NCBI RefSeq assembly: GCF_000015765.1
Contig: NC_008942.1
Span: forward strand, 1,379,921 to 1,443,920
Source of the DNA: Methanocorpusculum labreanum Z
GTDB taxonomy: Archaea; Halobacteriota; Methanomicrobia; Methanomicrobiales; Methanocorpusculaceae
DNA length: 64,000 bases
Reading direction: 5' to 3'
The first letter of the stretch is position 1, and each line of letters opens with the position of its first letter. The translations under genes and the position numbers were made by a program. Positions 1 to 64,000 of the stretch are shown here, piece after piece. The notes under the pieces were generated by a model. The model saw nothing but the letters and a program-made list of their open reading frames with translations. It did not search any database and was not told the DNA's origin.

Positions 1-345
1 GGAAGTCTTCAGCGGGTCATCTCCACCAAAGCGGATATGGCGATCGTGCCGGGTCTCGGCGGCGGGACAAATGTGATATTTGTCAAGAAGCCGGAAAAGT
101 TCCATGTGGAATACTATGGATTCTCGTTCAGGCGGCATCTCCAAATCGCCGAGGAACTCGAACTCACCGTCGAGATCATCGACTCCATGAGAATGTCGAC
201 CGACGTGGACGAGCCGGCGGATCTGGTCGAGCTGATGATCCACGGACACGGAAATGCCCGCGAATGGCTGTATGAACACGGATTCTCCCTCTCTGTAGAG
301 GATGGACGGGTGAAGGTCCACCGGGACGGTAAGGAAGTTGTCTGA
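1..345 (+). CDS. cofC: 2-phospho-L-lactate guanylyltransferase, C-terminal part (5' cut by window edge)
   Basis: The reading frame is open from base 1, so the N-terminal half lies outside the window. CofC transfers a guanylyl group from GTP to 2-phospho-L-lactate (or a related 2-phosphoacid), the activated precursor used in cytosolic coenzyme F420 synthesis. The visible part has the family's GGGTN nucleotide-binding segment near base 61, the YYGFSFRRHL segment, and a C-terminal DVDEPADLVEL motif. The last codons overlap the TTG start of the next gene by 8 nt, so the two are probably co-transcribed. Identification is by motif recall; the missing half prevents a length check. Confidence 0.85.
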   Translation, partial: GSLQRVISTKADMAIVPGLGGGTNVIFVKKPEKFHVEYYGFSFRRHLQIAEELELTVEIIDSMRMSTDVDEPADLVELMIHGHGNAREWLYEHGFSLSVEDGRVKVHRDGKEVV

Positions 346-1174
346 TTTTATCGAAAAAGCCGAGGAGCTTGCCCTCTCCGGAAAGTTTGAGGAGGCTCTC
401 GGAAAATATGACGAGGCAATTGGAGAAGATCCCTCTGATCCCCTCACGTATGTTGGAAAGGCCTCGGTTCTGAAGGCGCTTGGAAGATATGACGAGTGTA
501 TAGAGTGTATGGATACTGCCGTCCGAATCATTCCGGAGTGGAAGGGAACAGATCCAGAACGGATCCCGGCGTTTACTTCGATGCTGCTCGTACTGAAAGC
601 CGAGGCACAGTTATACGCCGAGAAACCAAACGAGGCGCTTGTCACGGTGGACGAGGCGGATGAAATCAGAACAGCGGACGCCGCATCCCTCGTCGTACGT
701 GCCCAGGCGTATGCCCAGCTGCAAAACTACGAAGCGGCCGGCAACTGTCTGTACCGTGCGGAGGAGTGGTGTTTTCTGCATGACGACGCAATGCTGACCC
801 AGATCTGGCTTTCAAAAGTTCATCTGGCAAAAGAGGCAGGCAAACCCTTTGTTCCGCCGTATGCCTCCGAGGTGTACAAATCCGGAAACTGGCGAACACC
901 TGTTGGAACGGCCGAGGAGCTTTTCGAGCGGGGAAATAATCTCCGCAGCGAAGGTCTGCTGTACGACGCCCTCAGATATTATGACGCCTGTCTTGCGGCC
1001 GAACCCAAAAATAAGGCACTTGTTCTGTTCTTCAGGGGAATCATCTTTGAACAGCTGAAAAACTTTGGCGAAGCATATTCCATGTATTCGGATGCCTTGG
1101 CAGCCGGACCAGCGCCAGAGGATGAAATGAAGATCCGAGTAAGATGGGCAAACGCGAAAAGCCGGCGGATCTGA
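338..1174 (+). CDS. tetratricopeptide repeat protein
   Basis: A 278-residue soluble protein made mostly of helical TPR units, expected to act as a protein-protein interaction scaffold; the partner is unknown. TPR-type helix pairs are clear at about residues 5-70 (FEEALGKYDEAI, then YDECIECMDTAV) and again at 195-265 (YDALRYYDACLA, then FGEAYSMYSDAL). The linker between them (about 80-190) is also helical and Ala-rich. The start is a TTG inside the end of cofC, with a purine-rich AAGGAA almost touching it, so translational coupling is plausible. No signal peptide or membrane segment. A T7 tract follows the stop. Confidence 0.75.
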   Translation: MSDFIEKAEELALSGKFEEALGKYDEAIGEDPSDPLTYVGKASVLKALGRYDECIECMDTAVRIIPEWKGTDPERIPAFTSMLLVLKAEAQLYAEKPNEALVTVDEADEIRTADAASLVVRAQAYAQLQNYEAAGNCLYRAEEWCFLHDDAMLTQIWLSKVHLAKEAGKPFVPPYASEVYKSGNWRTPVGTAEELFERGNNLRSEGLLYDALRYYDACLAAEPKNKALVLFFRGIIFEQLKNFGEAYSMYSDALAAGPAPEDEMKIRVRWANAKSRRI

Positions 1175-1180
1175 ATACTC

Positions 1181-1187
1181 TTTTTTT
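1181..1187 (+). terminator. oligo-T terminator after the cofC/TPR operon
   Basis: Seven consecutive T residues 6 nt after the stop of the TPR gene, the usual form of an archaeal intrinsic terminator. No hairpin is needed or obvious. Confidence 0.5.
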
Positions 1188-1224
1188 ATAATCGGTTTGA
1201 AAACAGAATCTGATAATTCATAAA

Positions 1225-1843
1225 ATAGGAGTTACGCGGTGTGCTCTCAATCCAATTCGTGAAGGGTATTACTGGGTGTGGACACATGAGATAAAACCAA
1301 CCGCGAATCGGCGCGAATCCGCCCTTCGGGCGAAGCGAATCGGATTTGCTGACCCTCACTCTCGCTCGTTGGGCCTGGTCGCAAATCAAAGATTTGCTCC
1401 GCTAAGGTCGTCGACTTCGTCGCCAACCCGCCGACCCAACGGCTCGTCCCTTCATCGGGATCGTTCGGGCAAATCCTGTCGGTGCCCCGGCACCTCCAGT
1501 GAGGGAGAGATTCATTGAGCAGTCCTTAATCTGAAAAATATCCACTGTACTGACAATCACGATATAAGATCAAGAGAAATATCAATAATAGGAGCCGCTG
1601 GGGCGGCGACAGGATTTGCCCGAACGGTCCCGATGAAGGGATGAGCAAGACAGCGAAGCTGGATTGCGAAAGTGAGGATCAGCAAATCCGATTCCGGGAG
1701 CAAGCCAAAGGCTTGCGGGATTCGCGCCGATTCGCGGTTGGTCTTTTCTCACGTGTCCACACTTATGCCACTCACGAAATCGAAGTACATCTCATAAGAT
1801 CTTCAGTTTTTTTCCGGTTAAGATCGCACCGCGTAAGTCCTAT
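1225..1843. mobile_element. non-autonomous palindromic transposable element, copy 1 (MITE-like)
   Basis: A 619-bp element with terminal inverted repeats (ATAGGAGTTACGCGGTG on the left, matching CACCGCGTAAGTCCTAT on the right) and a 4-bp target-site duplication TAAA at 1221-1224 and 1844-1847. The two halves are imperfect inverted copies of each other: CCAACCGCGAATCGGCGCG near 1298 recurs inverted near 1722, and TTCATCGGGAYCGTTCGGGC near 1452 recurs inverted near 1630. A unique centre of about 100 bp lies near 1500-1590. Arms hold smaller hairpins (CGCCCTTCGGGCG, GCAAGCCAAAGGCTTGC, GCAAATCAAAGATTTGC). Short ORFs inside look like no transposase. A second copy in reverse orientation lies at 28004-28595. 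The IS family is not known to me; a 4-bp duplication would fit some IS5-type elements. Confidence 0.82.
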
Positions 1844-1856
1844 TAAAAAAACGAAA

Positions 1857-1929
1857 CGCCCAAGTCGGAATTCGAATCCGAGTCGCAGCCGTGACAGGGC
1901 TGCATGATAGGCCACTACACTACTTGGGC
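1857..1929 (-). tRNA. tRNA-Asp (GTC), copy 1
   Basis: The minus strand folds as a cloverleaf with acceptor GCCCAAG/CTTGGGC, anticodon stem CAGCC/GGCTG, anticodon loop CTGTCAC (anticodon GTC), T-loop TTCGAAT and discriminator G. CCA is not encoded. The gene ends 13 bp from the mobile element at 1843. Identical to the neighbouring copy at 1975. Confidence 0.96.
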
Positions 1930-1974
1930 AACAAACCGCACGTCAATCCCGCACAATCAAAACGAAAGAAGAAG

Positions 1975-2047
1975 CGCCCAAGTCGGAATTCGAATCCGAG
2001 TCGCAGCCGTGACAGGGCTGCATGATAGGCCACTACACTACTTGGGC
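1975..2047 (-). tRNA. tRNA-Asp (GTC), copy 2
   Basis: Base-for-base identical to the copy at 1857-1929 over all 73 nt, separated from it by a 45-bp spacer. Same cloverleaf and GTC anticodon. The order tRNA-Tyr, tRNA-Asp, tRNA-Asp on the minus strand suggests one transcript. Confidence 0.96.
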
Positions 2048-2069
2048 ATTGATTGCGTCTTGAAAATGG

Positions 2070-2177
2070 TCCCGACTCCCGGATTCGAACCGGGGACATC
2101 GCGGTAGCCGCGCAGTACGCCCGCAGGCGTTAATTTCTTTCTACAGCCGCGCACTCTACCATCTGAGTTAAGTCGGG
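2070..2177 (-). tRNA. tRNA-Tyr (GTA) with an intron
   Basis: Acceptor CCCGACT/AGTCGGG with the C1-G72 pair typical of archaeal tRNA-Tyr, anticodon stem CGCGG/CCGCG, loop CTGTAGA with GTA anticodon, T-loop TTCGAAT and discriminator A. The anticodon loop is interrupted after position 37 by a 35-nt insert, the canonical archaeal intron site. The insert must be removed by the EndA endonuclease, whose gene is at 8347. Confidence 0.93.
2106..2140 (-). other. tRNA-Tyr intron (canonical position 37/38)
   Basis: 35 nt between G37 and A38 of tRNA-Tyr. The insert contains CGCCTGCGGGCG, a small hairpin, and GCGCGG that can re-pair with the anticodon-stem region, as expected for a bulge-helix-bulge splice substrate. 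Boundaries are deduced from cloverleaf closure and could shift by a base. Confidence 0.8.
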
Positions 2178-2308
2178 ATTGACTGCTTTAACTAGAAGGA
2201 TCTGTAAAAATATAAACATACCGATTTGGAAAACCCGGCAGCCGACGAACATGGACATAAATAACCTGATATGTAAGAAAAGTAAGAATTACTGAAACGA
2301 TAAGAACC

Positions 2309-2557
2309 ATGAAAAACAGGGAGGGATTTTCCGTAATCGGGTGCATGAAATGCAGAAGGAGGATAGTCGCCGACCTTTCCTATGCTACCAAAACCTGCAT
2401 CTGCGGGAACAAAATCGATCTTACACAAACAAAACTGCTTGCCGTGTGCGAATCGGCAGATGAAGCAGGCGAACTTCTCAGACGCATGCAGACAGCGAAA
2501 AACTCGGGCTTCACGTCTGCGAATAAGATCGGCGGATCGTTAGAAAAAAAGAGTTAG
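2309..2557 (+). CDS. small zinc-ribbon protein, DUF1922-like
   Basis: An 82-residue protein with two CxxC-type knuckles (CMKC at 12-15 and CICG at 30-33) followed by a helical region containing [12 protein letters not shown]. The pattern resembles the DUF1922 zinc-ribbon family of methanogens, whose members are about 65-75 residues. Function is unknown; nucleic-acid binding is a guess based only on the ribbon. The start ATG is preceded by an AT-rich stretch and no strong Shine-Dalgarno. The stop overlaps the end of the convergent gene at 2554. Confidence 0.6.
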
Positions 2558-2817
2558 TCAAAGGGTATTGCTTCAAGAGTCGAAGCAAGTTCCCATATCC
2601 TGGTCCGTGCATGGATCGGCATATTCGAGTCATTGCTGACCTCATCAATCATGGACAAGGCACTTGCGGCTCTTAGACCGATCGTTTTCTTCTCATCCTG
2701 GAGAACCTTCATCGTTTCATCGGCCACGCGGCGGATATTCCGCGGAATCGTTGAATCTTCACTCATTGCATGCAGCATCATAATGCACTGCTTGATCATA
2801 TCTTCCGGATTTGCCAT
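2554..2817 (-). CDS. UPF0147 family protein
   Basis: An 87-residue all-helical protein of a family found across archaea, with no known function. Recognised by the conserved IPRNIRR motif and the C-terminal block [16 protein letters not shown]. The frame is open further upstream to 2865, but ATG at 2817 (MANPEDMIK) is chosen because GGGAG precedes it at normal spacing and because family members start about here. Convergent with the zinc-ribbon gene, overlapping at the stop codons. Family assignment from memory. Confidence 0.82.
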
Positions 2818-2938
2818 ATTTAGCTCCCAACCCCAAAATCTGTAACTCATGTTAAACCTCCGCAAAAATAAAGACTCCCTTTATTCTTGAGACATTATAT
2901 ACTCTGAAAACCAATTTGTACAGAAGAGAAAAACAGCC

Positions 2939-3313
2939 ATGACGAAAAAACCCGAGGATATAATGACGGAGTATCTCCTAAACGGCGCGAAAATGCTCTC
3001 GGAACTCTGTCCCAAATGCGAGGCCCCTCTATTTGATGTGAAGGGAAAGAAGATGTGCGTGGTCTGTGCCAATACTCCAACTGAAGATACAGCGCAAAAG
3101 GAAACCGCGGAAAAGATCCAGATGATCGTGCCTAAATATGCCGCCGCCGATCAGACCCCGTCACCTGCTCCGAAAAACATTCTCGAAAGCCTTGATGCGC
3201 TGATTCTCCAGCTTTGCACCCGTGCCGCCGCCGAAACCGAACCGGAACGCTGCCGGACCTTAATCGAGTGCATTAGGACCGCCGCGGAAGCAAAAACCAT
3301 ACTCTCGAGATAA
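2939..3313 (+). CDS. SSSCA1/autoantigen p27-type zinc-ribbon protein (UPF0148)
   Basis: A 124-residue protein with the hallmark N-terminal block: amphipathic MTEYLLNGAKMLSELCP, then a four-cysteine ribbon CPKC ... CVVC at about residues 24-43. This matches the Sjogren/scleroderma autoantigen p27 family, called UPF0148 in archaea. The C-terminal third (about 80-124) is a separate helical segment. Function in archaea is not established. The last base of its stop codon is the first base of the next gene's ATG, so it is coupled to the P-loop gene. Confidence 0.8.
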   Translation: MTKKPEDIMTEYLLNGAKMLSELCPKCEAPLFDVKGKKMCVVCANTPTEDTAQKETAEKIQMIVPKYAAADQTPSPAPKNILESLDALILQLCTRAAAETEPERCRTLIECIRTAAEAKTILSR

Positions 3314-3852
3314 TGAAAGTCGTCGGCGTTGTCGGGTATCCCGCGAGCGGGAAGGGGGAGTTTTCCGTGATCGCGGGGCAACTTGGTATCCCCGTCGTGG
3401 TCATGGGGGATATGATCCGGAGAAAGGTCATCGAAAACGGACTGGAACTAACGGACGAGAACATCGGAGCAGCCGCACGAAACCTTCGTGCCGAACTCGG
3501 TATGGACGCGGTCGCGATATTAACGGCAGAGGAGATCGCAAAAATCAACCCGAACATTGTCGTCATCGACGGGATAAGAGGGGACGCCGAGGTTACCTAC
3601 TTCAAATCCGTCTTCAGCGACTTTTCGCTTCTGGCAATCACGGCAAGTTTTGAGACGCGCCTTCTCAGGATGAAAAACCGCGGGAGAAGCGATGATACGA
3701 CAACGCCCGAGACACTTCGCTCACGCGACGAACGCGAGGAGTCGTTTGGACTTAGCCGAGCCGTCGCTCTTGCGGATATGCGGATCGAAAACGAGTCGAG
3801 CCGCGAGGAGTTTGCCGCACGGATCCGGGATTATCTGGAGAGCCTTGCATGA
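3313..3852 (+). CDS. P-loop nucleotide kinase-like protein (UPF0200 family)
   Basis: A 179-residue protein with a Walker A GYPASGKGE at residues 8-16, the VVVMGDMIR segment near 29-37 and a Walker B-like VVIDGIRG near 78-85, in the order seen in small nucleotide and dephospho-CoA kinase-type enzymes. Archaeal members are annotated UPF0200. The physiological substrate is unknown, so no gene symbol is given. The stop codon overlaps the start of the TIM-barrel gene (ATGA overlap), placing it in a run with 2939, 3849 and rnz. Confidence 0.78.
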   Translation: MKVVGVVGYPASGKGEFSVIAGQLGIPVVVMGDMIRRKVIENGLELTDENIGAAARNLRAELGMDAVAILTAEEIAKINPNIVVIDGIRGDAEVTYFKSVFSDFSLLAITASFETRLLRMKNRGRSDDTTTPETLRSRDEREESFGLSRAVALADMRIENESSREEFAARIRDYLESLA

Positions 3853-4619
3853 AAATCTTCTTTGCCTCCTCTTCAAAAGTCTGGGAAGATCCGGAATGGG
3901 TCTCAGAGATCCCCGAGGTCGGGTTCGACGGCTGGGAGATATCGGCTGACGGAAACTACCGGCTGGATAAACCGGAGACGTTTTCCGCAGTCAAACGGGT
4001 TATCGATGAAAACGGACTTGACGTCTCCGTGCATGCCCCGTTCAGTGATCTGAATCCTGCATCCATCAATATGCCCATTTGGGAAGAAACAGTTCGACAG
4101 TTCACCGTCTGCATCGAACAGGCCGCAGAGCTCACGGACACAGTGGTCCTCCACCCGGGGTATCTCTCCCCTGTGAGCAGATTCGACGAAGCTTCCGCAT
4201 GGAACAATCACAAACAAGCATGTATCCGGCTCGGAGAAACCGCACAGCGTGTGGGTATTACCGCGTGTCTGGAAAATATGCCGAACCTCGACGACTTTTT
4301 CTGCCGTGATCCCTACGAACAGGAAGGATTCGTCGACGGTGTGCCGGGGATGGGACTCGTGCTGGATATCGGGCACGCCAACACAACCGGCAATCTGGAT
4401 GAATTCTGTAAAATCATCCTGCCAAAAGCCCACCACCTTCACATCCACGACAATCATGGAAAATACGATGAACACCTCCCTCTTGGTGGGGGCACGATAA
4501 ACTGGGATAAGATCATGCCGAGAATAGTCAAGGAATACAAAGGAAAAATCATCGTCGTCGAGGGACGCAACCCGAAAGAGGGAAAGAAAAGCCTCGAATT
4601 TTTACGGAAGTGGATCTAA
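3849..4619 (+). CDS. sugar phosphate isomerase/epimerase-like TIM-barrel protein (AP endonuclease 2 family)
   Basis: A 256-residue protein of the xylose isomerase-like/AP endonuclease family 2 superfamily. Metal-ligand positions are visible: SVHAPF, VVLHPGY, CLENMP, LVLDIGHANTTG, LHIHDNHG, and a final VVEGR, which together would hold divalent metal in the barrel. The substrate cannot be read from sequence. A paralog with the same motif order lies at 23699-24427, in the corrinoid-uptake locus. The gene overlaps its upstream neighbour by 4 nt and abuts rnz, whose ATG begins at the base after this stop. Confidence 0.8.
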   Translation: MKIFFASSSKVWEDPEWVSEIPEVGFDGWEISADGNYRLDKPETFSAVKRVIDENGLDVSVHAPFSDLNPASINMPIWEETVRQFTVCIEQAAELTDTVVLHPGYLSPVSRFDEASAWNNHKQACIRLGETAQRVGITACLENMPNLDDFFCRDPYEQEGFVDGVPGMGLVLDIGHANTTGNLDEFCKIILPKAHHLHIHDNHGKYDEHLPLGGGTINWDKIMPRIVKEYKGKIIVVEGRNPKEGKKSLEFLRKWI

Positions 4620-5558
4620 ATGGCCGGTGAAACACTCTTCGTGCATTTTCTCGGGACCGCGGGGGCGCTGCCAACGCCGCTTCGAAATCCGTCCTGCATA
4701 ATGATCAGGCGCGGATCCGACACCCTGCTTTTTGACTGCGGGGAGGGAGCCCAGCAGCAGATGATGCGGCTGAAGACCGGGTTTACGGTAAATGCCGTTT
4801 TTATCACCCACTGGCACGCCGACCATTATCTGGGAATATTCGGGCTCATCGAGACGATGGCGTTCAACGGCAGGACCGAACCGCTGACGCTTTACGGACC
4901 GCGGGGTATCGACTGGTTTGTAAATATCATCCATCAGCTGACCCCGAAAATCCCGTTCACGCTCTCGGCAATCGAGGTGTCCGACGGAGATGTAATAATG
5001 TTCGACGGATACTCGGTCGTCGCATTCAGAACCTTCCATGGGATGGAAAGCATCGGATACGTTCTGGAAGAGGATATGCGGCCCGGCAGATTCGACCGGG
5101 AAGGAGCGATTTCCTTGGGCGTGAAACCCGGACCGATGTTTGGTAAACTCCAGAGAGGGAGCCCGGTCACCATCCTCAGGGGTGACGAAGAGGTGACCAT
5201 TACCCCGGAGATGGTCATGGGAGAGAGACGGCGCGGGCGAAAAGTTGTGTACACCGGAGATACACGGCCGGTAAAAAATCAGCCGGAGCTTTTAGCAAAT
5301 GCAGATCTTCTGATCCATGAAGCGACCTTCGATGAAGAGGAAGGGAGCGAACGGGCAAAAGAGGCCTGGCACTCTACCGCATGTGAAGCCGGGCAGGTGG
5401 CCGCTCTTGTGAAACCGAAAATTCTGGCCCTTGTACATTTCAGTTCACGCTACATTACTGCGGCAAGCCACATCAAAGATGCAAAAGAGTATTTCAGCGG
5501 TGAAATTATTGCACCAAATGACCTGACAACGGTGGAAATTCCCTACAGTGATGAATGA
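4620..5558 (+). CDS. rnz: ribonuclease Z (tRNA 3'-processing endonuclease)
   Basis: A 312-residue metallo-beta-lactamase fold enzyme that cuts the 3' trailer from tRNA precursors. That is needed here because the tRNA genes in the window do not encode CCA. Residues visible: LGTAGALPTPLRNPSC at the N-terminus, the zinc motif HWHADH near 63-68, YTGDTRP, LLIHEATF, and a C-terminal LVHFSSRY. Length matches the short (RNase ZS) form, about 300-320 residues. It is the last gene of the 2939-5558 run and begins one base after the previous stop. Confidence 0.93.
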   Translation: MAGETLFVHFLGTAGALPTPLRNPSCIMIRRGSDTLLFDCGEGAQQQMMRLKTGFTVNAVFITHWHADHYLGIFGLIETMAFNGRTEPLTLYGPRGIDWFVNIIHQLTPKIPFTLSAIEVSDGDVIMFDGYSVVAFRTFHGMESIGYVLEEDMRPGRFDREGAISLGVKPGPMFGKLQRGSPVTILRGDEEVTITPEMVMGERRRGRKVVYTGDTRPVKNQPELLANADLLIHEATFDEEEGSERAKEAWHSTACEAGQVAALVKPKILALVHFSSRYITAASHIKDAKEYFSGEIIAPNDLTTVEIPYSDE

Positions 5559-5643
5559 GCCTCTACGCTCTCTCACTGAAAAGATGCCGTATTCCCAATC
5601 TACTTAAGAAGGTGCGATAAAACAATAGAGTAAGCGACAGGCC

Positions 5644-6402
5644 ATGCCAGAACCGGACAGCAAAGAACCCCTGAATATCTACTCAAAAAAAGGCACTGTG
5701 ATCACGGTACGCAGTCCGATACGAAATCGGATCCTCTACCTATTGGCAGAGGAGGGACCGGTCTCTTTTACCAGAATTATGGAGTACACGGGTCTTTCCA
5801 AATCCACGGTATCCGGATACGTCAACACTCTGGAAATGAAAGGTCTGATCTCAGTGAGAACAGATCCACGGGATGCAAGAAAAAAAACCTATCAAATAAC
5901 CGCATCGCATATCGGGAATATCACGCCAAGCGTACAGACCGGGACTTCGGATTTTCGTGAACTCATCAGACAGGCATATGCAAAATACGATAAAATCGAT
6001 TATAAAGAAATCATCCCACATATCATTAAAGTAGCCCTCAGCGAAGCCGGAATCAACATAGATCCGGTTATCATGCGCGGAGGAGAAATCCTGGGGCAGG
6101 CGGTCGCCGTGTATCTGGTGGCCGACACTCTGGACAAAACACTGGCAAACATCACCGAGTTCTGGAAACATTACGGGTTTGGCGAGGTGAGGATTAGGTC
6201 AACCGATCCGCTGCAGATCGAAGTGTATCACTGTTATGAATGTATGATCATGCCGTCCGATTCCGGAAAAAGCTGTGCGATCTCCTGCGGAATGCTCAAA
6301 GCGATTTTTTCCGCATACTATAATGAAAAAGTCAATGTGGAGGAGACCCAGTGCATGACCGAAGGGCATGACTGCTGTTGTATGAAAATCATCAGACCCT
6401 GA
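5644..6402 (+). CDS. winged-helix transcriptional regulator with V4R domain (MsvR-like)
   Basis: A 252-residue protein: an ArsR/MarR-type winged helix at about residues 15-85 (VRSPIRNRILYLL, then TGLSKSTVSGYVNTLE, then a basic wing RTDPRDARKK) followed by a V4R domain at about 110-252. The V4R half ends in a cysteine-rich region (HCYEC, SCAISCG, TQC, HDCCCMK) that could sense redox state or bind metal. This architecture fits the methanogen-specific V4R regulators (MsvR), which sense redox through cysteines; true MsvR orthology is an inference. It has its own promoter region at 5559-5643. Its stop codon lies in the left arm of an inverted repeat (6398-6413). Confidence 0.75.
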   Translation: MPEPDSKEPLNIYSKKGTVITVRSPIRNRILYLLAEEGPVSFTRIMEYTGLSKSTVSGYVNTLEMKGLISVRTDPRDARKKTYQITASHIGNITPSVQTGTSDFRELIRQAYAKYDKIDYKEIIPHIIKVALSEAGINIDPVIMRGGEILGQAVAVYLVADTLDKTLANITEFWKHYGFGEVRIRSTDPLQIEVYHCYECMIMPSDSGKSCAISCGMLKAIFSAYYNEKVNVEETQCMTEGHDCCCMKIIRP

Positions 6403-6413
6403 ATTTGACAGTT
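6398..6413 (+). repeat. outer inverted repeat, left arm (pairs with 6905-6920)
   Basis: CCTGAATTTGACAGTT, containing the TGA stop of the V4R regulator. It is exactly complementary to AACTGTCAAATTCAGG at 6905-6920, about 490 bp away. Confidence 0.85.
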
Positions 6414-6530
6414 AGAGGAAATACCTCATAATGAATACCCCAATATTTTTTCAAAAGCCTTGATAAAAGCTCTCGTGAGTTACTTACTTTCCAGAATATA
6501 TCTTCACTATTCCATATATTTTTTGATTAA

Positions 6531-6581
6531 TGGGGTGCGGGAGGGCGACTCCGGCGCGGAGCCCGACGCGGTGGGAATATC
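6531..6581 (+). repeat. 51-bp perfect inverted repeat, left arm
   Basis: Runs from TGGGGTGCGGGAGGGCGACT to GGTGGGAATATC. It is the exact reverse complement of 6811-6861 over all 51 positions. Confidence 0.95.
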
Positions 6582-6810
6582 CTATCTACCATGGCCCTAT
6601 ATGTTTCCGTGTAGTTCTATGGTGATGGAATATTCAGATATTACGTACGCAGTGTTGAGGTGTAGATTCAATTCGGGAAGCATGAGACTGAGATCTATAC
6701 TCCCAAGCCACTTCCCTTCAAAATACATCTCATACCTCCTCATCCCTTCCATTCTGACTATTCAACGACAGATTAGCTAAGCAGAACTTGAACATGAGCC
6801 TTCGACATAA

Positions 6811-6861
6811 GATATTCCCACCGCGTCGGGCTCCGCGCCGGAGTCGCCCTCCCGCACCCCA
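6811..6861 (-). repeat. 51-bp perfect inverted repeat, right arm
   Basis: Runs from GATATTCCCACCGCGTCGGG to CCCGCACCCCA. Exact reverse complement of 6531-6581. Confidence 0.95.
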
Positions 6862-6904
6862 AAATCAGAAAAAAGGAAAGATAGGCGGGAGAAGTATATT
6901 TGCC

Positions 6905-6920
6905 AACTGTCAAATTCAGG
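6905..6920 (-). repeat. outer inverted repeat, right arm (pairs with 6398-6413)
   Basis: AACTGTCAAATTCAGG. Flanking bases ATCAGAC also resemble the inverse of the gene-end sequence CAGACC at 6394. Confidence 0.85.
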
Positions 6921-7058
6921 ATCAGACAGGAATATCTGTAAACCCCTCACCTGCAAGATACTTTTTTGTGACGGGATCTTTTCTGTTTAACTGAGTCTTT
7001 ATGGAAAAATAGATTGGTAACGGGGCTTTACAACCCTGTCAATGATCATTCTGCAGAT

Positions 7059-8249
7059 TTACCGACGGCGCGAGCCGATGAAAGCAGCGATTCCAGCAAC
7101 TGAGAGACCAAGAATGATTCCTGCGATCGGAACCGGGCTTTCAGCTGGCACCGAATCATCAGTGATCTCGACCAAATATCCGTCGGGCGATCCGGTGAGA
7201 TAACTCCACCCGGACATAACAACGCTGCCGGATGAAACCTGAGCGACCGAGTTGAACTGACCAGTCACTTCAGGATAAACAACCTGAAGCAAGGCTCCAG
7301 CCGGTGTAAGGGTCATCCAGAGAGGAGCGTTCCAGCCGGTACCAGCGATCAGGTAATCGTCACCGAGTTTCGCAACGCCGTAGGGAACAGCTCCACGGAA
7401 CTCCTTTTCCCACGTAACCGTTCCGTCGGATGAGATCATTGAGGCCCAGATAATGCCAAAAGCGGTGGAGAGATTATACGGAGCCGTAGTACCGGTAACG
7501 AAGTACCCTCCGTCTTCTCCCTCGCAAAGGGCATACGCAGTGCTTCCGGGGCCGTAATACTCAGGCTCTGTACTGGTGGTTTTTATGACTGTATTCCAGA
7601 CGACCGTTCCTCCGTCTTTAATTTTCATGATCCAGGCTTCATCGCTGACGGCAGATACATTGGACGTTGCCCCGCCAACCAGAACATAATCCCCGCCACT
7701 CTTCATCATTGAAACGGGGATCCTGCCTTCCGGAAGGGAGAGCTGATCGTTTGCGGGAGTACCGTCACTCAACAAAAAACTCTGGGTAAAGCCAGTGTCG
7801 GTTTCCCAGAACCAGCCGGCAAATTTGATCGTATTGCCATTGATCACAACCGGCTGAACCCCTGCGCCAACGCCGGTCAGTGGAATTTCATAGATGATCT
7901 TTCCGGTCTGATCCGCACGGCAGAGATAGGTGTCGGTATCGAGCGAGGTCACGTACACGCAGCCGCCGTCCGACAAGGTCGTGATTAAACGGAACTCGGA
8001 GCCGGTGACGTTGGTTGACCAGATTGCATTTCCTTTCGCATCGGATTTTACCAGAGACAAAATATCATCGTGGATAATACCGAGATAATATCCACCATCA
8101 TTCGCTGCTGAAACGGACAGGATATCCGTGTAGTAATCTCCGAGATGATAGGTCTCATTCAGAGTTTCGGTGACCACCGCCTGACCTGCACCGCAGAAAA
8201 GCACTGCTGCAAGAAGGAGGAGGAGACCCGTATGTATGCGTCGGGACAT
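7059..8249 (-). CDS. secreted beta-propeller-like surface protein with C-terminal sorting signal
   Basis: About 396 residues from ATG 8249: a signal peptide (MSRRIHTGLLLLLAAVLFCG) followed by repeated blade-like units of about 45-60 residues with motifs such as GGYYLG, GGCVYV, GGYFVTGT and DDYLIAGTGW. The C-terminus is SPVPIAGIILGLSVAGIAAF followed by GSRRR: a short motif, one transmembrane helix and an Arg cluster, the layout of archaeosortase-processed proteins, but with SPVP in place of PGF. The frame is open to 8333; the start at 8249 is chosen because the signal peptide begins there. Likely a cell-surface protein of unknown ligand. Divergent from endA. Confidence 0.75.
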   Translation of the reverse strand: MSRRIHTGLLLLLAAVLFCGAGQAVVTETLNETYHLGDYYTDILSVSAANDGGYYLGIIHDDILSLVKSDAKGNAIWSTNVTGSEFRLITTLSDGGCVYVTSLDTDTYLCRADQTGKIIYEIPLTGVGAGVQPVVINGNTIKFAGWFWETDTGFTQSFLLSDGTPANDQLSLPEGRIPVSMMKSGGDYVLVGGATSNVSAVSDEAWIMKIKDGGTVVWNTVIKTTSTEPEYYGPGSTAYALCEGEDGGYFVTGTTAPYNLSTAFGIIWASMISSDGTVTWEKEFRGAVPYGVAKLGDDYLIAGTGWNAPLWMTLTPAGALLQVVYPEVTGQFNSVAQVSSGSVVMSGWSYLTGSPDGYLVEITDDSVPAESPVPIAGIILGLSVAGIAAFIGSRRR

Positions 8250-8346
8250 ATGAGTATATTTCACATTCCTTGTTAGTATCTTTTGTCGTTGTCCCTGCAT
8301 TACACCCCCTTCATTAATGATAATAGAGAACAAACCTTAACTCCGC

Positions 8347-9357
8347 GTGAAAGCAGAATTCGACGGAACCCAGGTAATCGCCTCATCCGAAGCTCTCTCC
8401 CTGTACGAGCAGAGCGGCTATGGACGGCCGGACAAATCAGGAGTCCTCCGTCTCGACCCCAAAGAAGCCCTCTATCTGATGGCACGGGGTAAAATCGAGA
8501 TCCCCGGACTCTCCTTTGATCAACTCCTGGCCGAATGCGCGAAAAAACCCGGCTTTTTACGAAACTTCGTTGTATACAGAGACATCAGGGAACGCGGGTA
8601 TGTCGTGACCACCGGTCCGCAGGACTTCCGCGTCTTCCCACGCGGCCTTCGACCCGGAAAAGGTCAGTCCCGGTATCTTATGCGCGTCCTCTCTGAAAGA
8701 GACATGGTCGATCTCGCCGCAGTCATCAAAGATGCAGCAGCATCGGCAAACATGCGCAAACAGTTTGTTTTGGCCGTGCTGGACGACGAACATGAACTCA
8801 CATATTACGAGGTAAGAATCGGTACACCCAAACCCATTGAACAATCCGAACTCCCAAGCGGGATCCATGCAAAGATCGCCGGTATCCCCTCGTATGTGAC
8901 GGAAGAAGGAAACGGCATCACCGAGACGCTGAAAAATCTCTGGCTTGGAACGATGCTGGACGGGGTCAGATTGTTCCTCTCACCTCTCGAAACCGCATGG
9001 CTTTTGGAAAGCGGACATCTTGAAACGGAACCGTTCATGACCGCGGAAGAATACATCAGTCTCGCCGCATCAGCCGACGCTGAGTTCATGGAAAAACTCA
9101 TCCTGTACCGGTATCTGAAAGATCTCGGATTTTTCCCAAGATCCGGATACAAATACGGTCACCACTTCCGCGTGTACACACAAAGCGGCAAACACTCCGA
9201 GATGCTGGCACATGCCGTGCCTTTTGGAACACTCATGTCCATGAGTGCGATATCCAGATCCGTCCGTTTGGCTCACAGCGTCAGGAAAAAGATGCTTTTT
9301 GCCTCCATCTCCGGAACAGAGATCACCGAAGTCGAATTCGCCAGAATGAAAATGTGA
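8347..9357 (+). CDS. endA: tRNA-intron splicing endonuclease
   Basis: A 336-residue enzyme that excises introns from tRNA at bulge-helix-bulge motifs; its likely substrate in this window is tRNA-Tyr at 2070. Length marks it as the long, two-repeat form that works as a homodimer. The C-terminal catalytic unit is clear: YKYGHHFRVY, then KHSEMLAHAVPFG and LAHSVRKKMLFA, holding the expected Tyr, His and Lys. The N-terminal repeat (1-165) is the degenerate copy (RERGYVVTTGPQDFRVFPRG). The start is GTG at 8347. It precedes trpS by 1 nt, an association common in archaea. Confidence 0.95.
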   Translation: MKAEFDGTQVIASSEALSLYEQSGYGRPDKSGVLRLDPKEALYLMARGKIEIPGLSFDQLLAECAKKPGFLRNFVVYRDIRERGYVVTTGPQDFRVFPRGLRPGKGQSRYLMRVLSERDMVDLAAVIKDAAASANMRKQFVLAVLDDEHELTYYEVRIGTPKPIEQSELPSGIHAKIAGIPSYVTEEGNGITETLKNLWLGTMLDGVRLFLSPLETAWLLESGHLETEPFMTAEEYISLAASADAEFMEKLILYRYLKDLGFFPRSGYKYGHHFRVYTQSGKHSEMLAHAVPFGTLMSMSAISRSVRLAHSVRKKMLFASISGTEITEVEFARMKM

Positions 9358-9358
9358 T

Positions 9359-10624
9359 GTGAAACATATGGCAGAACAAATAAACCCCTGGTCAAGCACA
9401 CCGAAAGTCGATATCAACAGGCTCTTTGAAGAGTTCGGGATCGAATCGTTTGCTGCCCAGAAACAACTTCTGGAAGATCAGCCGGTCTTCATCAGAAGAG
9501 ACATCGTTGCCGGACACCGCGGCTACGAGGCGATATCCGAAGCAATACGAATGAAAAAACCCTTCCATGTCCTGACCGGATTCATGCCCTCGGGACATCC
9601 CCACTTCGGACACCTGATGGTGATGAAAGAGGTCGTCTGGCATATCAATCAGGGCGGACGCGGGTTCATTTCGATGGCGGACAGAGAAGCCCACGCCGTT
9701 CGAGGCCTCTCCTGGGACGTCTGCGACACATACGCCCGCGAATATATGGAATGCCTCTATGCTCTCGGATTTAAAGGAGAGATCTACTCCCAGCGGAAAA
9801 ATAATCCCCTCAAAGATCTGGCCTTCGAAGCGGCGACAAAAATAAACTTCTCCGAACTCTCGGCAATATACGGATTCGGGCCGGAGACGGAGCTGGCTCA
9901 CGCAATGAGCGTTGCCATGCAGGTGGGAGATATCCTCTACCCTCAGCTTGTCGGCGGGGCAGCCCCAACGATCGTTCCGGTTGGAATCGATCAGGATCCG
10001 CATATTCGGCTGACACGCGATGTCACCAAAGCCCTGCGGATGTTCCTTGTCGAAGACCGGGGATCCCACATCAGCATCCGGGTGAAAAAAGCAACGCCGG
10101 AAGCAATCGATGCGGTCGCAAAACGCTTCAAAGGCGCAAAAAAATACGAAGGACACATCGATCTTCCGGCAGGATATACCGTTGCCGCGGTCGATGAAAT
10201 CGTCAGGTCCGTCGAGCAGGAGTTCGGCGGCTTTGGTTTCATGCTTCCTTCTTCCACCTATCACAGTTTCCTGCAGGGCCTGCAGGGCGGAAAGATGTCG
10301 TCATCGGTCCCGGAAAGTCTTGTCTGGTTCGACGACACGGAAAATGATGCGAAAAAGAAGATCATGGGTGCCCTTACCGGCGGCAGACAGACGCTGGAAG
10401 AGCAGAAACAACTCGGCGGCGAACCGGAGAAGTGCTCGATCTATCAGCTCAACAAATTCCATATGCAGGAAGATGACAAGGAACTCGCAAAGATGTGCGA
10501 AGCCTGTAAAGCGGGCGAGCTGATGTGCGGAACCTGCAAGAAGGAAACACTGGAACGTGTTCTCACCTTCCTCAAAGAATTCAAAGAAAAACGCGATGAA
10601 GTATCTCACATGGTGGAGTGGTAA
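9359..10624 (+). CDS. trpS: tryptophanyl-tRNA synthetase
   Basis: A 421-residue class I enzyme that charges tRNA-Trp. The HIGH-type motif is MPSGHPHFGHL (about residues 78-88) and the KMSKS-type loop is GGKMSSS (about 314-320). Length and the C-terminal Cys-rich segment (MCEACKAGELMCGTCKKE) fit the archaeal form. The frame starts at GTG 9359 (MKHMAEQ), one base after the endA stop; ATG 9368 is an equally possible start. Four bases separate it from pheS, so endA-trpS-pheS-pheT looks like one operon. Confidence 0.95.
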   Translation: MKHMAEQINPWSSTPKVDINRLFEEFGIESFAAQKQLLEDQPVFIRRDIVAGHRGYEAISEAIRMKKPFHVLTGFMPSGHPHFGHLMVMKEVVWHINQGGRGFISMADREAHAVRGLSWDVCDTYAREYMECLYALGFKGEIYSQRKNNPLKDLAFEAATKINFSELSAIYGFGPETELAHAMSVAMQVGDILYPQLVGGAAPTIVPVGIDQDPHIRLTRDVTKALRMFLVEDRGSHISIRVKKATPEAIDAVAKRFKGAKKYEGHIDLPAGYTVAAVDEIVRSVEQEFGGFGFMLPSSTYHSFLQGLQGGKMSSSVPESLVWFDDTENDAKKKIMGALTGGRQTLEEQKQLGGEPEKCSIYQLNKFHMQEDDKELAKMCEACKAGELMCGTCKKETLERVLTFLKEFKEKRDEVSHMVEW

Positions 10625-10627
10625 CGT

Positions 10628-12052
10628 ATGGATCTCACAATAAATGAGAAAAGGGTTCTTGCAGCCCTGATCGGATCCGGGCCTAAGGCTGCGGAAATAC
10701 TCGCAGAAAAGATGGACGCTGCGCTTGAATCAGTGATTCAGTGGGCCCACCTCTGCGCGGACAAGGGTCTTGTCACCCTCGAAAAAACAGTCACCGAACA
10801 GGCAAAACTCACGGAAGAAGGAGAAAAATATGCGAAAGAGGGACTGCCGGAACGCCAGATCCTAAATAGCATAGACGGCTCCATCCCAATGAGTGAACTG
10901 ACCAAAAACCCGCTTTCCAAGATCGCGATTGGATGGCTGAGAAAGAAGAACTGGGTCACGATCAAAGACGGTATCGTTTTCGTTAACGAAAATACAGCCG
11001 TCGGCGAGGATGAACTGGCACTGAAAAACCCGGTTCCGGGCACACCGGCCTGCAAAGAACTTGCAAAACGCGGCCTGGTGGAGGTCGTCGAAAAGACCTC
11101 CTGGAAGATCGCGCTGACCACGGACGGAGAAAAAATCGCCAAAGACGGCCTTGATCTGAGAGAAGAGGTTGCCACTCTTACGCGTGAACAGATCCTCTCG
11201 GGCGAGTGGAAAAGCCTGCCGCTTCGAAAATACAGTATCGACAAACTCCCGAAAAAGATCTACGGCGGCCGGGTCCACCCGAACCAGCAGATCCTGGATG
11301 AGATCCGCGATCTCCTCTTCGAGATGGGATTCACCGAGTTCCACGGGTCGATCGTCCAGAACTCATTCTGGAACTTCGATTCCCTTTACCAGCCGCAGGA
11401 TCACCCGGCACGCGAGATGCAGGACACGTTCCACCTGGCTGAGGAACTCCCGCTTCCAAACGGATGGGAAAAGATCAGGGATATCCACAAATTCGGCGGA
11501 GACACCGGTTCGACCGGCTGGGGCGGAGAGTGGAGCCCGGAGGTCGGAAAGAAATGTGTTCTGAGAACGCACTCCACCTCGCTTTCGATCCAGTACCTCG
11601 CCGAGCACCCGAACCCGCCGCTGAAGGCATTTTCCATCTCCCGTGTCTACCGCCGGGAGACGATCGACCCGACCCATCTGCCGGAGTTCGAACAGCTGGA
11701 AGGTATCGTGATGGACAAGGATCTGCACTTCGGTCACCTGCTCGGATTTTTTAAGGAGTTCTTCGGCAGAATGGGATTCGAAGAGGTCAGGTTCCGCCCG
11801 GGATACTTCCCCTACACCGAACCGTCTGTCGAACCTGAGGTCTGGGTCGACGGGCTTGGCTGGGTCGAGCTTGGCGGGGCGGGCATCTTCCGAAAAGAAG
11901 TCACTGCACCATGGGGAATCGACTGCCCGGTCCTCGCCTGGGGACTCGGGGTCTCCCGTGTATCCATGCTGAGAATGGGTCTTAAAGACCTGCGCCAGCT
12001 GTATAAGAGTGATATCGACTGGATACGCGCAAGCCCGGTAAGGAGGAGCTAA
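10628..12052 (+). CDS. pheS: phenylalanyl-tRNA synthetase alpha subunit
   Basis: A 474-residue class II synthetase subunit that binds ATP, Phe and the tRNA acceptor end, working as an (alpha-beta)2 enzyme with PheT. The N-terminal about 190 residues form several winged-helix-like units, as in archaeal and eukaryotic PheS (AALIGSGPKAAEILAEKM, then TKNPLSKIAIGWLRKKNW). The catalytic core shows motif 2-type residues around FSISRVYRRETIDPTHLPEF and motif 3-type GLGVSRVSMLRMG near the end. The pheT ATG lies 2 nt after the stop. Confidence 0.95.
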   Translation: MDLTINEKRVLAALIGSGPKAAEILAEKMDAALESVIQWAHLCADKGLVTLEKTVTEQAKLTEEGEKYAKEGLPERQILNSIDGSIPMSELTKNPLSKIAIGWLRKKNWVTIKDGIVFVNENTAVGEDELALKNPVPGTPACKELAKRGLVEVVEKTSWKIALTTDGEKIAKDGLDLREEVATLTREQILSGEWKSLPLRKYSIDKLPKKIYGGRVHPNQQILDEIRDLLFEMGFTEFHGSIVQNSFWNFDSLYQPQDHPAREMQDTFHLAEELPLPNGWEKIRDIHKFGGDTGSTGWGGEWSPEVGKKCVLRTHSTSLSIQYLAEHPNPPLKAFSISRVYRRETIDPTHLPEFEQLEGIVMDKDLHFGHLLGFFKEFFGRMGFEEVRFRPGYFPYTEPSVEPEVWVDGLGWVELGGAGIFRKEVTAPWGIDCPVLAWGLGVSRVSMLRMGLKDLRQLYKSDIDWIRASPVRRS

Positions 12053-12054
12053 AA

Positions 12055-13677
12055 ATGCCGATCGTAAAACTCAATAATGAATATCTGACCCGTCTGACTG
12101 GTACGGATATAGAAACGATCCGTTCCAGTCTTCCTATGATGGGGTCCGAGGTGGAACGCGAGGAGGAGAAACAGACGGATGTCCAGTTCTTCCCGAACCG
12201 TCCGGATCTGTACAGCGCCGAAGGCACGGCCCGTGCTCTCCGCGGATATCTGGGAATTGAAACTGGCCTGCCGACCTACGAAGTCAAGCCGTCGGGGATA
12301 TCCTTCAGCGTGGATCCAAAGCTGGCAAACATCCGGCCGTATCTTGGCTCTGCCGTTATCAGAAATGTCCATATGGACAATGCGATGATCGAATCCCTGA
12401 TGGGTCTGCAGGAATCTCTCCACTGGGCAGTCGGACGCGGCCGCAAGAAGGTTGCGATCGGCGTGCATGATCTCGATAAGATCGAAGGACCGTTCTCCTA
12501 TATCGCGGCGGATCGGAAAACAACATTCGTGCCGCTCGATTACGATGTGGAAATGACGATGGAAGAGATCCTTGCCGAGCACCCGAAAGGGAAAGCCTAT
12601 GCTAGAATCGTGGAAGAGTTCGAGAGATTCCCGCTGATCACCGATGCAAAAGGCAGAGTCTGCTCCTTCCCCCCGATCATTAACGGCGAGCTGACCAGAG
12701 TTACGGAGGATACACAGAATATTCTTCTGGATGTCACCGGAATCGAACCGCGTGCCGTGAGTGTAGCTGTGAAAATCCTTTGTGCCGCATTCGTCGAGAT
12801 GGGAGCGGAGATCGAATCGGTGGAGATCGACGGTGTCGTCTCACCCGATCTTCGTCCGGAAAAACGGACCGTTTCCGTCTCGGAATGCAGCAAACTCACC
12901 GGCATTCCGATGACTGCATCCCAGATGACCGAACTTCTTATGAAGATGCGATTTGGCGCCGAAGTGATCGATGAGGATACCGTTTCCGTCGATATCCCCT
13001 GTTATCGGGCCGACATCATGCACGATCATGATGTGTATGAAGACGCGGCGATCGCCTACGGATACGATAAGATCGAGACAAGCCTGCCGCCGAGTTTCAC
13101 TGTCGGAAAGCCGCACCCGGTCCAGAAACTCTACAGTCTCGTCAGAAATATTATGGTCGGACTGTCGTATATCGAGAACACGCCGTTCACGCTGACAAGC
13201 GGGGATGTCTCCTACAGTCTGATGCACAGACCGGAGAACCCGGCAGCTCTGCACGTTCTTCACCCGATCAGCGAGGATCAGACGATCATCCGAACCGACA
13301 TCCTGCCGCTTCTGATGGAGTCGCTCTCGATCAACCGTTCCCGCGAACTTCCGCAGAAGATCTTTGCATGCGGCGACGTAGTGGAAAATCTGGTCACCTA
13401 TCCGAAGATGGCGGCGGCATCTATCCACACGTCTGCGGACTTCTCGGAGATTTACGCAGTGATGGATGCATTCTGCAGAATGATGTCGATCGAATATGAG
13501 GTGCGGGATTCTGCAGATGATGCATTTATTCCCGGAAGACGCGGCGATATCTATGTATCAGGCGAGAAGATAGGCGTCTTCGGCGAGATCAATCCGGATG
13601 TTCTCGTCGGATTCGGACTTGAACATCAGGCGGTCGCTTTCGAGATCGACCTGAGAGGGTTCGTCTCAAACGAATAA
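12055..13677 (+). CDS. pheT: phenylalanyl-tRNA synthetase beta subunit, archaeal type
   Basis: A 540-residue beta subunit of the compact archaeal/eukaryotic type, lacking the extra bacterial domains (bacterial PheT is about 800 residues). Landmarks: N-terminal B1-like PNRPDLYSAEG, the GRGRKKVAIGVHDLDKI region of the B3/B4 editing domain, the B5-like SKLTGIPMTASQM, and the class II-like core DIPCYRADIMHDHDVYED. It forms the active enzyme with PheS encoded immediately upstream. A T7 tract follows. Confidence 0.94.
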   Translation: MPIVKLNNEYLTRLTGTDIETIRSSLPMMGSEVEREEEKQTDVQFFPNRPDLYSAEGTARALRGYLGIETGLPTYEVKPSGISFSVDPKLANIRPYLGSAVIRNVHMDNAMIESLMGLQESLHWAVGRGRKKVAIGVHDLDKIEGPFSYIAADRKTTFVPLDYDVEMTMEEILAEHPKGKAYARIVEEFERFPLITDAKGRVCSFPPIINGELTRVTEDTQNILLDVTGIEPRAVSVAVKILCAAFVEMGAEIESVEIDGVVSPDLRPEKRTVSVSECSKLTGIPMTASQMTELLMKMRFGAEVIDEDTVSVDIPCYRADIMHDHDVYEDAAIAYGYDKIETSLPPSFTVGKPHPVQKLYSLVRNIMVGLSYIENTPFTLTSGDVSYSLMHRPENPAALHVLHPISEDQTIIRTDILPLLMESLSINRSRELPQKIFACGDVVENLVTYPKMAAASIHTSADFSEIYAVMDAFCRMMSIEYEVRDSADDAFIPGRRGDIYVSGEKIGVFGEINPDVLVGFGLEHQAVAFEIDLRGFVSNE

Positions 13678-13700
13678 CCGCTCAAAACAGGAATCACCCC

Positions 13701-13707
13701 TTTTTTT
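13701..13707 (+). terminator. oligo-T terminator after endA-trpS-pheST
   Basis: CCCC followed by seven T residues, 24 nt after the pheT stop. Confidence 0.5.
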
Positions 13708-13757
13708 ATCCCGCATCTGAACCGGTAGATACGGATCCGGGATATCAACTCATAATT

Positions 13758-13779
13758 TATTTACTTATGTAAGTTAAAC
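13758..13779 (+). promoter_or_regulatory. putative operator/promoter element upstream of the first btuF-like gene
   Basis: ATTTACTTATGTAAGTTAAA contains a near-palindrome ACTTA-TG-TAAGT 17 bp before the ATG at 13791. TAAGTTAA recurs at 17007, and the opposite strand (TAAGTAAATAAAT) resembles motifs at 14909 and 21493. A regulator site is inferred; it may be only promoter-type AT-rich DNA. Confidence 0.4.
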
Positions 13780-13790
13780 CACAAGTAACA

Positions 13791-14798
13791 ATGAAACAGG
13801 TACGAATATTTCTGATTTTCCTGCTGGCCCTTGCCGTATTTTCCGGCTCTGCCCTTGGATGGACCCCGGTAACCATCACCGACGACTCAGGCTTTGAATC
13901 GATAATAGAGAGTCAGCCCGAGACGATCGTCTCTCTTGCCCCGACAAACACGGAGATTATCTTTGCTCTCGGACTTGGGGACAAGGTGGTGGGCGTCACT
14001 GAATACTGCAACTATCCGGAAGAAGCCCTGACAAAACCGAAAATGGGTGGATATTCTACAATTAACGTGGAAAAAATCGTTGCAGCAAATCCGGATATCA
14101 TCTTTGCCAACCCGAAAAACGGACAGGAAAATATAGATTCTCTCCGCCAGCTTGGATACAAGGTCATCGTAATTCAGTCTGACAGCGTAGCGGGAACCTA
14201 TGATGCGATCCGGATGATCGGAACCTGCACCGGTACAACCACCGAAGCGGATTCAATCATATCCGACATGCAGACCCGTATCCAGGCAATAACGGATAAA
14301 CTTACAGATATTACGGTAAGACCAACGGTTATGCACGCAATGAGTGTTGAGTCGTTTTGGGTTTCGGGAAATAATACATTTCAGAACGAACTGATCACGC
14401 TTGCCGGCGGAACTAATGCCTTTTCTGACGTAGATGGCTGGGGCGTGGTCACGCTCGAAAAACTGCTCACAACCGATCCGGAGATCATTCTGGTTGATTC
14501 CGGTTCAAAGATGGGAACTATCGGTGAAAACACACTGCAGAAAGCGTTCCTAACCGAACCGCAGCTCAGCGGGATTACTGCAGTAAAGAATAATGCAGTC
14601 TATGTTATGGATTCGGATACCTTCGATAGAGGGGGACCGAGGATCGTTATTTCCTTAGAGCAGCTTGCCCAGATCCTCCATCCGGAGATCTTCGGCGAGT
14701 ATGCCGAACCCGGATCGACCGCGGCTTCCCCCGGGTTTGGTACGGTCCTGATCATTGCCGGACTTATCGGCGGTCTCTTTGTCTGCAGGCGGATCTAA
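13791..14798 (+). CDS. cell-surface BtuF-like corrinoid-binding protein of an ABC transporter, PGF-type C-terminus
   Basis: A 335-residue class III substrate-binding protein: signal peptide (about 1-23), then a BtuF/FepB-type bilobed domain with IVSLAPTNTEIIFALGLGDK, VVGVTEYCNYPEEA, VNVEKIVAANPDIIFA and, late, WGVVTLEKLLTTDPEII. The C-terminus SPGFGTVLIIAGLIGGLFVC plus basic residues matches the PGF-CTERM archaeosortase signal, so it is probably lipid-anchored on the outer face. It would hand a corrinoid (or possibly a siderophore) to BtuC/BtuD at 21529-23702. A close paralog of the binding domain at 14975, indicating duplication. It lies 110 bp after pheT with its own promoter. Confidence 0.85.
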   Translation: MKQVRIFLIFLLALAVFSGSALGWTPVTITDDSGFESIIESQPETIVSLAPTNTEIIFALGLGDKVVGVTEYCNYPEEALTKPKMGGYSTINVEKIVAANPDIIFANPKNGQENIDSLRQLGYKVIVIQSDSVAGTYDAIRMIGTCTGTTTEADSIISDMQTRIQAITDKLTDITVRPTVMHAMSVESFWVSGNNTFQNELITLAGGTNAFSDVDGWGVVTLEKLLTTDPEIILVDSGSKMGTIGENTLQKAFLTEPQLSGITAVKNNAVYVMDSDTFDRGGPRIVISLEQLAQILHPEIFGEYAEPGSTAASPGFGTVLIIAGLIGGLFVCRRI

Positions 14799-14822
14799 TC
14801 TTCCTGGTTTATCCCCAGTTTC

Positions 14823-14829
14823 TTTTTTT
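14823..14829 (+). terminator. oligo-T terminator after the first btuF-like gene
   Basis: Seven T residues 25 nt after the stop, indicating a separate transcript from the next gene. Confidence 0.45.
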
Positions 14830-14906
14830 ATCCCTATGCCGATTTTGTGAGAGAGAAAGGCCTGACACTTCAGCGGATGCAGAAACATATTATAAAGCAA
14901 TATATA

Positions 14907-14921
14907 TGTAAGTAAAATAAA
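14907..14921 (+). promoter_or_regulatory. putative operator/promoter element upstream of the toroid-BtuF fusion gene
   Basis: Contains TAAGTAAAATAAA (14909-14921), identical over 13 bases to the reverse strand at 21493-21505 before btuC. It sits beside a TATA-like TATATATG, about 55-65 bp before the start codon. A shared regulator site is inferred. Confidence 0.4.
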
Positions 14922-14974
14922 TTTTATTAAGGAAAGACATTTATGTTATATATTTTCCATGCCGGAAGATGATC

Positions 14975-16957
14975 ATGAAACCGAAAATATCCCTCATATT
15001 AATTGTACTGCTTCTCTCTCTCATTACTGTGTGCGGTACATCTTCGGCTTCATCCCCAGATGTTGATGAAGCTATACAAAGTGCACTTGATTACATTGCT
15101 GCCTCACAATTCCCAGACGGAGGTTTTGCGGAACCCAGCATGGTAGAAGGATCGATCGGCACCACATGGTTTGCCGTCACGGCAATTTCTTCAGCAGGAG
15201 AAGACCCGCAAACCTGGAGAGTGAATGAAAATTCCCCCCTCGATTACTGGAATTCAATTAAGGATGACGCGGATGGAACGGGAGAGATGGCAAAGAAAAT
15301 CACCTATCTTGTTCAGTTCGGAGTAGACCCTCACGATTATAACGGCCATAACTATGTGACCGATCTAAAGTCAAAGGTAAAATCCAGCGGAGAAATCGGC
15401 GACTTCATCTATACAACCTACTGGGGTATCTTCGGACTTGTTGCCACCGGTGAAGATGTCAGCACATCTGTTGCGTGGTTAAAACAACAGCAGCAGGATG
15501 ACGGAGGATTTGCCTGGGCTGAAGGCGGTGTTTCTGACAGTGACGACACAGCAGCATCGATAATGGCACTCATAGCTGGGGGAGTGAGCCCGAATGATCC
15601 GGTCATCACCAATGCAATCCAATATCTTCGTGATGTTCAGGAGCCTACTGGAGGATTCAACTACGGCTATTATTCTGAGAGCAACCTTGCTTCAACGGCA
15701 TGGGTAATTCAGGCACTCGCAGCCTGCGGAGTTGACCCTCTGACAGTTACCAATAATGGAAACAATCCGATTGATTATCTCCTCTCTCTCCAGCAGGCTG
15801 ACGGTTCATTCAAATATACCGAATATGTTGTAGACAGCCCGGTAAGTATGACGGCTCGCGCGGTGACTGCCTTGAGTGGTAAATCCTACCCGATCATGCC
15901 GCTCCAGACGGGATATGATATTAGAAGCAGTACGTATGCGGATGTAATATCCAAAACACCCGTGCCGACCGCATCTCCTGAAACTACACCTACCCCGACA
16001 TCCACAAAACCAACCGGAAAATGGAATCCGGTCACAATTACCGATGACTACGGTTACACAGTAACTATTACCGAGGAACCATCACGAATCATATCGCTTG
16101 CTCCGGCTAATACCGAAATTTTGTTTGCGCTTGGTCTTAATGACTCAATCATCGGCGTAACCGAATATTGCAACTATCCTGAGGAGGCAGCAACAAAACC
16201 CATTATTGGCGGTTATACCACGGTGAACGTTGAACGTGTGATTACCCAGGACCCTGATCTCATCTTTGCCTATTATGGGAACGGGGAAGACCTGATAAAT
16301 CATCTGAGAAATCTTGGATATCCTGTTATCACACTGAACTCGGACAGTATCGACGGCACGCTGCATGACATAGAAATTGTCGGGCAGGCAACCGGAAAAA
16401 CGACAGAAGCTCAAGAACTTGTTGACAATATGCAAGGCCGAATAGAGGACGTAAAAGAAAAACTGAAGAACGTTACAACTGCACCGCGGACGATTCACTG
16501 TATGTGGACGGATCCGTTATGGGTCTCGGGAAACAACACGTTTCAGGATGAGATGATCAAAATCGCCGGCGGCACTAATGCATTCAATGATGTTGAAGGT
16601 TGGGGTGTAGTAACACTGGAAAAACTTCTGACCACGGATCCGGAGATCATTATTGTTGATTCCGGTATGGGAATGGGAGAAGGAGGTACTGACATTCTGA
16701 AAAATTACTTTGAGGAGGAAGCAAGGCTGCAGACCCTTTCAGCAGTGAAAAATAATCAGGTTTATGTAATAAATGCAGATATTATGGACCGAGGAGGCCC
16801 TCGAATTGTAGATTGTATTGAGACACTGGCTAAAATTGAGCACCCGGAACTTTTTGGCGCGCAGGAAGATAATACATCATCCGCGTCATCACCCGGATTT
16901 TCGATTATTATAACATGTGCAGCAGTTTGCGGAATATTTTTCTTCCGAAAAAGGTGA
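14975..16957 (+). CDS. surface protein: intrinsic-factor-like alpha/alpha toroid fused to a BtuF-like corrinoid-binding domain
   Basis: A 660-residue secreted protein. Order: signal peptide (1-25); an alpha/alpha toroid of prenyltransferase/squalene-oxidase-type repeats at about 28-310, with QFPDGGF, QQDDGGFAW, TGGFNYG and QQADGSFKY motifs; a Thr/Pro linker (TPVPTASPETTPTPTSTKPT, about 325-350); a BtuF-like domain at about 352-635 nearly colinear with the 13791 protein; and a PGF-type C-terminus SSPGFSIIITCAAVCGIFFF plus RKR. The same toroid fold forms the alpha domain of animal intrinsic factor and transcobalamin. Together with the BtuF half and the BtuC/BtuD genes downstream, corrinoid capture is the best guess. 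Start at ATG 14975 because GGAAGATGA precedes it; ATG 14969 is the alternative. Confidence 0.8.
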   Translation: MKPKISLILIVLLLSLITVCGTSSASSPDVDEAIQSALDYIAASQFPDGGFAEPSMVEGSIGTTWFAVTAISSAGEDPQTWRVNENSPLDYWNSIKDDADGTGEMAKKITYLVQFGVDPHDYNGHNYVTDLKSKVKSSGEIGDFIYTTYWGIFGLVATGEDVSTSVAWLKQQQQDDGGFAWAEGGVSDSDDTAASIMALIAGGVSPNDPVITNAIQYLRDVQEPTGGFNYGYYSESNLASTAWVIQALAACGVDPLTVTNNGNNPIDYLLSLQQADGSFKYTEYVVDSPVSMTARAVTALSGKSYPIMPLQTGYDIRSSTYADVISKTPVPTASPETTPTPTSTKPTGKWNPVTITDDYGYTVTITEEPSRIISLAPANTEILFALGLNDSIIGVTEYCNYPEEAATKPIIGGYTTVNVERVITQDPDLIFAYYGNGEDLINHLRNLGYPVITLNSDSIDGTLHDIEIVGQATGKTTEAQELVDNMQGRIEDVKEKLKNVTTAPRTIHCMWTDPLWVSGNNTFQDEMIKIAGGTNAFNDVEGWGVVTLEKLLTTDPEIIIVDSGMGMGEGGTDILKNYFEEEARLQTLSAVKNNQVYVINADIMDRGGPRIVDCIETLAKIEHPELFGAQEDNTSSASSPGFSIIITCAAVCGIFFFRKR

Positions 16958-17004
16958 TTCGTGCAGAAAATATATACAATTATTTTTAAGATTATTTCAC
17001 ACCC

Positions 17005-17040
17005 CATAAGTTAATTTTTTGTCATTATATAAATTTAAAT
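17005..17040 (+). promoter_or_regulatory. putative promoter of the giant surface-protein gene
   Basis: Contains CATAAGTTAATTT (TAAGTTAA shared with 13770) followed by a strong TATA-like TTATATAAATTTAAAT at 17025-17040, about 65-75 bp before the first ATG. The surrounding 140-bp gap is very AT-rich and holds no gene. Confidence 0.4.
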
Positions 17041-17101
17041 TTCTTTTAAAATAATTATTTTAATATAATATCAATTAAGTACACTTCAACATACTGAGTT
17101 G

Positions 17102-20100
17102 ATGTGTATGAAAAAAATGCGTGAATTTCTCTATTTGTTGTTTATCATCGTCCTGATGATATGTACTATTGGCGTTGCATCTGCAGATGAACCAACAGGG
17201 CCAACGTCAGATAATGTCAGGATGCATATCTCTGTTGATGGAGGCATCGACAGTACATCTGCTGTACATGACAACAGATTGTTTATTGCAAACTGGAAAA
17301 GTATGGACTTCTCCACCACAAATGCGATGGGAGTTTTCTGTTTTGATTTAACCAATGGAGACCTGATATGGTTCCGGTCCATCGGGGAAGTGTTGTCCGA
17401 AATAACGGTTGCAGATGGACAAGTCTTTGCTGGTACAAAATCAGGAGCATTGTTTTGTCTTGATGAAGATACAGGAAATACTGTGTGGAGTGTGACCGGC
17501 ATTACAGCCGGATATTGGGGTCTGACAGGGGCCCCTCTCGTGAATGATGGTGTGGTCTATGTTACGAGCCCTACGAAGCACCAGCTTATGGGATATGACA
17601 CCAGAAATGGCAATCTTGTTTTTCAACGCGGGCTTGGGTCAAGCGGGGGAATTATCTTTACCTCACCAACACTTTCATCCTCAAACAATCTGCTTGTGAT
17701 GGATGATACCGGAATTCTTGAAATATCTCCGGCAAACGATCTGGTTAATTCCTACACACTCCCATCAGCCATTACAACCGGCAGTTCGATCGTGGCACAC
17801 GGGAACGCAGTTTATCTTAATGCAAACGGCATTCTGTACCGAATAAACACGATCGGAGAATGGACCGAGGCATGGAATGTCTCCACGCTCACTTCGACCA
17901 CACCTGTCGTAACCGACTCGGCCGTATATGTTTCCCAGGGAGGGACCCTGGCAGCATATGATATTACTTCAGGAGAGGCACTTGATGGATTTACTACGCA
18001 TGTAAGCGGAGGATCCAGCAGCTATCTCAATCCAGTGCTTGCGGGAAATACAATTTATTATGCAATGAATGCACATTGCGGAAAAGTTTTTGCAATAAAT
18101 GCAACAACAGGGGCAGAAGAATGGAACTTCAGTCTTCCGGAGAGCGGAAATCCTGGAGAAGACTACACATTCTTTGCATCCTCTCCAGTAGTGTACGGTG
18201 AAAATCTGTTCATCGGTTCAGAAGGAGCTGGATTTTATGTCATTGGAGAGGGGGATCTTATCGAAATCGACAAAACAAATGCCGCTGATCAGCCATATGT
18301 TCCCCCCGCCCCAATGACAGTGCTCTACGAGGGAACAGTACGTCTGGTGAATACCTCGGAAGGAGTGACGGTTAAAGATGCGCTCGATGCGGCAGTGTCG
18401 GCAGGAGGGTTCACCTATAATCTCACCGAATATGATACGATAAAAGACATCAATGGAATAGAAAATGCAGAGGACTGGTCGCATTCGTGGATGACCACAT
18501 ACTACAACAATAACGAAATACCGGTTTACAGCGTGCTTGACCCGGTAGTCGCCGGAGCCACCATTTCACTTCATTATGATGAGCTTGATGCATCGTGGAA
18601 TGTTGTAGGAACCCAGTATCTCGTGAATGTAACCGTAGGGAATATCAATGAACCAGCACCGTGGACAGTCATCTACGATGACACGATCGATCTCACAAAC
18701 ACATCCACGGGAGTGACGGTAAAGGATGCGCTCGATGCAGCAGTTTCGGCAGGAGGGTTCACCTATAACCTCACCGAATATGATACGATAAAAGACATCA
18801 ATGGAATAGAAAATGCAGAGGACTGGTCGCATTCGTGGATGACCACATACTACAACAATAATGACACCTCGGTCTACAGCGTGCTTGACCCGGTAGTCGC
18901 CGGAGCCACCATTTCACTCCATTATGATGAGCTCGACGCATCGTGGAATGTTGTCGGAACCCAGTATCTCGTGAATGTAACCGTAGGGAATATCGATGAA
19001 CCAGCACCGTGGACGATCATCTACGATGACACGGTCAATCTGACGAATTCTTCAACGGGAGTGACGGTAAAGGATGCACTCGATGCGGCAGTGTCGGCAG
19101 GAGGGTTCACCTATAACCTCACCGAATATGATACGATAAAAGACATCAATGGAATAGAAAATGCAGAGGATTGGTCGCATTCGTGGATGACCACATATTA
19201 CAACAATAACGAAATACCGGTCTACAGCGTTCTTGACCCGGTAGTCGCGGGAGCAACTATTTCACTCCATTATGATGAGTTCGATGCATCGTGGAATGTG
19301 ATAGGAACGGAATATATGGTCAATGTTACGGTAAACAGCATTTCAGACCTCAGCATCACAAATCCATCAACGATGGTCACGGGAGCATCTGCTGTCTTTA
19401 CTGCCCTCTCCAATTACCCGGGAAATACCACATATTCGTGGGACTTTGGCGACAATACCACCGTTGTTGAAACAAAATCCTCAGGCGTTGCCTCTACTGT
19501 TGATAAAATCTATACAAATGCCGGGACTAAAATCATCACCGTAACTGCGGAATATGATAATCGATCAGTAACAAACAGCGCTGAAATAATTGTAACAACA
19601 CCGCCATCAGCATTCGACGAATCCAACAACCTCGAAGCAAAACTTACCGGGGACTCAATCCCGGACACAACCCATATCTTCTTTACTGGGACAGATGTTA
19701 CTAACGCATCAAATGTTACGATAAGCATCTCCAGATATCAGAATCAAAGTTCAATTTCCGATGATGAGTGGCAGAATATTCAGACAAACTACACCCTACC
19801 AAACTCAAACGAAAAACCTCTCTTCATCTTAGAGATAGACTCGTCAAATGCATATGGGGTAAACAACATCCATCAGCTTAACAACTACGCCCGCCTTTCC
19901 ATTCGTCTTGCCATTGATTACGCCAATGCATCGAACGTGAGTTTCTATCGATATGTTGACGGCTCGAACGGTTATGAGCAGCTGCATTACACGATTGGAA
20001 ATGTGGCTCCGGGATGGGTGGAATTCCTTGTAGACATCCCGGGATTCTCAACAATCCTTGCAGCAATAGATGAGATCCCGGCAGATTCCAGAACAACACC

Positions 20101-20818
20101 GGTTTCATCAACGGGACCTGTGGCAAATCTCGCAACTATCAAGTATAAAACCATATATTACGGCACTATCACCGTTGATCCGGGATCATTCACCTACACA
20201 ACCACAATGGACGATAAAACATTCATCGTAAACAACCTGAGTGTTTTCGGGATACTGCATGCATCAGGAATGAATCTCCAGACAAAAGAGTGGCCAGGCG
20301 GAATCTATGTTCATTCCATCAATGGAATCGCTCAGGATGAAAATCTCAACGGGTGGCTGTATCAGGTAAACGGTCTGACAACAAGCCAGATGTCAAATAA
20401 CTACATGGTCCATGACGGAGATAAAATCGTCTGGTATTATAGTGAGAGTATGGCGTCAATACCGGAGACAAGTCAGTATGCCTACGGATTCATCGTAAAG
20501 GTCAAAGCATCCGCGGTGCCGCTGCTTAATCTTTCAGCGGCAGAAACGCCGACAATCAATCTTGGAATGCCTGAGGGCGTCACCATCAGCAGTGGGATCC
20601 CGCAGAGAATCACGGTCGACACCTCAATCACACAGGCAGGTGGGTTTGTCAACATTACCGAACACACAATAATAATTACCGAACCCGGTCTTCAGATGAC
20701 CATCCCAGTAAAGAATCTCATCAGGAGTGATGAGATAGTCACGGCTGAAATCCAGAACATGACTGCAGAACTTGTACCTGCTGCAGGCAAAATCAAAACA
20801 TCCGGAATAGAGGTGTAA
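17102..20818 (+). CDS. giant modular secreted protein: beta-propeller, three near-identical DUF4430-like repeats, PKD domain, C-terminal DUF4430
   Basis: About 1238 residues. Signal peptide (1-29); PQQ-like beta-propeller at about 35-395 (GVFCFDLTNGDLIWF, GALFCLDEDTGNTVW, GKVFAINATTGAEEW); three tandem 116-residue units at about 405-752 with VTVKDALDAA, INGIENAEDW and VVAGATISLHY; a PKD domain at about 755-830 (TYSWDFGDNTT); a region like the PGF-pre-PGF domain at about 840-995 (DTTHIFFTGTDV, GWVEFLVDIPGFSTI); and a clear DUF4430 module at about 1010-1130 (NGWLYQVNG, VHDGDKIVWYY). DUF4430 is the beta domain of intrinsic factor/transcobalamin. There is no C-terminal anchor. Many NxS/T sequons. 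Start uncertain: ATG 17102 or 17108, the signal peptide favouring either. Confidence 0.8.
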   Translation: MCMKKMREFLYLLFIIVLMICTIGVASADEPTGPTSDNVRMHISVDGGIDSTSAVHDNRLFIANWKSMDFSTTNAMGVFCFDLTNGDLIWFRSIGEVLSEITVADGQVFAGTKSGALFCLDEDTGNTVWSVTGITAGYWGLTGAPLVNDGVVYVTSPTKHQLMGYDTRNGNLVFQRGLGSSGGIIFTSPTLSSSNNLLVMDDTGILEISPANDLVNSYTLPSAITTGSSIVAHGNAVYLNANGILYRINTIGEWTEAWNVSTLTSTTPVVTDSAVYVSQGGTLAAYDITSGEALDGFTTHVSGGSSSYLNPVLAGNTIYYAMNAHCGKVFAINATTGAEEWNFSLPESGNPGEDYTFFASSPVVYGENLFIGSEGAGFYVIGEGDLIEIDKTNAADQPYVPPAPMTVLYEGTVRLVNTSEGVTVKDALDAAVSAGGFTYNLTEYDTIKDINGIENAEDWSHSWMTTYYNNNEIPVYSVLDPVVAGATISLHYDELDASWNVVGTQYLVNVTVGNINEPAPWTVIYDDTIDLTNTSTGVTVKDALDAAVSAGGFTYNLTEYDTIKDINGIENAEDWSHSWMTTYYNNNDTSVYSVLDPVVAGATISLHYDELDASWNVVGTQYLVNVTVGNIDEPAPWTIIYDDTVNLTNSSTGVTVKDALDAAVSAGGFTYNLTEYDTIKDINGIENAEDWSHSWMTTYYNNNEIPVYSVLDPVVAGATISLHYDEFDASWNVIGTEYMVNVTVNSISDLSITNPSTMVTGASAVFTALSNYPGNTTYSWDFGDNTTVVETKSSGVASTVDKIYTNAGTKIITVTAEYDNRSVTNSAEIIVTTPPSAFDESNNLEAKLTGDSIPDTTHIFFTGTDVTNASNVTISISRYQNQSSISDDEWQNIQTNYTLPNSNEKPLFILEIDSSNAYGVNNIHQLNNYARLSIRLAIDYANASNVSFYRYVDGSNGYEQLHYTIGNVAPGWVEFLVDIPGFSTILAAIDEIPADSRTTPVSSTGPVANLATIKYKTIYYGTITVDPGSFTYTTTMDDKTFIVNNLSVFGILHASGMNLQTKEWPGGIYVHSINGIAQDENLNGWLYQVNGLTTSQMSNNYMVHDGDKIVWYYSESMASIPETSQYAYGFIVKVKASAVPLLNLSAAETPTINLGMPEGVTISSGIPQRITVDTSITQAGGFVNITEHTIIITEPGLQMTIPVKNLIRSDEIVTAEIQNMTAELVPAAGKIKTSGIEV
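18314..18661 (+). repeat. 348-bp coding tandem repeat, unit 1
   Basis: In-frame unit encoding 116 residues (from MTVLYEGTV to GNINEPAP). It starts exactly 348 bp before unit 2; long stretches around 18405-18500 are nearly identical in all three units. Confidence 0.9.
18662..19009 (+). repeat. 348-bp coding tandem repeat, unit 2
   Basis: In-frame copy beginning WTVIYDDTIDLTN. It differs from unit 1 mainly in the first 20 residues and at NNNDTSVYS. Confidence 0.9.
19010..19357 (+). repeat. 348-bp coding tandem repeat, unit 3
   Basis: In-frame copy beginning WTIIYDDTVNLTN. Its last 30 residues diverge (DEFDASWNVIGTEYMVNV) where it joins the PKD domain. Confidence 0.88.
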
Positions 20819-20820
20819 AA

Positions 20821-21471
20821 ATGTCGAAAAATCACACAAAACAAATTTTTATCCTGCTGCTCATCCTCTTTGCAGTTTTTTCATATACCGGGGTTGCGAC
20901 CGCAGAAAATGAAACCACAGAGATCTCACCGATAGTATTCCTTACCTTTGATAAAATCCCGCAGGATATTATCAGCGGCACTGAAATTACAATCAACGTA
21001 TCATCGGAAATCAACCAATCCATCCTGACAACGTTAAAGGATATTGACGGAATGTCCATAACCAATATTGCATATCTGGTAAACATAACTTCAAACAAAC
21101 TGGATGTCACGAATCTTACCGGCGTGGCCATTCAGCTTCCGGTATCGCATGCCTGGACAGTAAACCAATCAGATATACGCGTGATTACGATCATGAATCA
21201 GACGGTGTCCGTAATCAATACATCATTGACAGACATAAATGACAATAATATGGATGTGTTCCAGGTAAACCTGACATCATTGCCGGATGAACTTCTCCTG
21301 GTCTCGATAACAAACACCATCATGCCCGACACACCGGTTGCAACACCCACCCATACTGCAGAAACCCAAACACAAACAGTAACACAGACTCCCGCATCTC
21401 CTGCCCCACTCCTTTGGACAGTTGGGTGCCTTGGAATCGGAATTCTTTTCGCAGCCCGCAGACGAATATGA
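20821..21471 (+). CDS. small secreted surface protein with C-terminal anchor, partner of the giant protein (inferred)
   Basis: A 216-residue protein starting 3 nt after the stop of the giant gene, so surely co-transcribed. Signal peptide at about 1-28; a beta-rich, Asn/Thr-rich body with many NxS/T sequons (30-170); a Thr-rich linker (TPTHTAETQTQTVTQTPASP); then APLLWTVGCLGIGILFAARR, one hydrophobic helix and an Arg cluster resembling an archaeosortase signal with SPAP instead of PGF. No family recognised. Because the 1238-residue protein lacks an anchor and this one has one, it may tether that protein to the envelope; this is inference from order only. Confidence 0.7.
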   Translation: MSKNHTKQIFILLLILFAVFSYTGVATAENETTEISPIVFLTFDKIPQDIISGTEITINVSSEINQSILTTLKDIDGMSITNIAYLVNITSNKLDVTNLTGVAIQLPVSHAWTVNQSDIRVITIMNQTVSVINTSLTDINDNNMDVFQVNLTSLPDELLLVSITNTIMPDTPVATPTHTAETQTQTVTQTPASPAPLLWTVGCLGIGILFAARRRI

Positions 21472-21492
21472 AAAGACATCAAATCACACACC

Positions 21493-21505
21493 TTTATTTT
21501 ACTTA
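21493..21505 (-). promoter_or_regulatory. putative operator/promoter element upstream of btuC
   Basis: The reverse strand reads TAAGTAAAATAAA, identical to 14909-14921, placed 23-35 bp before the btuC ATG. The position also suits a promoter core, so an operator role is unproven. Confidence 0.4.
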
Positions 21506-21528
21506 ACACAAACAACATATACACAATT

Positions 21529-22476
21529 ATGCTTCGCCACCCCGTTCTTCTCCTACCCGTGCTTCTCATCGTTCTTCTGATAAGCATTGTCCTCACCACC
21601 TGTATTGGAGTGTCGGGGTTTTCTCTTCTCACCTTTGACTCGGAGATGATTCGAAAACTGATTTTTGAAGTCAGGCTCCCGCGGGTGATTGGGGCACTTC
21701 TGGTAGGTGGGGGGCTTGCCGCCGCCGGCTGCGTGATGCAGGGACTTTTCAGAAACCCAATGGCGGACCCATATATCATCGGAACTTCGACCGGCGGCGC
21801 TCTTGGGGCGGCCTGCGCGATTGTTTTTCTCGGAGGATTACTCATGCCGCTCTTTGCCTTTATCGGAGCAGCCGCTTCAACGATCACCGTATATCTCATA
21901 TCTCAGAGGAACGGACGGATGGCAGTCGAAACCCTGTTATTATCGGGAATCGCAGTTTCGCTTTTCCTTTCTGCCATGCTCTCCTTCATCATGTACTTGT
22001 CCGGAAACAGTCTTCACCAGATCATGTTCTGGATGATGGGCGGATTCTGGAACATGTACTGGGACGATGTAGGGCTCGCGCTCTTAATTCCGGCGGCAGC
22101 GGTCATTCTCTACCTCTTTTCCCGTGATCTGAACGTTATGGCACTTGGAGAGGAGGAGGCGATCCATCTTGGCGTGAACACGGAACGAACCAAAAAAATT
22201 CTGCTCATGGTAGCCACATTTATTACTGCCATCGCAGTATCCATATCAGGATGCATCGGATTTATCGGACTCATAATCCCTCACATTATGCGGATCTTCA
22301 CCGGCCCAGACCACAGAATCCTTCTTCCGGCATCCGTGCTGGCAGGAGCCATTCTCCTCATGTGGGCTGATACCTTTGCCAGAACACTTCCCGTCGAGAT
22401 CCCCGTTGGGATCGTTACTGCATTTCTCGGAGCTCCGTTCTTTATTTACCTGCTTCGCAGGAGGACGCGGGTATGA
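21529..22476 (+). CDS. btuC: BtuC/FecCD-type ABC transporter permease (corrinoid uptake)
   Basis: A 315-residue integral membrane protein with about nine or ten hydrophobic helices. FecCD-family signatures: IRKLIFEVRLPRVIGALLVG, AAGCVMQGLFRNPMADPYIIG, the cytoplasmic-loop LGEEEAIHLGVNTERTKK that contacts the ATPase, and the C-terminal ISGCIGFIGLIIPHIMR. It forms the channel for the corrinoid passed on by the BtuF-like proteins. The next gene starts inside its last codon (ATGA overlap). Vitamin B12 rather than siderophore is favoured by the toroid and DUF4430 neighbours, not by the permease itself. Confidence 0.88.
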   Translation: MLRHPVLLLPVLLIVLLISIVLTTCIGVSGFSLLTFDSEMIRKLIFEVRLPRVIGALLVGGGLAAAGCVMQGLFRNPMADPYIIGTSTGGALGAACAIVFLGGLLMPLFAFIGAAASTITVYLISQRNGRMAVETLLLSGIAVSLFLSAMLSFIMYLSGNSLHQIMFWMMGGFWNMYWDDVGLALLIPAAAVILYLFSRDLNVMALGEEEAIHLGVNTERTKKILLMVATFITAIAVSISGCIGFIGLIIPHIMRIFTGPDHRILLPASVLAGAILLMWADTFARTLPVEIPVGIVTAFLGAPFFIYLLRRRTRV

Positions 22477-23702
22477 CGCCAACGATTTCGGCAGACAATA
22501 TTTCTGTGAAATACGGGGATCATCGTGTTATCGAACAGTTCTCTCTCGCTGTTGATCAGGGCGGATTCATCGGGATCCTCGGGCCGAACGGATGCGGCAA
22601 GACAACATTTTTGCGTGCCCTTTCCAGAATATTGAAACCGGATCAGGGAGCGGTTTTCATTGAAGGCCTGGACGCAGAATCATATGATTCCCGTACTCTC
22701 GCAAAAACGATTGGGTGCGTCGGGCAGGAAACTGATGTCGCATTTCCATTCACGGTACGGGAGATCGTTTTTATGGGAAGATATCCGCATATTGGAAAAC
22801 TCGCCCCATTATCGCCAAAAGATCTGGCAATCGCCGATGAAGCGATGAAAACCACAAACACGTTTCCTCTCGCAGACAGGTTGATCACCGAGGTTTCGGG
22901 CGGAGAACGGCAACGTGTCCTGATTGCGAGAACACTGACCCAGCAGCCGAAGATCCTCCTTCTTGACGAACCAACATCCCATCTCGATATCAATCATCAG
23001 ATAGAAATCATGGACCTTATCCGGGACCTTACGCCGAAGATCACGGTCATTGGCGTCTTTCATGATCTGAATCTGGCATCGTACTTCTGTGATAGGATCG
23101 TGCTGATGAAGCAAGGTAAAATTCTCGCAGTCGGGACCCCCATGGAAGTCCTGACACCGGAAAAAATCCGGGAGAGTTTTTCAATTGGCATGATGGTGTC
23201 AATCCACCCGCTTACCGGAAAACCGCACCTCATGCCTGAGTATGGTGTTCAGCCAACACCCGCCTCCACCCGCATCCATGTGATCTCCGGAGGTGGAACG
23301 GGGACTGAGATCCTCCATACCTTATGTCTGCATGGATTTTCCGTATCTGCCGGTGTTTTGGCGGCGAACGACTCGGACTGTCTTGCAGCAGTGAAACTCG
23401 GTTTGGAAACGATCATCGAACCGCCGTTTGCCGTCGTGAGTGACAAATCAGTTCAAAAACTGAAGCTGATGCTGGCCAGCGCGGATAAAATCGTGGTCAC
23501 AGGCATGCCAGTAGGATACGGCAATCTGGCAAATCTGAAAGCTCTCACCGAAGTTTCTAAACCAGTATATCTTTTCGGGGAGGGGGACGATTACACAAAC
23601 GGCGAAGCGACACACATCCGCAGAGCCCTCATCGAAAACGAAGCAGTGATTGTACCCGGCATCACGGCCCTTATGAAGATACTGTACGCCGGAAATCCAT
23701 GA
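22473..23702 (+). CDS. btuD: BtuD-type ABC ATPase with an extra C-terminal domain
   Basis: A 409-residue protein; a plain BtuD/FecE ATPase is about 250-260. Residues 1-255 hold the ATPase: Walker A GPNGCGKTT (about 37-45), signature VSGGERQR, Walker B ILLLDEPTSHLDI, switch His in VFHDLNLASY. Residues about 265-409 form a second domain with a glycine-rich start (IHVISGGGTGTEIL) and alternating strand-helix segments (KIVVTGMPVGYGNLAN, KPVYLFGEGDDY), a Rossmann-like fold of unknown role, possibly sensing a ligand. It overlaps btuC by 4 nt and the TIM-barrel gene by 4 nt. Confidence 0.88.
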   Translation: MTPTISADNISVKYGDHRVIEQFSLAVDQGGFIGILGPNGCGKTTFLRALSRILKPDQGAVFIEGLDAESYDSRTLAKTIGCVGQETDVAFPFTVREIVFMGRYPHIGKLAPLSPKDLAIADEAMKTTNTFPLADRLITEVSGGERQRVLIARTLTQQPKILLLDEPTSHLDINHQIEIMDLIRDLTPKITVIGVFHDLNLASYFCDRIVLMKQGKILAVGTPMEVLTPEKIRESFSIGMMVSIHPLTGKPHLMPEYGVQPTPASTRIHVISGGGTGTEILHTLCLHGFSVSAGVLAANDSDCLAAVKLGLETIIEPPFAVVSDKSVQKLKLMLASADKIVVTGMPVGYGNLANLKALTEVSKPVYLFGEGDDYTNGEATHIRRALIENEAVIVPGITALMKILYAGNP

Positions 23703-24427
23703 ACGAAGTAGGCATCTCCACAAATTGCGTAATGGATCTGCCGCTTGAACGGGCACTCACCATACTGGAGCCGCTCACACATCTTGTGGAGATCCAGTGC
23801 GATGCAAATCATTCTCTCTTTCGACATGCATCCGTTCTGGATAAATTCGATCTGCGTTACACGATTCATGCACCGACTGCCGACGGGAATATTGCCGAAT
23901 CGTTTGAGCCGATCCGCAAAGCAAGCATCGCGGTGATTAAAGAAACTGCAGAAATCGCAGACTTGGTGGGCGCGAAAAAACTGGTGATCCATCCGGGATT
24001 CTGCCTTGATCCAACATGCAGGAAAGCGTCAGTCTCTGCTCTGCACAGATCGATTCAGGAGCTTGGCGATCTTCAGGAGGAGTTCTCCGTCCGGTTCGTC
24101 ATGGAAAATCTCGGATCGATGGACTGCTGCTTTTTTCAAAACACGGAACTTATCCAGGACCTTCGTGCAGCGGGACTTGGACTGGCTCTGGATGTGGGAC
24201 ATGCAAATCTTACCGGAACGCTCGATGCATTTCTCAAGGAAAAACCGGATCATTTTCATCTCCACGACAATAAAGGAATGTGCGATGAACATGCCGCTTG
24301 CGGAACGGGGATAGTGGATTTTGGAAAAATTCTTCCGGAGATCGGAGATGCGACGCTGATCCTTGAAGTTCTCAAACTCAAGGATGTCAAGCCCAGTCTG
24401 GAGTATCTGACATCTCTTGGATATTGA
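23699..24427 (+). CDS. sugar phosphate isomerase/epimerase-like TIM-barrel protein, in the corrinoid operon
   Basis: A 242-residue AP-endonuclease-2-type barrel, paralogous to 3849-4619, with the same metal-site series: TIHAPT, LVIHPGF, FVMENLGSM, LALDVGHANLTG, FHLHDNKG and final LILEVL. It is translationally coupled to btuD (ATGA overlap), so it probably works on something linked to the imported corrinoid, or is simply carried along. No substrate can be read. It lacks the 14 or so N-terminal residues that precede the first strand in its paralog. Confidence 0.78.
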   Translation: MNEVGISTNCVMDLPLERALTILEPLTHLVEIQCDANHSLFRHASVLDKFDLRYTIHAPTADGNIAESFEPIRKASIAVIKETAEIADLVGAKKLVIHPGFCLDPTCRKASVSALHRSIQELGDLQEEFSVRFVMENLGSMDCCFFQNTELIQDLRAAGLGLALDVGHANLTGTLDAFLKEKPDHFHLHDNKGMCDEHAACGTGIVDFGKILPEIGDATLILEVLKLKDVKPSLEYLTSLGY

Positions 24428-24575
24428 ACGTAATCCCGGTGAGAAACGAGGCCGCAAAGATCCGGTTTACTGTTCTGTGTAAATCCCGTACACCTCCTGA
24501 CTCAAAAATCCAACGCAAACTCATTTAACTGCATCAATCCTACAAATATATACTGTATCTACCGGAGGTTTACCC

Positions 24576-27317
24576 ATGCTAGAAAACGAATATCAGCTTG
24601 AATACTTCAAAGAAAACGGATTCATCCGCAAAATCTGTAAAAAATGCGGCAGTGCATTCTGGACCCTCGACCCAAACCGGGAGATTTGCGGGGATGCACC
24701 GTGTGAACCTTATCAGTTCATTGGAAATCCTATTTTCACAAAACACAGCCTTACGGAAATGCGGGAGGCATATCTCTCCTTCTTCGAGAGACACGGCCAC
24801 ACGAGAATCAACAGATACCCGGTAGCCGCAAGATGGCGTGACGATATCTATCTTACCATTGCATCCATCGCAGATTTCCAGCCGTTCGTAACGAGCGGCG
24901 TATGCCCGCCGCCGGCAAACCCCCTGACGATCTCCCAGCCCTGTATCAGACTGAACGATCTTGACAACGTGGGAAGATCCGGCAGACACTTCACCTGCTT
25001 TGAGATGATGGCGCACCATGCCTTCAACACCGACGAGAAACCGATCTACTGGAAAGACCGCTGCCTTGAACTCTGCAGCGGATTTATCGAGTCACTCGGC
25101 GGAAACGTATTCGATCTCACCTACAAGGAAAATCCGTGGTTCGGCGGAGGAAATGCAGGACCAAGCGTCGAGGTCTTAATGGGTGGCCTCGAAGTGGCCA
25201 CACTCGTTTTCATGAACCTTTCCCGGAAGAACTCCGGCAAACCGCCTGTCAGTATCGACGGTAAAGACTACTACGAGATGCCTCTCAGAATCGTCGATAC
25301 AGGCTACGGCCTGGAACGATTCACCTGGGCATCCTGCGGAACGCCGACCGCCTACGACGCGGTCTTCCCGGAAATGATCCCGCGTATCCTCACCGCGGCA
25401 GGAATGGAGGACCGTCTGGAAAATCCCGAGGTCGAGCGCATCTTAGGACTGAACGCCAAGTTTGCCGGCCTCATGGATATCCGCGGCGAAAAGATCCGCG
25501 ACCTCAGACAGCAGGTGGCCGACGCGACCAACATCTCGGTTGCGAAACTCGAAGAGATCATCGTTCCGATGGAAACCGTGTATGCTCTCTGCGATCACAC
25601 AAGATGTCTCGCATACATGCTCGGCGATCTGATCGTTCCGTCCAACGTCCGCGAAGGATATCTCGCCCGTCTCGTTCTGAGACGCAGTATCAGAATGATG
25701 CAGGATCTCAATATGGATGACGACCTCGGCGATCTTGTGGTCAGTCAGATGAAGACGATCGGTCTTGCCAACTTCGAGCAGGATGAGGATATCGTCAGAC
25801 ACATCATCAACCGTGAGGTCGAGAAGTACGATACGACCATCGAACGCGGAACCAGAACCGTGCAGCGGGTTGGCCAGACCTACGTCAAGAAGAACGAACC
25901 GGTCCCGCTCGCTGAACTGATCACGCTCTACGACTCGCACGGCATTCCGGTCGATCTGATGGGAAAGATCCTAAAAGACACCGGCGCCGAGTTCGAGATC
26001 CCCGACGACTTCGATTCGCAGATCGCGGACATGCACTCCGAGAACGAGACGGAAAAACCTGTCTCGCCGCTCGCAAAATACGCAGAACGTATTGCCAAGA
26101 TCCCGGAGACCCGCAAGAGTTTCTACGAACGTCCCGCCGACATGGAGTTCGATGCAACGGTCTTAGACATCTTCGACAACTATGTTGTTCTGGACGCCAC
26201 TCTGTTCTACCCCGAGGGAGGAGGACAGCCGTCCGATACCGGTATGCTTGTGACGAAATCGACGATGGTCCGTGTTGACGAAGTCGTAAAGTGGGAAAAC
26301 GTCATCCTCCACAAGGTCCGGGAAAACACCCTTAAGCGCGGCGACAGAGTGAAAGGAGTTCTGGATGAGGACCGCCGGTGGGCACTTATGCGTCATCACT
26401 CGGCGACCCACATGGTTCTCCGCGCCGCAAAAGAGGTGCTTGGTCCACATGTCCACCAGGCCGGATCTCAGCTCTCGACCGACGTCGCACGGCTGGATAT
26501 CCGTCACTACACCCACATCACGCCCGAGGAGCTGAAACAGATGGAAACGATCGCCAACCGTCTGGTGATGGAGAATCTCCCGACAATGGTCAAGATCGAG
26601 AACAGAGTAAAGGCGGAGCAGAAGTTCGGGTTTGCCCTTTACCAGGGCGGTGTCCCCCCAGGAAAAGACATCCGTGTCGTTCAGATGGGTGCCGAGGTTC
26701 AGGCATGCGCCGGAACACACTGTCAGTCTACCGGCGAGATCGGTCCGATCAAGATCCTTAAACTGGAGCACATCCAGGACGGTGTCGAGCGTATCGAGTT
26801 CGCGGCAGGATTCGCGGCCCTTGATGCCATGCAGCATATCCAGAGCCTGCTGAATACATCCGCAGACACCTTGTCCGTGCAGACGGAAAATCTCCCCGGA
26901 TCGGTCGACCGGTTCTTCACCGAGTGGAAGGATCAGCGTAAAGAGATCGAAAAGCTCCGGGCAAAGATCGCTGAGCTCGAACTTTCACGGATCGAAGGCA
27001 TCAATATTGGCGGGGTCGAGGTCGTTATCAAACAGATCGACGTCTCCAGAAAGGAGCTTGTGACGGTCGCAGGAAAGATCGCCGAACGGGGCGGCGTGAC
27101 GGTTTTGATCACGACCGCTGACGGGCTTGGCGTCGTTGCCTCGTCAGGGACCGGGAAGATCCACGCAGGAAAACTGGTCGGCGAGGTTTGCGCAGAACTC
27201 GGCGGAAAAGGCGGAGGTAAGGAGAATCTCGCTCAGGGAGCGGGAGCGGATCCGTCAGCCGTCGGCAAGGCGCTTCTCAAAGCCGAGTCGTTCATCCGTG
27301 CAGAATTCAATTCATAA
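24576..27317 (+). CDS. alaS: alanyl-tRNA synthetase, archaeal type
   Basis: A 913-residue class II synthetase. The N-terminal Cys-containing leader (KICKKCGSAFWTLDPNREIC) is specific to archaeal AlaS. Class II core at about 60-300 (FFERHGHTRI, FTCFEMMAHHAF, GYGLERFTWAS). The editing domain has the zinc/water ligands HHSATH (about 608-613) and CAGTHCQSTGEI (about 708). C-terminal helical and C-Ala parts follow, ending in GGKGGGKENLAQGAG. A TATA-like ACAAATATATACTG lies about 30-40 bp upstream. The start ATG is preceded by GGAGG at good spacing. Confidence 0.96.
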   Translation: MLENEYQLEYFKENGFIRKICKKCGSAFWTLDPNREICGDAPCEPYQFIGNPIFTKHSLTEMREAYLSFFERHGHTRINRYPVAARWRDDIYLTIASIADFQPFVTSGVCPPPANPLTISQPCIRLNDLDNVGRSGRHFTCFEMMAHHAFNTDEKPIYWKDRCLELCSGFIESLGGNVFDLTYKENPWFGGGNAGPSVEVLMGGLEVATLVFMNLSRKNSGKPPVSIDGKDYYEMPLRIVDTGYGLERFTWASCGTPTAYDAVFPEMIPRILTAAGMEDRLENPEVERILGLNAKFAGLMDIRGEKIRDLRQQVADATNISVAKLEEIIVPMETVYALCDHTRCLAYMLGDLIVPSNVREGYLARLVLRRSIRMMQDLNMDDDLGDLVVSQMKTIGLANFEQDEDIVRHIINREVEKYDTTIERGTRTVQRVGQTYVKKNEPVPLAELITLYDSHGIPVDLMGKILKDTGAEFEIPDDFDSQIADMHSENETEKPVSPLAKYAERIAKIPETRKSFYERPADMEFDATVLDIFDNYVVLDATLFYPEGGGQPSDTGMLVTKSTMVRVDEVVKWENVILHKVRENTLKRGDRVKGVLDEDRRWALMRHHSATHMVLRAAKEVLGPHVHQAGSQLSTDVARLDIRHYTHITPEELKQMETIANRLVMENLPTMVKIENRVKAEQKFGFALYQGGVPPGKDIRVVQMGAEVQACAGTHCQSTGEIGPIKILKLEHIQDGVERIEFAAGFAALDAMQHIQSLLNTSADTLSVQTENLPGSVDRFFTEWKDQRKEIEKLRAKIAELELSRIEGINIGGVEVVIKQIDVSRKELVTVAGKIAERGGVTVLITTADGLGVVASSGTGKIHAGKLVGEVCAELGGKGGGKENLAQGAGADPSAVGKALLKAESFIRAEFNS

Positions 27318-27324
27318 CTACCAC

Positions 27325-27330
27325 TTTTTT
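27325..27330 (+). terminator. oligo-T terminator after alaS
   Basis: Six T residues 8 nt after the alaS stop; the next gene has its own short upstream region. Confidence 0.4.
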
Positions 27331-27385
27331 CGCAGTTTAGGAGAGGGTTATATCCGCTCGCATCCATACAAGTAGAGTACATATC

Positions 27386-27988
27386 ATGCAGGAAGAGAAT
27401 GTTGTTGTGCTGGAACACGGTTCCCTTGAGGCGCAAAAAGTTGCCAAGGCGATGTCTTCTCCCACATCTGCGGATCTATTCAACGCACTCACAGGAAATC
27501 CGCAGAGTGCCACGGCGCTTGCCGAGCGGACCGGACTTCCCCTTACAACTGTAAAATATCATCTGGAAAATATGCTTTCAGCAGGCTTGGTCGAGATCTC
27601 CAATACCAGGTGGAGCGAGAAGGGACGTGAGATGAAAATCTATGCGGTCAAAGATCAGGTTGTTGTGTTTGCTCCCCGAAAGACCGTTGATTTGAAAGGC
27701 ATCGCGGAGAGATACGGCACAATGGCCGGCGTAATCGCGATTGGCTGTTCCCTCGTTGTTGCCATCCCCCAGATGCTGAACCAGTTAACCGTCAGGGCAG
27801 GATATCCCATTCAAACCAGCGATACGGCAGAGATGTTTGCAATAAAGACGGCGGCGGGTCCGGCAGTGGAAAGCGTTTCATGGATGCCGTTGGTCCATAA
27901 TGTTGTACAGGGATTTCTGGTCATTTCCCTCGCCGTTTTAGCACTGATGATGGCATATGAAATATACCTTGTCAGAAAAAACGGATAA
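27386..27988 (+). CDS. membrane-anchored winged-helix (ArsR-like) protein
   Basis: A 200-residue protein. Residues about 15-95 form a winged helix (MSSPTSADLFNALT, ATALAERTGLPLTTVKYHLE, then a wing EISNTRWSEKGREMK). Two hydrophobic segments follow: GTMAGVIAIGCSLVVAIPQM at about 111-130 and VVQGFLVISLAVLALMMAYE at about 172-191. A short loop between them would face outside. This suggests a one-component membrane sensor-regulator with a cytoplasmic DNA-binding head. No ligand domain is recognised. A T6 tract at 27995 follows, interrupted by the element inserted at 28004. Confidence 0.72.
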   Translation: MQEENVVVLEHGSLEAQKVAKAMSSPTSADLFNALTGNPQSATALAERTGLPLTTVKYHLENMLSAGLVEISNTRWSEKGREMKIYAVKDQVVVFAPRKTVDLKGIAERYGTMAGVIAIGCSLVVAIPQMLNQLTVRAGYPIQTSDTAEMFAIKTAAGPAVESVSWMPLVHNVVQGFLVISLAVLALMMAYEIYLVRKNG

Positions 27989-28003
27989 AAAATCTTTTTT
28001 CTT

Positions 28004-28595
28004 ATAGGACTTACGCGGTGTGACCTCAACCAAAAAAACAACAACTGAAGTTCTATGAGATGTACTTTGATTTCGTTCACGGTCTTAGTGTAGACACAAG
28101 AGAAAAAACCAACCGCGAATCGGCGCGAATCCCGCAAGCCTTTGGCTTGCTCCCAGAATCGGATTTGCTTATCCTCACTTTCGCAATCCAGCTTCGCTGT
28201 CTTGCTCATCCCTTCATCGGGACCGTTCGGGCAAATCCTGTCGCTGCCCCGGCGGCTCCCATGATTGATTTACCTCTTTATCTTATATCGTGATTGTCAG
28301 TAAAATGGATATATTTCAGATTAAGAACTGCTCACTGAATCTCTCTCACAGGAGGCGCTGGGGCGCCGACAGGATTTGCCCGAACGGTCCCGATGAAGGG
28401 ACGAGCCGTCGTGTCTTAGCCGAGCAAATCTTTGATTTGCGAGGGACACGACGAGCGAGAGTGAGGAATAGCAAATCCGATTCGCCGCGCCCGAAGGGCG
28501 GATTCGCGCCGATTCGCGGTTGGTTTATCTCATGTTTCAACACCCAGTAATACCCTTACCGACGTGGATTAAGGATAACAACGTGTAAGTCCTAT
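28004..28595. mobile_element. non-autonomous palindromic transposable element, copy 2 (inverted relative to copy 1)
   Basis: A 592-bp element with ends ATAGGACTTACGCGGTGTG and GTGTAAGTCCTAT and a 4-bp target duplication TCTT at 28000-28003 and 28596-28599. Its reverse complement aligns along the whole length of copy 1 at 1225-1843, including the unique centre (CTGACAATCACGATATAAGA in copy 1 orientation). Copy 1 carries about 26 extra bases near 1405-1430. No transposase is encoded. Inserted right after the oligo-T tract of the 27386 gene. Confidence 0.82.
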
Positions 28596-28631
28596 TCTTT
28601 TTAATTTCGGAATAAAAACAGAAGTACCAAT

Positions 28632-30101
28632 TCAGAGATTGGTACGGTAGTTCGGTGCTTCATCGGTGATCAGGATGTCGTGGGGGTGGGACTCTTTCAG
28701 TCCCGCGGAGGTAATTCTGACGAACCTGGCATTCGTCCGCATAGTTTCGATATCCTTGCTTCCGGAATATCCCATCGCCGATTTGAGACCGCCGATCGTC
28801 TGATAGATGACATCGGTCACGGAACCGACATACGGAGTGGCACCTTCGACGCCTTCCGGAACATACTTGGTCGAGCCGATACCTTTCTTCTGGAAGTAGC
28901 GGTCGCTTGAATTTCCAGAGGTCATGACGCCGAGCGATCCCATGCCGCGGTACTGTTTGTATCTCCGGCCTTTGACGATGATCGTTTTACCTGGAGCCTC
29001 GTCGGTTCCGGCAAACATACTGCCCATCATTACTGACGAAGCGCCAGCTACGATTGCCTTGGCCACATCACCGCTGTATTTGACGCCGCCGTCTGCGATG
29101 ACCGGGACGCCACATGGATCTGCGACATCACATACGTTGGCGATGGCAGAGATCTGCGGAACGCCGACACCAGCAACGATACGGGTCGTACAAATCGAAC
29201 CTGGACCGATGCCGACTTTGATCCCGTCAACGAACCCTACAAGTTCGCCGGCAGCTTTCGAGGTGGCGATATTTCCGGCGACGACATCGCATGAGACGGC
29301 GCCTTTGATCGCTTTTACTCCCTGGACAACATGCATATTATGGCCGTGGGCACAGTCCACAACGATCGCATCAACGCCTGCCTCTGCGAGTTTTAATGCA
29401 CGCTCCATGTCGAACGGTCCAACTGCGGCGGCGACACGGAGTTTTCCGTTTGCATCGCGGTTGGCTTTCGGATACTGCTGTTTTTCAAGCAGATCCTGCA
29501 TGGTGATGATACCTGTCAGTCTGCCTTTGTCATCAACGACCGGAAGACGCTCGACCTTTTTGGTGTACATCATATTGATGGCATCATCTGCAGTGATATT
29601 GTCTTTCACGGCGATCGGTTTTTTGGTCATGATCGTTTCGACGGTTTCCGTCCCGGTCTTGTTAACAAGGCCGCGGACATCCCGGCGCGAAACGATGCCG
29701 AGAAGTTTGCCGTGAGGACCAACGACCGGCACGCCGCCGATCGAGTGGCGGTCCATGAGATTTGCCACAAGAGCAATGGTCGTGTCGGGGGTCACGTATC
29801 TGACATCACGTTCGATGACATTGTCAGCCGACTTAACGCGGGTGACAAAGGAGACCTCTTCATCGGGCGTACAGTTTCTGTGCAGAACGCCGATACCTCC
29901 GGCGCGTGCCATAGAAATTGCCATTTCCGCCTCGGTAACTGTGTCCATTGCCGCACTCACCAAAGGTATGGAGAGTGAAATGTTTTTAGAGAATCTGGAT
30001 CGAACATCTACATCATTTGGCTCTATCCAGGATTCTGCCGGTTCAATCAGCACATCATCGAAGGTGAGTGCCGTAGGGATGTTGAGTTTTTCTCCAAACA
30101 T
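28632..30101 (-). CDS. guaB: inosine-5'-monophosphate dehydrogenase
   Basis: About 489 residues from ATG 30101. It oxidises IMP to XMP with NAD, the committed step to GTP. N-terminal LTFDDVLIEP; tandem CBS domains at about 95-215 (DRHSIGGVPVV, MMYTKKVERLPVV); then the barrel with VVDCAHGH, the catalytic loop GPGSICTTRIV (Cys near 305) and the flap YRGMGSLG. The frame is open to 30176, but family members begin at MFGEKL, and GGTAA lies upstream. It follows mfnB by 5 nt and ends the minus-strand proS operon. Confidence 0.96.
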   Translation of the reverse strand: MFGEKLNIPTALTFDDVLIEPAESWIEPNDVDVRSRFSKNISLSIPLVSAAMDTVTEAEMAISMARAGGIGVLHRNCTPDEEVSFVTRVKSADNVIERDVRYVTPDTTIALVANLMDRHSIGGVPVVGPHGKLLGIVSRRDVRGLVNKTGTETVETIMTKKPIAVKDNITADDAINMMYTKKVERLPVVDDKGRLTGIITMQDLLEKQQYPKANRDANGKLRVAAAVGPFDMERALKLAEAGVDAIVVDCAHGHNMHVVQGVKAIKGAVSCDVVAGNIATSKAAGELVGFVDGIKVGIGPGSICTTRIVAGVGVPQISAIANVCDVADPCGVPVIADGGVKYSGDVAKAIVAGASSVMMGSMFAGTDEAPGKTIIVKGRRYKQYRGMGSLGVMTSGNSSDRYFQKKGIGSTKYVPEGVEGATPYVGSVTDVIYQTIGGLKSAMGYSGSKDIETMRTNARFVRITSAGLKESHPHDILITDEAPNYRTNL

Positions 30102-30106
30102 GTTGT

Positions 30107-30796
30107 TTACCTTACCATCTGAATCGCTTTCTTTACGAGACTTTCCTGAACCATGGTTGTTCTGTCTCCGCCGCAAACCATGCCGCGGACACCGATGATC
30201 TCTGGATCGATCTCTTTGAGGATCGGAAGATCCGCAAACTTCAGGGATCCGGCCAGAGCAGTGCCTATACCTAGGGATCGGTTCAGATCGGTGAAGTCTG
30301 TCAGAGAATCTTCGTTCATGAACTCGAATGTGCTTTTACCATCCTTCATCCCGGTATCGATCATAGAGAAATCTGCGCCGTATTCAGCTGCGAGCGGTGA
30401 GATGTCAAAAGGACTGATTGCACCGAGCCGTTCATAATCCGAGTAACCGGCAATAACAACGGTTTTTTCCGGAAAAGGTTCTTTGACGGCACGAACGACT
30501 GCTTCGATAACTTCTTTTGCAGCTTGTTTATCACTGAACATCAGACCGATCTTAACAAAATCAGCTCCGGCACAGGCAGCACCGTATGCAGCAAGAGAAG
30601 CGTTTCCCGGAGTCGGGCGGTAATCGCCGATAGCTGCGGAAACGGGAGTTGAAGAAGCCATACGTTTAATTTCGCGGATCACCCACGGAAAATTAGCGCC
30701 AAGCGACCCTTCGGCAGGGCGCTTCACATCAATAATGTCAGCATCGAGGCAGAACTTTGCCTCGTCTATTGAACTTGGGCTGACTAAGAGTTTCAT
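30107..30796 (-). CDS. mfnB: (5-formylfuran-3-yl)methyl phosphate synthase, methanofuran biosynthesis
   Basis: A 229-residue TIM-barrel enzyme (formerly UPF0264) that condenses two glyceraldehyde-3-phosphate molecules to the furan precursor of methanofuran. Signatures: MKLLVSPSSIDEA, DIIDVKRPAEGSLGANFPWV (with the Schiff-base Lys), AAIGDYRPTPG, ADFVKIGLM and GVRGMVCGG. Methanofuran is the substrate carrier for the FwdDB enzyme encoded at 37592. It is coupled to guaB downstream (5-nt gap). Confidence 0.93.
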   Translation of the reverse strand: MKLLVSPSSIDEAKFCLDADIIDVKRPAEGSLGANFPWVIREIKRMASSTPVSAAIGDYRPTPGNASLAAYGAACAGADFVKIGLMFSDKQAAKEVIEAVVRAVKEPFPEKTVVIAGYSDYERLGAISPFDISPLAAEYGADFSMIDTGMKDGKSTFEFMNEDSLTDFTDLNRSLGIGTALAGSLKFADLPILKEIDPEIIGVRGMVCGGDRTTMVQESLVKKAIQMVR

Positions 30797-30867
30797 GTAT
30801 ATTATGTGGCGGTTCGGGTTAATAGGGGTTACGTCTGAATGAGATAAGAAACCACAGATTCGCCGGA

Positions 30868-31182
30868 TTAATCGTGAAGATGCATCCCGGCGCGACGAAC
30901 GGCGAGCTCTTCTTCCACGAGATCAAAGTCCACATCAGCCGCTTTTAAAGCAACCATCATATGGAAAATGAGATCCGCTGCTTCTCCCACCGTTTTTTCA
31001 GAAACGCCGTTCTTTGCGGCGAGAATGAATTCAACGGCCTCTTCTCCTACCTTTTCAAGGGATTTGTCGATGCCCTTTTCATGAAACAGGAGATGCCGCA
31101 CATATGACTTCTCTAAACTTTCAGACGCCGCCCTTTCGCAGATGACCTGCCATAACTCATCGAATACTTTTGCATCCGTCAT
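30868..31182 (-). CDS. hisE: phosphoribosyl-ATP pyrophosphohydrolase
   Basis: A 104-residue all-helical MazG-like enzyme, second step of histidine synthesis. The motif KVGEEAVEFILAAKN with GEAADLIFHMMVALK carries the Glu/Asp metal ligands. Its start overlaps the nusA stop by 4 nt. Other his genes in the window (hisF, hisI) lie some 28 kb away, so the pathway is scattered. Confidence 0.93.
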   Translation of the reverse strand: MTDAKVFDELWQVICERAASESLEKSYVRHLLFHEKGIDKSLEKVGEEAVEFILAAKNGVSEKTVGEAADLIFHMMVALKAADVDFDLVEEELAVRRAGMHLHD

Positions 31183-31703
31183 ACGCTTCCTCTGTTCGGT
31201 ATGAGGATATCTCCAACCTCTTTACCATAAAACCTTCGGACCAGAATTCTGGCTTTTTCGATCGTCGACCCGCCTTTTCCGATAGCAAGACCGAAGTCCC
31301 CCCGTTCCGGAACGGTGATCATCACCGGTTCGTCCCGGCCGCCATACGAAACTGAAGCGACTTCGGCCGGCTTGAACATATTCGCGATGAAAACTTCGCG
31401 GTCCTCATCGAACTCGACCATCTCGATTCGTTTCCCAAGAACACGGGACATCTTTTTGATATTATCTCCGCCTTTCCCGATAGCAATCCCCATGTCTCCC
31501 TGACGGATAACATAGATGATCCGTTCAAACCGGTCATCAATGATACAGTCGATTGCGGTAGCTTTGGTCAGGATTCGAAGCTCCTCAATATAGCGGCGTT
31601 CTTTGAAGCCGAGGGTCCGGTCAAGCTCATGCATCTCATCTATCGGCATGCCGGATGCGGCTTTATCATTTTGTGTTTTTGAATATTGATCATTGTTTGA
31701 CAT
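31179..31703 (-). CDS. nusA: NusA-like transcription factor, two KH domains
   Basis: About 174 residues. Archaeal NusA consists only of the two KH RNA-binding domains: KH1 with DMGIAIGKGGDNIKKM (about 85-100) and KH2 with DFGLAIGKGGSTIEKA (about 145-160). Expected to bind nascent RNA in elongation or termination. The frame runs up to 31919 inside proS, but ATG 31703 is chosen because GAGGATATC precedes it. A polar 30-residue N-terminal tail (MSNNDQYSKTQNDK) is longer than usual for the family. It lies between proS and hisE. Confidence 0.88.
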   Translation of the reverse strand: MSNNDQYSKTQNDKAASGMPIDEMHELDRTLGFKERRYIEELRILTKATAIDCIIDDRFERIIYVIRQGDMGIAIGKGGDNIKKMSRVLGKRIEMVEFDEDREVFIANMFKPAEVASVSYGGRDEPVMITVPERGDFGLAIGKGGSTIEKARILVRRFYGKEVGDILIPNRGSV

Positions 31704-31752
31704 GATATCCTCTGTTTTTATATGAATTTTTTTGATTGTGTGTAAAATTATT

Positions 31753-33186
31753 TTAGTATGATCTGCCGACGAGAGCGGTTTTTCCCGGTTTGCCGCAGAC
31801 GATGCACGGTCCTTCATCATCGACGACATATTTGCTGCGGACACCCGTTCCAAGAAGGGATGAGTTGGTGAGCTCCTCAAGCTTATCGGCGCAGGCCTTC
31901 TCTCCGCACCAGTGAACAATGACGATGTTTTCCTCTAAACTCTGATTACACTCATCTACGGTCTTAACGGTCTTCAGATGACTGCTCAGATGGTCTTCGG
32001 CTTTTTCGAGGATCTGATCGTGTGCTTCATCAAGCAGACGCTTCACGGAATCGGCGGCATTTTCTCTTGGGATCGTGGTCTTGACGCCAAGCCTGTTTGC
32101 ACAGACGAGCTGATTATTGTCAAGATCGCGCGGGCCGAGTTCTACGCGAAGCGGCACGCCGTGGAGTTCCCAGTGATAATACTTGGCGCCCGGCCGCATA
32201 TCGCGTGCATCCGTTTTCACACGGAGCCCGGCGGCTTTCAGTTCGCTCTCGAGTTTTTCCACCGCAGCCATGATCTCGTCACCGCGTTTTCCAACGATGA
32301 TCGGGATGATAACGACCTGGGTCGGGGCAACGGTTGCCGGAAGGACCAGGCCTTTGTCATCACCGTGAACCGCGATGATCGCGGCAATGCATCTCTCGGA
32401 AATGCCGAAGCAGGTCTGCGAAGCAAGTTTCTGTTCGCCGTTCACATCCTCATAGGTGATATTATAGGTCGTGGAGAAGTGGTCGCCGAGATGGTGAACG
32501 GTTCCGATCTGCAGGGTCCGGCCGTCGGGCATGACTGCATCGATTGCCATCGTAAAGTCAGCTCCGGGGAACTTGTCCCAGTCCGGGCGGCGGGAGATGA
32601 TGATCGGCACACCGAGATCACGATAGAATTCGGTGGCAAGACCAAGCTCATACTCGACCTGTTTATTTGCATCGTCCCAGTCGGTGTGGACCGTGTGGGA
32701 TTCCATGAAAGAGGTGATTTCCCTAAGCCGGATCAGGGGGCGGGTGTGTTTTGTTTCATATCTAAAGGTGTTGACGACCTGATAGAGCTTTAATGGAAGA
32801 TCGGCGTGGGAACGTACCCACAGAGCGTACATCGGATAGATTGCCGTCTCACTGGTCGGACGAAGAGCGAGCTTAACGTCAAGCGGTGAGAGACCGCCGT
32901 GGGTGACCCAGTAGACCTCGTCCTCGAATCCTTTGATGTGCTCGGCTTCCTTCATGAACTCGGTTTCCGGGATGAGAAGGGGGAAGAGGGTTTCCTCGTG
33001 ATCTCTATTTAGAAGCGATCTAAGAAGGGTGTATGTGTGATTGCGGAGTGCAAATCCGAACGGATACCAGACGTAGAGTCCTTTGACGGGATACCTAACG
33101 TCCATAATATCCGCACGGCGGATAACTTCGTTGTACCATGCGCTAAAATCGGTACGGGAGGGGAGTGCCCCGGTTTCTTCTGCCAT
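31753..33186 (-). CDS. proS: prolyl-tRNA synthetase, archaeal/eukaryotic type
   Basis: A 477-residue class II enzyme. Motif 2 and 3 landmarks: [20 protein letters not shown] and the histidine-rich Pro site region [11 protein letters not shown]; anticodon-binding domain at about 290-380; and a C-terminal zinc-like domain ending [11 protein letters not shown] ... [17 protein letters not shown], the invariant C-terminal Tyr of archaeal ProS. First gene of the minus-strand run proS-nusA-hisE-mfnB-guaB. Divergent from the activase gene, with a 128-bp shared promoter region. Confidence 0.96.
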
Positions 33187-33314
33187 ATATTCACCTGAAG
33201 TAGTTATTATTGGGCCCTTGATAGTATTAATCCCACGTTCCGTCAGGAGACGCTTATCATGGAGATATATCCCACAAGATATATTGAAAAGCCGGACTAA
33301 TACTGCTTACATAA

Positions 33315-36260
33315 ATGACGGAGCCCAAATATACATCGATATTGAAAATCGGCATCGACATCGGCTCGACCACCGTCAAAGTTGTAGTCCTTGATGAAGC
33401 AGACAATATTCTTTATCGGGCATATGAACGTCACTTCTCGAAGGTAAGGGAAAAGACAGAAGAACTTCTGAATCGGGCCTCGGAGATTCTTGACGGAAAA
33501 CAGGTTCGTATCCTGATCACAGGTTCGGCGGGGCTCGGCGTTGCAAAGTCCGCCGATCTTCAGTTTATTCAGGAAGTCTTTGCTACAGCAAAGGCCGTCA
33601 GAAGCTACATCCCCAATGCAGATTCCGTGATTGAACTCGGAGGGGAGGATGCAAAGATCATCTTTTTTAAGGGAAGTCTTGAAGAAAGGATGAACGGGAG
33701 CTGCGCCGGAGGGACGGGAGCTTTCATCGATCAGATGGCGACCCTGCTGAACGTAAGCGTCGAGGAACTCGACGAACTCTCGCAGCATTTCGAAAAGATC
33801 TATCCGATCGCATCCCGCTGCGGCGTTTTTGCAAAGACGGACATCCAGCCGATCCTCAATCAGGGCGGACGAAAAGAGGATGTAGCAGCATCCATTTATC
33901 AGGCCGTCGTTGACCAGACGATTGCCGGGTTGACACAAGGCAGAAGCCTTGGAGAGACTATCGTATTTTTGGGCGGGCCGCTGTATTACTACAAAGGTCT
34001 CAGGAAAAGGTTTACCGAGACGCTTGGCCTCGACAATGAACATGCTGTCTTCCCGGAAAACGGCGACTGTTTTGCGGCGCTTGGAGCGGCTCTCTCGACG
34101 GACGGATACGAATCCACCCCATTTGGCGACGTTCTGAGAAGAATCCGGGAAAGCGTGGACGACGCGACCCACACAAACACCATGCCGCCTCTTTTCACCT
34201 CTCAGGAAGAATATGAGGAGTTCTGCAAACGGCACAACAGCAATGCACCGCCGAAAACAGACATCTCATCATACACGGGTGACGCCTGGCTCGGCGTTGA
34301 TGCGGGAAGCACGACGACAAAACTCGTTTTGATCGATGAAAACTGCGGGATTCTCTACTCGTATTACGGATCGAATCAGGGAAACCCGGTCGGGATCGTT
34401 CTCGCCGAACTCAAAAAGATCTACGAACTTGCCGGAGACAGAATCAAAATCAAAGGAAGCGCGGTCACGGGCTATGGAGAAGAGCTGATAAAAAACGCCT
34501 TCAATATGGATCTTGGGCTGGTTGAAACGATCGCCCATTATCAGGCCGCCAGACACTTCAACCCGGACGTGGATTTTATCATCGATATCGGCGGACAGGA
34601 TATGAAATGCTTCAAGATCCGAAACGGGGCAGTCGACAGTATCTTCTTAAACGAGGCATGTTCATCCGGATGCGGGTCGTTTATCGAAACGTTCGCCCGG
34701 GCTCTCGGCTACGAGATCGGGGAGTTTTCGAAATTAGGCCTGTTCGTTGAACATCCGGTGAACCTTGGATCGAGATGTACGGTTTTCATGAACTCATCGG
34801 TCAAACAGGCCCAGCGGGACGGGGCAACGGTCGCCGATATTTCTGCCGGACTGTCCATCTCGATCGTCAAAAATGCGGTCTACAAAGTCATACGCGCAGC
34901 AAGTGCCGACGATCTCGGCAAACACATCGTCGTTCAGGGAGGGACATTCAATAATGACGCGGTCCTTCGAAGTTTTGAACAGGAACTCAAGCGTCAGGTC
35001 ACCCGCCCGGTCATCGCCGGGATATCCGGGGCATACGGCGCCGCGCTGTACGCAAAGGATACGGCGCCGGAAAACCCGGGACTCCTTACCCTGAATCAGC
35101 TTGCGGATTTTACCCACAAGGCGCGACCTATCACCTGCAAACTTTGTACGAACCACTGCAGTCTGACGATCAACACCTTCGACAACGGACGCCGGTTCGT
35201 CTCGGGAAACAGATGCAGCCGCCCGCTTGGAAAACAGAAAAACGACCTTCCGAATCTGGCAAAATGGAAGTATGACCGTCTGCGTTCGCTGACCGGCGTT
35301 CCGGGACCCCGCGGGAAGATCGGGATACCCTTTGGACTCAATATGTTCGAGAACCTTCCCTTCTGGCATACGTTCTTTACCAGACTCGGCTTCGAAGTGG
35401 TTCTGTCTCCCGAATCATCCCGCAGCATCTACCGGCTCGGTCAACACACTATCCCTTCGGATACGGTCTGCTACCCGGCAAAACTTATGCACGGGCATGT
35501 TATTTCCCTGATCGACGAAGGAATTGATACGATCTTCTACCCTTGTATGCCCTACAACTTCGACGAGGGGGCAGGAGACAACCATTTCAACTGTCCTGTC
35601 GTCGCCTACTATCCGGAACTTCTTGCAGCAAACATCTCCGAACTGGAAAAAGTCAGGTTCCTGAATCCCTACTTCGGTCTGCACAGACCAAAAGATTTTG
35701 CCAAACGTGCCGCCGCCTACTTCAAAGGCGAGTTCGGCATTCCGGCACATGAGACAAAGGAGGCCGCCCGTGCGGCATACAAGGCATATGAGGATTATAA
35801 ATCTGAGATCCGTGCAAAAGGCGAAGAATATATCAAATACGCACGGGACAACGGGAAAAAGATCCTTGTTATGGCCGGAAGACCCTATCACATCGACCCG
35901 GAGATCGGCCATGGGATCGACGAACTTGCCGTGTCATATGGATTTGTTCTCATCAGCGAGGATTCAATAGCCCATCTCGTGAAAAAGGAGCCGCGAAAAG
36001 TACTGAATCAATGGACCTATCAGTCCAGACTTTATTCGGCTGCCAGATACGTCTGCACCCAGCCGGATATGGAATTTATCCAGCTCGTTTCATTCGGGTG
36101 CGGGATCGATGCAATAACAACGGACGAGACCAGAGACATCCTTGAATCGGGGGGCAAACTCTATACGCAAATCAAGATCGATGAAATCACCAATCTCGGA
36201 GCTGTGAAGATCCGTCTGCGAAGTCTGATCGCAGCGGTCGAAGCAAGGGAGAGAACATAA
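33315..36260 (+). CDS. double-ASKHA 2-hydroxyacyl-CoA dehydratase activase-type protein
   Basis: A 981-residue protein. Two ASKHA ATPase modules: residues about 10-270 (GIDIGSTTVKVVVLDE, SCAGGTGAF) and about 325-590 (GVDAGSTTTKLVLIDE, IIDIGGQDMKCF, ACSSGCGSFIE). The cysteines in the SCAGGTG and CSSGCGS loops are placed like the [4Fe-4S] ligands of HgdC/BcrAD-type activators, which use ATP to push electrons to a partner. Residues about 610-980 are a DUF2229-type domain with more Cys (CKLCTNHCSL, PCMPYNF). The partner is the gene 1 nt downstream. A TATA-like AGATATATTG lies near 33280. Substrate unknown in methanogens; it could resemble double-cubane-cluster reductases. Confidence 0.82.
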   Translation: MTEPKYTSILKIGIDIGSTTVKVVVLDEADNILYRAYERHFSKVREKTEELLNRASEILDGKQVRILITGSAGLGVAKSADLQFIQEVFATAKAVRSYIPNADSVIELGGEDAKIIFFKGSLEERMNGSCAGGTGAFIDQMATLLNVSVEELDELSQHFEKIYPIASRCGVFAKTDIQPILNQGGRKEDVAASIYQAVVDQTIAGLTQGRSLGETIVFLGGPLYYYKGLRKRFTETLGLDNEHAVFPENGDCFAALGAALSTDGYESTPFGDVLRRIRESVDDATHTNTMPPLFTSQEEYEEFCKRHNSNAPPKTDISSYTGDAWLGVDAGSTTTKLVLIDENCGILYSYYGSNQGNPVGIVLAELKKIYELAGDRIKIKGSAVTGYGEELIKNAFNMDLGLVETIAHYQAARHFNPDVDFIIDIGGQDMKCFKIRNGAVDSIFLNEACSSGCGSFIETFARALGYEIGEFSKLGLFVEHPVNLGSRCTVFMNSSVKQAQRDGATVADISAGLSISIVKNAVYKVIRAASADDLGKHIVVQGGTFNNDAVLRSFEQELKRQVTRPVIAGISGAYGAALYAKDTAPENPGLLTLNQLADFTHKARPITCKLCTNHCSLTINTFDNGRRFVSGNRCSRPLGKQKNDLPNLAKWKYDRLRSLTGVPGPRGKIGIPFGLNMFENLPFWHTFFTRLGFEVVLSPESSRSIYRLGQHTIPSDTVCYPAKLMHGHVISLIDEGIDTIFYPCMPYNFDEGAGDNHFNCPVVAYYPELLAANISELEKVRFLNPYFGLHRPKDFAKRAAAYFKGEFGIPAHETKEAARAAYKAYEDYKSEIRAKGEEYIKYARDNGKKILVMAGRPYHIDPEIGHGIDELAVSYGFVLISEDSIAHLVKKEPRKVLNQWTYQSRLYSAARYVCTQPDMEFIQLVSFGCGIDAITTDETRDILESGGKLYTQIKIDEITNLGAVKIRLRSLIAAVEARERT

Positions 36261-36261
36261 G

Positions 36262-37521
36262 ATGGCTGAATTAGTGTACGACGAGACCGGGCGGCTCCTC
36301 TTCACCGAGGAGATGAAGCATGAATACACGATCCTCATGCCCCAGATGCTTCCGGTGATGTTCCATCTTTTGAAGCGGATCATCGAACTCGAAGGATACA
36401 GAATCGAGATTCTGACATCTACCAACCGGGAGATCGTAGAGACCGGGCTGAAATATGTACACAACGACACCTGCTATCCGGCTCTTCTCGTCATCGGTCA
36501 GCTGATCGAAGCGGTCCAAAGCGGAAGATACGACCCCCACAAAGTGGCCCTTCTCATCAGCCAGACCGGAGGGGGGTGCCGGGCCTCGAACTACATCCAC
36601 CTTCTCAGAAAAGCGCTCAAGAAAGCGGGCTTAGAGTATATTCCGGTGATCTCGATCAATCTGTCGGGTCTTGAAAAGAATCCCGGATTTAAGATCCCTT
36701 TCTCGGTCGGCCGCCGGATGATCTACGGTATGATGTACGGGGATCTTCTGGTTCATCTCGGCAATCAATGCAGGCCGTATGAGCTGGAGAAGGGAGCGAC
36801 CGATTCCCTGATCTCGAAATGGACCGATGATCTTGTAGACCTTTTCGTTCACGGAAAAGGAATGAGCCGCGGACAGATGAAACGATATATGGAAAAGATT
36901 ACCCGCGACTTTGCAGCGATCCCAAAAAGTACAGAAAAGAAGATCAGGGTCGGGATCGTCGGCGAGATTTATATCAAGTATGCTCCGCTTGGAAACAACA
37001 ATCTCGAAGACTTCCTGACCAGCGAAGGTGTGGAAGTGATCGTGCCCGGAATCACCGACTTCATGCTGTTCAAATTCAACAACCGCTCAGTGGATGTGGA
37101 TCTGTACGGCGGAAGCAAACTGAAAAAATTCGCAATCGGGGTCGCCCAGCGATATATCGAGACCTGCCAGAAGATCACGATCGGCGTAATAAAAGACGAA
37201 GGATCATTTCGTGCCATGGGGACCTTTGCCGATCTGCAGGAGTTCATCAAAGGATATCTCGGATACGGGAATAAAATGGGAGAGGGGTGGCTCCTCACCG
37301 CCGAAATGCTGGAACTTATCCACACCGGAACCCCGAACATCGTCTGTACTCAGCCGTTTGGCTGTCTTCCAAACCATGTCGTGGGGAAGGGCATGATGAG
37401 AAGACTGAAAGTGGATTTCCCTGACTCGAATATTGTCGCAGTGGATTATGATCCGGGGGCAACACGGATCAATCAGGAAAACCGGATCAAACTTATGCTG
37501 GCCAACGCAAAATCCGAGTAA
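36262..37521 (+). CDS. 2-hydroxyacyl-CoA dehydratase-type (HgdB-like) iron-sulfur protein
   Basis: A 419-residue partner of the activase, starting 1 nt after its stop. Cysteines at HNDTCYPALLVIGQ, QTGGGCRASNY and QPFGCLPNHV are placed like the cluster ligands of the dehydratase/double-cubane family. Other visible blocks: MIYGMMYGDLLVHLG, RVGIVGEIYIKYAPLGNNNL. In many bacteria the two proteins occur as one long polypeptide; here they are split. ATP-driven reduction of a small molecule is the family theme; the substrate is not deducible. Confidence 0.78.
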   Translation: MAELVYDETGRLLFTEEMKHEYTILMPQMLPVMFHLLKRIIELEGYRIEILTSTNREIVETGLKYVHNDTCYPALLVIGQLIEAVQSGRYDPHKVALLISQTGGGCRASNYIHLLRKALKKAGLEYIPVISINLSGLEKNPGFKIPFSVGRRMIYGMMYGDLLVHLGNQCRPYELEKGATDSLISKWTDDLVDLFVHGKGMSRGQMKRYMEKITRDFAAIPKSTEKKIRVGIVGEIYIKYAPLGNNNLEDFLTSEGVEVIVPGITDFMLFKFNNRSVDVDLYGGSKLKKFAIGVAQRYIETCQKITIGVIKDEGSFRAMGTFADLQEFIKGYLGYGNKMGEGWLLTAEMLELIHTGTPNIVCTQPFGCLPNHVVGKGMMRRLKVDFPDSNIVAVDYDPGATRINQENRIKLMLANAKSE

Positions 37522-37591
37522 CCGGGACCTATAAATGCATATATTAACTAGAGGATACCACTTAAAGTAAAGATACGAGAGGTAGGATATC

Positions 37592-39316
37592 ATGAAAATG
37601 CTGATGAGCAGCGGCCGAACGATCGATCAGGGAAAAGCCCTCTATCACAAAGAGGGAGAGAGTTACTCCAGGAGTACATCGCTCTGCTATCTGCATCCAA
37701 TGGACATGATGGACCTCGATATTGAAGACGGAGAGCAGATCCTCGTTTCCTCACCAGTGACTTCCATCGTTTTTACTGCTATCCAGTCTTCAGACACCCC
37801 CAGAGGCATCATTTACATGCCGCTTGGTCCATACTGCAATGCTCTGCTGACGGGAAACACTCACTCCACCGGAGCTCCTGACTTTAAAGGTATAATCGTG
37901 GAAGTCTCGGCCACGAAGGAAAAATCGGTTTCGGCAACGGATCTTATGATTGACCTTGGCGGAGTTCCTTTCGACCTTCCAACTGCCGACAGAGTTCCCG
38001 GCTGTCCAGATGGGGAGATAGTAGCACAGCATGCCGTCTGCCCGATGTGCGGGTGCGTCTGTGATGATCTGGAGATTCATTTCTCAAACGGGAAAGTCAC
38101 ATCAGTCGTAAACGGCTGTACGCTCTGTGCCGAAAAATTCAAAGCATCCGGCAGGCTCCTCTCCCCCGCGGTTCGTGAAGGAAATGAATGGAGATATACC
38201 GATTACGATGAAGCGATAACCAAGACCGCGATGTGTCTCGCCCACGCAAAACGGCCGCTCTTGTACGGATGGAGCAGTACATCGGCCGAGGCAATGCAGG
38301 TTGGAATCGAACTCGCCGAAGAGGTCGGGGGCGTGATAGACAACTGTTCTTCGGAATGTCACGGACCAACGGTTCTCGCCATCCAGGAGGTTGGCCATCC
38401 GGGATGTACACTTGGTCAGGTCAAGAACAGGGCCGACGTCGTGGTCTACTGGGCATGTAATCCGCAGGTAGCCCATCCGCGGCATATGTCCCGCTATACG
38501 ACCTATACATCAGGTTATTTCCGAAAAGAGGGAAGAGAGGATCGAACAATTGTCGTGGTTGACATTCGTGAATCCGAGACGGCAAAATTGGCAGATGTCT
38601 TCCTGAAAATAAAACCGGGAGCGGATTTTGCCGTATTCAATGCTCTGCGGGCGATCGTCTCCGGGAAAGGAGATATCCTCCCCGATGAGATCGGCGGGGT
38701 CGAGAAGGGTCAGCTCTTAAAACTCGGGGACATCCTGCTTGGCGCAAAGTTCGGGATCTTTTTTACCGGGGTTGGGCTCACCCACTCAAGAGGAAAGTAC
38801 AAAAACGTCCGGGCAGGAATCGAACTTATCGATGAACTGAACCGTCATACCAAATATGCCCTTTCCCCTCTCAAAGGTCACTGGAACGTGGACGGTACAT
38901 GCCATATCTTCTCTCTGACAACAGGCTATCCGTTTGCCATCGACTATTCGCGCGGGATCGCCTACTACAATCCCGGCGAAACGAGCGGGATCGATCTGCT
39001 GGAACGAAACGAGGTCGACTGCTGTGTTGTCGTATCGACAGATATCGGCGCACATTTCCCGAGAACAAGCATCGAAAGACTGGCGAAAATAAACACGATC
39101 GTCCTTGACCCCTACGTGTCGCTGACAACTCCGTTTGCCAAGATCCAGCTGCCGGGATCCATCGTCGGGATCGATACGCAAGGTACAGCATACCGGATGG
39201 ACGGGATCCCAATTCATGTCAAAAAGATCCTCGACTCCTCTGTTCCTTCGGATACGGAGATACTCCAGCGCATTCTCTCAGAAGTCAGACGGATCAAAAA
39301 AGAGCAGACAGTGTAA
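37592..39316 (+). CDS. fused formylmethanofuran dehydrogenase subunits D and B (FwdD-FwdB)
   Basis: A 574-residue single frame. Residues 1-128 are a complete FwdD molybdopterin-dinucleotide-binding subunit (SSGRTIDQGKALY, GIIYMPLGPYCNALLTGNTH, STGAPDFKG). Residues about 148-574 are the catalytic FwdB: 4Fe-4S motif CPMCGCVCDDLE, the active-site Cys in SSECHGPTVLAIQEVG (about residue 256, codon TGT, so not selenocysteine), then VVYWACNPQVAHPRHMSRYT. The enzyme reduces CO2 onto methanofuran, the first step of methanogenesis. Subunits A, C, E and others are not in the window. GAGGTAGGAT precedes the ATG and a 70-bp gap holds a TATA-like ATGCATATATTA. Confidence 0.92.
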   Translation: MKMLMSSGRTIDQGKALYHKEGESYSRSTSLCYLHPMDMMDLDIEDGEQILVSSPVTSIVFTAIQSSDTPRGIIYMPLGPYCNALLTGNTHSTGAPDFKGIIVEVSATKEKSVSATDLMIDLGGVPFDLPTADRVPGCPDGEIVAQHAVCPMCGCVCDDLEIHFSNGKVTSVVNGCTLCAEKFKASGRLLSPAVREGNEWRYTDYDEAITKTAMCLAHAKRPLLYGWSSTSAEAMQVGIELAEEVGGVIDNCSSECHGPTVLAIQEVGHPGCTLGQVKNRADVVVYWACNPQVAHPRHMSRYTTYTSGYFRKEGREDRTIVVVDIRESETAKLADVFLKIKPGADFAVFNALRAIVSGKGDILPDEIGGVEKGQLLKLGDILLGAKFGIFFTGVGLTHSRGKYKNVRAGIELIDELNRHTKYALSPLKGHWNVDGTCHIFSLTTGYPFAIDYSRGIAYYNPGETSGIDLLERNEVDCCVVVSTDIGAHFPRTSIERLAKINTIVLDPYVSLTTPFAKIQLPGSIVGIDTQGTAYRMDGIPIHVKKILDSSVPSDTEILQRILSEVRRIKKEQTV

Positions 39317-39407
39317 GTTCTGAATGCAGGCGAGCTTATGTGAAACGGGGTGCCCGCCTCACATAAGGGTATGTTCAACTATTTTTTCCTTCAGGAAAGA
39401 GACCGCA

Positions 39408-39521
39408 TTACTTGCGGTTTCCTTTCTTTGAAGGTGCGTCGCGTGCTGGGGCTGCTTTCGGGGCTGCGTCTGATTTAACAGGTGCTGCGTCCTTTTTGCC
39501 TGCCATAGGTTTGTTCTGCAT
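39408..39521 (-). CDS. 37-residue basic Ala/Lys/Pro-rich small protein
   Basis: An ORF on the minus strand with a good Shine-Dalgarno (GAGGTG, 8 nt before the ATG). The product starts MQNKPMAGKKDAAPV and ends APSKKGNRK: no hydrophobic core, repeated DAAP/KAAP units, strong positive charge, so probably disordered. Similar low-complexity Ala/Lys/Pro tails occur on nucleic-acid-binding proteins, but no function is claimed. The stop lies in a hairpin (CCGCATTACTTGCGG). Convergent with fwdDB. It lies 403 bp downstream of cbiQ on the same strand. Confidence 0.55.
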   Translation of the reverse strand: MQNKPMAGKKDAAPVKSDAAPKAAPARDAPSKKGNRK

Positions 39522-39924
39522 TTGGTTTTCACCTCGGTTTTTAGTGAGTGATTACGCAAATAGTCTGGCTACCTGTCGATGGATAAATTTCCATGGCGAG
39601 ACGATTCCCGTCTTCCCGGCACCTCGTTTATCTCAATGACTGCAGCATTCAGGGGCTGGTCAGACCCCCTATCCGGCTCCCCGGTGTAAGTTAACCCACG
39701 TCGCCTCAATCCTGTGGAACTTCCTATTTTTCTTGTTGATTTCTCACTGTAAATACTTTTGCGAAGGTCTCGGAGAAAACGTGGCAAAATCGTCCAAAAA
39801 CGCCTGATCTGCAGGGTTTTAGAGGAAAGCAGCAAGAGCGCGGACACTAGGAAACGTTAATCGCATGCGCGCCGGGTAGCGCCCGCAAAACCCTTGAAAT
39901 CCAATGCGGGCCGGCTAACACGCA
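39522..39924 (-). other. 403-bp region between cbiQ and the 37-aa gene; possible structured leader or ncRNA
   Basis: No credible gene. On the minus strand, 39858-39915 can fold as a long hairpin (GCCGG/CCGGC and CCCGCA/TGCGGG, with outer ATGCG/CGCAT) just after the cbiQ stop. Further on, GACGGGAATCGTC and GGGGTCTGACCAGCCCC form smaller stems. A 92-codon open frame (39569-39847) has no ribosome-binding site and no recognised family. The stretch could be a long structured 5' leader of the small protein, an independent RNA, or degraded DNA. Searches by eye for RNase P, SRP and riboswitch cores failed. Confidence 0.4.
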
Positions 39925-40770
39925 TTAAAATATCATATAAACCAGTGCCGGAAACAAAAGGAGATACCCGACCCCAAAGAAGAGGAAGATCCACTCGGCA
40001 AATACCAGAGGTTTCTTTGAAAAATGCATCGCCGAGTCGGCCGCATATCCCCGGCAGCACATCGAAACATAGGTTCGTTCTCCCTGATCGATGGCACGAA
40101 TAAATAAGGATCCGGCCGCGTTGCCGATCACGCGAAGCCGATACGCAAGAGGAAGATGACGATCGGACCAGGTGAAACATTTGCAGGCAAATGCCGACTG
40201 GATCTTCTGAAAAATCAATGCGAAGACGAAGATATAGCGGACGGTAAGACTCATGACCGTGATGAAGAGTTTTGGAATATGGAGGCGGGACGCTGCCTCA
40301 AGCATTCCCTGCATCGTCGTCGTGGCCGAAAGAAGAATGATGAACGAGAGGGAAATAACGAATTTGGCAAAAAGCGAGCATCCGAAGATGAGCGACTCCC
40401 AGTACATAGTTACCCCAAGCGGGAAAGAGAACAGGACATGATAGAGATCATAGTACGGGTTTCCAAAGAAGGGCTGGAGAATGATGAAAAACAACCCAAA
40501 CGGCATGATAAGAACAAGCCTGACCAGATAATATCTGATTGAAGCCCCGGACATGAGGTAGAGACACCAAAACAGCATATAGATCACGAGAAGAGCAAAG
40601 AGCTGAGGCCAGGGAATGATCTGATCGCCTATTCTTACGTAAGGCAGAACAATCGTTACCAGTAATCCCAGAAGACAAAGGATGAGTTTGACTCTTCCAT
40701 CCATGGAATGAACCGGGCTTTTCCGGTACGCCTCGTGTTCGATATCAAAGAGTTCGTCTATGAGCGTCAT
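39925..40770 (-). CDS. cbiQ: CbiQ-type energy-coupling-factor transmembrane (T) component
   Basis: A 281-residue membrane protein with several hydrophobic helices (LILCLLGLLVTIVLP, ALLVIYMLFWCLYLM, FVISLSFIILLSATTT) and the cytoplasmic coupling motifs AASRLHIPKLF and YAADSAMHFS region that dock on the ATPase. In ECF/Cbi transporters it links CbiO to the substrate-specific subunit for cobalt or nickel. Its start overlaps the cbiO stop by 4 nt. No CbiM/CbiN gene is in the window. Confidence 0.88.
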   Translation of the reverse strand: MTLIDELFDIEHEAYRKSPVHSMDGRVKLILCLLGLLVTIVLPYVRIGDQIIPWPQLFALLVIYMLFWCLYLMSGASIRYYLVRLVLIMPFGLFFIILQPFFGNPYYDLYHVLFSFPLGVTMYWESLIFGCSLFAKFVISLSFIILLSATTTMQGMLEAASRLHIPKLFITVMSLTVRYIFVFALIFQKIQSAFACKCFTWSDRHLPLAYRLRVIGNAAGSLFIRAIDQGERTYVSMCCRGYAADSAMHFSKKPLVFAEWIFLFFGVGYLLLFPALVYMIF

Positions 40771-41699
40771 TCTTGGTGAAGATGGGGATGGGGATGGATG
40801 TGCTGGTGGTCACTCATATGTTCCAAATCAGAATGGACAGGAATCTCCTTTTTTTCTCTGGGGAGAGGTTCCTTTCCAAATGCTTTCATGAAGGCATCTT
40901 CAGCATCCTGATATGTATAGGCTGATTCAATATTGATTCCCTGAGCCTGAAGAGCCTGAATAAGTCTTGGGAGGGACGGAAGTTCCAGGTGGGCACGTGC
41001 AAGCAGATCATCCTGAAGGAAGATCTCCTGAGGGGTCCCATATCCAGTGATCTCGCCCTTCTCCATAACATATACGTAGTCAGCCATCTCCGGGACCAGT
41101 TCTACCTGATGCGTGGAGTAGATAACCGTGAATCCATATGTTTCCGGAAGCGCATTCAGAAAGTCGAAGAGCTCTTTGACCCCAAGAGGATCCAAACCGG
41201 CGGTAGGTTCGTCGAGAATTAGAACCTGGGGTTCCATGGCTAGAACTCCTGCTATAGCCACACGCTTTTTTTCACCGCCGGACAGGTGGTGGGGGGCCCG
41301 GTCGCGCAGATCTTCGAGACCGAGCATGTGGACTACGGAATCAACGCGGTGTGCAATAGTCTCCTCGTCAAGCCCGAGATTGCAGGGACCAAAAGCGATG
41401 TCCTGTTCAACGGTGGTTGAAAATACCTGATCATCCGGGTTTTGAAAAACGAGACCGACAAACTTCCGCACCTCATGGATGTTTGCTTTGGTGATTGGCT
41501 CGCCCCGAATCAAAACAGACCCTGATTTCGGCTTCAGAATTCCATTCAAATGACGGAAAAGCGTACTTTTTCCGGCCCCATTGGGACCGAGAACCGCGAT
41601 CCGCTGTTTTCTTCCGGCAATGAAGTTGATATTGTTCAATACCGGCTCTTTGGATGTGCTGTATGAATAACAGAGGTCCCGGGTTTCAATGAGGTGCAT
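40767..41699 (-). CDS. cbiO: CbiO-type cobalt/nickel ECF transporter ATPase with His-rich tail
   Basis: A 310-residue ABC ATPase: Walker A LGPNGAGKST (about 34-43), Q-loop GLVFQNPDDQVF typical of ECF ATPases, signature HHLSGGEKKRVAIA, Walker B VLILDEPTAGLDP, and switch STHQVEL. After the about 225-residue ATPase core comes a linker and a C-terminal tail SDHQHIHPHPHLHQE with six histidines, which could bind Co or Ni. This supports metal uptake, which would feed corrinoid or F430 synthesis. First gene of the cbiOQ transcript. Confidence 0.9.
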   Translation of the reverse strand: MHLIETRDLCYSYSTSKEPVLNNINFIAGRKQRIAVLGPNGAGKSTLFRHLNGILKPKSGSVLIRGEPITKANIHEVRKFVGLVFQNPDDQVFSTTVEQDIAFGPCNLGLDEETIAHRVDSVVHMLGLEDLRDRAPHHLSGGEKKRVAIAGVLAMEPQVLILDEPTAGLDPLGVKELFDFLNALPETYGFTVIYSTHQVELVPEMADYVYVMEKGEITGYGTPQEIFLQDDLLARAHLELPSLPRLIQALQAQGINIESAYTYQDAEDAFMKAFGKEPLPREKKEIPVHSDLEHMSDHQHIHPHPHLHQE

Positions 41700-41820
41700 T
41701 GTACTGATTTATGTATGCTTTGAGGACATAAAGATGGTAGCATTGGTAGTACGGAAGAGAGGGGAAAAATCAAGAATTGCCTGCCGGAAATTGCAAACTT
41801 CAGATAGGAAGTCCAGAAAT

Positions 41821-42969
41821 CTATTGTCCGAACACCGATCTAAAAATTCCTTTGACACCGACCTTTCCGAATGTTCCATACAAAGATGGCTTCATCATAA
41901 GCCGCTTCAGCAGATCGGAAGGCCGGTCCATATCCCCGTAACGAACGATCAGATCAAGTATCTCTGGAGTATTCATTGCATCGATCATCGAATCGATATC
42001 TTCCGACTTCAGATTCCGGCGGAACTCGAGAGCCTTTAGACCCATATCCAGTTCACGACCGAAATCTTCGCGCCAGAGAGCTTCATACCCAGAAAGAAAT
42101 GCATCCGTCGTATCTCCGGTTTCCGCAGATTTAACGGCGATCTCCGCAGCAAACCGGGCAGAGCGGATCCCGGTATAGACTCCGCCGCCGGATGTCGGTT
42201 TTGGAAAACCTGCGGCATCGCCGACAAGCATGCAGCCCGACCCAAACGTTTTACGCCGGATCCCAAGTGGAATCGTACCCGTTACCGAGTGAAGGACGCT
42301 CCCTGGAAAACGTGCGAGGAATTCAGCAAAAAGATCAGGTACATTTTTCATTCCGCAAAGACCCACCCGTGCTCTTTTTTCAGACAAGGGAATGACCCAG
42401 GCAAAAAAATCGGGAGCGGCATTTGGATGAAGCTCGACAAGCGATGAATCTCCATCCCACGGAACTTCGGCCTGGATCCCGGAATAAATATAGGATGACG
42501 GCGGGATCCCAAGACTCCGGGCGGCAACACTCCGCGGACCATCTGCTGCGATCAAAATTGTATAGGGTATTTCCTCCCCGCCGGCAGTATGAATAATTTT
42601 TTTCTCCGGATTGAGCTTTGTCACGCAGGTCTTGAGAGAAAATTCAGCACCGGCCTCAGCCGCACGAACGGCAATTTCATGATCGAGTCTGCCTCTGTCG
42701 ACAACATAGGCTTTTGTCGTTTTTGCATCGAAAGAAAGAGAATGGCCCTCTGAGCCGCAGATTTTTGCTCCGCGGACCGTATTATACACGGACCTGTCCG
42801 AAACTTCGCATTCGGCAAAGGCATTATTCGAAAGAAGACCGGCACACTGGACAGGATACCCTATTGAGGCATGCTCTTCAAGAATCCTGGTGGAAAGACC
42901 TGCTTTGGCGCAGATTCGAGCGGCGGTCGATCCGGCTGGTCCCCCTCCTATGACGATGACATCAGACAC
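41821..42969 (-). CDS. geranylgeranyl reductase family flavoprotein (archaeal lipid saturation)
   Basis: A 382-residue FAD enzyme that hydrogenates the geranylgeranyl chains of archaeal ether lipids. N-terminal dinucleotide fold VIVIGGGPAGSTAARICAKA; the PxxYxWxFP-like substrate region is represented by the ADGPRSVAARSLG and FFAWVIPLSEKRARVGL segments; the second FAD motif is CMLVGDAAGFPKPTSGGGV (about 265-283). Length is slightly below the usual 390-400. Monocistronic, 121 bp upstream of cbiO on the same strand. Acting on a different isoprenoid cannot be excluded. Confidence 0.85.
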   Translation of the reverse strand: MSDVIVIGGGPAGSTAARICAKAGLSTRILEEHASIGYPVQCAGLLSNNAFAECEVSDRSVYNTVRGAKICGSEGHSLSFDAKTTKAYVVDRGRLDHEIAVRAAEAGAEFSLKTCVTKLNPEKKIIHTAGGEEIPYTILIAADGPRSVAARSLGIPPSSYIYSGIQAEVPWDGDSSLVELHPNAAPDFFAWVIPLSEKRARVGLCGMKNVPDLFAEFLARFPGSVLHSVTGTIPLGIRRKTFGSGCMLVGDAAGFPKPTSGGGVYTGIRSARFAAEIAVKSAETGDTTDAFLSGYEALWREDFGRELDMGLKALEFRRNLKSEDIDSMIDAMNTPEILDLIVRYGDMDRPSDLLKRLMMKPSLYGTFGKVGVKGIFRSVFGQ

Positions 42970-43040
42970 GTATGATTCTGTTGGTCATACAAAAATAAAA
43001 ATAAGTGGGGGTTCCAACTGAGATTTTGGTAAACTGAATC

Positions 43041-43865
43041 TCAAATCCCGCGTTTCTTCGCTTCATCGTCAACAGAATTCTTCATGCTCCGGACATATGC
43101 CTTAAGTTCTGCAAGCATTCCTTCTTTATCCCCGAGATGATCCTCGATCCTTCCAACAATCGCGCTGCCGACAATAACCCCGTCCGCACCATGGCGGACG
43201 ATCTCAGCAGCATGTGCCGGCTCTGAGATCCCAAACCCGACGGCGACGGGCGTCTCGGTCCGTGCCTTGACACGGTCAAGAAGCGGGAAGGCATTTTCCG
43301 AAATCTCAGCACGCTTTCCGGTGACCCCAAGGGAAGAGACCAGATAGATGAAGCCGGAAGCGAGCGAAACGATCATATCAAGCCGCTCGTCCGAGGTCGT
43401 CTGCGTCACTAGGAAAATCTGTGCGAGCCCGGTCCGCTCTGAAGCTTTCAGGGCAGGCTCGATTTCTTCCGGCGGCATATCAACAATCAAAATCCCGTCG
43501 ACGCCAGCCTCTTTTGCTTCATCATAGAATCGGTCGATACCGCGGCGGAACACGATATTGCAGTAGACAAGAAATACGATCGGAACATCCGAGTAACTTC
43601 GAACCGCTTTCACGATCTCAAATACACCTCCGGTTGTAATGCCTGCATTAATCGCCCGATTATCAGCGCTCTGGATCACACCTCCGTCGGCAACGGGATC
43701 GGAAAAGGGAACTCCCAATTCCAAAACATCGCAGCCTCCGTCGATCAAGGCTTTCGCGATCTCAATCGAATCAGACATATTTGGATCGCCGGCAACGGTG
43801 TATCCGACGAAACCGGGTTTTGCAAACGCTGCAAAAACCCTCTCTTTTCCGGATTTTGCCGGCAT
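43041..43865 (-). CDS. trpA: tryptophan synthase alpha chain
   Basis: A 274-residue TIM barrel that cleaves indole-3-glycerol phosphate to indole. Catalytic Glu and Asp in VLELGVPFSDPVADG and GILIVDMPPEE; phosphate-binding GFGISEPAHA and GVIVGSAIV near the C-terminus. Last gene of trpEGDCFBA; its ATG shares a base with the trpB stop. Confidence 0.95.
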   Translation of the reverse strand: MPAKSGKERVFAAFAKPGFVGYTVAGDPNMSDSIEIAKALIDGGCDVLELGVPFSDPVADGGVIQSADNRAINAGITTGGVFEIVKAVRSYSDVPIVFLVYCNIVFRRGIDRFYDEAKEAGVDGILIVDMPPEEIEPALKASERTGLAQIFLVTQTTSDERLDMIVSLASGFIYLVSSLGVTGKRAEISENAFPLLDRVKARTETPVAVGFGISEPAHAAEIVRHGADGVIVGSAIVGRIEDHLGDKEGMLAELKAYVRSMKNSVDDEAKKRGI

Positions 43866-45061
43866 TACTCCTCACCTCCAAACATCTTTGAAACCGACGA
43901 GACATCCTTATCCCCTCTTCCGGATAAGCATATGACCACGATATCATCGCGGTCGAAAGAATCCCTGTTTTTGAGAACATACGATACCGCATGGGCCGAT
44001 TCGAGAGCTGGAATGATACCTTCCGTCCGTGAAAGATAGGAGAAGGCCTCAAGGACCTCGTCATCCATCACGTAGGAATACTCGACACGATTCAAATCTT
44101 TCAGCATGCTGTGTTCAGGCCCGACCCCGGGGTAGTCGAGTCCAGCCGAGATGGAATGCGTCACGCCGACCTGTCCGTCATCATTCTGGATAAGATAGGA
44201 AAGAGCCCCGTGCAGAATCCCTGGACTGCCGGTGTTCAGCGTTGCACCGTTATTTCCGGGAGTGAGGGCACGCCCTCCTGCTTCCACGCCGACCATCCGG
44301 ACGTCGTCGTTCAGCATCGGGTAAAACATTCCTATCGCATTCGAGCCACCGCCGACGCAGGCAACAAGCGTGTCCGGGAGTCTTCCTTCTTTCTCAAGAC
44401 ACTGACGTCTTGTTTCCTCACCGATGACCGACTGGAAGTCCCTGACGATCATGGGGAAGGGGTGGGGACCCACAACCGATCCAATCAGATAGTGGGTGTA
44501 GTCAACGGTCTTTGCCCATTCGCGCAAGGCCTCGTTGGTTGCATCCTTCAGTGTCTTCGTCCCGGAACTGACAGGATGGACCTTCGCCCCCATGAGTTCC
44601 ATTCTAAATACGTTCAGTTTCTGTCTCTCGCAGTCTTCCTCGCCCATGAACACTTCGACCGGCAGATTGAGAGCCGCTCCGGCAATTGCCGTTGCAACGC
44701 CGTGTTGTCCGGCCCCGGTCTCTGCGATCAGGCGTTTTTTACCCATTGCTTTTGCGAGAAGAGCCTGCCCAAGGGTGTTATTGAGTTTATGCGCCCCGCC
44801 GTGAACAAGATCCTCGCGCTTGAGATAGACCTTACACCCGCAGTACTCAGACATATTCCTGCAGAACGTAAGGGGCGTCTCGCGTCCGGCAAACTCCGTC
44901 AGATACGAGTTGAGTTCAGCCTTGAACCCCGGGTCGTCTTTTAATCTGTGGTACGCGCTGTCCAGCTCGTAGAGAGCCGCCATGAGTGTTTCGGGGACGA
45001 ATCTTCCGCCGAACTCTCCATAATATCCTGTTTTTTCTTTCATACTGCTGGTCTCCTGCAA
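43865..45061 (-). CDS. trpB: tryptophan synthase beta chain
   Basis: A 398-residue PLP enzyme joining indole and serine. PLP lysine in [15 protein letters not shown] (about residue 92), [10 protein letters not shown], and the phosphate-binding GGGSNAIG loop. Length identifies TrpB1, the form partnered with TrpA. The frame start [10 protein letters not shown] could also begin at the inner ATG (MKEKTGYYG). Overlaps the 3' end of trpF by 22 nt. Confidence 0.96.
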
Positions 45062-45618
45062 ATTTCTATAAATTCACGCATCTTTTTTCTGTCTTTGATT
45101 CCCTTTGATTTTTCAACGCCGGATGAGACGTCGACGGCATACAGACGAAGATCCCGTATGGCATCGCCGACGTTGTCGGGCGTCAGGCCGCCGGCAAGTA
45201 TAACGGGAACCGCCGACTTTTCAACTACTTTTTGGGCATAACTCCGGTCATACACGATTCCCCGGCCGCAGCTCTGATCGATTACAACCGCATCGCATTT
45301 CTCGGAGATGCTGGCCTCTCCCGACGCCACACGGTAAATTTTTGTTCCAACACCTGCCGGGACTTTCAGATTTTGGGGAATCTGAATGGCGGTCGGTTTG
45401 AGGGAGAGGATGAGTTCCAGATCGCTTTGACTGTCTGTATTGGTAACGCAGATCTTCTCGGTGTTTGGACGAAGGGCGGCGAATATCTCTCTTGCCCGGC
45501 TGACCGGAACCGAACGTTTGGAATCCGAACAGACGACGATTCCAATCGCGTCGGCACCCTCTTCTTCCGCGATTAACGCATCCCTTACCGTGGTGATCCC
45601 GCAGATTTTTACACGCAT
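45040..45618 (-). CDS. trpF: phosphoribosylanthranilate isomerase
   Basis: A 192-residue TIM barrel. N-terminal [14 protein letters not shown] with the catalytic Cys, VCVTNTD-like strand, and C-terminal [14 protein letters not shown] and [15 protein letters not shown] phosphate-binding blocks. Overlaps trpC by 10 nt upstream and trpB by 22 nt downstream. Confidence 0.95.
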
Positions 45619-46376
45619 ACGAATGCCTCCAAAGTTTTTTGCGGATCTGCAGACTTCATGAGAGAGGTTCCAATGAGAAAACCGTCACATAAATTTTTCA
45701 GACCAAGGACATCCTCAGGTGTTTTGATGCCGCTCTCGGAGATCACAGTAAGACCCGCATCCCGAAGAAGGCATGAGAGTTCTTCTGTTGTTTTCGTATC
45801 GACCGACATGTCATGGAGATTCCGGTTATTGATGCCGGTCAGCAGTGCCCCGGATTTTACGGCATTTTCCGCATCTTCCCGGTTCCTGACCTCGACCAGA
45901 GGTTCGAGATGCAGAGACTGGCAAAGAAGGATGAACTCTTCAAGCCGGTCCTGCAGAACATCGGCTATCAGAAGCACTGAATCGGCCTGCATGACGTAGG
46001 TTTCGTAGATCTGTTTTTCATCGACGATGAAATCCTTTCTAAGGATCGGAAGCCGGGTCCCGGATTTTGCTTTGGTGAGATTTTCCGCACTTCCGGAGAA
46101 GTAGAAAGGTTCAGTCAGAACGGAAACAGCACATGCCCCGCCCGATTCATACAGACGGGAGAGGTTCGCCGGATCCCTCCTCGAGTCAAGGGTTTTGTCC
46201 GAGGGAGTTTTGTATTTGATCTCAGCGATAACCGCATTTTTCCGGCCCTGGCAGTTTTTCACGGATTTGATGAGGCTTTGCGGAACATAGGTTGTCTCTT
46301 CGGAGGTTTTCCTTATAGAGGGGTCGAGCAGTGCTGCCCTTTCTCTTGAGCGGGCACAAATGTCATCAAGAATCAT
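45609..46376 (-). CDS. trpC: indole-3-glycerol phosphate synthase
   Basis: A 255-residue barrel with AVIAEIKYKTPSD (catalytic Lys/Glu), VSVLTEPFYFSGS, LRKDFIVDEKQIYE, LVEVRNREDAENAV and INNRNLHDMSVD. Overlaps trpD by 11 nt. Fifth step in the pathway order, fourth in the operon. Confidence 0.95.
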   Translation of the reverse strand: MILDDICARSRERAALLDPSIRKTSEETTYVPQSLIKSVKNCQGRKNAVIAEIKYKTPSDKTLDSRRDPANLSRLYESGGACAVSVLTEPFYFSGSAENLTKAKSGTRLPILRKDFIVDEKQIYETYVMQADSVLLIADVLQDRLEEFILLCQSLHLEPLVEVRNREDAENAVKSGALLTGINNRNLHDMSVDTKTTEELSCLLRDAGLTVISESGIKTPEDVLGLKNLCDGFLIGTSLMKSADPQKTLEAFVCV

Positions 46377-47388
46377 TTTTGCCTCCAGAAAGGAGAATCA
46401 GATTCTCCAGTTTCTCGAGCGCAAGGCCCGAATCGATGGATTTTTCCGCATATTTGATCCCATCCGCGATACTCCCTGCCCTCTCTCCAAGATAGATTGC
46501 AGCTGCGGCATTGAGGATGACGATATCCCGTCTCGGACCTTCATCTCCCGAAAGAACCGATCTGATTATGTGTGCATTGTACTGAGAATCTCCACCGAAG
46601 AGGGAGGCGGCATCGGCTTTTTGGAACCCGAAGGATGACGGATCCAAGGAATAACTCCTGACCTGCCCGTCGTTCACCTCGGAAACCTGAGTAATACCAG
46701 TCGTTGTTATCTCATCATATCCATCACCATGGACAACCATTGCTCTTTTCGTACCCAAAATATTGAGAACTTCGGCGATCTTTTCCGTGAGGGGAGAGTC
46801 ATAGACCCCAAGCAGCTGTGCATCGGCTCCTGCAGGATTCGAGAGGGGACCGATAAGATTGAAGAAGCTGCGGATACCGATCTCCTTTCTCACCTTGCCC
46901 GCATACTTCATAGCAGGATGATGGCTTTGGGCAAACATAAACCCTATGCCGTTTTCATCGATGATTTCACAGACCCTTTCCGGCGAAATATCGATTTTTA
47001 TCCCGAGGGCTTCCAGAACATCAGCGGATCCGCATTTGCTGGTCGCTCCCCGGTTTCCATGCTTGACGACAGTCACTCCAGCACCGGCCGCAGTAAAAGC
47101 CGCTGCCGTACTGATGTTGAAGGTGTTTTTTCCATCGCCTCCGGTGCCGCATGTATCGACAAGCATACCGTTTCTTTTCGGAGTTATTTGGACGGCGTTC
47201 TCCCGCATCACGGATGCAAAAGCGGCGATCTCGGAACTTGTCTCCCCTTTCATTACAAGGGCTGTAAGGAATGCGCCGATCTGACCATCGGTAGCGTTTC
47301 CTGACATGATATCCTGCATCGCCCCTTTTGCCTCGTAAACGCTCAGATCAGAATGTGATGCTACTTTTTTAATGCATTCTGCGATCAT
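46366..47388 (-). CDS. trpD: anthranilate phosphoribosyltransferase
   Basis: A 340-residue enzyme with the PRPP-binding VDTCGTGGDGKNTFNIST, KHGNRGATSKCGSADVLEAL, and MFAQSHHPAMKYAGKVRKE blocks. Separate from TrpG, unlike the fused enzyme of some bacteria. Start overlaps the trpG stop by 4 nt. Confidence 0.95.
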   Translation of the reverse strand: MIAECIKKVASHSDLSVYEAKGAMQDIMSGNATDGQIGAFLTALVMKGETSSEIAAFASVMRENAVQITPKRNGMLVDTCGTGGDGKNTFNISTAAAFTAAGAGVTVVKHGNRGATSKCGSADVLEALGIKIDISPERVCEIIDENGIGFMFAQSHHPAMKYAGKVRKEIGIRSFFNLIGPLSNPAGADAQLLGVYDSPLTEKIAEVLNILGTKRAMVVHGDGYDEITTTGITQVSEVNDGQVRSYSLDPSSFGFQKADAASLFGGDSQYNAHIIRSVLSGDEGPRRDIVILNAAAAIYLGERAGSIADGIKYAEKSIDSGLALEKLENLILLSGGKNDS

Positions 47389-47963
47389 CGGATCACTCCT
47401 GTATTCAGGAAATTTTTCATGATTTTGTCACCCGATTCTGTGAGGAGGCTTTCTGGATGGAACTGGAGCCCGAACACCGGATACTTTTTGTGGGAAACTG
47501 CCATGATCATCCCGTCTTCTTTGCTTCGTGCCGAAACCGACAGACAGGAGGGAAGGGACGATTCTTCAGCGGCAAGCGAGTGATACCGTGTCGCTTTGAA
47601 TGGATTTTCGACCCCGGCAAAGAGGCCGGTCCCGTCATGCAGAATCTCGGAGGTCATGCCGTGTACCGGTTTTCCGGTCCGAATGACTTTTCCTCCAAAG
47701 AAGTGGCATATCGCCTGGTGCCCAAGGCAAATCCCGAGAGTGGGGATCTCTTCTGAATAAGTTTCCAGGATATCCAGACAGAGGGCGGAGTCCTCCGGTT
47801 TTCCTGGACCCGGAGAAAGAACGATCCGGTCAAATTCCGACGCATCCGGGAGATCGTTTGGTCGGTCATTTTTAACCACGATCGGTTTTCCCCCGAGATA
47901 TCCTATCTGCTGACAGAGATTGTAGGTGAAACTGTCGTAACAGTCGATTACCAGAACGTTCAT
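47385..47963 (-). CDS. trpG: anthranilate synthase glutamine amidotransferase subunit
   Basis: A 192-residue class I amidotransferase: oxyanion segment LSPGPGKPED, nucleophile Cys in LGICLGHQAICHFFGG, and His-Glu in GLQFHPESLLTESG. Supplies ammonia to TrpE, encoded upstream with a 4-nt overlap. Confidence 0.96.
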   Translation of the reverse strand: MNVLVIDCYDSFTYNLCQQIGYLGGKPIVVKNDRPNDLPDASEFDRIVLSPGPGKPEDSALCLDILETYSEEIPTLGICLGHQAICHFFGGKVIRTGKPVHGMTSEILHDGTGLFAGVENPFKATRYHSLAAEESSLPSCLSVSARSKEDGMIMAVSHKKYPVFGLQFHPESLLTESGDKIMKNFLNTGVIR

Positions 47964-49486
47964 GCGATTTCACCCGCCGATTCAATTGCTGCCTTCATGC
48001 TTGCGGCCTTGTTTTCCGACTCGATGAATTCAGATGCAGGATTGGAATCCGCAACGATGCCGGCTCCGGACTGGAAATACGCAGTTTTGTCTTTTACCAC
48101 GACGGTCCGGATAAGGATCGCAAGATCCAGATTTCCATTAAATCCGATATAGCCGACGGCGCCGGCATACGGGCCGCGGGATGTCGGTTCAAGTTCATTT
48201 ATGATCTGCATAGCGCGAATTTTCGGTGCCCCGGAGACGGTTCCAGCAGGAAAACACGACATGAAGGCATCGAAGGAGGTCTGATCATCCGAAAGGATGC
48301 CCTCAACGGTCGATACGATGTGCTGAACATGGGAGAATTTTTCAACCGACATGAAGTCAGTCACCCGAACGCTTCCGTATTTGGAGACGCGGCCGATATC
48401 ATTTCTCGAAAGATCAACGAGCATCAGATGCTCGGCGCACTCTTTTTTATCAGCTAAGAGTTCCCTTTCCAGTTCGATATCCTCTTTTGCATCCTTCCCG
48501 CGCTTTCTGGTCCCGGCGATTGGAACCGAGGTGACCTGCCGCCCTTCCACTTTGATCAGCATCTCGGGACTTGCTCCGATGACCTGTTTGTCGGAGAAGT
48601 CCATGAAATACAGATAGGGACTCGGGTTCAGTTTCCTCATCTGCCGATATAGCCTAAAGGGATCGCTTTCATAAGGGACAGCGCATTGTTTTGAGATGAC
48701 AACCTGGAAGATATCCCCGTTGAGAATATACTCTTTTGCGGTTCTCACGAGATCTTCGAACCCGTTTTTTGATATGCCGGATGTATATGTTGATTCGGCC
48801 TTACCCATTTTTTCGCACGGAAATTTCTCTTCAAATGATGCTAATCCGCAGAGAGTCTTTTTCGCTGCGGAGATCTGACGAAGGGCCTCGGCGTATGCGG
48901 AATCGATGTCTTTTGAATCCATCCCGAATAAAAATCTGAGAATGGTGATCGTTCCACGCACATGATCGAATACAACATACTCTTCCGGCATCATGAACTC
49001 GGCAAGAGGGAAATCCCGCGGTTTTTCTTTGATGCCGGGGACGCTTAGGGTTTGAAGGGCCAGATCATACGAGAAGTATCCGGCAAGACCTCCGGCGTAT
49101 CCGGGAATATCAGGACTTTGATACTCGATACAGCGTAATAGTTCATTGAGCGAGTCCGCAGACACATCCCGGCCTTCGATTCCCTTCGCGGGAATGTATT
49201 TTCCGGAAATGCTGATTCCCGGATCTGCAGTTAGATGCATCAGAAGGCCGGTCCCAAGGACCGAGTATCGTGCATTATGTTCATTTCCTTCTATCGATTC
49301 GAGGAGAAAACCGTATTCTCCTCTGAGTGCCTCATAGGCAGATGCAGGCGAGATTCCCGAGTCGGTAAAAGTCGTATAAACGGGGATCAGCGTATTGGCC
49401 GTTAAGGTCTTTTTGAGCGCCGGTAATTCCTCTTTTGTGGGAAATACCGCATTTTGACCAGAGTCCCCGATTATACCAGTTTCCAT
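47960..49486 (-). CDS. trpE: anthranilate synthase component I
   Basis: About 508 residues from ATG 49486. Chorismate-binding core: [68 protein letters not shown]. The N-terminal LLESIEG is the likely tryptophan feedback site. The frame extends to 49567, but that would put the start inside the TATA/TGTACA region, so 49486 is preferred. First gene of the seven-gene operon; all joints overlap or abut. Confidence 0.93.
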
Positions 49487-49550
49487 TCCACCGGCATCAC
49501 CATCCGATTCGTATTGATTGTTTGCATAATTCACAACAATTGTTGTCTGT

Positions 49551-49576
49551 TGTACATATATATACATTACTGTACA
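49551..49576 (-). promoter_or_regulatory. trp operon promoter with paired TGTACA boxes
   Basis: TGTACA occurs at 49551-49556 and 49571-49576, start points 20 bp apart (two helical turns), on either side of a TATA-like TATATATAC. TGTACA is the consensus TRP box bound by the TrpY repressor upstream of the Methanothermobacter trp operon. A 14-bp palindrome ACAACAATTGTTGT lies just downstream at 49533-49546. No trpY gene is nearby. Confidence 0.6.
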
Positions 49577-49760
49577 AATAATTCAATGCGAGCCCGCCGT
49601 GGAACTAAATAAAGATCTACGCATAATTATCGTCCAAAGGCTCGGGAAAAAGAGATGAGCGCGCCCAATGAACAGGCATTCTGATAATGGTGAAGCGCGA
49701 AAAATTCAACTTTGATAAATGAAAGGAAGAAGTAAAAGAGATTCAAGTATTGATAAACAG

Positions 49761-49833
49761 TGCTGATATGGGGATTCGAACCCCAGTCGCCGGCGTGAGA
49801 GGCCGGCATGATTGGCCACTACACTATATCAGC
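49761..49833 (-). tRNA. tRNA-Glu (CTC)
   Basis: 73-nt cloverleaf: acceptor GCTGATA/TATCAGC, anticodon stem CCGGC/GCCGG, loop CTCTCAC (anticodon CTC), T-stem GGGG with TTCGAAT loop, discriminator A. CCA not encoded. No intron. Confidence 0.95.
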
Positions 49834-49967
49834 AGACAAAAGTGCGTAATAAGATTGACAGCAGGAATATTTATAGGTGACGAAGTTGGATAGAACTGAT
49901 AAGGGAAGAAGGGGATTATACGTCTGCATATCTTCATCATATCCCACTACCAATAAATATAGACACT

Positions 49968-51080
49968 ATGGGACTCGAAGAAGATATTCGTGCAATTGAG
50001 GACGAGATAAAAAATACCAAATACAACAAAGCTACCTCGCAGCACATCGGGCGTCTGAAAGCGAAACTCGCAAAAATAAAAGACGACATGGTCATGCGGG
50101 CAATCAAGTCCGTAGGCGGGGGAGAGGGATTTTCGGTAAAGAAATCCGGAGACGGGACAATCGTTCTTGTCGGATTCCCGTCTGTTGGTAAGTCCACGCT
50201 TTTGAACAAACTTACCGGCGCGCAGAGTGAAACCGGCTCATATGCGTTCACCACTCTTACCGTCGTTCCGGGCCTGATGGAGTACAAAGGCGCAAAGATC
50301 CAGATCCTCGATATTCCCGGACTGATCGCCGGCGCTGCAATGGGCAAAGGCAGAGGAAAGGAAGTTATTGCGGTCGTTCGAACCGCCGACCTTATCGTAA
50401 TCCTTGGAGATGTATTCAATGCCGTGCATGTGGACGTGCTGATGCGCGAACTTTACGACTCCGGCATTCGGATCAACAAACCTAAACCGGATATCACCAT
50501 CAAAAGAACCGGTGGAGGAGGTATCAGGCTGAACAGAGTCGGGGCCGTAAAACTTGGACTTGAAGAGGTCCGCGCCATTCTTGGTGAAAATAAAATCATG
50601 AACGCCGATGTTCTGATCCGCGGAAGCAACGTGACGCAGGATGATCTGGTGGATGCGATGCAGGGAAACAGGATTTACATCCCTGCATTCATTGCCATCA
50701 ACAAAGTCGATCTTATCAGCGATGCCCAGCGCAAAGAGGTCGAGGAACATATGCGCGAGAAATACGGCGTCGACCCCATCATGATCTCAGCTCACAAAGG
50801 CTATCATATTGAAGAACTTCAGGATGCGATCTACGAGCACCTCGGGTTCGTCAGAATCTACATGAAGCCATACGGCGAAGAGGCGGACATGGAAGAGCCG
50901 ATGATCATGCGCAAAGGCAGCACGATCGAGGATATCTGCCACCGGCTCCACCGGGATTTCGTCGATCAGTTCCGTTACGCAAAAATCTGGGGAACCTCAG
51001 TCAAACATGACGCAGCCAAAGTAGGTCTGAAACATGTGGTTGAGGATAATGATATCGTAACGGTCGTTACGAAGCTGTAA
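49968..51080 (+). CDS. DRG/Rbg-family GTP-binding protein with TGS domain
   Basis: A 370-residue GTPase of the translation-linked DRG family, universal in archaea and eukaryotes. N-terminal helical HTH segment (1-55), G1 GFPSVGKST (about 68-76), switch and G3 ILDIPGLIAGA, G4 AINKVDL, and a C-terminal TGS domain (about 292-369) with HRDFVDQFRYAKIWG and VVEDNDIVTVV. It probably associates with ribosomes. A TATA-like AATAAATATAGACA lies immediately upstream, so the mRNA may be nearly leaderless. The 3' end overlaps the convergent gene by 14 nt. Confidence 0.92.
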   Translation: MGLEEDIRAIEDEIKNTKYNKATSQHIGRLKAKLAKIKDDMVMRAIKSVGGGEGFSVKKSGDGTIVLVGFPSVGKSTLLNKLTGAQSETGSYAFTTLTVVPGLMEYKGAKIQILDIPGLIAGAAMGKGRGKEVIAVVRTADLIVILGDVFNAVHVDVLMRELYDSGIRINKPKPDITIKRTGGGGIRLNRVGAVKLGLEEVRAILGENKIMNADVLIRGSNVTQDDLVDAMQGNRIYIPAFIAINKVDLISDAQRKEVEEHMREKYGVDPIMISAHKGYHIEELQDAIYEHLGFVRIYMKPYGEEADMEEPMIMRKGSTIEDICHRLHRDFVDQFRYAKIWGTSVKHDAAKVGLKHVVEDNDIVTVVTKL

Positions 51081-51909
51081 TCAGCTCACGCAGACCCTGC
51101 AGTTCATGAACAGCGGCCCTTATGCCTTCAAGGAGCAGCGGGAGGTTAGCAGCCGTGAGAGAGACAAGCGAAGCTGCAAAAGCTGCATTATCAACGATTC
51201 CCGGCCTCATCTTTCGTGCAGCAAGAATCCTTTTGACGAGAAGAAGGAGAAGAGCCGACATGAAGGCAGAGGTCAAAAGAGAGAACAGCAGTCTGAAAAG
51301 GCGTTTGATTGGACCATCCAGCATTTCCGGAATTTTTTCCTCCGACTGCCCCTCATCCCCGTAGAGATATGCAGCGCCGGTGATGAGATAGGGCGCCGCA
51401 GCAGAAGCAAACATATCATACGCTCCGTCTTCTGAAAATATAACTTCAGAGACTGTTTTCTGCCCAACAAGAACATCTGTCAGGGCCTTCAGGAGAGAAA
51501 TATCATTTTCCGTATCCTTGGAGATCTCATCAGGCGCAGTGTAGATTGTCTGCAGGATCTCAACGATCTCCTCTGCCGAGAGAGAAGAAGCGGATTTTTC
51601 AGAAAACTCCTCGCCAAGAGAGACGGGAACGCCCGTAATTGCGAGGATCGGTTCGAAGTTTTCCGGCAGAAAACCGGCACTCTCCGCAACCCGCCGCAGG
51701 ACCACGGCAAGACGGCCGTCCAGAACATCAATATCGGCTTGAGGGATTTCAGACAAAGTGTCCGACCCAACGTCACAAAGAAGAGACACGGCCGTTTCAA
51801 GCGAAGCGAGCGCAGCATCCGTATTTCCCTCATGAAGATACCCCTCTGCGGTATCAAGTAAAGCGTTGATCGATAAAAAGCGGTCCGGGAACGTATCCTC
51901 TGAAGACAT
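51067..51909 (-). CDS. hypothetical protein, helical with C-terminal membrane segment
   Basis: 280 residues, no family recognised. Residues 10-65 look like a TPR-type helical pair (LLDTAEGYLHEGNTDAALAS). The middle is acidic and helical (SEKSASSLSAEEIVEILQ). Residues about 205-228 form one clear transmembrane helix (LFSLLTSAFMSALLLLLVKR); the last 40 residues are moderately hydrophobic and may be a second membrane contact. A membrane-anchored scaffold is one reading. Its 3' end overlaps the DRG gene tail. Possibly single-gene transcript. Confidence 0.65.
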   Translation of the reverse strand: MSSEDTFPDRFLSINALLDTAEGYLHEGNTDAALASLETAVSLLCDVGSDTLSEIPQADIDVLDGRLAVVLRRVAESAGFLPENFEPILAITGVPVSLGEEFSEKSASSLSAEEIVEILQTIYTAPDEISKDTENDISLLKALTDVLVGQKTVSEVIFSEDGAYDMFASAAAPYLITGAAYLYGDEGQSEEKIPEMLDGPIKRLFRLLFSLLTSAFMSALLLLLVKRILAARKMRPGIVDNAAFAASLVSLTAANLPLLLEGIRAAVHELQGLRELITAS

Positions 51910-51968
51910 GGATACAATAATGTATGCGAATTAACGTGATAAAGGATTACCAAGATTACAAAAGAGAA

Positions 51969-52054
51969 TTATTCAAACATCGATCTTTTCACTTCATTCC
52001 TGAAGTTGAATCCAACCCTTGCAGCTTTTTCACGTTTTTTGGCAGTTCACCTCC
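51969..52054 (-). other. strong Shine-Dalgarno with a short open frame but no start codon
   Basis: On the minus strand GGAGGTGA (52047-52054) follows a TATA-like TTTATATGATTATAAATC (about 52085-52102). Downstream a 24-codon open frame (51969-52043, reading AKKREKAARVGFNFRNEVKR and ending at TAA) begins right after the Shine-Dalgarno, but its first codons are ACT GCC, not a start. A GTG 13 nt after the signal opens only a 14-codon frame. It might be a degraded small gene. The rest of the 51910-52130 gap shows nothing. Confidence 0.3.
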
Positions 52055-52130
52055 GTAAACTGTCTTACAAAAATAAATAGATTTATAATCATATAAAGAT
52101 GTTGGTCAAAAATCCAAAAAAAACGTTATA

Positions 52131-52205
52131 CGGGCCTGGAGGGATTCGAACCCCCGACATTCGGGTTAGAAGCCCGACGCTATATCCTGGCTAAGCCACA
52201 AGCCC
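52131..52205 (-). tRNA. tRNA-Arg (TCT)
   Basis: 75-nt cloverleaf: acceptor GGGCTTG/CAGGCCC (one G-T pair), anticodon stem CGGG/CCCG with loop CTTCTAA (anticodon TCT), T-loop TTCGAAT, discriminator G. CCA not encoded. No intron. Confidence 0.94.
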
Positions 52206-52320
52206 ACGCTGGTAACGCCTTAACCTATTCGTTTTTCACAAAGATAAACCCTTCCTAAACCAACGAAGGAAAATCACATCTTTTTCAATCAACACAGAGA
52301 TAAATGAAACGGGAAATGAA

Positions 52321-53124
52321 TTACCCGTACATTATGTCTTCATCAAACGCAGTAGGAGGGACATCGCTCTTTTTCACGTCCTCGGCAAGTTTCTGGAGCA
52401 TGGGTTCAATGGAATCGGCCTGGGCAATGAGCGGCTCGGTATCAAGCGCGAGGCCGTAGATAGAACTGATTACGGAAAGACCGGCTGCAGAAGCCCGCGG
52501 ATCGACATCAAAGTTTGTTTCAACAAGAAAACCGGTGGCAGGAATATTCCTCAGACAGGCTTCCGTCAGAAATCCGCCGGTAATTCCGGTGATATTGAGA
52601 GCAGGGAGGATCTGACAGGAGGATTTGATTTTTTCAATGCCTTCGTTGGTTGTTGCAACGCCGAAGACGCGTTCTCCATCCCCGCCGGTAACCACACCGC
52701 CGATCAAAATGATCTCCGTAACTACAGTTCTGGCACATAGCCATTCGAGGATTCTGGAGGGAATCGTACACGAGCCTTCATCAGAGACAGGGACGTCAGA
52801 GAGAACAACGAGCAGCCGCCCTTTCTCATAAAGACGAAGAGGGGCCTGGGCAAGCCCGGCGGTCGCGAGAGAGACCGCAGGAAGAAGCGGGCTCGCAATA
52901 TTTCCGATATGGGTGAAGGATAATGCCTCTACCAGATATTGAACTGCAATGCTTCCAACAAGGCCGGAACCCGGGAAACCTGCAATGAGGATTGTTTCTT
53001 TCGAGGAGGGTATCTCTGCCGAGACACGAACCAGAGGGTCGTCACCTGCGTGAAAGGCATTGATCAAACAATGTGTGCCGTTGTCACTGCCTTCTGAACT
53101 TTTTTCCATACTCTTTAGTCTCAT
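52321..53124 (-). CDS. PAC2 family protein (proteasome assembly chaperone-like)
   Basis: A 267-residue protein of the PAC2/ATP-grasp-like archaeal family. Typical blocks: ILIAGFPGSGLVGSIAVQYLVE (about 46-67), LLVVLSDVPVSDEGS, ILIGGVVTGGDGERVFGVAT, GFLTEACLRN and GFLVETNFDVDPRAS (about 205-222). Archaeal members are proposed proteasome-assembly or housekeeping factors without firm function. Start uncertain: ATG 53124 or ATG 53109; neither has a Shine-Dalgarno, so the transcript may be leaderless. Confidence 0.8.
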   Translation of the reverse strand: MRLKSMEKSSEGSDNGTHCLINAFHAGDDPLVRVSAEIPSSKETILIAGFPGSGLVGSIAVQYLVEALSFTHIGNIASPLLPAVSLATAGLAQAPLRLYEKGRLLVVLSDVPVSDEGSCTIPSRILEWLCARTVVTEIILIGGVVTGGDGERVFGVATTNEGIEKIKSSCQILPALNITGITGGFLTEACLRNIPATGFLVETNFDVDPRASAAGLSVISSIYGLALDTEPLIAQADSIEPMLQKLAEDVKKSDVPPTAFDEDIMYG

Positions 53125-53244
53125 TTTAGAGGGATAATACTTCGGATACGGTCGAAGAGGAAATCGATGTCATCCTCACGCACCAAACAAATAAGCTGCA
53201 CTGGAAAGCAACTAATTTTAGACGGGCCGTCTATACTATATGGT

Positions 53245-53589
53245 ATGCAGGAATACGAAGTAAAGCGCGGAAACACCAGCACTCTCGAAGAAAGGATAAA
53301 AACAGGGTTTTCAGATATTTTCGGCGTCAAACCAACGGTAAAAGACGGCCATTATATGATCTCCTACGGAAGCATGTCACGCCTCGAAGTATGGGCCGGA
53401 GAAAAAAACAAGACCTTGATGGTGGATACGGAAACGGATGCGACCATCCTTTCGATGCCGGACGAACAGGCAGACCCAATTATTCTGGACACAAATAAAA
53501 AGTTCAGAGCCTATCTTGATTTTGTCACCTGTTTTACCACAAAGGAACGGGTCAAACGGGCAAAGAAAGCAGCCGAGAAGGAAGAATAA
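53245..53589 (+). CDS. DUF5611-like methanogen protein
   Basis: 114 residues from ATG 53245 (MQEYEVKRGNTSTLEE). The body is alpha/beta with GSMSRLEVWAGEKNKTLMVD and ends in a highly basic helix (TKERVKRAKKAAEKEE). It resembles a small protein family limited to methanogens (DUF5611, recalled). The frame is open back to 53167, but the conserved start is MQEY. Upstream, ACGGGCCGT and CTATACTATATGG suggest a promoter close to the start. T6 tract after the stop. Confidence 0.6.
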   Translation: MQEYEVKRGNTSTLEERIKTGFSDIFGVKPTVKDGHYMISYGSMSRLEVWAGEKNKTLMVDTETDATILSMPDEQADPIILDTNKKFRAYLDFVTCFTTKERVKRAKKAAEKEE

Positions 53590-53608
53590 AATACAAAAAA
53601 TTTCTCTA

Positions 53609-53614
53609 TTTTTT
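53609..53614 (+). terminator. oligo-T terminator after the DUF5611-like gene
   Basis: Six T residues 20 nt after the stop. Confidence 0.4.
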
Positions 53615-53637
53615 CGAGTCAAACTCTTTACAAAATC

Positions 53638-53646
53638 AAAAAAAAA
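53638..53646 (-). terminator. oligo-T terminator after leuS
   Basis: Nine A residues on the plus strand, T9 on the minus strand, 16 nt past the leuS stop: a strong archaeal-type terminator for the long minus-strand his/leuS transcript. Confidence 0.55.
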
Positions 53647-53661
53647 GATTTGAGTGAAGGT

Positions 53662-56460
53662 TCACTCGATAACAAGTGCCGGCTTGAAAGGTAACGCCGA
53701 TTTTGCCTTCGGGTGGGTACTTTCCTCTGCAGAGACGATCTCGACTACGAGTCTGCATTCCTTTTCAATGAAGGCAGATGCTGCCTGGAAGATAGCTTCC
53801 TCGTCAACGCCGTCTGCGATCGCAGATACCAGTTCCGGTGAAAGCGAGTGGATCAGCTTAACGGTCTGGAGAGAAGCATCGGTGGCCTCTTTTCCTTTTG
53901 CACGGAGCGATTCGTCAGCCATGACCGTCTTGATCACGTTTCTCTTATCCTCGGCACCGGCAACGATGGAGAAGAGATGACGCTTCCACTGCGGAGCGAT
54001 GAAGAGCGTGACCTTGGCTGCCTCGATCTGAACGAGTTTCAGGATCGACTGGATATCTTCAAGAGTTCTCTGAATAAGAGACTCGGAGATCTCGACCGAT
54101 TTGTTGATCTTAGATTCATCAGCCACAGGCCATGCTGCGAATGAGACAAGCCCCTCGTGACCGGTTTCCTTCCAGAGTTTTTCGGCGGTGTACGGGATGA
54201 CCGGGGCCATCAGACGGATCCACTCGGACATTATCTCTTTCTGGACAGCGCCGCCAGACGAGCCTTCGGGAAGCCGTCTGCGGTACCACGCAAGGTCCGA
54301 GACAACACCATTGTATGCTTCCTGCAGGGCCTGTCTGGTCTGGAAAGCACACAGACACTTCGTCGTAGCGGCGATCCGCTGCTGCATGCGGGATACGAGC
54401 CATGCATCGATGGGAGTGGTCCCGGACGCGTCCGAGGAATCCAGAATGATCTGCCACATCCGCTCGATCTGTTTCTTGACGGAGAGAACGAGCTCGTTTC
54501 TCCAGTCGAAATCCTGCCAGGGTTCGGCTGAACCGACAAGGAACATACGAACGGTATCTGCACCGAACTCGTTTGCCGCATCTTCTAAGAGGAAAACATT
54601 TCCTTTCGAAGAAGACATCTTCATTCCGTTCAGTAATCCCATCCCGAAGACGACCATGCCTTTTGGCTGGAGGTTGTCCGGGAAGATCGCTTTGTGGTGG
54701 AAGAGCTGGAAGGTCAGGTGATTGGAGATCAGATCCTTGGCGCTGAAACGGTAATCATACGGATACCAGTACAGGAACTCAGAACGGAGTTCATGTAAGG
54801 TGGCCTCGTCGACCGGCATGTTTGCCGGGTCACCGATTCCAAGGAAGATATAGTCAAAGACCGCTGGTATGAGTTTTTCAGCCGGAATACTGGAAATCTT
54901 ATGGGCGATGGTGTAATACGCCATATAGACGGTCGAGTCCGAGAGGGGTTCAAACAGCCACTTCGGATCCCACGGAACATGCGTCCCGAGACCGACACGG
55001 CGGGAACACGGCCACTCTTTGAGCCAGTCGATCGTCCGCTCGAACTCGGCGCGAACTTCGGCCGGAACAAGTTCAACCTTCGGCAGCTGTTCGTGGACCT
55101 GAGCTTTCCAGGCCTGATCGCCGTAGTTCAGGAACCACTGATCGTCCAGGATCTTGACATACACGCGCCCGCCGCAGCGGCAGATCACGCGTTTCTGACT
55201 CATCTCATGGAAAATGATCGAACCGCGCTCTTCAGTAAACTCGCGGGTCACATCTTCACGCGCCTGACGAACGGATTTTCCTGCATGGATACCGCAGTTA
55301 TCGTTGAGTTTTCCTTTCGAGAACTCGGCGGTGTAAAGCTCCTGCGTGAGATCGTCCATCCGCGGATCATCCTGGTTGGGGATCTTGTTCTTTTCGACGA
55401 TGTCCTGTGCCGGGACCGTTCCAAAGTTTGGAACGGTGACCAGAGGGATCGCTTTGATATCCGTATACTTTCCTTTTTCCTGAAGATCACGAAGAGCGAT
55501 ATAATCGAACGGCGCGTGGGCCGGAACGCTCATTACAAGACCGGATCCCATGTCCGGGTCTACGAAGGAAGCGGGAAGGATCGGAACATCGGCACCGGTA
55601 TAGGGATTCTTTGCGGTCTTGTCGATGAGTTCGGTTCCCTGAAGCGTCGAGAGTTCTACAACGATGTGTTTCTGCATCCGGAGTTTTTCCGCTGCTTCCG
55701 TGCTGATGATCCATTTCTGACCGTCGACTTCAGCTTTTACATACGTGGTTTCCGGATTTGCCCAGAGATTTGTTACGCCGAAGATGGTCTCCGGACGAAG
55801 GGTGGCGCACGGGATCTGGAACTCGCCGAACTGATACATCACAAACACAAAGTGCATGATCTCAGCGGATTCGCCCTCAAGAAGATCATGATCACCGACA
55901 GGCTGATCACATGCAGGACAGTATCTGACCGGATACTCTCCCTTCTGCACTTTTCCCTGCCCGTAGATATGCGTGTACTGCCATTCGATGAATTTGCTGT
56001 ATTGGGGGATGATGGTCGTGAACCGGCGTCTCCAGTCGATGGAAAGGCCGAGCTGTTTCATCACCCGTTCATATTCATCAGCGAAGTAATTCACGATCGT
56101 GATCGGGTCGGTGAAGTTCGCAAGAGTTTCCTTTGGGACCCGGTAGAGTTCGCCGTAGAGCTTGAGCGTTTTTTGATCTTTATTCGCGATGCGTTTTGCG
56201 ATGCCGAGAACCGGAGCCCCGGTAACATGGAACGCCATCGGGAAAAGCACCTGTTTTCCCTGCATTCTCCAGAAGCGGGCAACCACGTCGGGGATGATGT
56301 AGGTCCTCCCGTGACCCACATGCATTGCGCCGCTCGGATAGGGGAATGCCACGTTTACGTACAGCTTGTCTTTCGTTTCATCAGGATTTGATTCGAATGC
56401 CGGTATCCACTCGTTGCGGATCTCCGGTTCAATTTCGGTCATTGCCAGGGTATTTGCCAT
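53662..56460 (-). CDS. leuS: leucyl-tRNA synthetase, archaeal type
   Basis: About 932 residues from ATG 56460. Class I: HIGH-type [20 protein letters not shown], inserted CP1 editing domain (about 170-490; [31 protein letters not shown]), KMSKS-type [16 protein letters not shown] (about 618), anticodon domain with [16 protein letters not shown]. The frame continues 4 codons up to GTG 56472, but AGGTGA sits correctly for 56460. It follows the PIN-ATPase gene by 20 nt. Confidence 0.96.
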
Positions 56461-56480
56461 TGTTGTTTTCACCTATTGTG

Positions 56481-58496
56481 TTAATCGACGGGACGGATCT
56501 TCAGTTCCTCATCGGCACCGTAGCGCCGTATCATTTCCATAGCGATACTTGAGTTTCGTGCGAGATGAATTTCACCGTAATCATCAACAGTTGCAGTAAA
56601 CAGGTACTCCTTTCCTGAGAAAAGGTCTACGATTTTACCTGCATAATCCGGACAGATGATGGATAACTGTTTCTTCTCGCTCTTGATCTTAAATCCGGCA
56701 GACCCGCTGACGGGCGCCGGGACGTCATTGAAGAGGACCTCCCGTCCCGGTAGATCGCTTAGCGGACGGACATCGATCCCGACACCAACTTTGCTGACTA
56801 CGGCAGCGATGTTTTTGCCGGCTTTGCCGATAGCCGCAGGAACGTCAGCATCTTCGATATAAACAGCAGCTTTCGTATCGGTGATCATGCGGACAACGAT
56901 ATCGCCTTCGGTAAACCGGCGGATCTCATTCTGGATCTCCTTTTCCAAAACGACCCATGCCGGATTGTCATCGGTGACCTCAAAGGTCGGCATGCTGTGA
57001 ACCGGCGGCGCCGAGCGCTCCTCTTGGGAGGACTGCTCAGGAACAGTCGAAACCGGGGCTGGTGCTTTTGATTCGGCAACAGGAGCCAGGGTCGGTGCGG
57101 GAGCGGCTTTTGGAATGACAACCGGACTGACTTTGGAGAGCCCCGCAGCTGGCGTAACCATGACCTCTCCTTCATATCTGAAGGCTTCGGCGGCAGTTTC
57201 CTGCGTGATGATATTGGTAAGCCTGACGATCGGACGGATCTGGGGGTCGCCGATCTGTTCAAGAGCTTTGGGGACACCGAATCCGGTCGAGACATTGTAG
57301 ATTTCAGAGATGTCCCCTGTCTTCACAAACACCATCGTAGCAACGATCTGCGGGATCAGATTCAGATCGACGAGGCTTGCAAGGCGGATCATTGCATCCA
57401 GTGCCGATTTCGCGTGCAGACCGCCGATGACTTTGATGCCGGACAGACGAAGATCGGCAAAGACCGAAAGTTCTTCGCTTCTGCGCATCTCGTCAAAAAT
57501 AACATAATCCGGACGAAGCAGAGTCAGCACTTCACCGGTGGCGGCGATACTGCCGTCAAGGGATGTGTACTGCGTAATACTGTCCGGGACCATCAGATCG
57601 CGGGGAGACTCGATCGTCTTGACGATGAAGTTCTGACTGCCGAGATAAATCGCGATGTTCTGTTCAAGCGTGGATTTCCCGGAGCCAGGAGTTCCAACGA
57701 TGAGCATACCGCCTGCTCCTTCCTTAAGACGGTCCTTGAGTGCCGCCGCATAATTATAGGACTCAAAGGAGACCTCGCGTGTAGGGCGGACCACCGTTAC
57801 TTCGATTCCATCGGAAAACGGCGGACGGGTCGTTGTGATCCGCATTGAGCCGATCTGGGATACGGTGACCCCCGGCATCTCGACCTCGACAAACCCGTCA
57901 GGGTGACGTTTGGCACGCTCAAGGCATTCCTGAGCAATGGCACGGAGCTCGTATTCAGTGGCCGGAGCCTCTCTGATCTGGACAAGCCGGGATTCTTTGA
58001 TCGTACCTTTGCGGGCGCAGGGAGCCACACGCTCTTTTAAGTACACGGCAAAGGTGTTTTCGTCAAAGAACTCATCGATCTGAAGGGGAGCAAAGTTGTC
58101 CGTTGTTTCGGACTTCAGATAGATGACCTCGAGTCCTTTCGCTCTTGCAACCTCAGCCTGAACATAGTCACTCGTAAGGAACGTAGCGCCGTGTTCGATA
58201 GCGACTGCCCGGATCATGGAATCGATCTCGCCGCCGCCAGCTAATTTGACCTGTTCCAGTCTCGGTCTTTCACCGACATATTGGAGAGTGATCCTGCCCT
58301 GTTTGGCTAGAACACAAAGTTTCTGCAGCTCGGCAAGACCGGAGAATCCTATCTCTCTGCCCTGATTCGCCTGTGCCTCGAGTTCGGCAAAGACTGCTTC
58401 AGGTATTATTATCGTTGCGTCACGGTATTCCCCTTTCTCGATCAGGGCGGTAACGCGGCCGTCAATGACGACGCTGGTATCAGGTACGAGTATCAT
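56481..58496 (-). CDS. PIN domain - type IV secretion-like ATPase - KH domain protein
   Basis: About 671 residues from ATG 58496. PIN nuclease domain at 1-140 with acidic residues in LVPDTSVVIDG, GEIDSMIRAVA and FLTSDYVQAEVA. P-loop ATPase of the VirB11/PilT class at about 230-450: GTPGSGKST, DYVIFDEMRRSEE, IGGLHAKSALDA. After a Pro/Ala-rich linker comes a KH domain at about 555-620 (IGKAGKNIAAVVSKV). Conserved in archaea with no proven role; nuclease plus RNA binding plus ATPase suggests RNA processing or quality control. Between hisI and leuS. Confidence 0.85.
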   Translation of the reverse strand: MILVPDTSVVIDGRVTALIEKGEYRDATIIIPEAVFAELEAQANQGREIGFSGLAELQKLCVLAKQGRITLQYVGERPRLEQVKLAGGGEIDSMIRAVAIEHGATFLTSDYVQAEVARAKGLEVIYLKSETTDNFAPLQIDEFFDENTFAVYLKERVAPCARKGTIKESRLVQIREAPATEYELRAIAQECLERAKRHPDGFVEVEMPGVTVSQIGSMRITTTRPPFSDGIEVTVVRPTREVSFESYNYAAALKDRLKEGAGGMLIVGTPGSGKSTLEQNIAIYLGSQNFIVKTIESPRDLMVPDSITQYTSLDGSIAATGEVLTLLRPDYVIFDEMRRSEELSVFADLRLSGIKVIGGLHAKSALDAMIRLASLVDLNLIPQIVATMVFVKTGDISEIYNVSTGFGVPKALEQIGDPQIRPIVRLTNIITQETAAEAFRYEGEVMVTPAAGLSKVSPVVIPKAAPAPTLAPVAESKAPAPVSTVPEQSSQEERSAPPVHSMPTFEVTDDNPAWVVLEKEIQNEIRRFTEGDIVVRMITDTKAAVYIEDADVPAAIGKAGKNIAAVVSKVGVGIDVRPLSDLPGREVLFNDVPAPVSGSAGFKIKSEKKQLSIICPDYAGKIVDLFSGKEYLFTATVDDYGEIHLARNSSIAMEMIRRYGADEELKIRPVD

Positions 58497-58569
58497 AAAA
58501 TATTCAACCAATATTTATGGGGTTTCAATAGGATATTAGTATAGTGTTCCAAAAGGTGCAGTAAATGAT

Positions 58570-58941
58570 TCACCTTGAGTAGATATCTGCCGGATCCTTC
58601 AATCTTGGAAGAATCACCTCGCCTTCCATCGTTCTAAAAAAACAACTGGCGTATCCTTCATGGCAGGCACACCCGGTCTGTTCAACCAGATACAACAGAC
58701 AATCCTCATCGCAGTCGACACAGATACGGACGATCTTTTGCAGGTGGCCCGACTCCTCGCCTTTTTTCCAGAGTTTGTTTCTCGAACGGCTGAAGTAGTG
58801 GGCATAGCCGGTTGAGCGGGTCAGAGAAACGGCCTCTTCATTCGCAAAAGCAAACATGAGGACCTGGAGGGTCTTTGCATCCTGGACGATCACCGGGATG
58901 AGTCCGTCATGGTATTTGAGTGAAGGGAAAAGGTCAGGCAT
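58570..58941 (-). CDS. hisI: phosphoribosyl-AMP cyclohydrolase
   Basis: A 123-residue zinc enzyme, third step of histidine synthesis. [18 protein letters not shown], the metal-binding [13 protein letters not shown] and the Zn-ligand [13 protein letters not shown] are all present. Separate from HisE (30868), unlike the fused bacterial enzyme. 2 nt after the methyltransferase stop. Confidence 0.95.
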
Positions 58942-58943
58942 AA

Positions 58944-59519
58944 TTATTCACTGTTGGTTTTTTTATGAGATAAGAGAATCTCTTCCCGGCGGTTGTTCAC
59001 GCCTTTTATCCGAAGATTCCATGAGACTGTGGAGAGATCGGAAGGACCGAAAAGAGAGATGAGTTCCTCAGGTTCGAAATAATGCGTAACGATCCCGTCG
59101 CCCCGCAGAAATGACGACGGCTCGATCTCGGTCCCTTTTCCATACCGGAAATCGTTTCTGGAAAAATCTTTGAAATATAACACACCCTCAGGTTTTAGGA
59201 CGCGGAGCATCTCCTCTGCCGCTGTTTTCCTTTCCGAAAATGAAAGATGACCGAGAACATGCCAGCAGAAAATGATATCAAAGACAGAATCGTTGAACGG
59301 AAGAGAACGGACATCTCCAACCAGAGCCGATGAGCCGGCAAGCTGGACGGCGGCAGATGAAATATCGATTCCGACCGCATTTTGGCCAAGTGAACGAAGC
59401 GTCTTTCCATTGCCGCATCCGGTCTCAAGGATAAGAGCATTTTCCGGGATCTCGGGCAGGAGATAGGATGCCCCTGCCCACAGAGACCCGCGTGCCTGAT
59501 AATCGGTCTGCCACCCCAT
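58944..59519 (-). CDS. class I SAM-dependent methyltransferase
   Basis: About 191 residues from ATG 59519, which overlaps the hisF stop in TAATG. Rossmann-like SAM site: [17 protein letters not shown] (motif I), GIDIS (acidic loop), [20 protein letters not shown] (motifs II-III), and [12 protein letters not shown]. Substrate unknown. Its place between hisF and hisI reflects operon packing; a role in histidine synthesis is not implied. The open frame extends to 59612 inside hisF but has no better start. Confidence 0.82.
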
Positions 59520-60325
59520 TACAACCGGACCAAAACGCCCCGGGAAGCCAAATACTCCTTCACGGATCGGATCGTCATCTCTCCGTAATGGAAGACACTT
59601 GCCGCAAGGCATGCATCAGCTTTTCCTTTCACAAAGCCGTCGTAAAAATGTTCAAGGGTCCCGACCCCACCGGATGCGATCACCGGAACATCGACATTTT
59701 CCGAGATGGCTGCGGTGATCTCCAAATCGAAACCGGTCTTGACGCCGTCTGTTTCCATCGATGTGAGAAGGATCTCGCCGGCACCTCTTTTGACACCTTC
59801 CTGCGCCCAGGAGACCGCATCGATGCCGGTCCGCTGGCTGCCACCGTAGATGACCACTTCATACCAGCAGACTCTCCCGTCTGCGAGATGGATCGGGGTC
59901 ACGCCGTCCCGCATCTCATAATTTCTCCGGACATCTTCGGCAAGAACGATACATTGATTCCCGAACAGATGTGATCCTTCGTTGATTACGTCAGGAGTTT
60001 TTACCGCAGACGTGTTCAGACTTACCTTATCGGCGCCGGCACGCAGAATATCCTGAATATCTTTGACCGTACGAATCCCGCCGCCGACCGTCAACGGAAG
60101 AAACAGCTCATCGGCAGCCCGGCCGATCACGTCGATCATCGTATCGCGATTGTCCTTCGAGGCCGCAATATCCAGAAATACGACCTCATCGGCACCCTGT
60201 TCATTATATCGTGAGGCGAGCTCGACAGGATCACCTGCATCGCGAAGCCCTTCAAAATTTACGCCCTTTACTACCCTTCCTGCTTTCAGATCAAGACAGG
60301 GAATGATTCGCCGGGTAAGTCCCAT
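59519..60325 (-). CDS. hisF: imidazole glycerol phosphate synthase cyclase subunit
   Basis: A 268-residue TIM barrel: [17 protein letters not shown] with the first catalytic Asp, [28 protein letters not shown] with the second, and [16 protein letters not shown] phosphate site. It takes ammonia from HisH, which is not in this window. First gene of the hisF-methyltransferase-hisI-PIN/ATPase-leuS run. Confidence 0.96.
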
Positions 60326-60378
60326 AGGATATGATTGGTGTTTTTTGGAGAAAAGCCTGTTTGAAAAAGGAGAATGGA

Positions 60379-61227
60379 TTACTTTTCCAGAAACGCTTTC
60401 AGATCATCCATTCTGGCAATTGTATCCCGATATCCGTCATCATAAAGAGCAGCGAGCTTTGTTTTGTTCGTCTCGACTCTGCCGATGTTCACCGGTTTTT
60501 GGGGCCGGAGGACAAAAGCCCGGCAGGCAGATTCCTCTTGTGCCAGAAGATCCAGCGTCTGATTATATCGGAGGTGACGCGTCGCAAGCTGATCGACAAG
60601 ATGCGGATATTTTCTATAGAAGATTTTCAAAAGGGGAACGATCTTCATCGGCTTTTTTCGATAGGTGATGTCCTGTGTTAAGACAATAACATTTTTGACG
60701 TTTCCGTCATCGATAGAACGCTGCAAAGGAATCGAATCAGCAACCCCGCCGTCAAGATATTCTGCTCCGTTGATCAAAACTGGTTTTGCAAGGAGAGGGA
60801 GAGAACTCGATGCCTGAAGAACATTCACCTCTTCACGCATATTTTTCAGATGAAAATATTCAGCTTCGCCTGTTTCACAGTTGGTAACGACAACAGACAG
60901 TATTCCAGCATATCTGGAAAACGTATCATAATCATACGGATCAAGCTTTTCCGGAATGGTATGATAGAGCATTTCCGGACCGAAGAGATTTCCTGTCGTC
61001 AAAAGATTTCGAAGACTACAGTACCGTTTATCTCCAATATAATCGGTCGTTACCCGATATGCCCTTCTGCGCTGTTTTGCGAGGAACGATGCGGCATTGC
61101 AGGCCCCAACCGAGACGCCGTAACAACGGGAAAACTCCAGATCATTATCCAGAAATGCATCGATAACCCCTGTCGTATAGGCGCCGCGCATTCCGCCCCC
61201 TTCGAAAATCAAGCCTGCAGAATACAT
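60379..61227 (-). CDS. patatin-like phospholipase, tandem copy 2
   Basis: About 282 residues from ATG 61227. Patatin signature: oxyanion [16 protein letters not shown] at the N-terminus, nucleophile elbow GVSVGACNA (GxSxG), and the Asp of the dyad in [12 protein letters not shown]. Likely acyl-ester hydrolase; the physiological lipid is unknown and archaeal ether lipids would not be normal substrates. It starts 12 nt after the stop of the upstream paralog, with GAGG in the gap. The C-terminus ends DDLKAFLEK. Confidence 0.86.
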
Positions 61228-61238
61228 TGGATGAAGCC

Positions 61239-62087
61239 TCACTTCTCCAGAAATGCGATCAGATCATCAATTACGTCCACTGTCTCCTGATACCCTTCTT
61301 CATAGAATGGAGCGATTCTCTTCATGTTGAAGTCCATTCTGGAGACCTCGACCGGCTTTTGTGGACGAATAATAAATGCTCTGCCGGCTTTTTCTTCCCT
61401 GTCTACAACTTTCAATGCTTCATTATACCGGATATGGCGGGTCGCAACCATATCGACCATCTTCGGATACTTGGCGTAGGCAATTCTCAAAACAGGCACG
61501 GTTTTATCCGGCTTTTTTTGATAACCTGCAGCCTGTGTCAGAACGAGAACGTTTTTCGTATTGCCGTCGGCAATGGAGCGTTCGATGGGAATTGAATCGG
61601 ATATCCCACCGTCGAAGTAATAGTTCTCGCCGACTTTGACTTTTTTCGCAAGGATCGGGAGGGAGCTGGATGCATGAATCATCTCCACATCCTCCTGCAT
61701 GATCTTTACCTGGAGATACTCTGCCTCTCCCGTTTCGCAGTTTGTCACCACGCTGAAAAATTTTCCCGGATATCTGTTGTATTCATCGTAATCGAACGGG
61801 TCAAGCTCTTCAGGAATCGTATGATAGAGCATTTCCGGACCGATAAGATCTCCTTTGGTAAGCAGATTCCAGTAACTGAAGTATCGTTTATCGTCGATAT
61901 AGTCGGTCATGGTCCGGTAGGCTCTCCCGTGCTGTTTGGAGAGATAGCTCGCACAATGACAGGCACCGGATGAAACACCATAGCATGAGCTGAATTCCAG
62001 TTTATTATCGATCAGCGCATCGATGACCCCGGCCGTATAGGCGCCGCGCATCCCGCCCCCTTCGAAGATCAAACCAGCAGAATACAT
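61239..62087 (-). CDS. patatin-like phospholipase, tandem copy 1
   Basis: About 282 residues from ATG 62087, aligning end to end with the downstream paralog: [16 protein letters not shown], elbow GVSSGACHC, dyad YFDGGISDSIPI, ending DDLIAFLEK. The start at 62087 is chosen because both copies then begin [15 protein letters not shown]. The frame is open to 62150. The pair arose by tandem duplication; middle regions differ (VEMIHASSSLPIL against [13 protein letters not shown]). Confidence 0.86.
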   Translation of the reverse strand: MYSAGLIFEGGGMRGAYTAGVIDALIDNKLEFSSCYGVSSGACHCASYLSKQHGRAYRTMTDYIDDKRYFSYWNLLTKGDLIGPEMLYHTIPEELDPFDYDEYNRYPGKFFSVVTNCETGEAEYLQVKIMQEDVEMIHASSSLPILAKKVKVGENYYFDGGISDSIPIERSIADGNTKNVLVLTQAAGYQKKPDKTVPVLRIAYAKYPKMVDMVATRHIRYNEALKVVDREEKAGRAFIIRPQKPVEVSRMDFNMKRIAPFYEEGYQETVDVIDDLIAFLEK

Positions 62088-62183
62088 GTGGTTAGTAGTT
62101 TGCTCTCTGATGAATTGTATATTTTCCGCAGAAATCAGAGCCGCAGGCAATGAATAATAGTCATGCAGACCAACAGATAAGGC

Positions 62184-63410
62184 ATGACAAGCTCGGGCGA
62201 ACTGAAAATACAGTGGGCTTCCCAGTATATGCCGGTCTTATCGGCGATCAAAAAACGCTTTGAAGAGGAGAAACCTCTCAAAGGTCAAAGGATAGGAATG
62301 GCTCTGCATGTTGAGGCAAAGACGGCATGTCTTGTCAGAACGCTTCAGGCAGGCGGGGCCGAGGTGTATATTACCGGCTGCAATCCGCTTTCCACACAGG
62401 ATGACGTGGCTGAGGCTCTTTCAGCAGGCGGCATCGCCTGTTATGCGAAGAGAGGCTGCAATACCGAGGAGTATTATGCGGCGATCGATAAAGTGCTGGA
62501 TGCAAAACCAACCCTGACCATCGATGACGGTATGGATCTGATCAACAGAGTTCATCTTGACAGAAGAGACGCGCTCCCGCAGATCATCGGGGCATGCGAA
62601 GAAACAACAACGGGTATCCACCGGCTGAAGGCAATGCAGGCTGAAGGAAAACTCGAGTTTCCGGTTTTATCGGTGAACGACACACCGATGAAGCATTACT
62701 TCGACAATGTTCACGGAACCGGCGAAAGTGCTCTCGCCTCGATCATGCTGACGACAAACGTCCTGATTGCCGGAAAACACGTTGTTGTTGCCGGATACGG
62801 ATACTGCGGGAGAGGCGTCGCCACCAAAGCACGCGCTCTTGGAGCACGGGTCATCGTCACGGAAGTCGATCCTCGCCGGGCCCTTCAGGCACACTTCGAC
62901 GGTTTTGACGTGATGAGTATGAATGACGCGGCAAAAGTCGGCGATCTCTTCATCACGACGACCGGAAACTGCGATATCATTACTGACCATCACTTCCCTC
63001 TGTTAAAATCCGGAGCGATCCTCGCAAATGCCGGCCATTTCAACAATGAGATCTCCATTCCCTGGCTCGAAACTCATGCATCGTCGGTTGAACACCGCGA
63101 CGGAATCGACACCTACCTCATTGGAGACAAAAAGATCCACCTCCTAGCAGAAGGAAGACTGGTCAATCTCGCGACGCCGAAAGGAATGGGACACCCGATC
63201 GAAGTCATGGACCTGAGTTTTGCAGTCCAGGCGCTTGGCGTCGAATACATGGCAAAGAACGGCAAAAATTTGTCAGCGGGCGTTCACGACATCCCTTCAG
63301 AGATTGATGAATATATTGCCCGGCTAAAACTGGCGGCTGTAGGCGCAACGATCGATGAGCTCTCCTGCGGTCAAAAAGAGTATATGTGCTCGTGGAACCA
63401 CGGCACATAA
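62184..63410 (+). CDS. ahcY: S-adenosylhomocysteine (or S-inosylhomocysteine) hydrolase
   Basis: A 408-residue NAD-dependent enzyme that removes the by-product of SAM methylation. SVNDTPMKHYFDNVHGTGES, NAD-binding VVAGYGYCGRGVATKA (about 202-217), TTTGNCDIITDHHF, and C-terminal ATPKGMGHPIEVMDLSFAVQ. Length is the short form, without the insert of some bacterial enzymes. In Methanocaldococcus the homolog prefers S-inosylhomocysteine, so the substrate here is uncertain. 97 bp after the divergent patatin start. Confidence 0.93.
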   Translation: MTSSGELKIQWASQYMPVLSAIKKRFEEEKPLKGQRIGMALHVEAKTACLVRTLQAGGAEVYITGCNPLSTQDDVAEALSAGGIACYAKRGCNTEEYYAAIDKVLDAKPTLTIDDGMDLINRVHLDRRDALPQIIGACEETTTGIHRLKAMQAEGKLEFPVLSVNDTPMKHYFDNVHGTGESALASIMLTTNVLIAGKHVVVAGYGYCGRGVATKARALGARVIVTEVDPRRALQAHFDGFDVMSMNDAAKVGDLFITTTGNCDIITDHHFPLLKSGAILANAGHFNNEISIPWLETHASSVEHRDGIDTYLIGDKKIHLLAEGRLVNLATPKGMGHPIEVMDLSFAVQALGVEYMAKNGKNLSAGVHDIPSEIDEYIARLKLAAVGATIDELSCGQKEYMCSWNHGT

Positions 63411-63414
63411 TATT

Positions 63415-63999
63415 TTATTCAGCTTTTTCTTTTTTCCAGACCAGCCGCTTCTCTATGACCTCTTCAGCAAAAATCAGGAACGCATACGATGCATACGAAA
63501 AGACATTCGTTGTCAGCAGATAGGTGTCGGGAATTTTTCTTGCATTGGTATTTCCGACGATCCTGACAAAATCCAGCGCATATAATGCATCATCACTCAA
63601 AAGACCAGTCCTGCCGATCACCCCGCAAAGAGTTCCGAACTTTGTGTTGTCGGCACGGATTTTCTGTTGTTTACAGATGAGTTCAGCGATACTCATCGTG
63701 ATATCGCAGAGTTTTCTGGTGGCGGTCTCTGATTTTTTCTGGCGGGAGATGGGATCGAGATCACGAAATACCGGATGGACCGCCGCGATTTCAATAAACC
63801 GTTTCATGCGCATCTCGTACCCCGAGAGAACGGCAGAGCGTTCATAGATGCTGAGTTCCAGATTAAGCCCTTTTTCCCTTGGAAGAGAGTACCTGATCAG
63901 GAGAGATGAACCAACGCCGCCGGACGGGACGGAGAGGATAACGTCGCCAATGTTCTGCATATCGTAGAGCGCGTTGCTGCACATCGAAAGCCTGTTGGA
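63415..63999 (-). CDS. DUF4145-like hypothetical protein (5' end probably beyond the window)
   Basis: A frame of about 194 codons that is still open at the window edge; ATG 63984 is the first visible start, but codons upstream are open, so the N-terminus is probably missing. The C-terminal third has the DUF4145-type pattern LLSDDALYALDFVRIVGNTNARK followed by a hydrophobic helix region (SYASYAFLIFAEEVIEKRL). A basic tail KKEKAE ends it. DUF4145 appears in nuclease- and defence-linked proteins but function is unknown. Convergent with ahcY, stop codons 5 nt apart. Confidence 0.55.
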   Translation of the reverse strand, partial: SNRLSMCSNALYDMQNIGDVILSVPSGGVGSSLLIRYSLPREKGLNLELSIYERSAVLSGYEMRMKRFIEIAAVHPVFRDLDPISRQKKSETATRKLCDITMSIAELICKQQKIRADNTKFGTLCGVIGRTGLLSDDALYALDFVRIVGNTNARKIPDTYLLTTNVFSYASYAFLIFAEEVIEKRLVWKKEKAE

Positions 64000-64000
64000 T

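What the first reader, a model, noticed from the sequence alone, without database searches (positions are those of the whole stretch)
13791..24427. Transcobalamin-like surface corrinoid capture and import system
Seen: within 10.6 kb lie two BtuF-like surface proteins, an alpha/alpha toroid (fused to one of them), DUF4430-type modules on a huge secreted protein, a small anchored protein, BtuC, BtuD and a TIM-barrel protein. Known: animal intrinsic factor and transcobalamin hold B12 between an alpha/alpha toroid and a DUF4430-type beta domain. Inference: this archaeon uses both halves on separate surface proteins to grab corrinoids and pass them to a BtuFCD importer. I do not know a described archaeal system of this composition.
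Basis: partly seen in the sequence, partly recalled or inferred. Interest (0 to 1): 0.78.

Follow-up and report, generated by a model that had tools for sequence, protein, structure and literature searches.

The report
Archaeal transcobalamin-like vitamin B12 capture system
A methane-making archaeon (Methanocorpusculum labreanum) carries a gene cluster that very probably grabs vitamin B12-type molecules at the cell surface with the same two protein building blocks that animals use to carry B12 in stomach and blood, here split between separate proteins and joined to a B12 importer.

Summary
Window 13791-24427, in a genome whose size equals that of Methanocorpusculum labreanum Z, encodes seven same-strand genes: BtuF, an alpha/alpha toroid fused to a second BtuF, a secreted beta-propeller/DUF4430 protein, a small anchored protein, BtuC, long BtuD and a CbiR-like TIM barrel. 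The AlphaFold model of the DUF4430 domain finds only transcobalamin, haptocorrin, intrinsic factor and one bacterial relative in the PDB before noise begins. The toroid is conserved in 46 of 150 Methanomicrobiales. In a phylum survey all 61 close toroids have DUF4430 within 5.7 kb, and in 32 (nearly all one family, Archaeoglobaceae by matching named contigs) both sit in one protein. Near relatives have the same btuF-btuC-btuD-cbiR-like locus without the toroid and DUF4430 genes, so these form an optional capture module. Bacterial homologues of the module carry cobalamin riboswitches just upstream in 17 of 24 loci, tying it to corrinoids. Burroughs et al. (2007) already proposed B12 scavenging by toroid/transcobalamin-like proteins but suspected another ligand in archaea. 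New here: the toroid-BtuF fusion, the split arrangement, the coupling to BtuFCD and evidence for the ligand. Toroid and DUF4430 clamping one corrinoid together, and CbiR activity, remain inference.

The parts
13760..13777 (.). palindrome TTTACTTATGTAAGTTAA upstream of btuF1, candidate operator/promoter element
   Evidence: 0.06 matches expected in the window at <=3 mismatches; only site in the 1.8-Mb genome at <=2 mismatches; core conserved upstream of btuF in 5 relatives. Function inferred.
13791..14798 (+). BtuF1: corrinoid-type substrate-binding protein, signal peptide, SPGF-TM-RR tail (membrane anchored)
   Evidence: Pfam Peripla_BP_2 3e-41, NCBIfam BtuF and PGF-CTERM binding protein below cut-off; tail read from the sequence
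14969..16957 (+). toroid-BtuF2 fusion, 662 aa, signal peptide, SPGF-TM-RKR tail
   Evidence: fusion conserved across Methanomicrobiales
15056..15937 (+). alpha6/alpha6 toroid domain
   Evidence: AlphaFold2 pLDDT 92, 12 helices; Foldseek: terpene cyclases/prenyltransferases
16088..16777 (+). BtuF2 binding-protein domain
   Evidence: Pfam 7e-35; best PDB match V. cholerae BtuF 5ysc E 5e-29
17099..20818 (+). secreted PQQ-propeller / DUF4430 / PKD protein, 1239 aa
17333..18232 (+). PQQ/BamB-type beta-propeller domain
   Evidence: Pfam PQQ_2 6e-26
18314..19339 (+). three tandem 116-aa modules, divergent DUF4430 relatives
   Evidence: profile-profile to DUF4430: prob 90 alone, 99.5 with relatives
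19355..19594 (+). PKD domain
   Evidence: Pfam 9e-8
20144..20494 (+). DUF4430 domain = transcobalamin beta-domain fold
   Evidence: Pfam 4e-15; AlphaFold2 pLDDT 93; Foldseek top 18 all transcobalamin/haptocorrin/intrinsic factor/3u7z
20821..21471 (+). small anchored protein; split-off C-terminal domain of the DUF4430 protein
   Evidence: its profile matches the C-terminus of DUF4430 proteins in L038, L040, L041; VPxxxP-CTERM-like tail
21529..22476 (+). BtuC permease
   Evidence: FecCD 2e-93; best NCBIfam model BtuC, below cut-off
22473..23702 (+). BtuD ATPase with C-terminal extension
   Evidence: best NCBIfam NF007082 corrinoid ABC transporter ATPase, residues 3-373, below cut-off
23699..24427 (+). 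CbiR-like TIM barrel (putative cobamide-remodelling phosphodiesterase), overlaps btuD by 4 bases
   Evidence: best NCBIfam CbiR 53 bits vs cut-off 105; His/Asp/Glu residues invariant among relatives; next to btuCD in other genera

Best explanation
The locus is a corrinoid (vitamin B12-family) scavenging system. A core importer (BtuF-BtuC-BtuD plus a cytoplasmic CbiR-like hydrolase) carries an optional extracellular capture module made of the two building blocks of animal transcobalamin/intrinsic factor. One block, the DUF4430 (transcobalamin beta) domain, sits on a secreted propeller protein held at the surface with a small anchored partner. The other, the alpha/alpha toroid, is fused directly to a membrane-anchored BtuF. 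Proposed mechanism: DUF4430 and toroid enclose a corrinoid outside the membrane in trans; the toroid-tethered BtuF receives it and docks on BtuCD, which pumps it in; the CbiR-like enzyme may then strip the nucleotide loop so the archaeon can rebuild its own cobamide. Shown computationally: domain identities, the DUF4430 fold, genetic linkage, natural fusions, presence/absence of the module, riboswitch control of bacterial relatives. Inferred: ligand in this species, the clamp between the two halves, hand-over to BtuF, CbiR activity.
For: DUF4430 model: the 18 top PDB hits are transcobalamin, haptocorrin, intrinsic factor and R. gnavus 3u7z (probability >= 0.99); next hit 0.07. BtuF best match is V. 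cholerae BtuF; BtuC/BtuD best models are B12/corrinoid. Order survey: toroid and strong DUF4430 co-occur 41/5/3/101, Fisher p 1e-27, not corrected for phylogeny. Phylum survey: 61 of 61 close toroids have DUF4430 within 5.7 kb, 32 in the same frame. Fusion series: toroid-BtuF in Methanomicrobiales; DUF4430-toroid then BtuF in Archaeoglobus/Geoglobus; separate DUF4430, toroid, BtuF, BtuC genes in Methanophagales/Methanosarcinales MAGs. Relatives G042, G030 and G078 have pheT-btuF-(btuC)-btuD-cbiR-like-alaS without the toroid/DUF4430/small genes; same contrast in Methanocalculus and Methanoculleus. Bacterial toroid+DUF4430 loci (Firmicutes, Chloroflexi, Solirubrobacterales): cobalamin riboswitch in 17 of 24 loci, usually 50-215 bases upstream of the first gene; most of the other 7 are cut at the contig start.
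Against: The toroid's best structural matches are terpene cyclases and prenyltransferases, with no transcobalamin in the 50 hits shown, and Pfam gives Prenyltrans. Neither half reaches transcobalamin by sequence profile. DUF4430 superposition is loose (TM about 0.5, rmsd 9-11 A, best E 2e-3). The genome encodes CbiD, so it may make its own corrin and not need import. Riboswitches are in distant bacterial relatives (about 34% identity), not archaea. CbiR-like score is below cut-off, and paralogues with similar scores exist. No binding or transport data.
Confidence: 0.82

Rival explanations
1. Same locus and mechanism class, but DUF4430 and toroid bind the corrinoid separately, as independent surface traps in a relay, rather than clamping one molecule between them.
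For: In M. labreanum the halves are on different proteins, and DUF4430 is present in several copies per protein. Methanocorpusculum relatives G090, G094 and G138 have toroid-BtuF beside only a small divergent DUF4430-like protein. A crystal structure exists of the isolated human transcobalamin beta domain with cyanocobalamin bound (5np4, listed; PMC5599065).
Against: 32 genomes fuse both halves in one protein, as animals do; the two are inseparable across lineages.
Confidence: 0.3
2. The system scavenges another large ligand (heme or another tetrapyrrole such as F430, or a siderophore), as Burroughs et al. suspected for archaea.
For: CbiD is encoded in the genome, so corrin need not be imported. 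Binding-protein families overlap: heme IsdE/HmuT and a staphylococcal iron-binding protein also match.
Against: BtuF/BtuC/BtuD best models are B12; DUF4430 is the transcobalamin fold; bacterial relatives are under cobalamin riboswitches. F430 fits poorly with Archaeoglobus, which lacks methyl-CoM reductase (background knowledge) yet has the module.
Confidence: 0.1
3. The toroid is an extracytoplasmic terpene cyclase-like enzyme, not a binding domain; its proximity to BtuF is incidental.
For: Closest structures are squalene-hopene cyclases; a DxDD-like motif (DSDDTA) is present in most members.
Against: The third Asp of the motif is Asn in six of 33 members; the domain is secreted; it is fused to BtuF or DUF4430 in nearly all archaeal lineages and preceded by cobalamin riboswitches in bacteria.
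Confidence: 0.04

Closest known systems
Animal transcobalamin / intrinsic factor / haptocorrin
   Same: DUF4430 beta domain has the same predicted fold; partnered with an alpha/alpha toroid; corrinoid link
   Different: Halves on separate proteins in Methanocorpusculum (fused, in reverse order, in Archaeoglobales); membrane-anchored; toroid fused to an ABC-importer binding protein; toroid closest to terpene-cyclase folds
Transcobalamin-like SLBB clade of Burroughs et al. 2007 (PMC1796856), bacterial toroid/SLBB surface proteins beside CbiO/CbiQ
   Same: Same two domains, secreted or anchored, multi-domain propeller/Ig proteins, proposed B12 scavenging; their survey includes euryarchaeal members
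   Different: They described ECF-type (CbiO/CbiQ) neighbours and suggested a different metabolite in archaea; no toroid-BtuF fusion or BtuFCD/CbiR-like coupling is mentioned in the passages read
BtuCDF corrinoid importer (E. coli; Halobacterium from background knowledge)
   Same: BtuC, BtuD with extension, BtuF
   Different: Extra toroid-fused BtuF and DUF4430 capture proteins; no outer membrane or BtuB
CbiR cobamide-remodelling phosphodiesterase (Mok et al. 2020, PMC7733943)
   Same: AP endonuclease 2 superfamily, best-matching NCBIfam model, conserved His/Asp/Glu residues, next to corrinoid genes
   Different: Score below family cut-off; only one archaeal homologue was reported in that paper; paralogues in nearly every genome of the order
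Bacteroides BtuG surface B12-capture lipoprotein
   Same: Surface corrinoid capture ahead of an importer; beta-propeller (background knowledge)
   Different: The window propeller matches BamB in the PDB, not BtuG; analogy only

Membership tests
Transcobalamin-type DUF4430 (beta) domain | Pfam DUF4430 above gathering cut-off | tested here: met
   56.3 bits vs 23.8
Transcobalamin-type DUF4430 (beta) domain | transcobalamin beta-domain fold | tested here: met
   Foldseek top 18 hits all this family, probability >= 0.99, TM about 0.5
Transcobalamin / intrinsic factor | toroid of the animal cobalamin-binding type | tested here: not met
   Pfam gives Prenyltrans/SQHop_cyclase only; transcobalamin absent from the 50 Foldseek hits shown
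Transcobalamin / intrinsic factor | toroid and beta domain in one polypeptide | tested here: not met
   separate in the window; fused in 32 other archaeal genomes
Transcobalamin / intrinsic factor | binds cobalamin between the two domains | not testable with these tools
   needs binding assay or co-structure
BtuCDF corrinoid importer | BtuF, BtuC, BtuD homologues closest to B12 families | tested here: met
   best models BtuC, corrinoid ATPase and solved BtuF; NCBIfam equivalog cut-offs, set on other lineages, not reached
BtuCDF corrinoid importer | corrinoid transport | not testable with these tools
   no assay
CbiR | NCBIfam NF041277 above cut-off | tested here: not met
   53 bits vs 105; relatives 45-71
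CbiR | conserved His/Asp/Glu residues of the AP endonuclease 2 superfamily | tested here: met
   H57, H98, E136, D165, H168, H187, D190, D196, H198, E223 invariant
Class II terpene cyclase | DxDD catalytic motif strictly conserved | tested here: not met
   third Asp is Asn in six of 33 toroids
Cobalamin-riboswitch regulon | RF00174 upstream of the genes | tested here: not met
   absent in the window and seven archaeal loci; present in 17 of 24 bacterial loci with the same module

The most novel reading that the evidence does not exclude
Archaea possess a split transcobalamin: DUF4430 on a surface scaffold and a toroid tethered to BtuF close around a corrinoid in trans and deliver it directly to the ABC importer, an optional high-affinity scavenging module alternating with DUF4430-toroid fusions in other archaea and ECF-coupled versions in bacteria. 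The animal B12 carriers would then share their architecture with a prokaryotic corrinoid-uptake module.
Probability: 0.55. Interest if true: 0.8.

Novelty: new variant of a known kind. Interest (0 to 1): 0.68.

Why it matters
If true, it gives archaea a described surface corrinoid-capture system, explains how S-layer-coated methanogens could collect a scarce cofactor their energy metabolism depends on, and gives a concrete answer to the doubt of Burroughs et al. about what archaeal transcobalamin-like proteins bind. It provides small, separable protein pairs for studying how a toroid and a DUF4430 domain close on B12, and a prokaryotic context for the origin of the animal B12 carriers.

Tried and rejected
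Sequence-profile searches of the PDB with toroid and DUF4430 alignments to reach transcobalamin directly: toroid found only terpene cyclases/prenyltransferases, DUF4430 nothing significant; structure search was needed. Cobalamin riboswitch in the window and seven archaeal loci: none. Corrin auxotrophy as the reason for import: rejected for this genome, CbiD is present in 126 of 150 genomes including the window's; only this one marker of the pathway was tested. CbiR-like gene as a specific marker of the module: rejected, present in 149 of 150 genomes with 2-3 paralogues, and a second window paralogue (3849-4619) also has CbiR as best model. CbiZ as a discriminator: present in 145 of 150. Regulon search with the 13760 palindrome: no other site in the genome. 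'Module recently inserted' reading of the empty site: not favoured, because in the BtuF tree (midpoint-rooted, some weak nodes) standalone BtuFs group with the toroid-fused BtuF of the same genus and the fusion is spread over several families, which suggests repeated duplication and loss.
Full report
Setting. The window lies at 1,379,921-1,443,920 of a single-contig genome of 1,804,962 bases. That is exactly the published size of Methanocorpusculum labreanum strain Z (PMC3035222), and named loci recovered with the toroid profile are Methanocorpusculum and its relatives. The cluster is flanked by housekeeping genes: tRNA splicing endonuclease, trpS and pheT upstream, alaS downstream.

What is there. 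Seven same-strand ORFs match the finding's coordinates. Family searches: BtuF1 (13791-14798); toroid-BtuF2 (14969-16957); PQQ-propeller, three 116-aa tandem modules, PKD and DUF4430 (17099-20818); small anchored protein (20821-21471); BtuC (21529-22476); BtuD with a C-terminal extension covered by the corrinoid ATPase model (22473-23702); a CbiR-like TIM barrel (23699-24427). Both BtuF proteins start with a signal peptide and end with SPGF + hydrophobic stretch + Arg/Lys (read from the sequence), so they are probably membrane-anchored outside the cell. [quoted passage not shown]

The DUF4430 half. The AlphaFold2 model of 20144-20494 (pLDDT 92.8) was compared with the whole PDB. The first 18 hits are human, rat and bovine transcobalamin, haptocorrin, intrinsic factor and R. 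gnavus 3u7z, all at probability 0.99-1.00; the next hit has 0.07. TM-scores are about 0.5 and E-values 0.002-0.1, so this is a fold match, not a close superposition. The three tandem modules are divergent members: profile-profile probability 90% alone, 99.5% when aligned with relatives' modules.

The toroid half. The model has pLDDT 92 and twelve helices. Best structural matches are squalene-hopene and other terpene cyclases and prenyltransferases, and the PDB profile search agrees. The toroid therefore belongs to the general alpha/alpha-toroid superfamily and is not shown to be of the transcobalamin subtype. The cyclase-like DxDD motif is not strictly kept.

Conservation and linkage. In 150 genomes of the order the toroid occurs in 46 (10 of 35 genera), fused to BtuF wherever the gene is complete. 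Co-occurrence with strong DUF4430 hits is 41/5/3/101, Fisher p 1.3e-27, not corrected for phylogeny. Of the five toroid genomes without a strong DUF4430 hit, three have a small divergent DUF4430-like protein next to the toroid gene and one of the other two has its toroid at a contig end. Across 393 genomes of the phylum, all 61 close toroids have DUF4430 within 5.7 kb (median 1.4 kb), and in 32 the two lie in the same reading frame, mostly in one family. Named loci show the series: Archaeoglobus/Geoglobus, DUF4430-toroid fused, then BtuF; Methanophagales/Methanosarcinales MAGs, separate DUF4430, toroid, BtuF, BtuC; Methanomicrobiales, toroid-BtuF fused with DUF4430 next door. DUF4430 fused to toroid in one lineage and toroid fused to BtuF in another is classic 'Rosetta stone' evidence that the three act together.

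Optional module. Relatives G042, G030 and G078 keep pheT-btuF-btuD-cbiR-like-alaS in the same place, but nothing matches toroid-BtuF, DUF4430 or the small gene there; the same contrast exists between Methanocalculus and between Methanoculleus genomes. In two of these listings btuC was not printed because a longer overlapping frame was chosen; it is present in G030 (L132). A midpoint-rooted tree of BtuF domains groups the standalone BtuFs of each genus with the toroid-fused BtuF of that genus, which points to repeated duplication and loss rather than one recent insertion.

The ligand. BtuF2's best solved relative is V. cholerae BtuF (E 5e-29), followed by a staphylococcal 'iron-binding protein' (6e-29) and E. 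coli BtuF (about 1e-21); heme and siderophore binders follow further down. BtuC and BtuD score best with B12/corrinoid models, below equivalog cut-offs. The most independent evidence comes from bacteria: in Firmicutes, Chloroflexi and Solirubrobacterales loci that encode homologues of the toroid, mostly with DUF4430 proteins and a double-ATPase protein, cobalamin riboswitches lie upstream of the first DUF4430/toroid gene in 17 of 24 loci, usually 50-215 bases away; six of the seven exceptions have little or no sequence before the cluster or begin inside it. Archaeal loci have none. A CbiR-like hydrolase overlaps btuD by four bases and sits beside btuCD in other genera, with the superfamily's His/Asp/Glu residues invariant. 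Its CbiR identity is nevertheless unproven: 53 bits against a cut-off of 105, and paralogues are widespread.

Mechanism. Most likely the DUF4430 protein and the toroid capture a corrinoid at the surface, the tethered BtuF receives it, BtuCD imports it, and the CbiR-like enzyme may open the nucleotide loop for remodelling. The genome encodes CbiD and two CbiZ-like regions, so import would be salvage by an organism that can perhaps also make corrin itself. Capture, hand-over and remodelling are inferred; the domain identities, linkage, fusions and riboswitch association are computed results.

Prior art. Burroughs et al. 2007 (PMC1796856) defined the transcobalamin-like beta-grasp clade, described toroid fusions in bacteria, noted euryarchaeal members and proposed B12 scavenging, but because archaea make B12 they suggested a different metabolite there. 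CbiR was described by Mok et al. 2020 (PMC7733943), who reported one archaeal homologue. Paper searches found no description of a toroid-BtuF fusion or of an archaeal DUF4430-BtuFCD locus; the library holds open-licence papers only. Hence 'new variant of a known kind'.

Noticed in passing
window 13760-13777; similar half-sites upstream of 14969 and 21529: Perfect-core palindrome TTTACTTATGTAAGTTAA upstream of btuF1, the only such site in the genome at <=2 mismatches and conserved in five relatives; candidate operator of the locus.
   Followed up: partly
window 3849-4619: A second AP-endonuclease-2 TIM barrel (best model CbiR, 43 bits) about 19 kb upstream, beside RNase Z and an MsvR-type regulator.
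   Followed up: partly
window 2070-2177: Rfam calls a 108-base tRNA that ARAGORN missed, probably intron-containing, next to two tandem tRNA-Asp genes.
   Followed up: no
L063:11907-13031 and equivalents in other Methanomicrobiales: A second, small beta-propeller protein (PQQ_2/WD40-like, about 370 aa) often follows toroid-BtuF; absent from the M. labreanum locus.
   Followed up: partly
L109:12281-16737: A Firmicutes MAG carries a CbiR-like gene and btuF-btuC-btuD directly after the riboswitch-controlled DUF4430/toroid/double-ATPase cluster, uniting both transporter types at one locus.
   Followed up: no
L127, L129 and large-frame genomes: Methanothrix and Methanosarcinales have giant (about 1900-2400 aa) proteins combining divergent toroids with several DUF4430 domains.
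   Followed up: no
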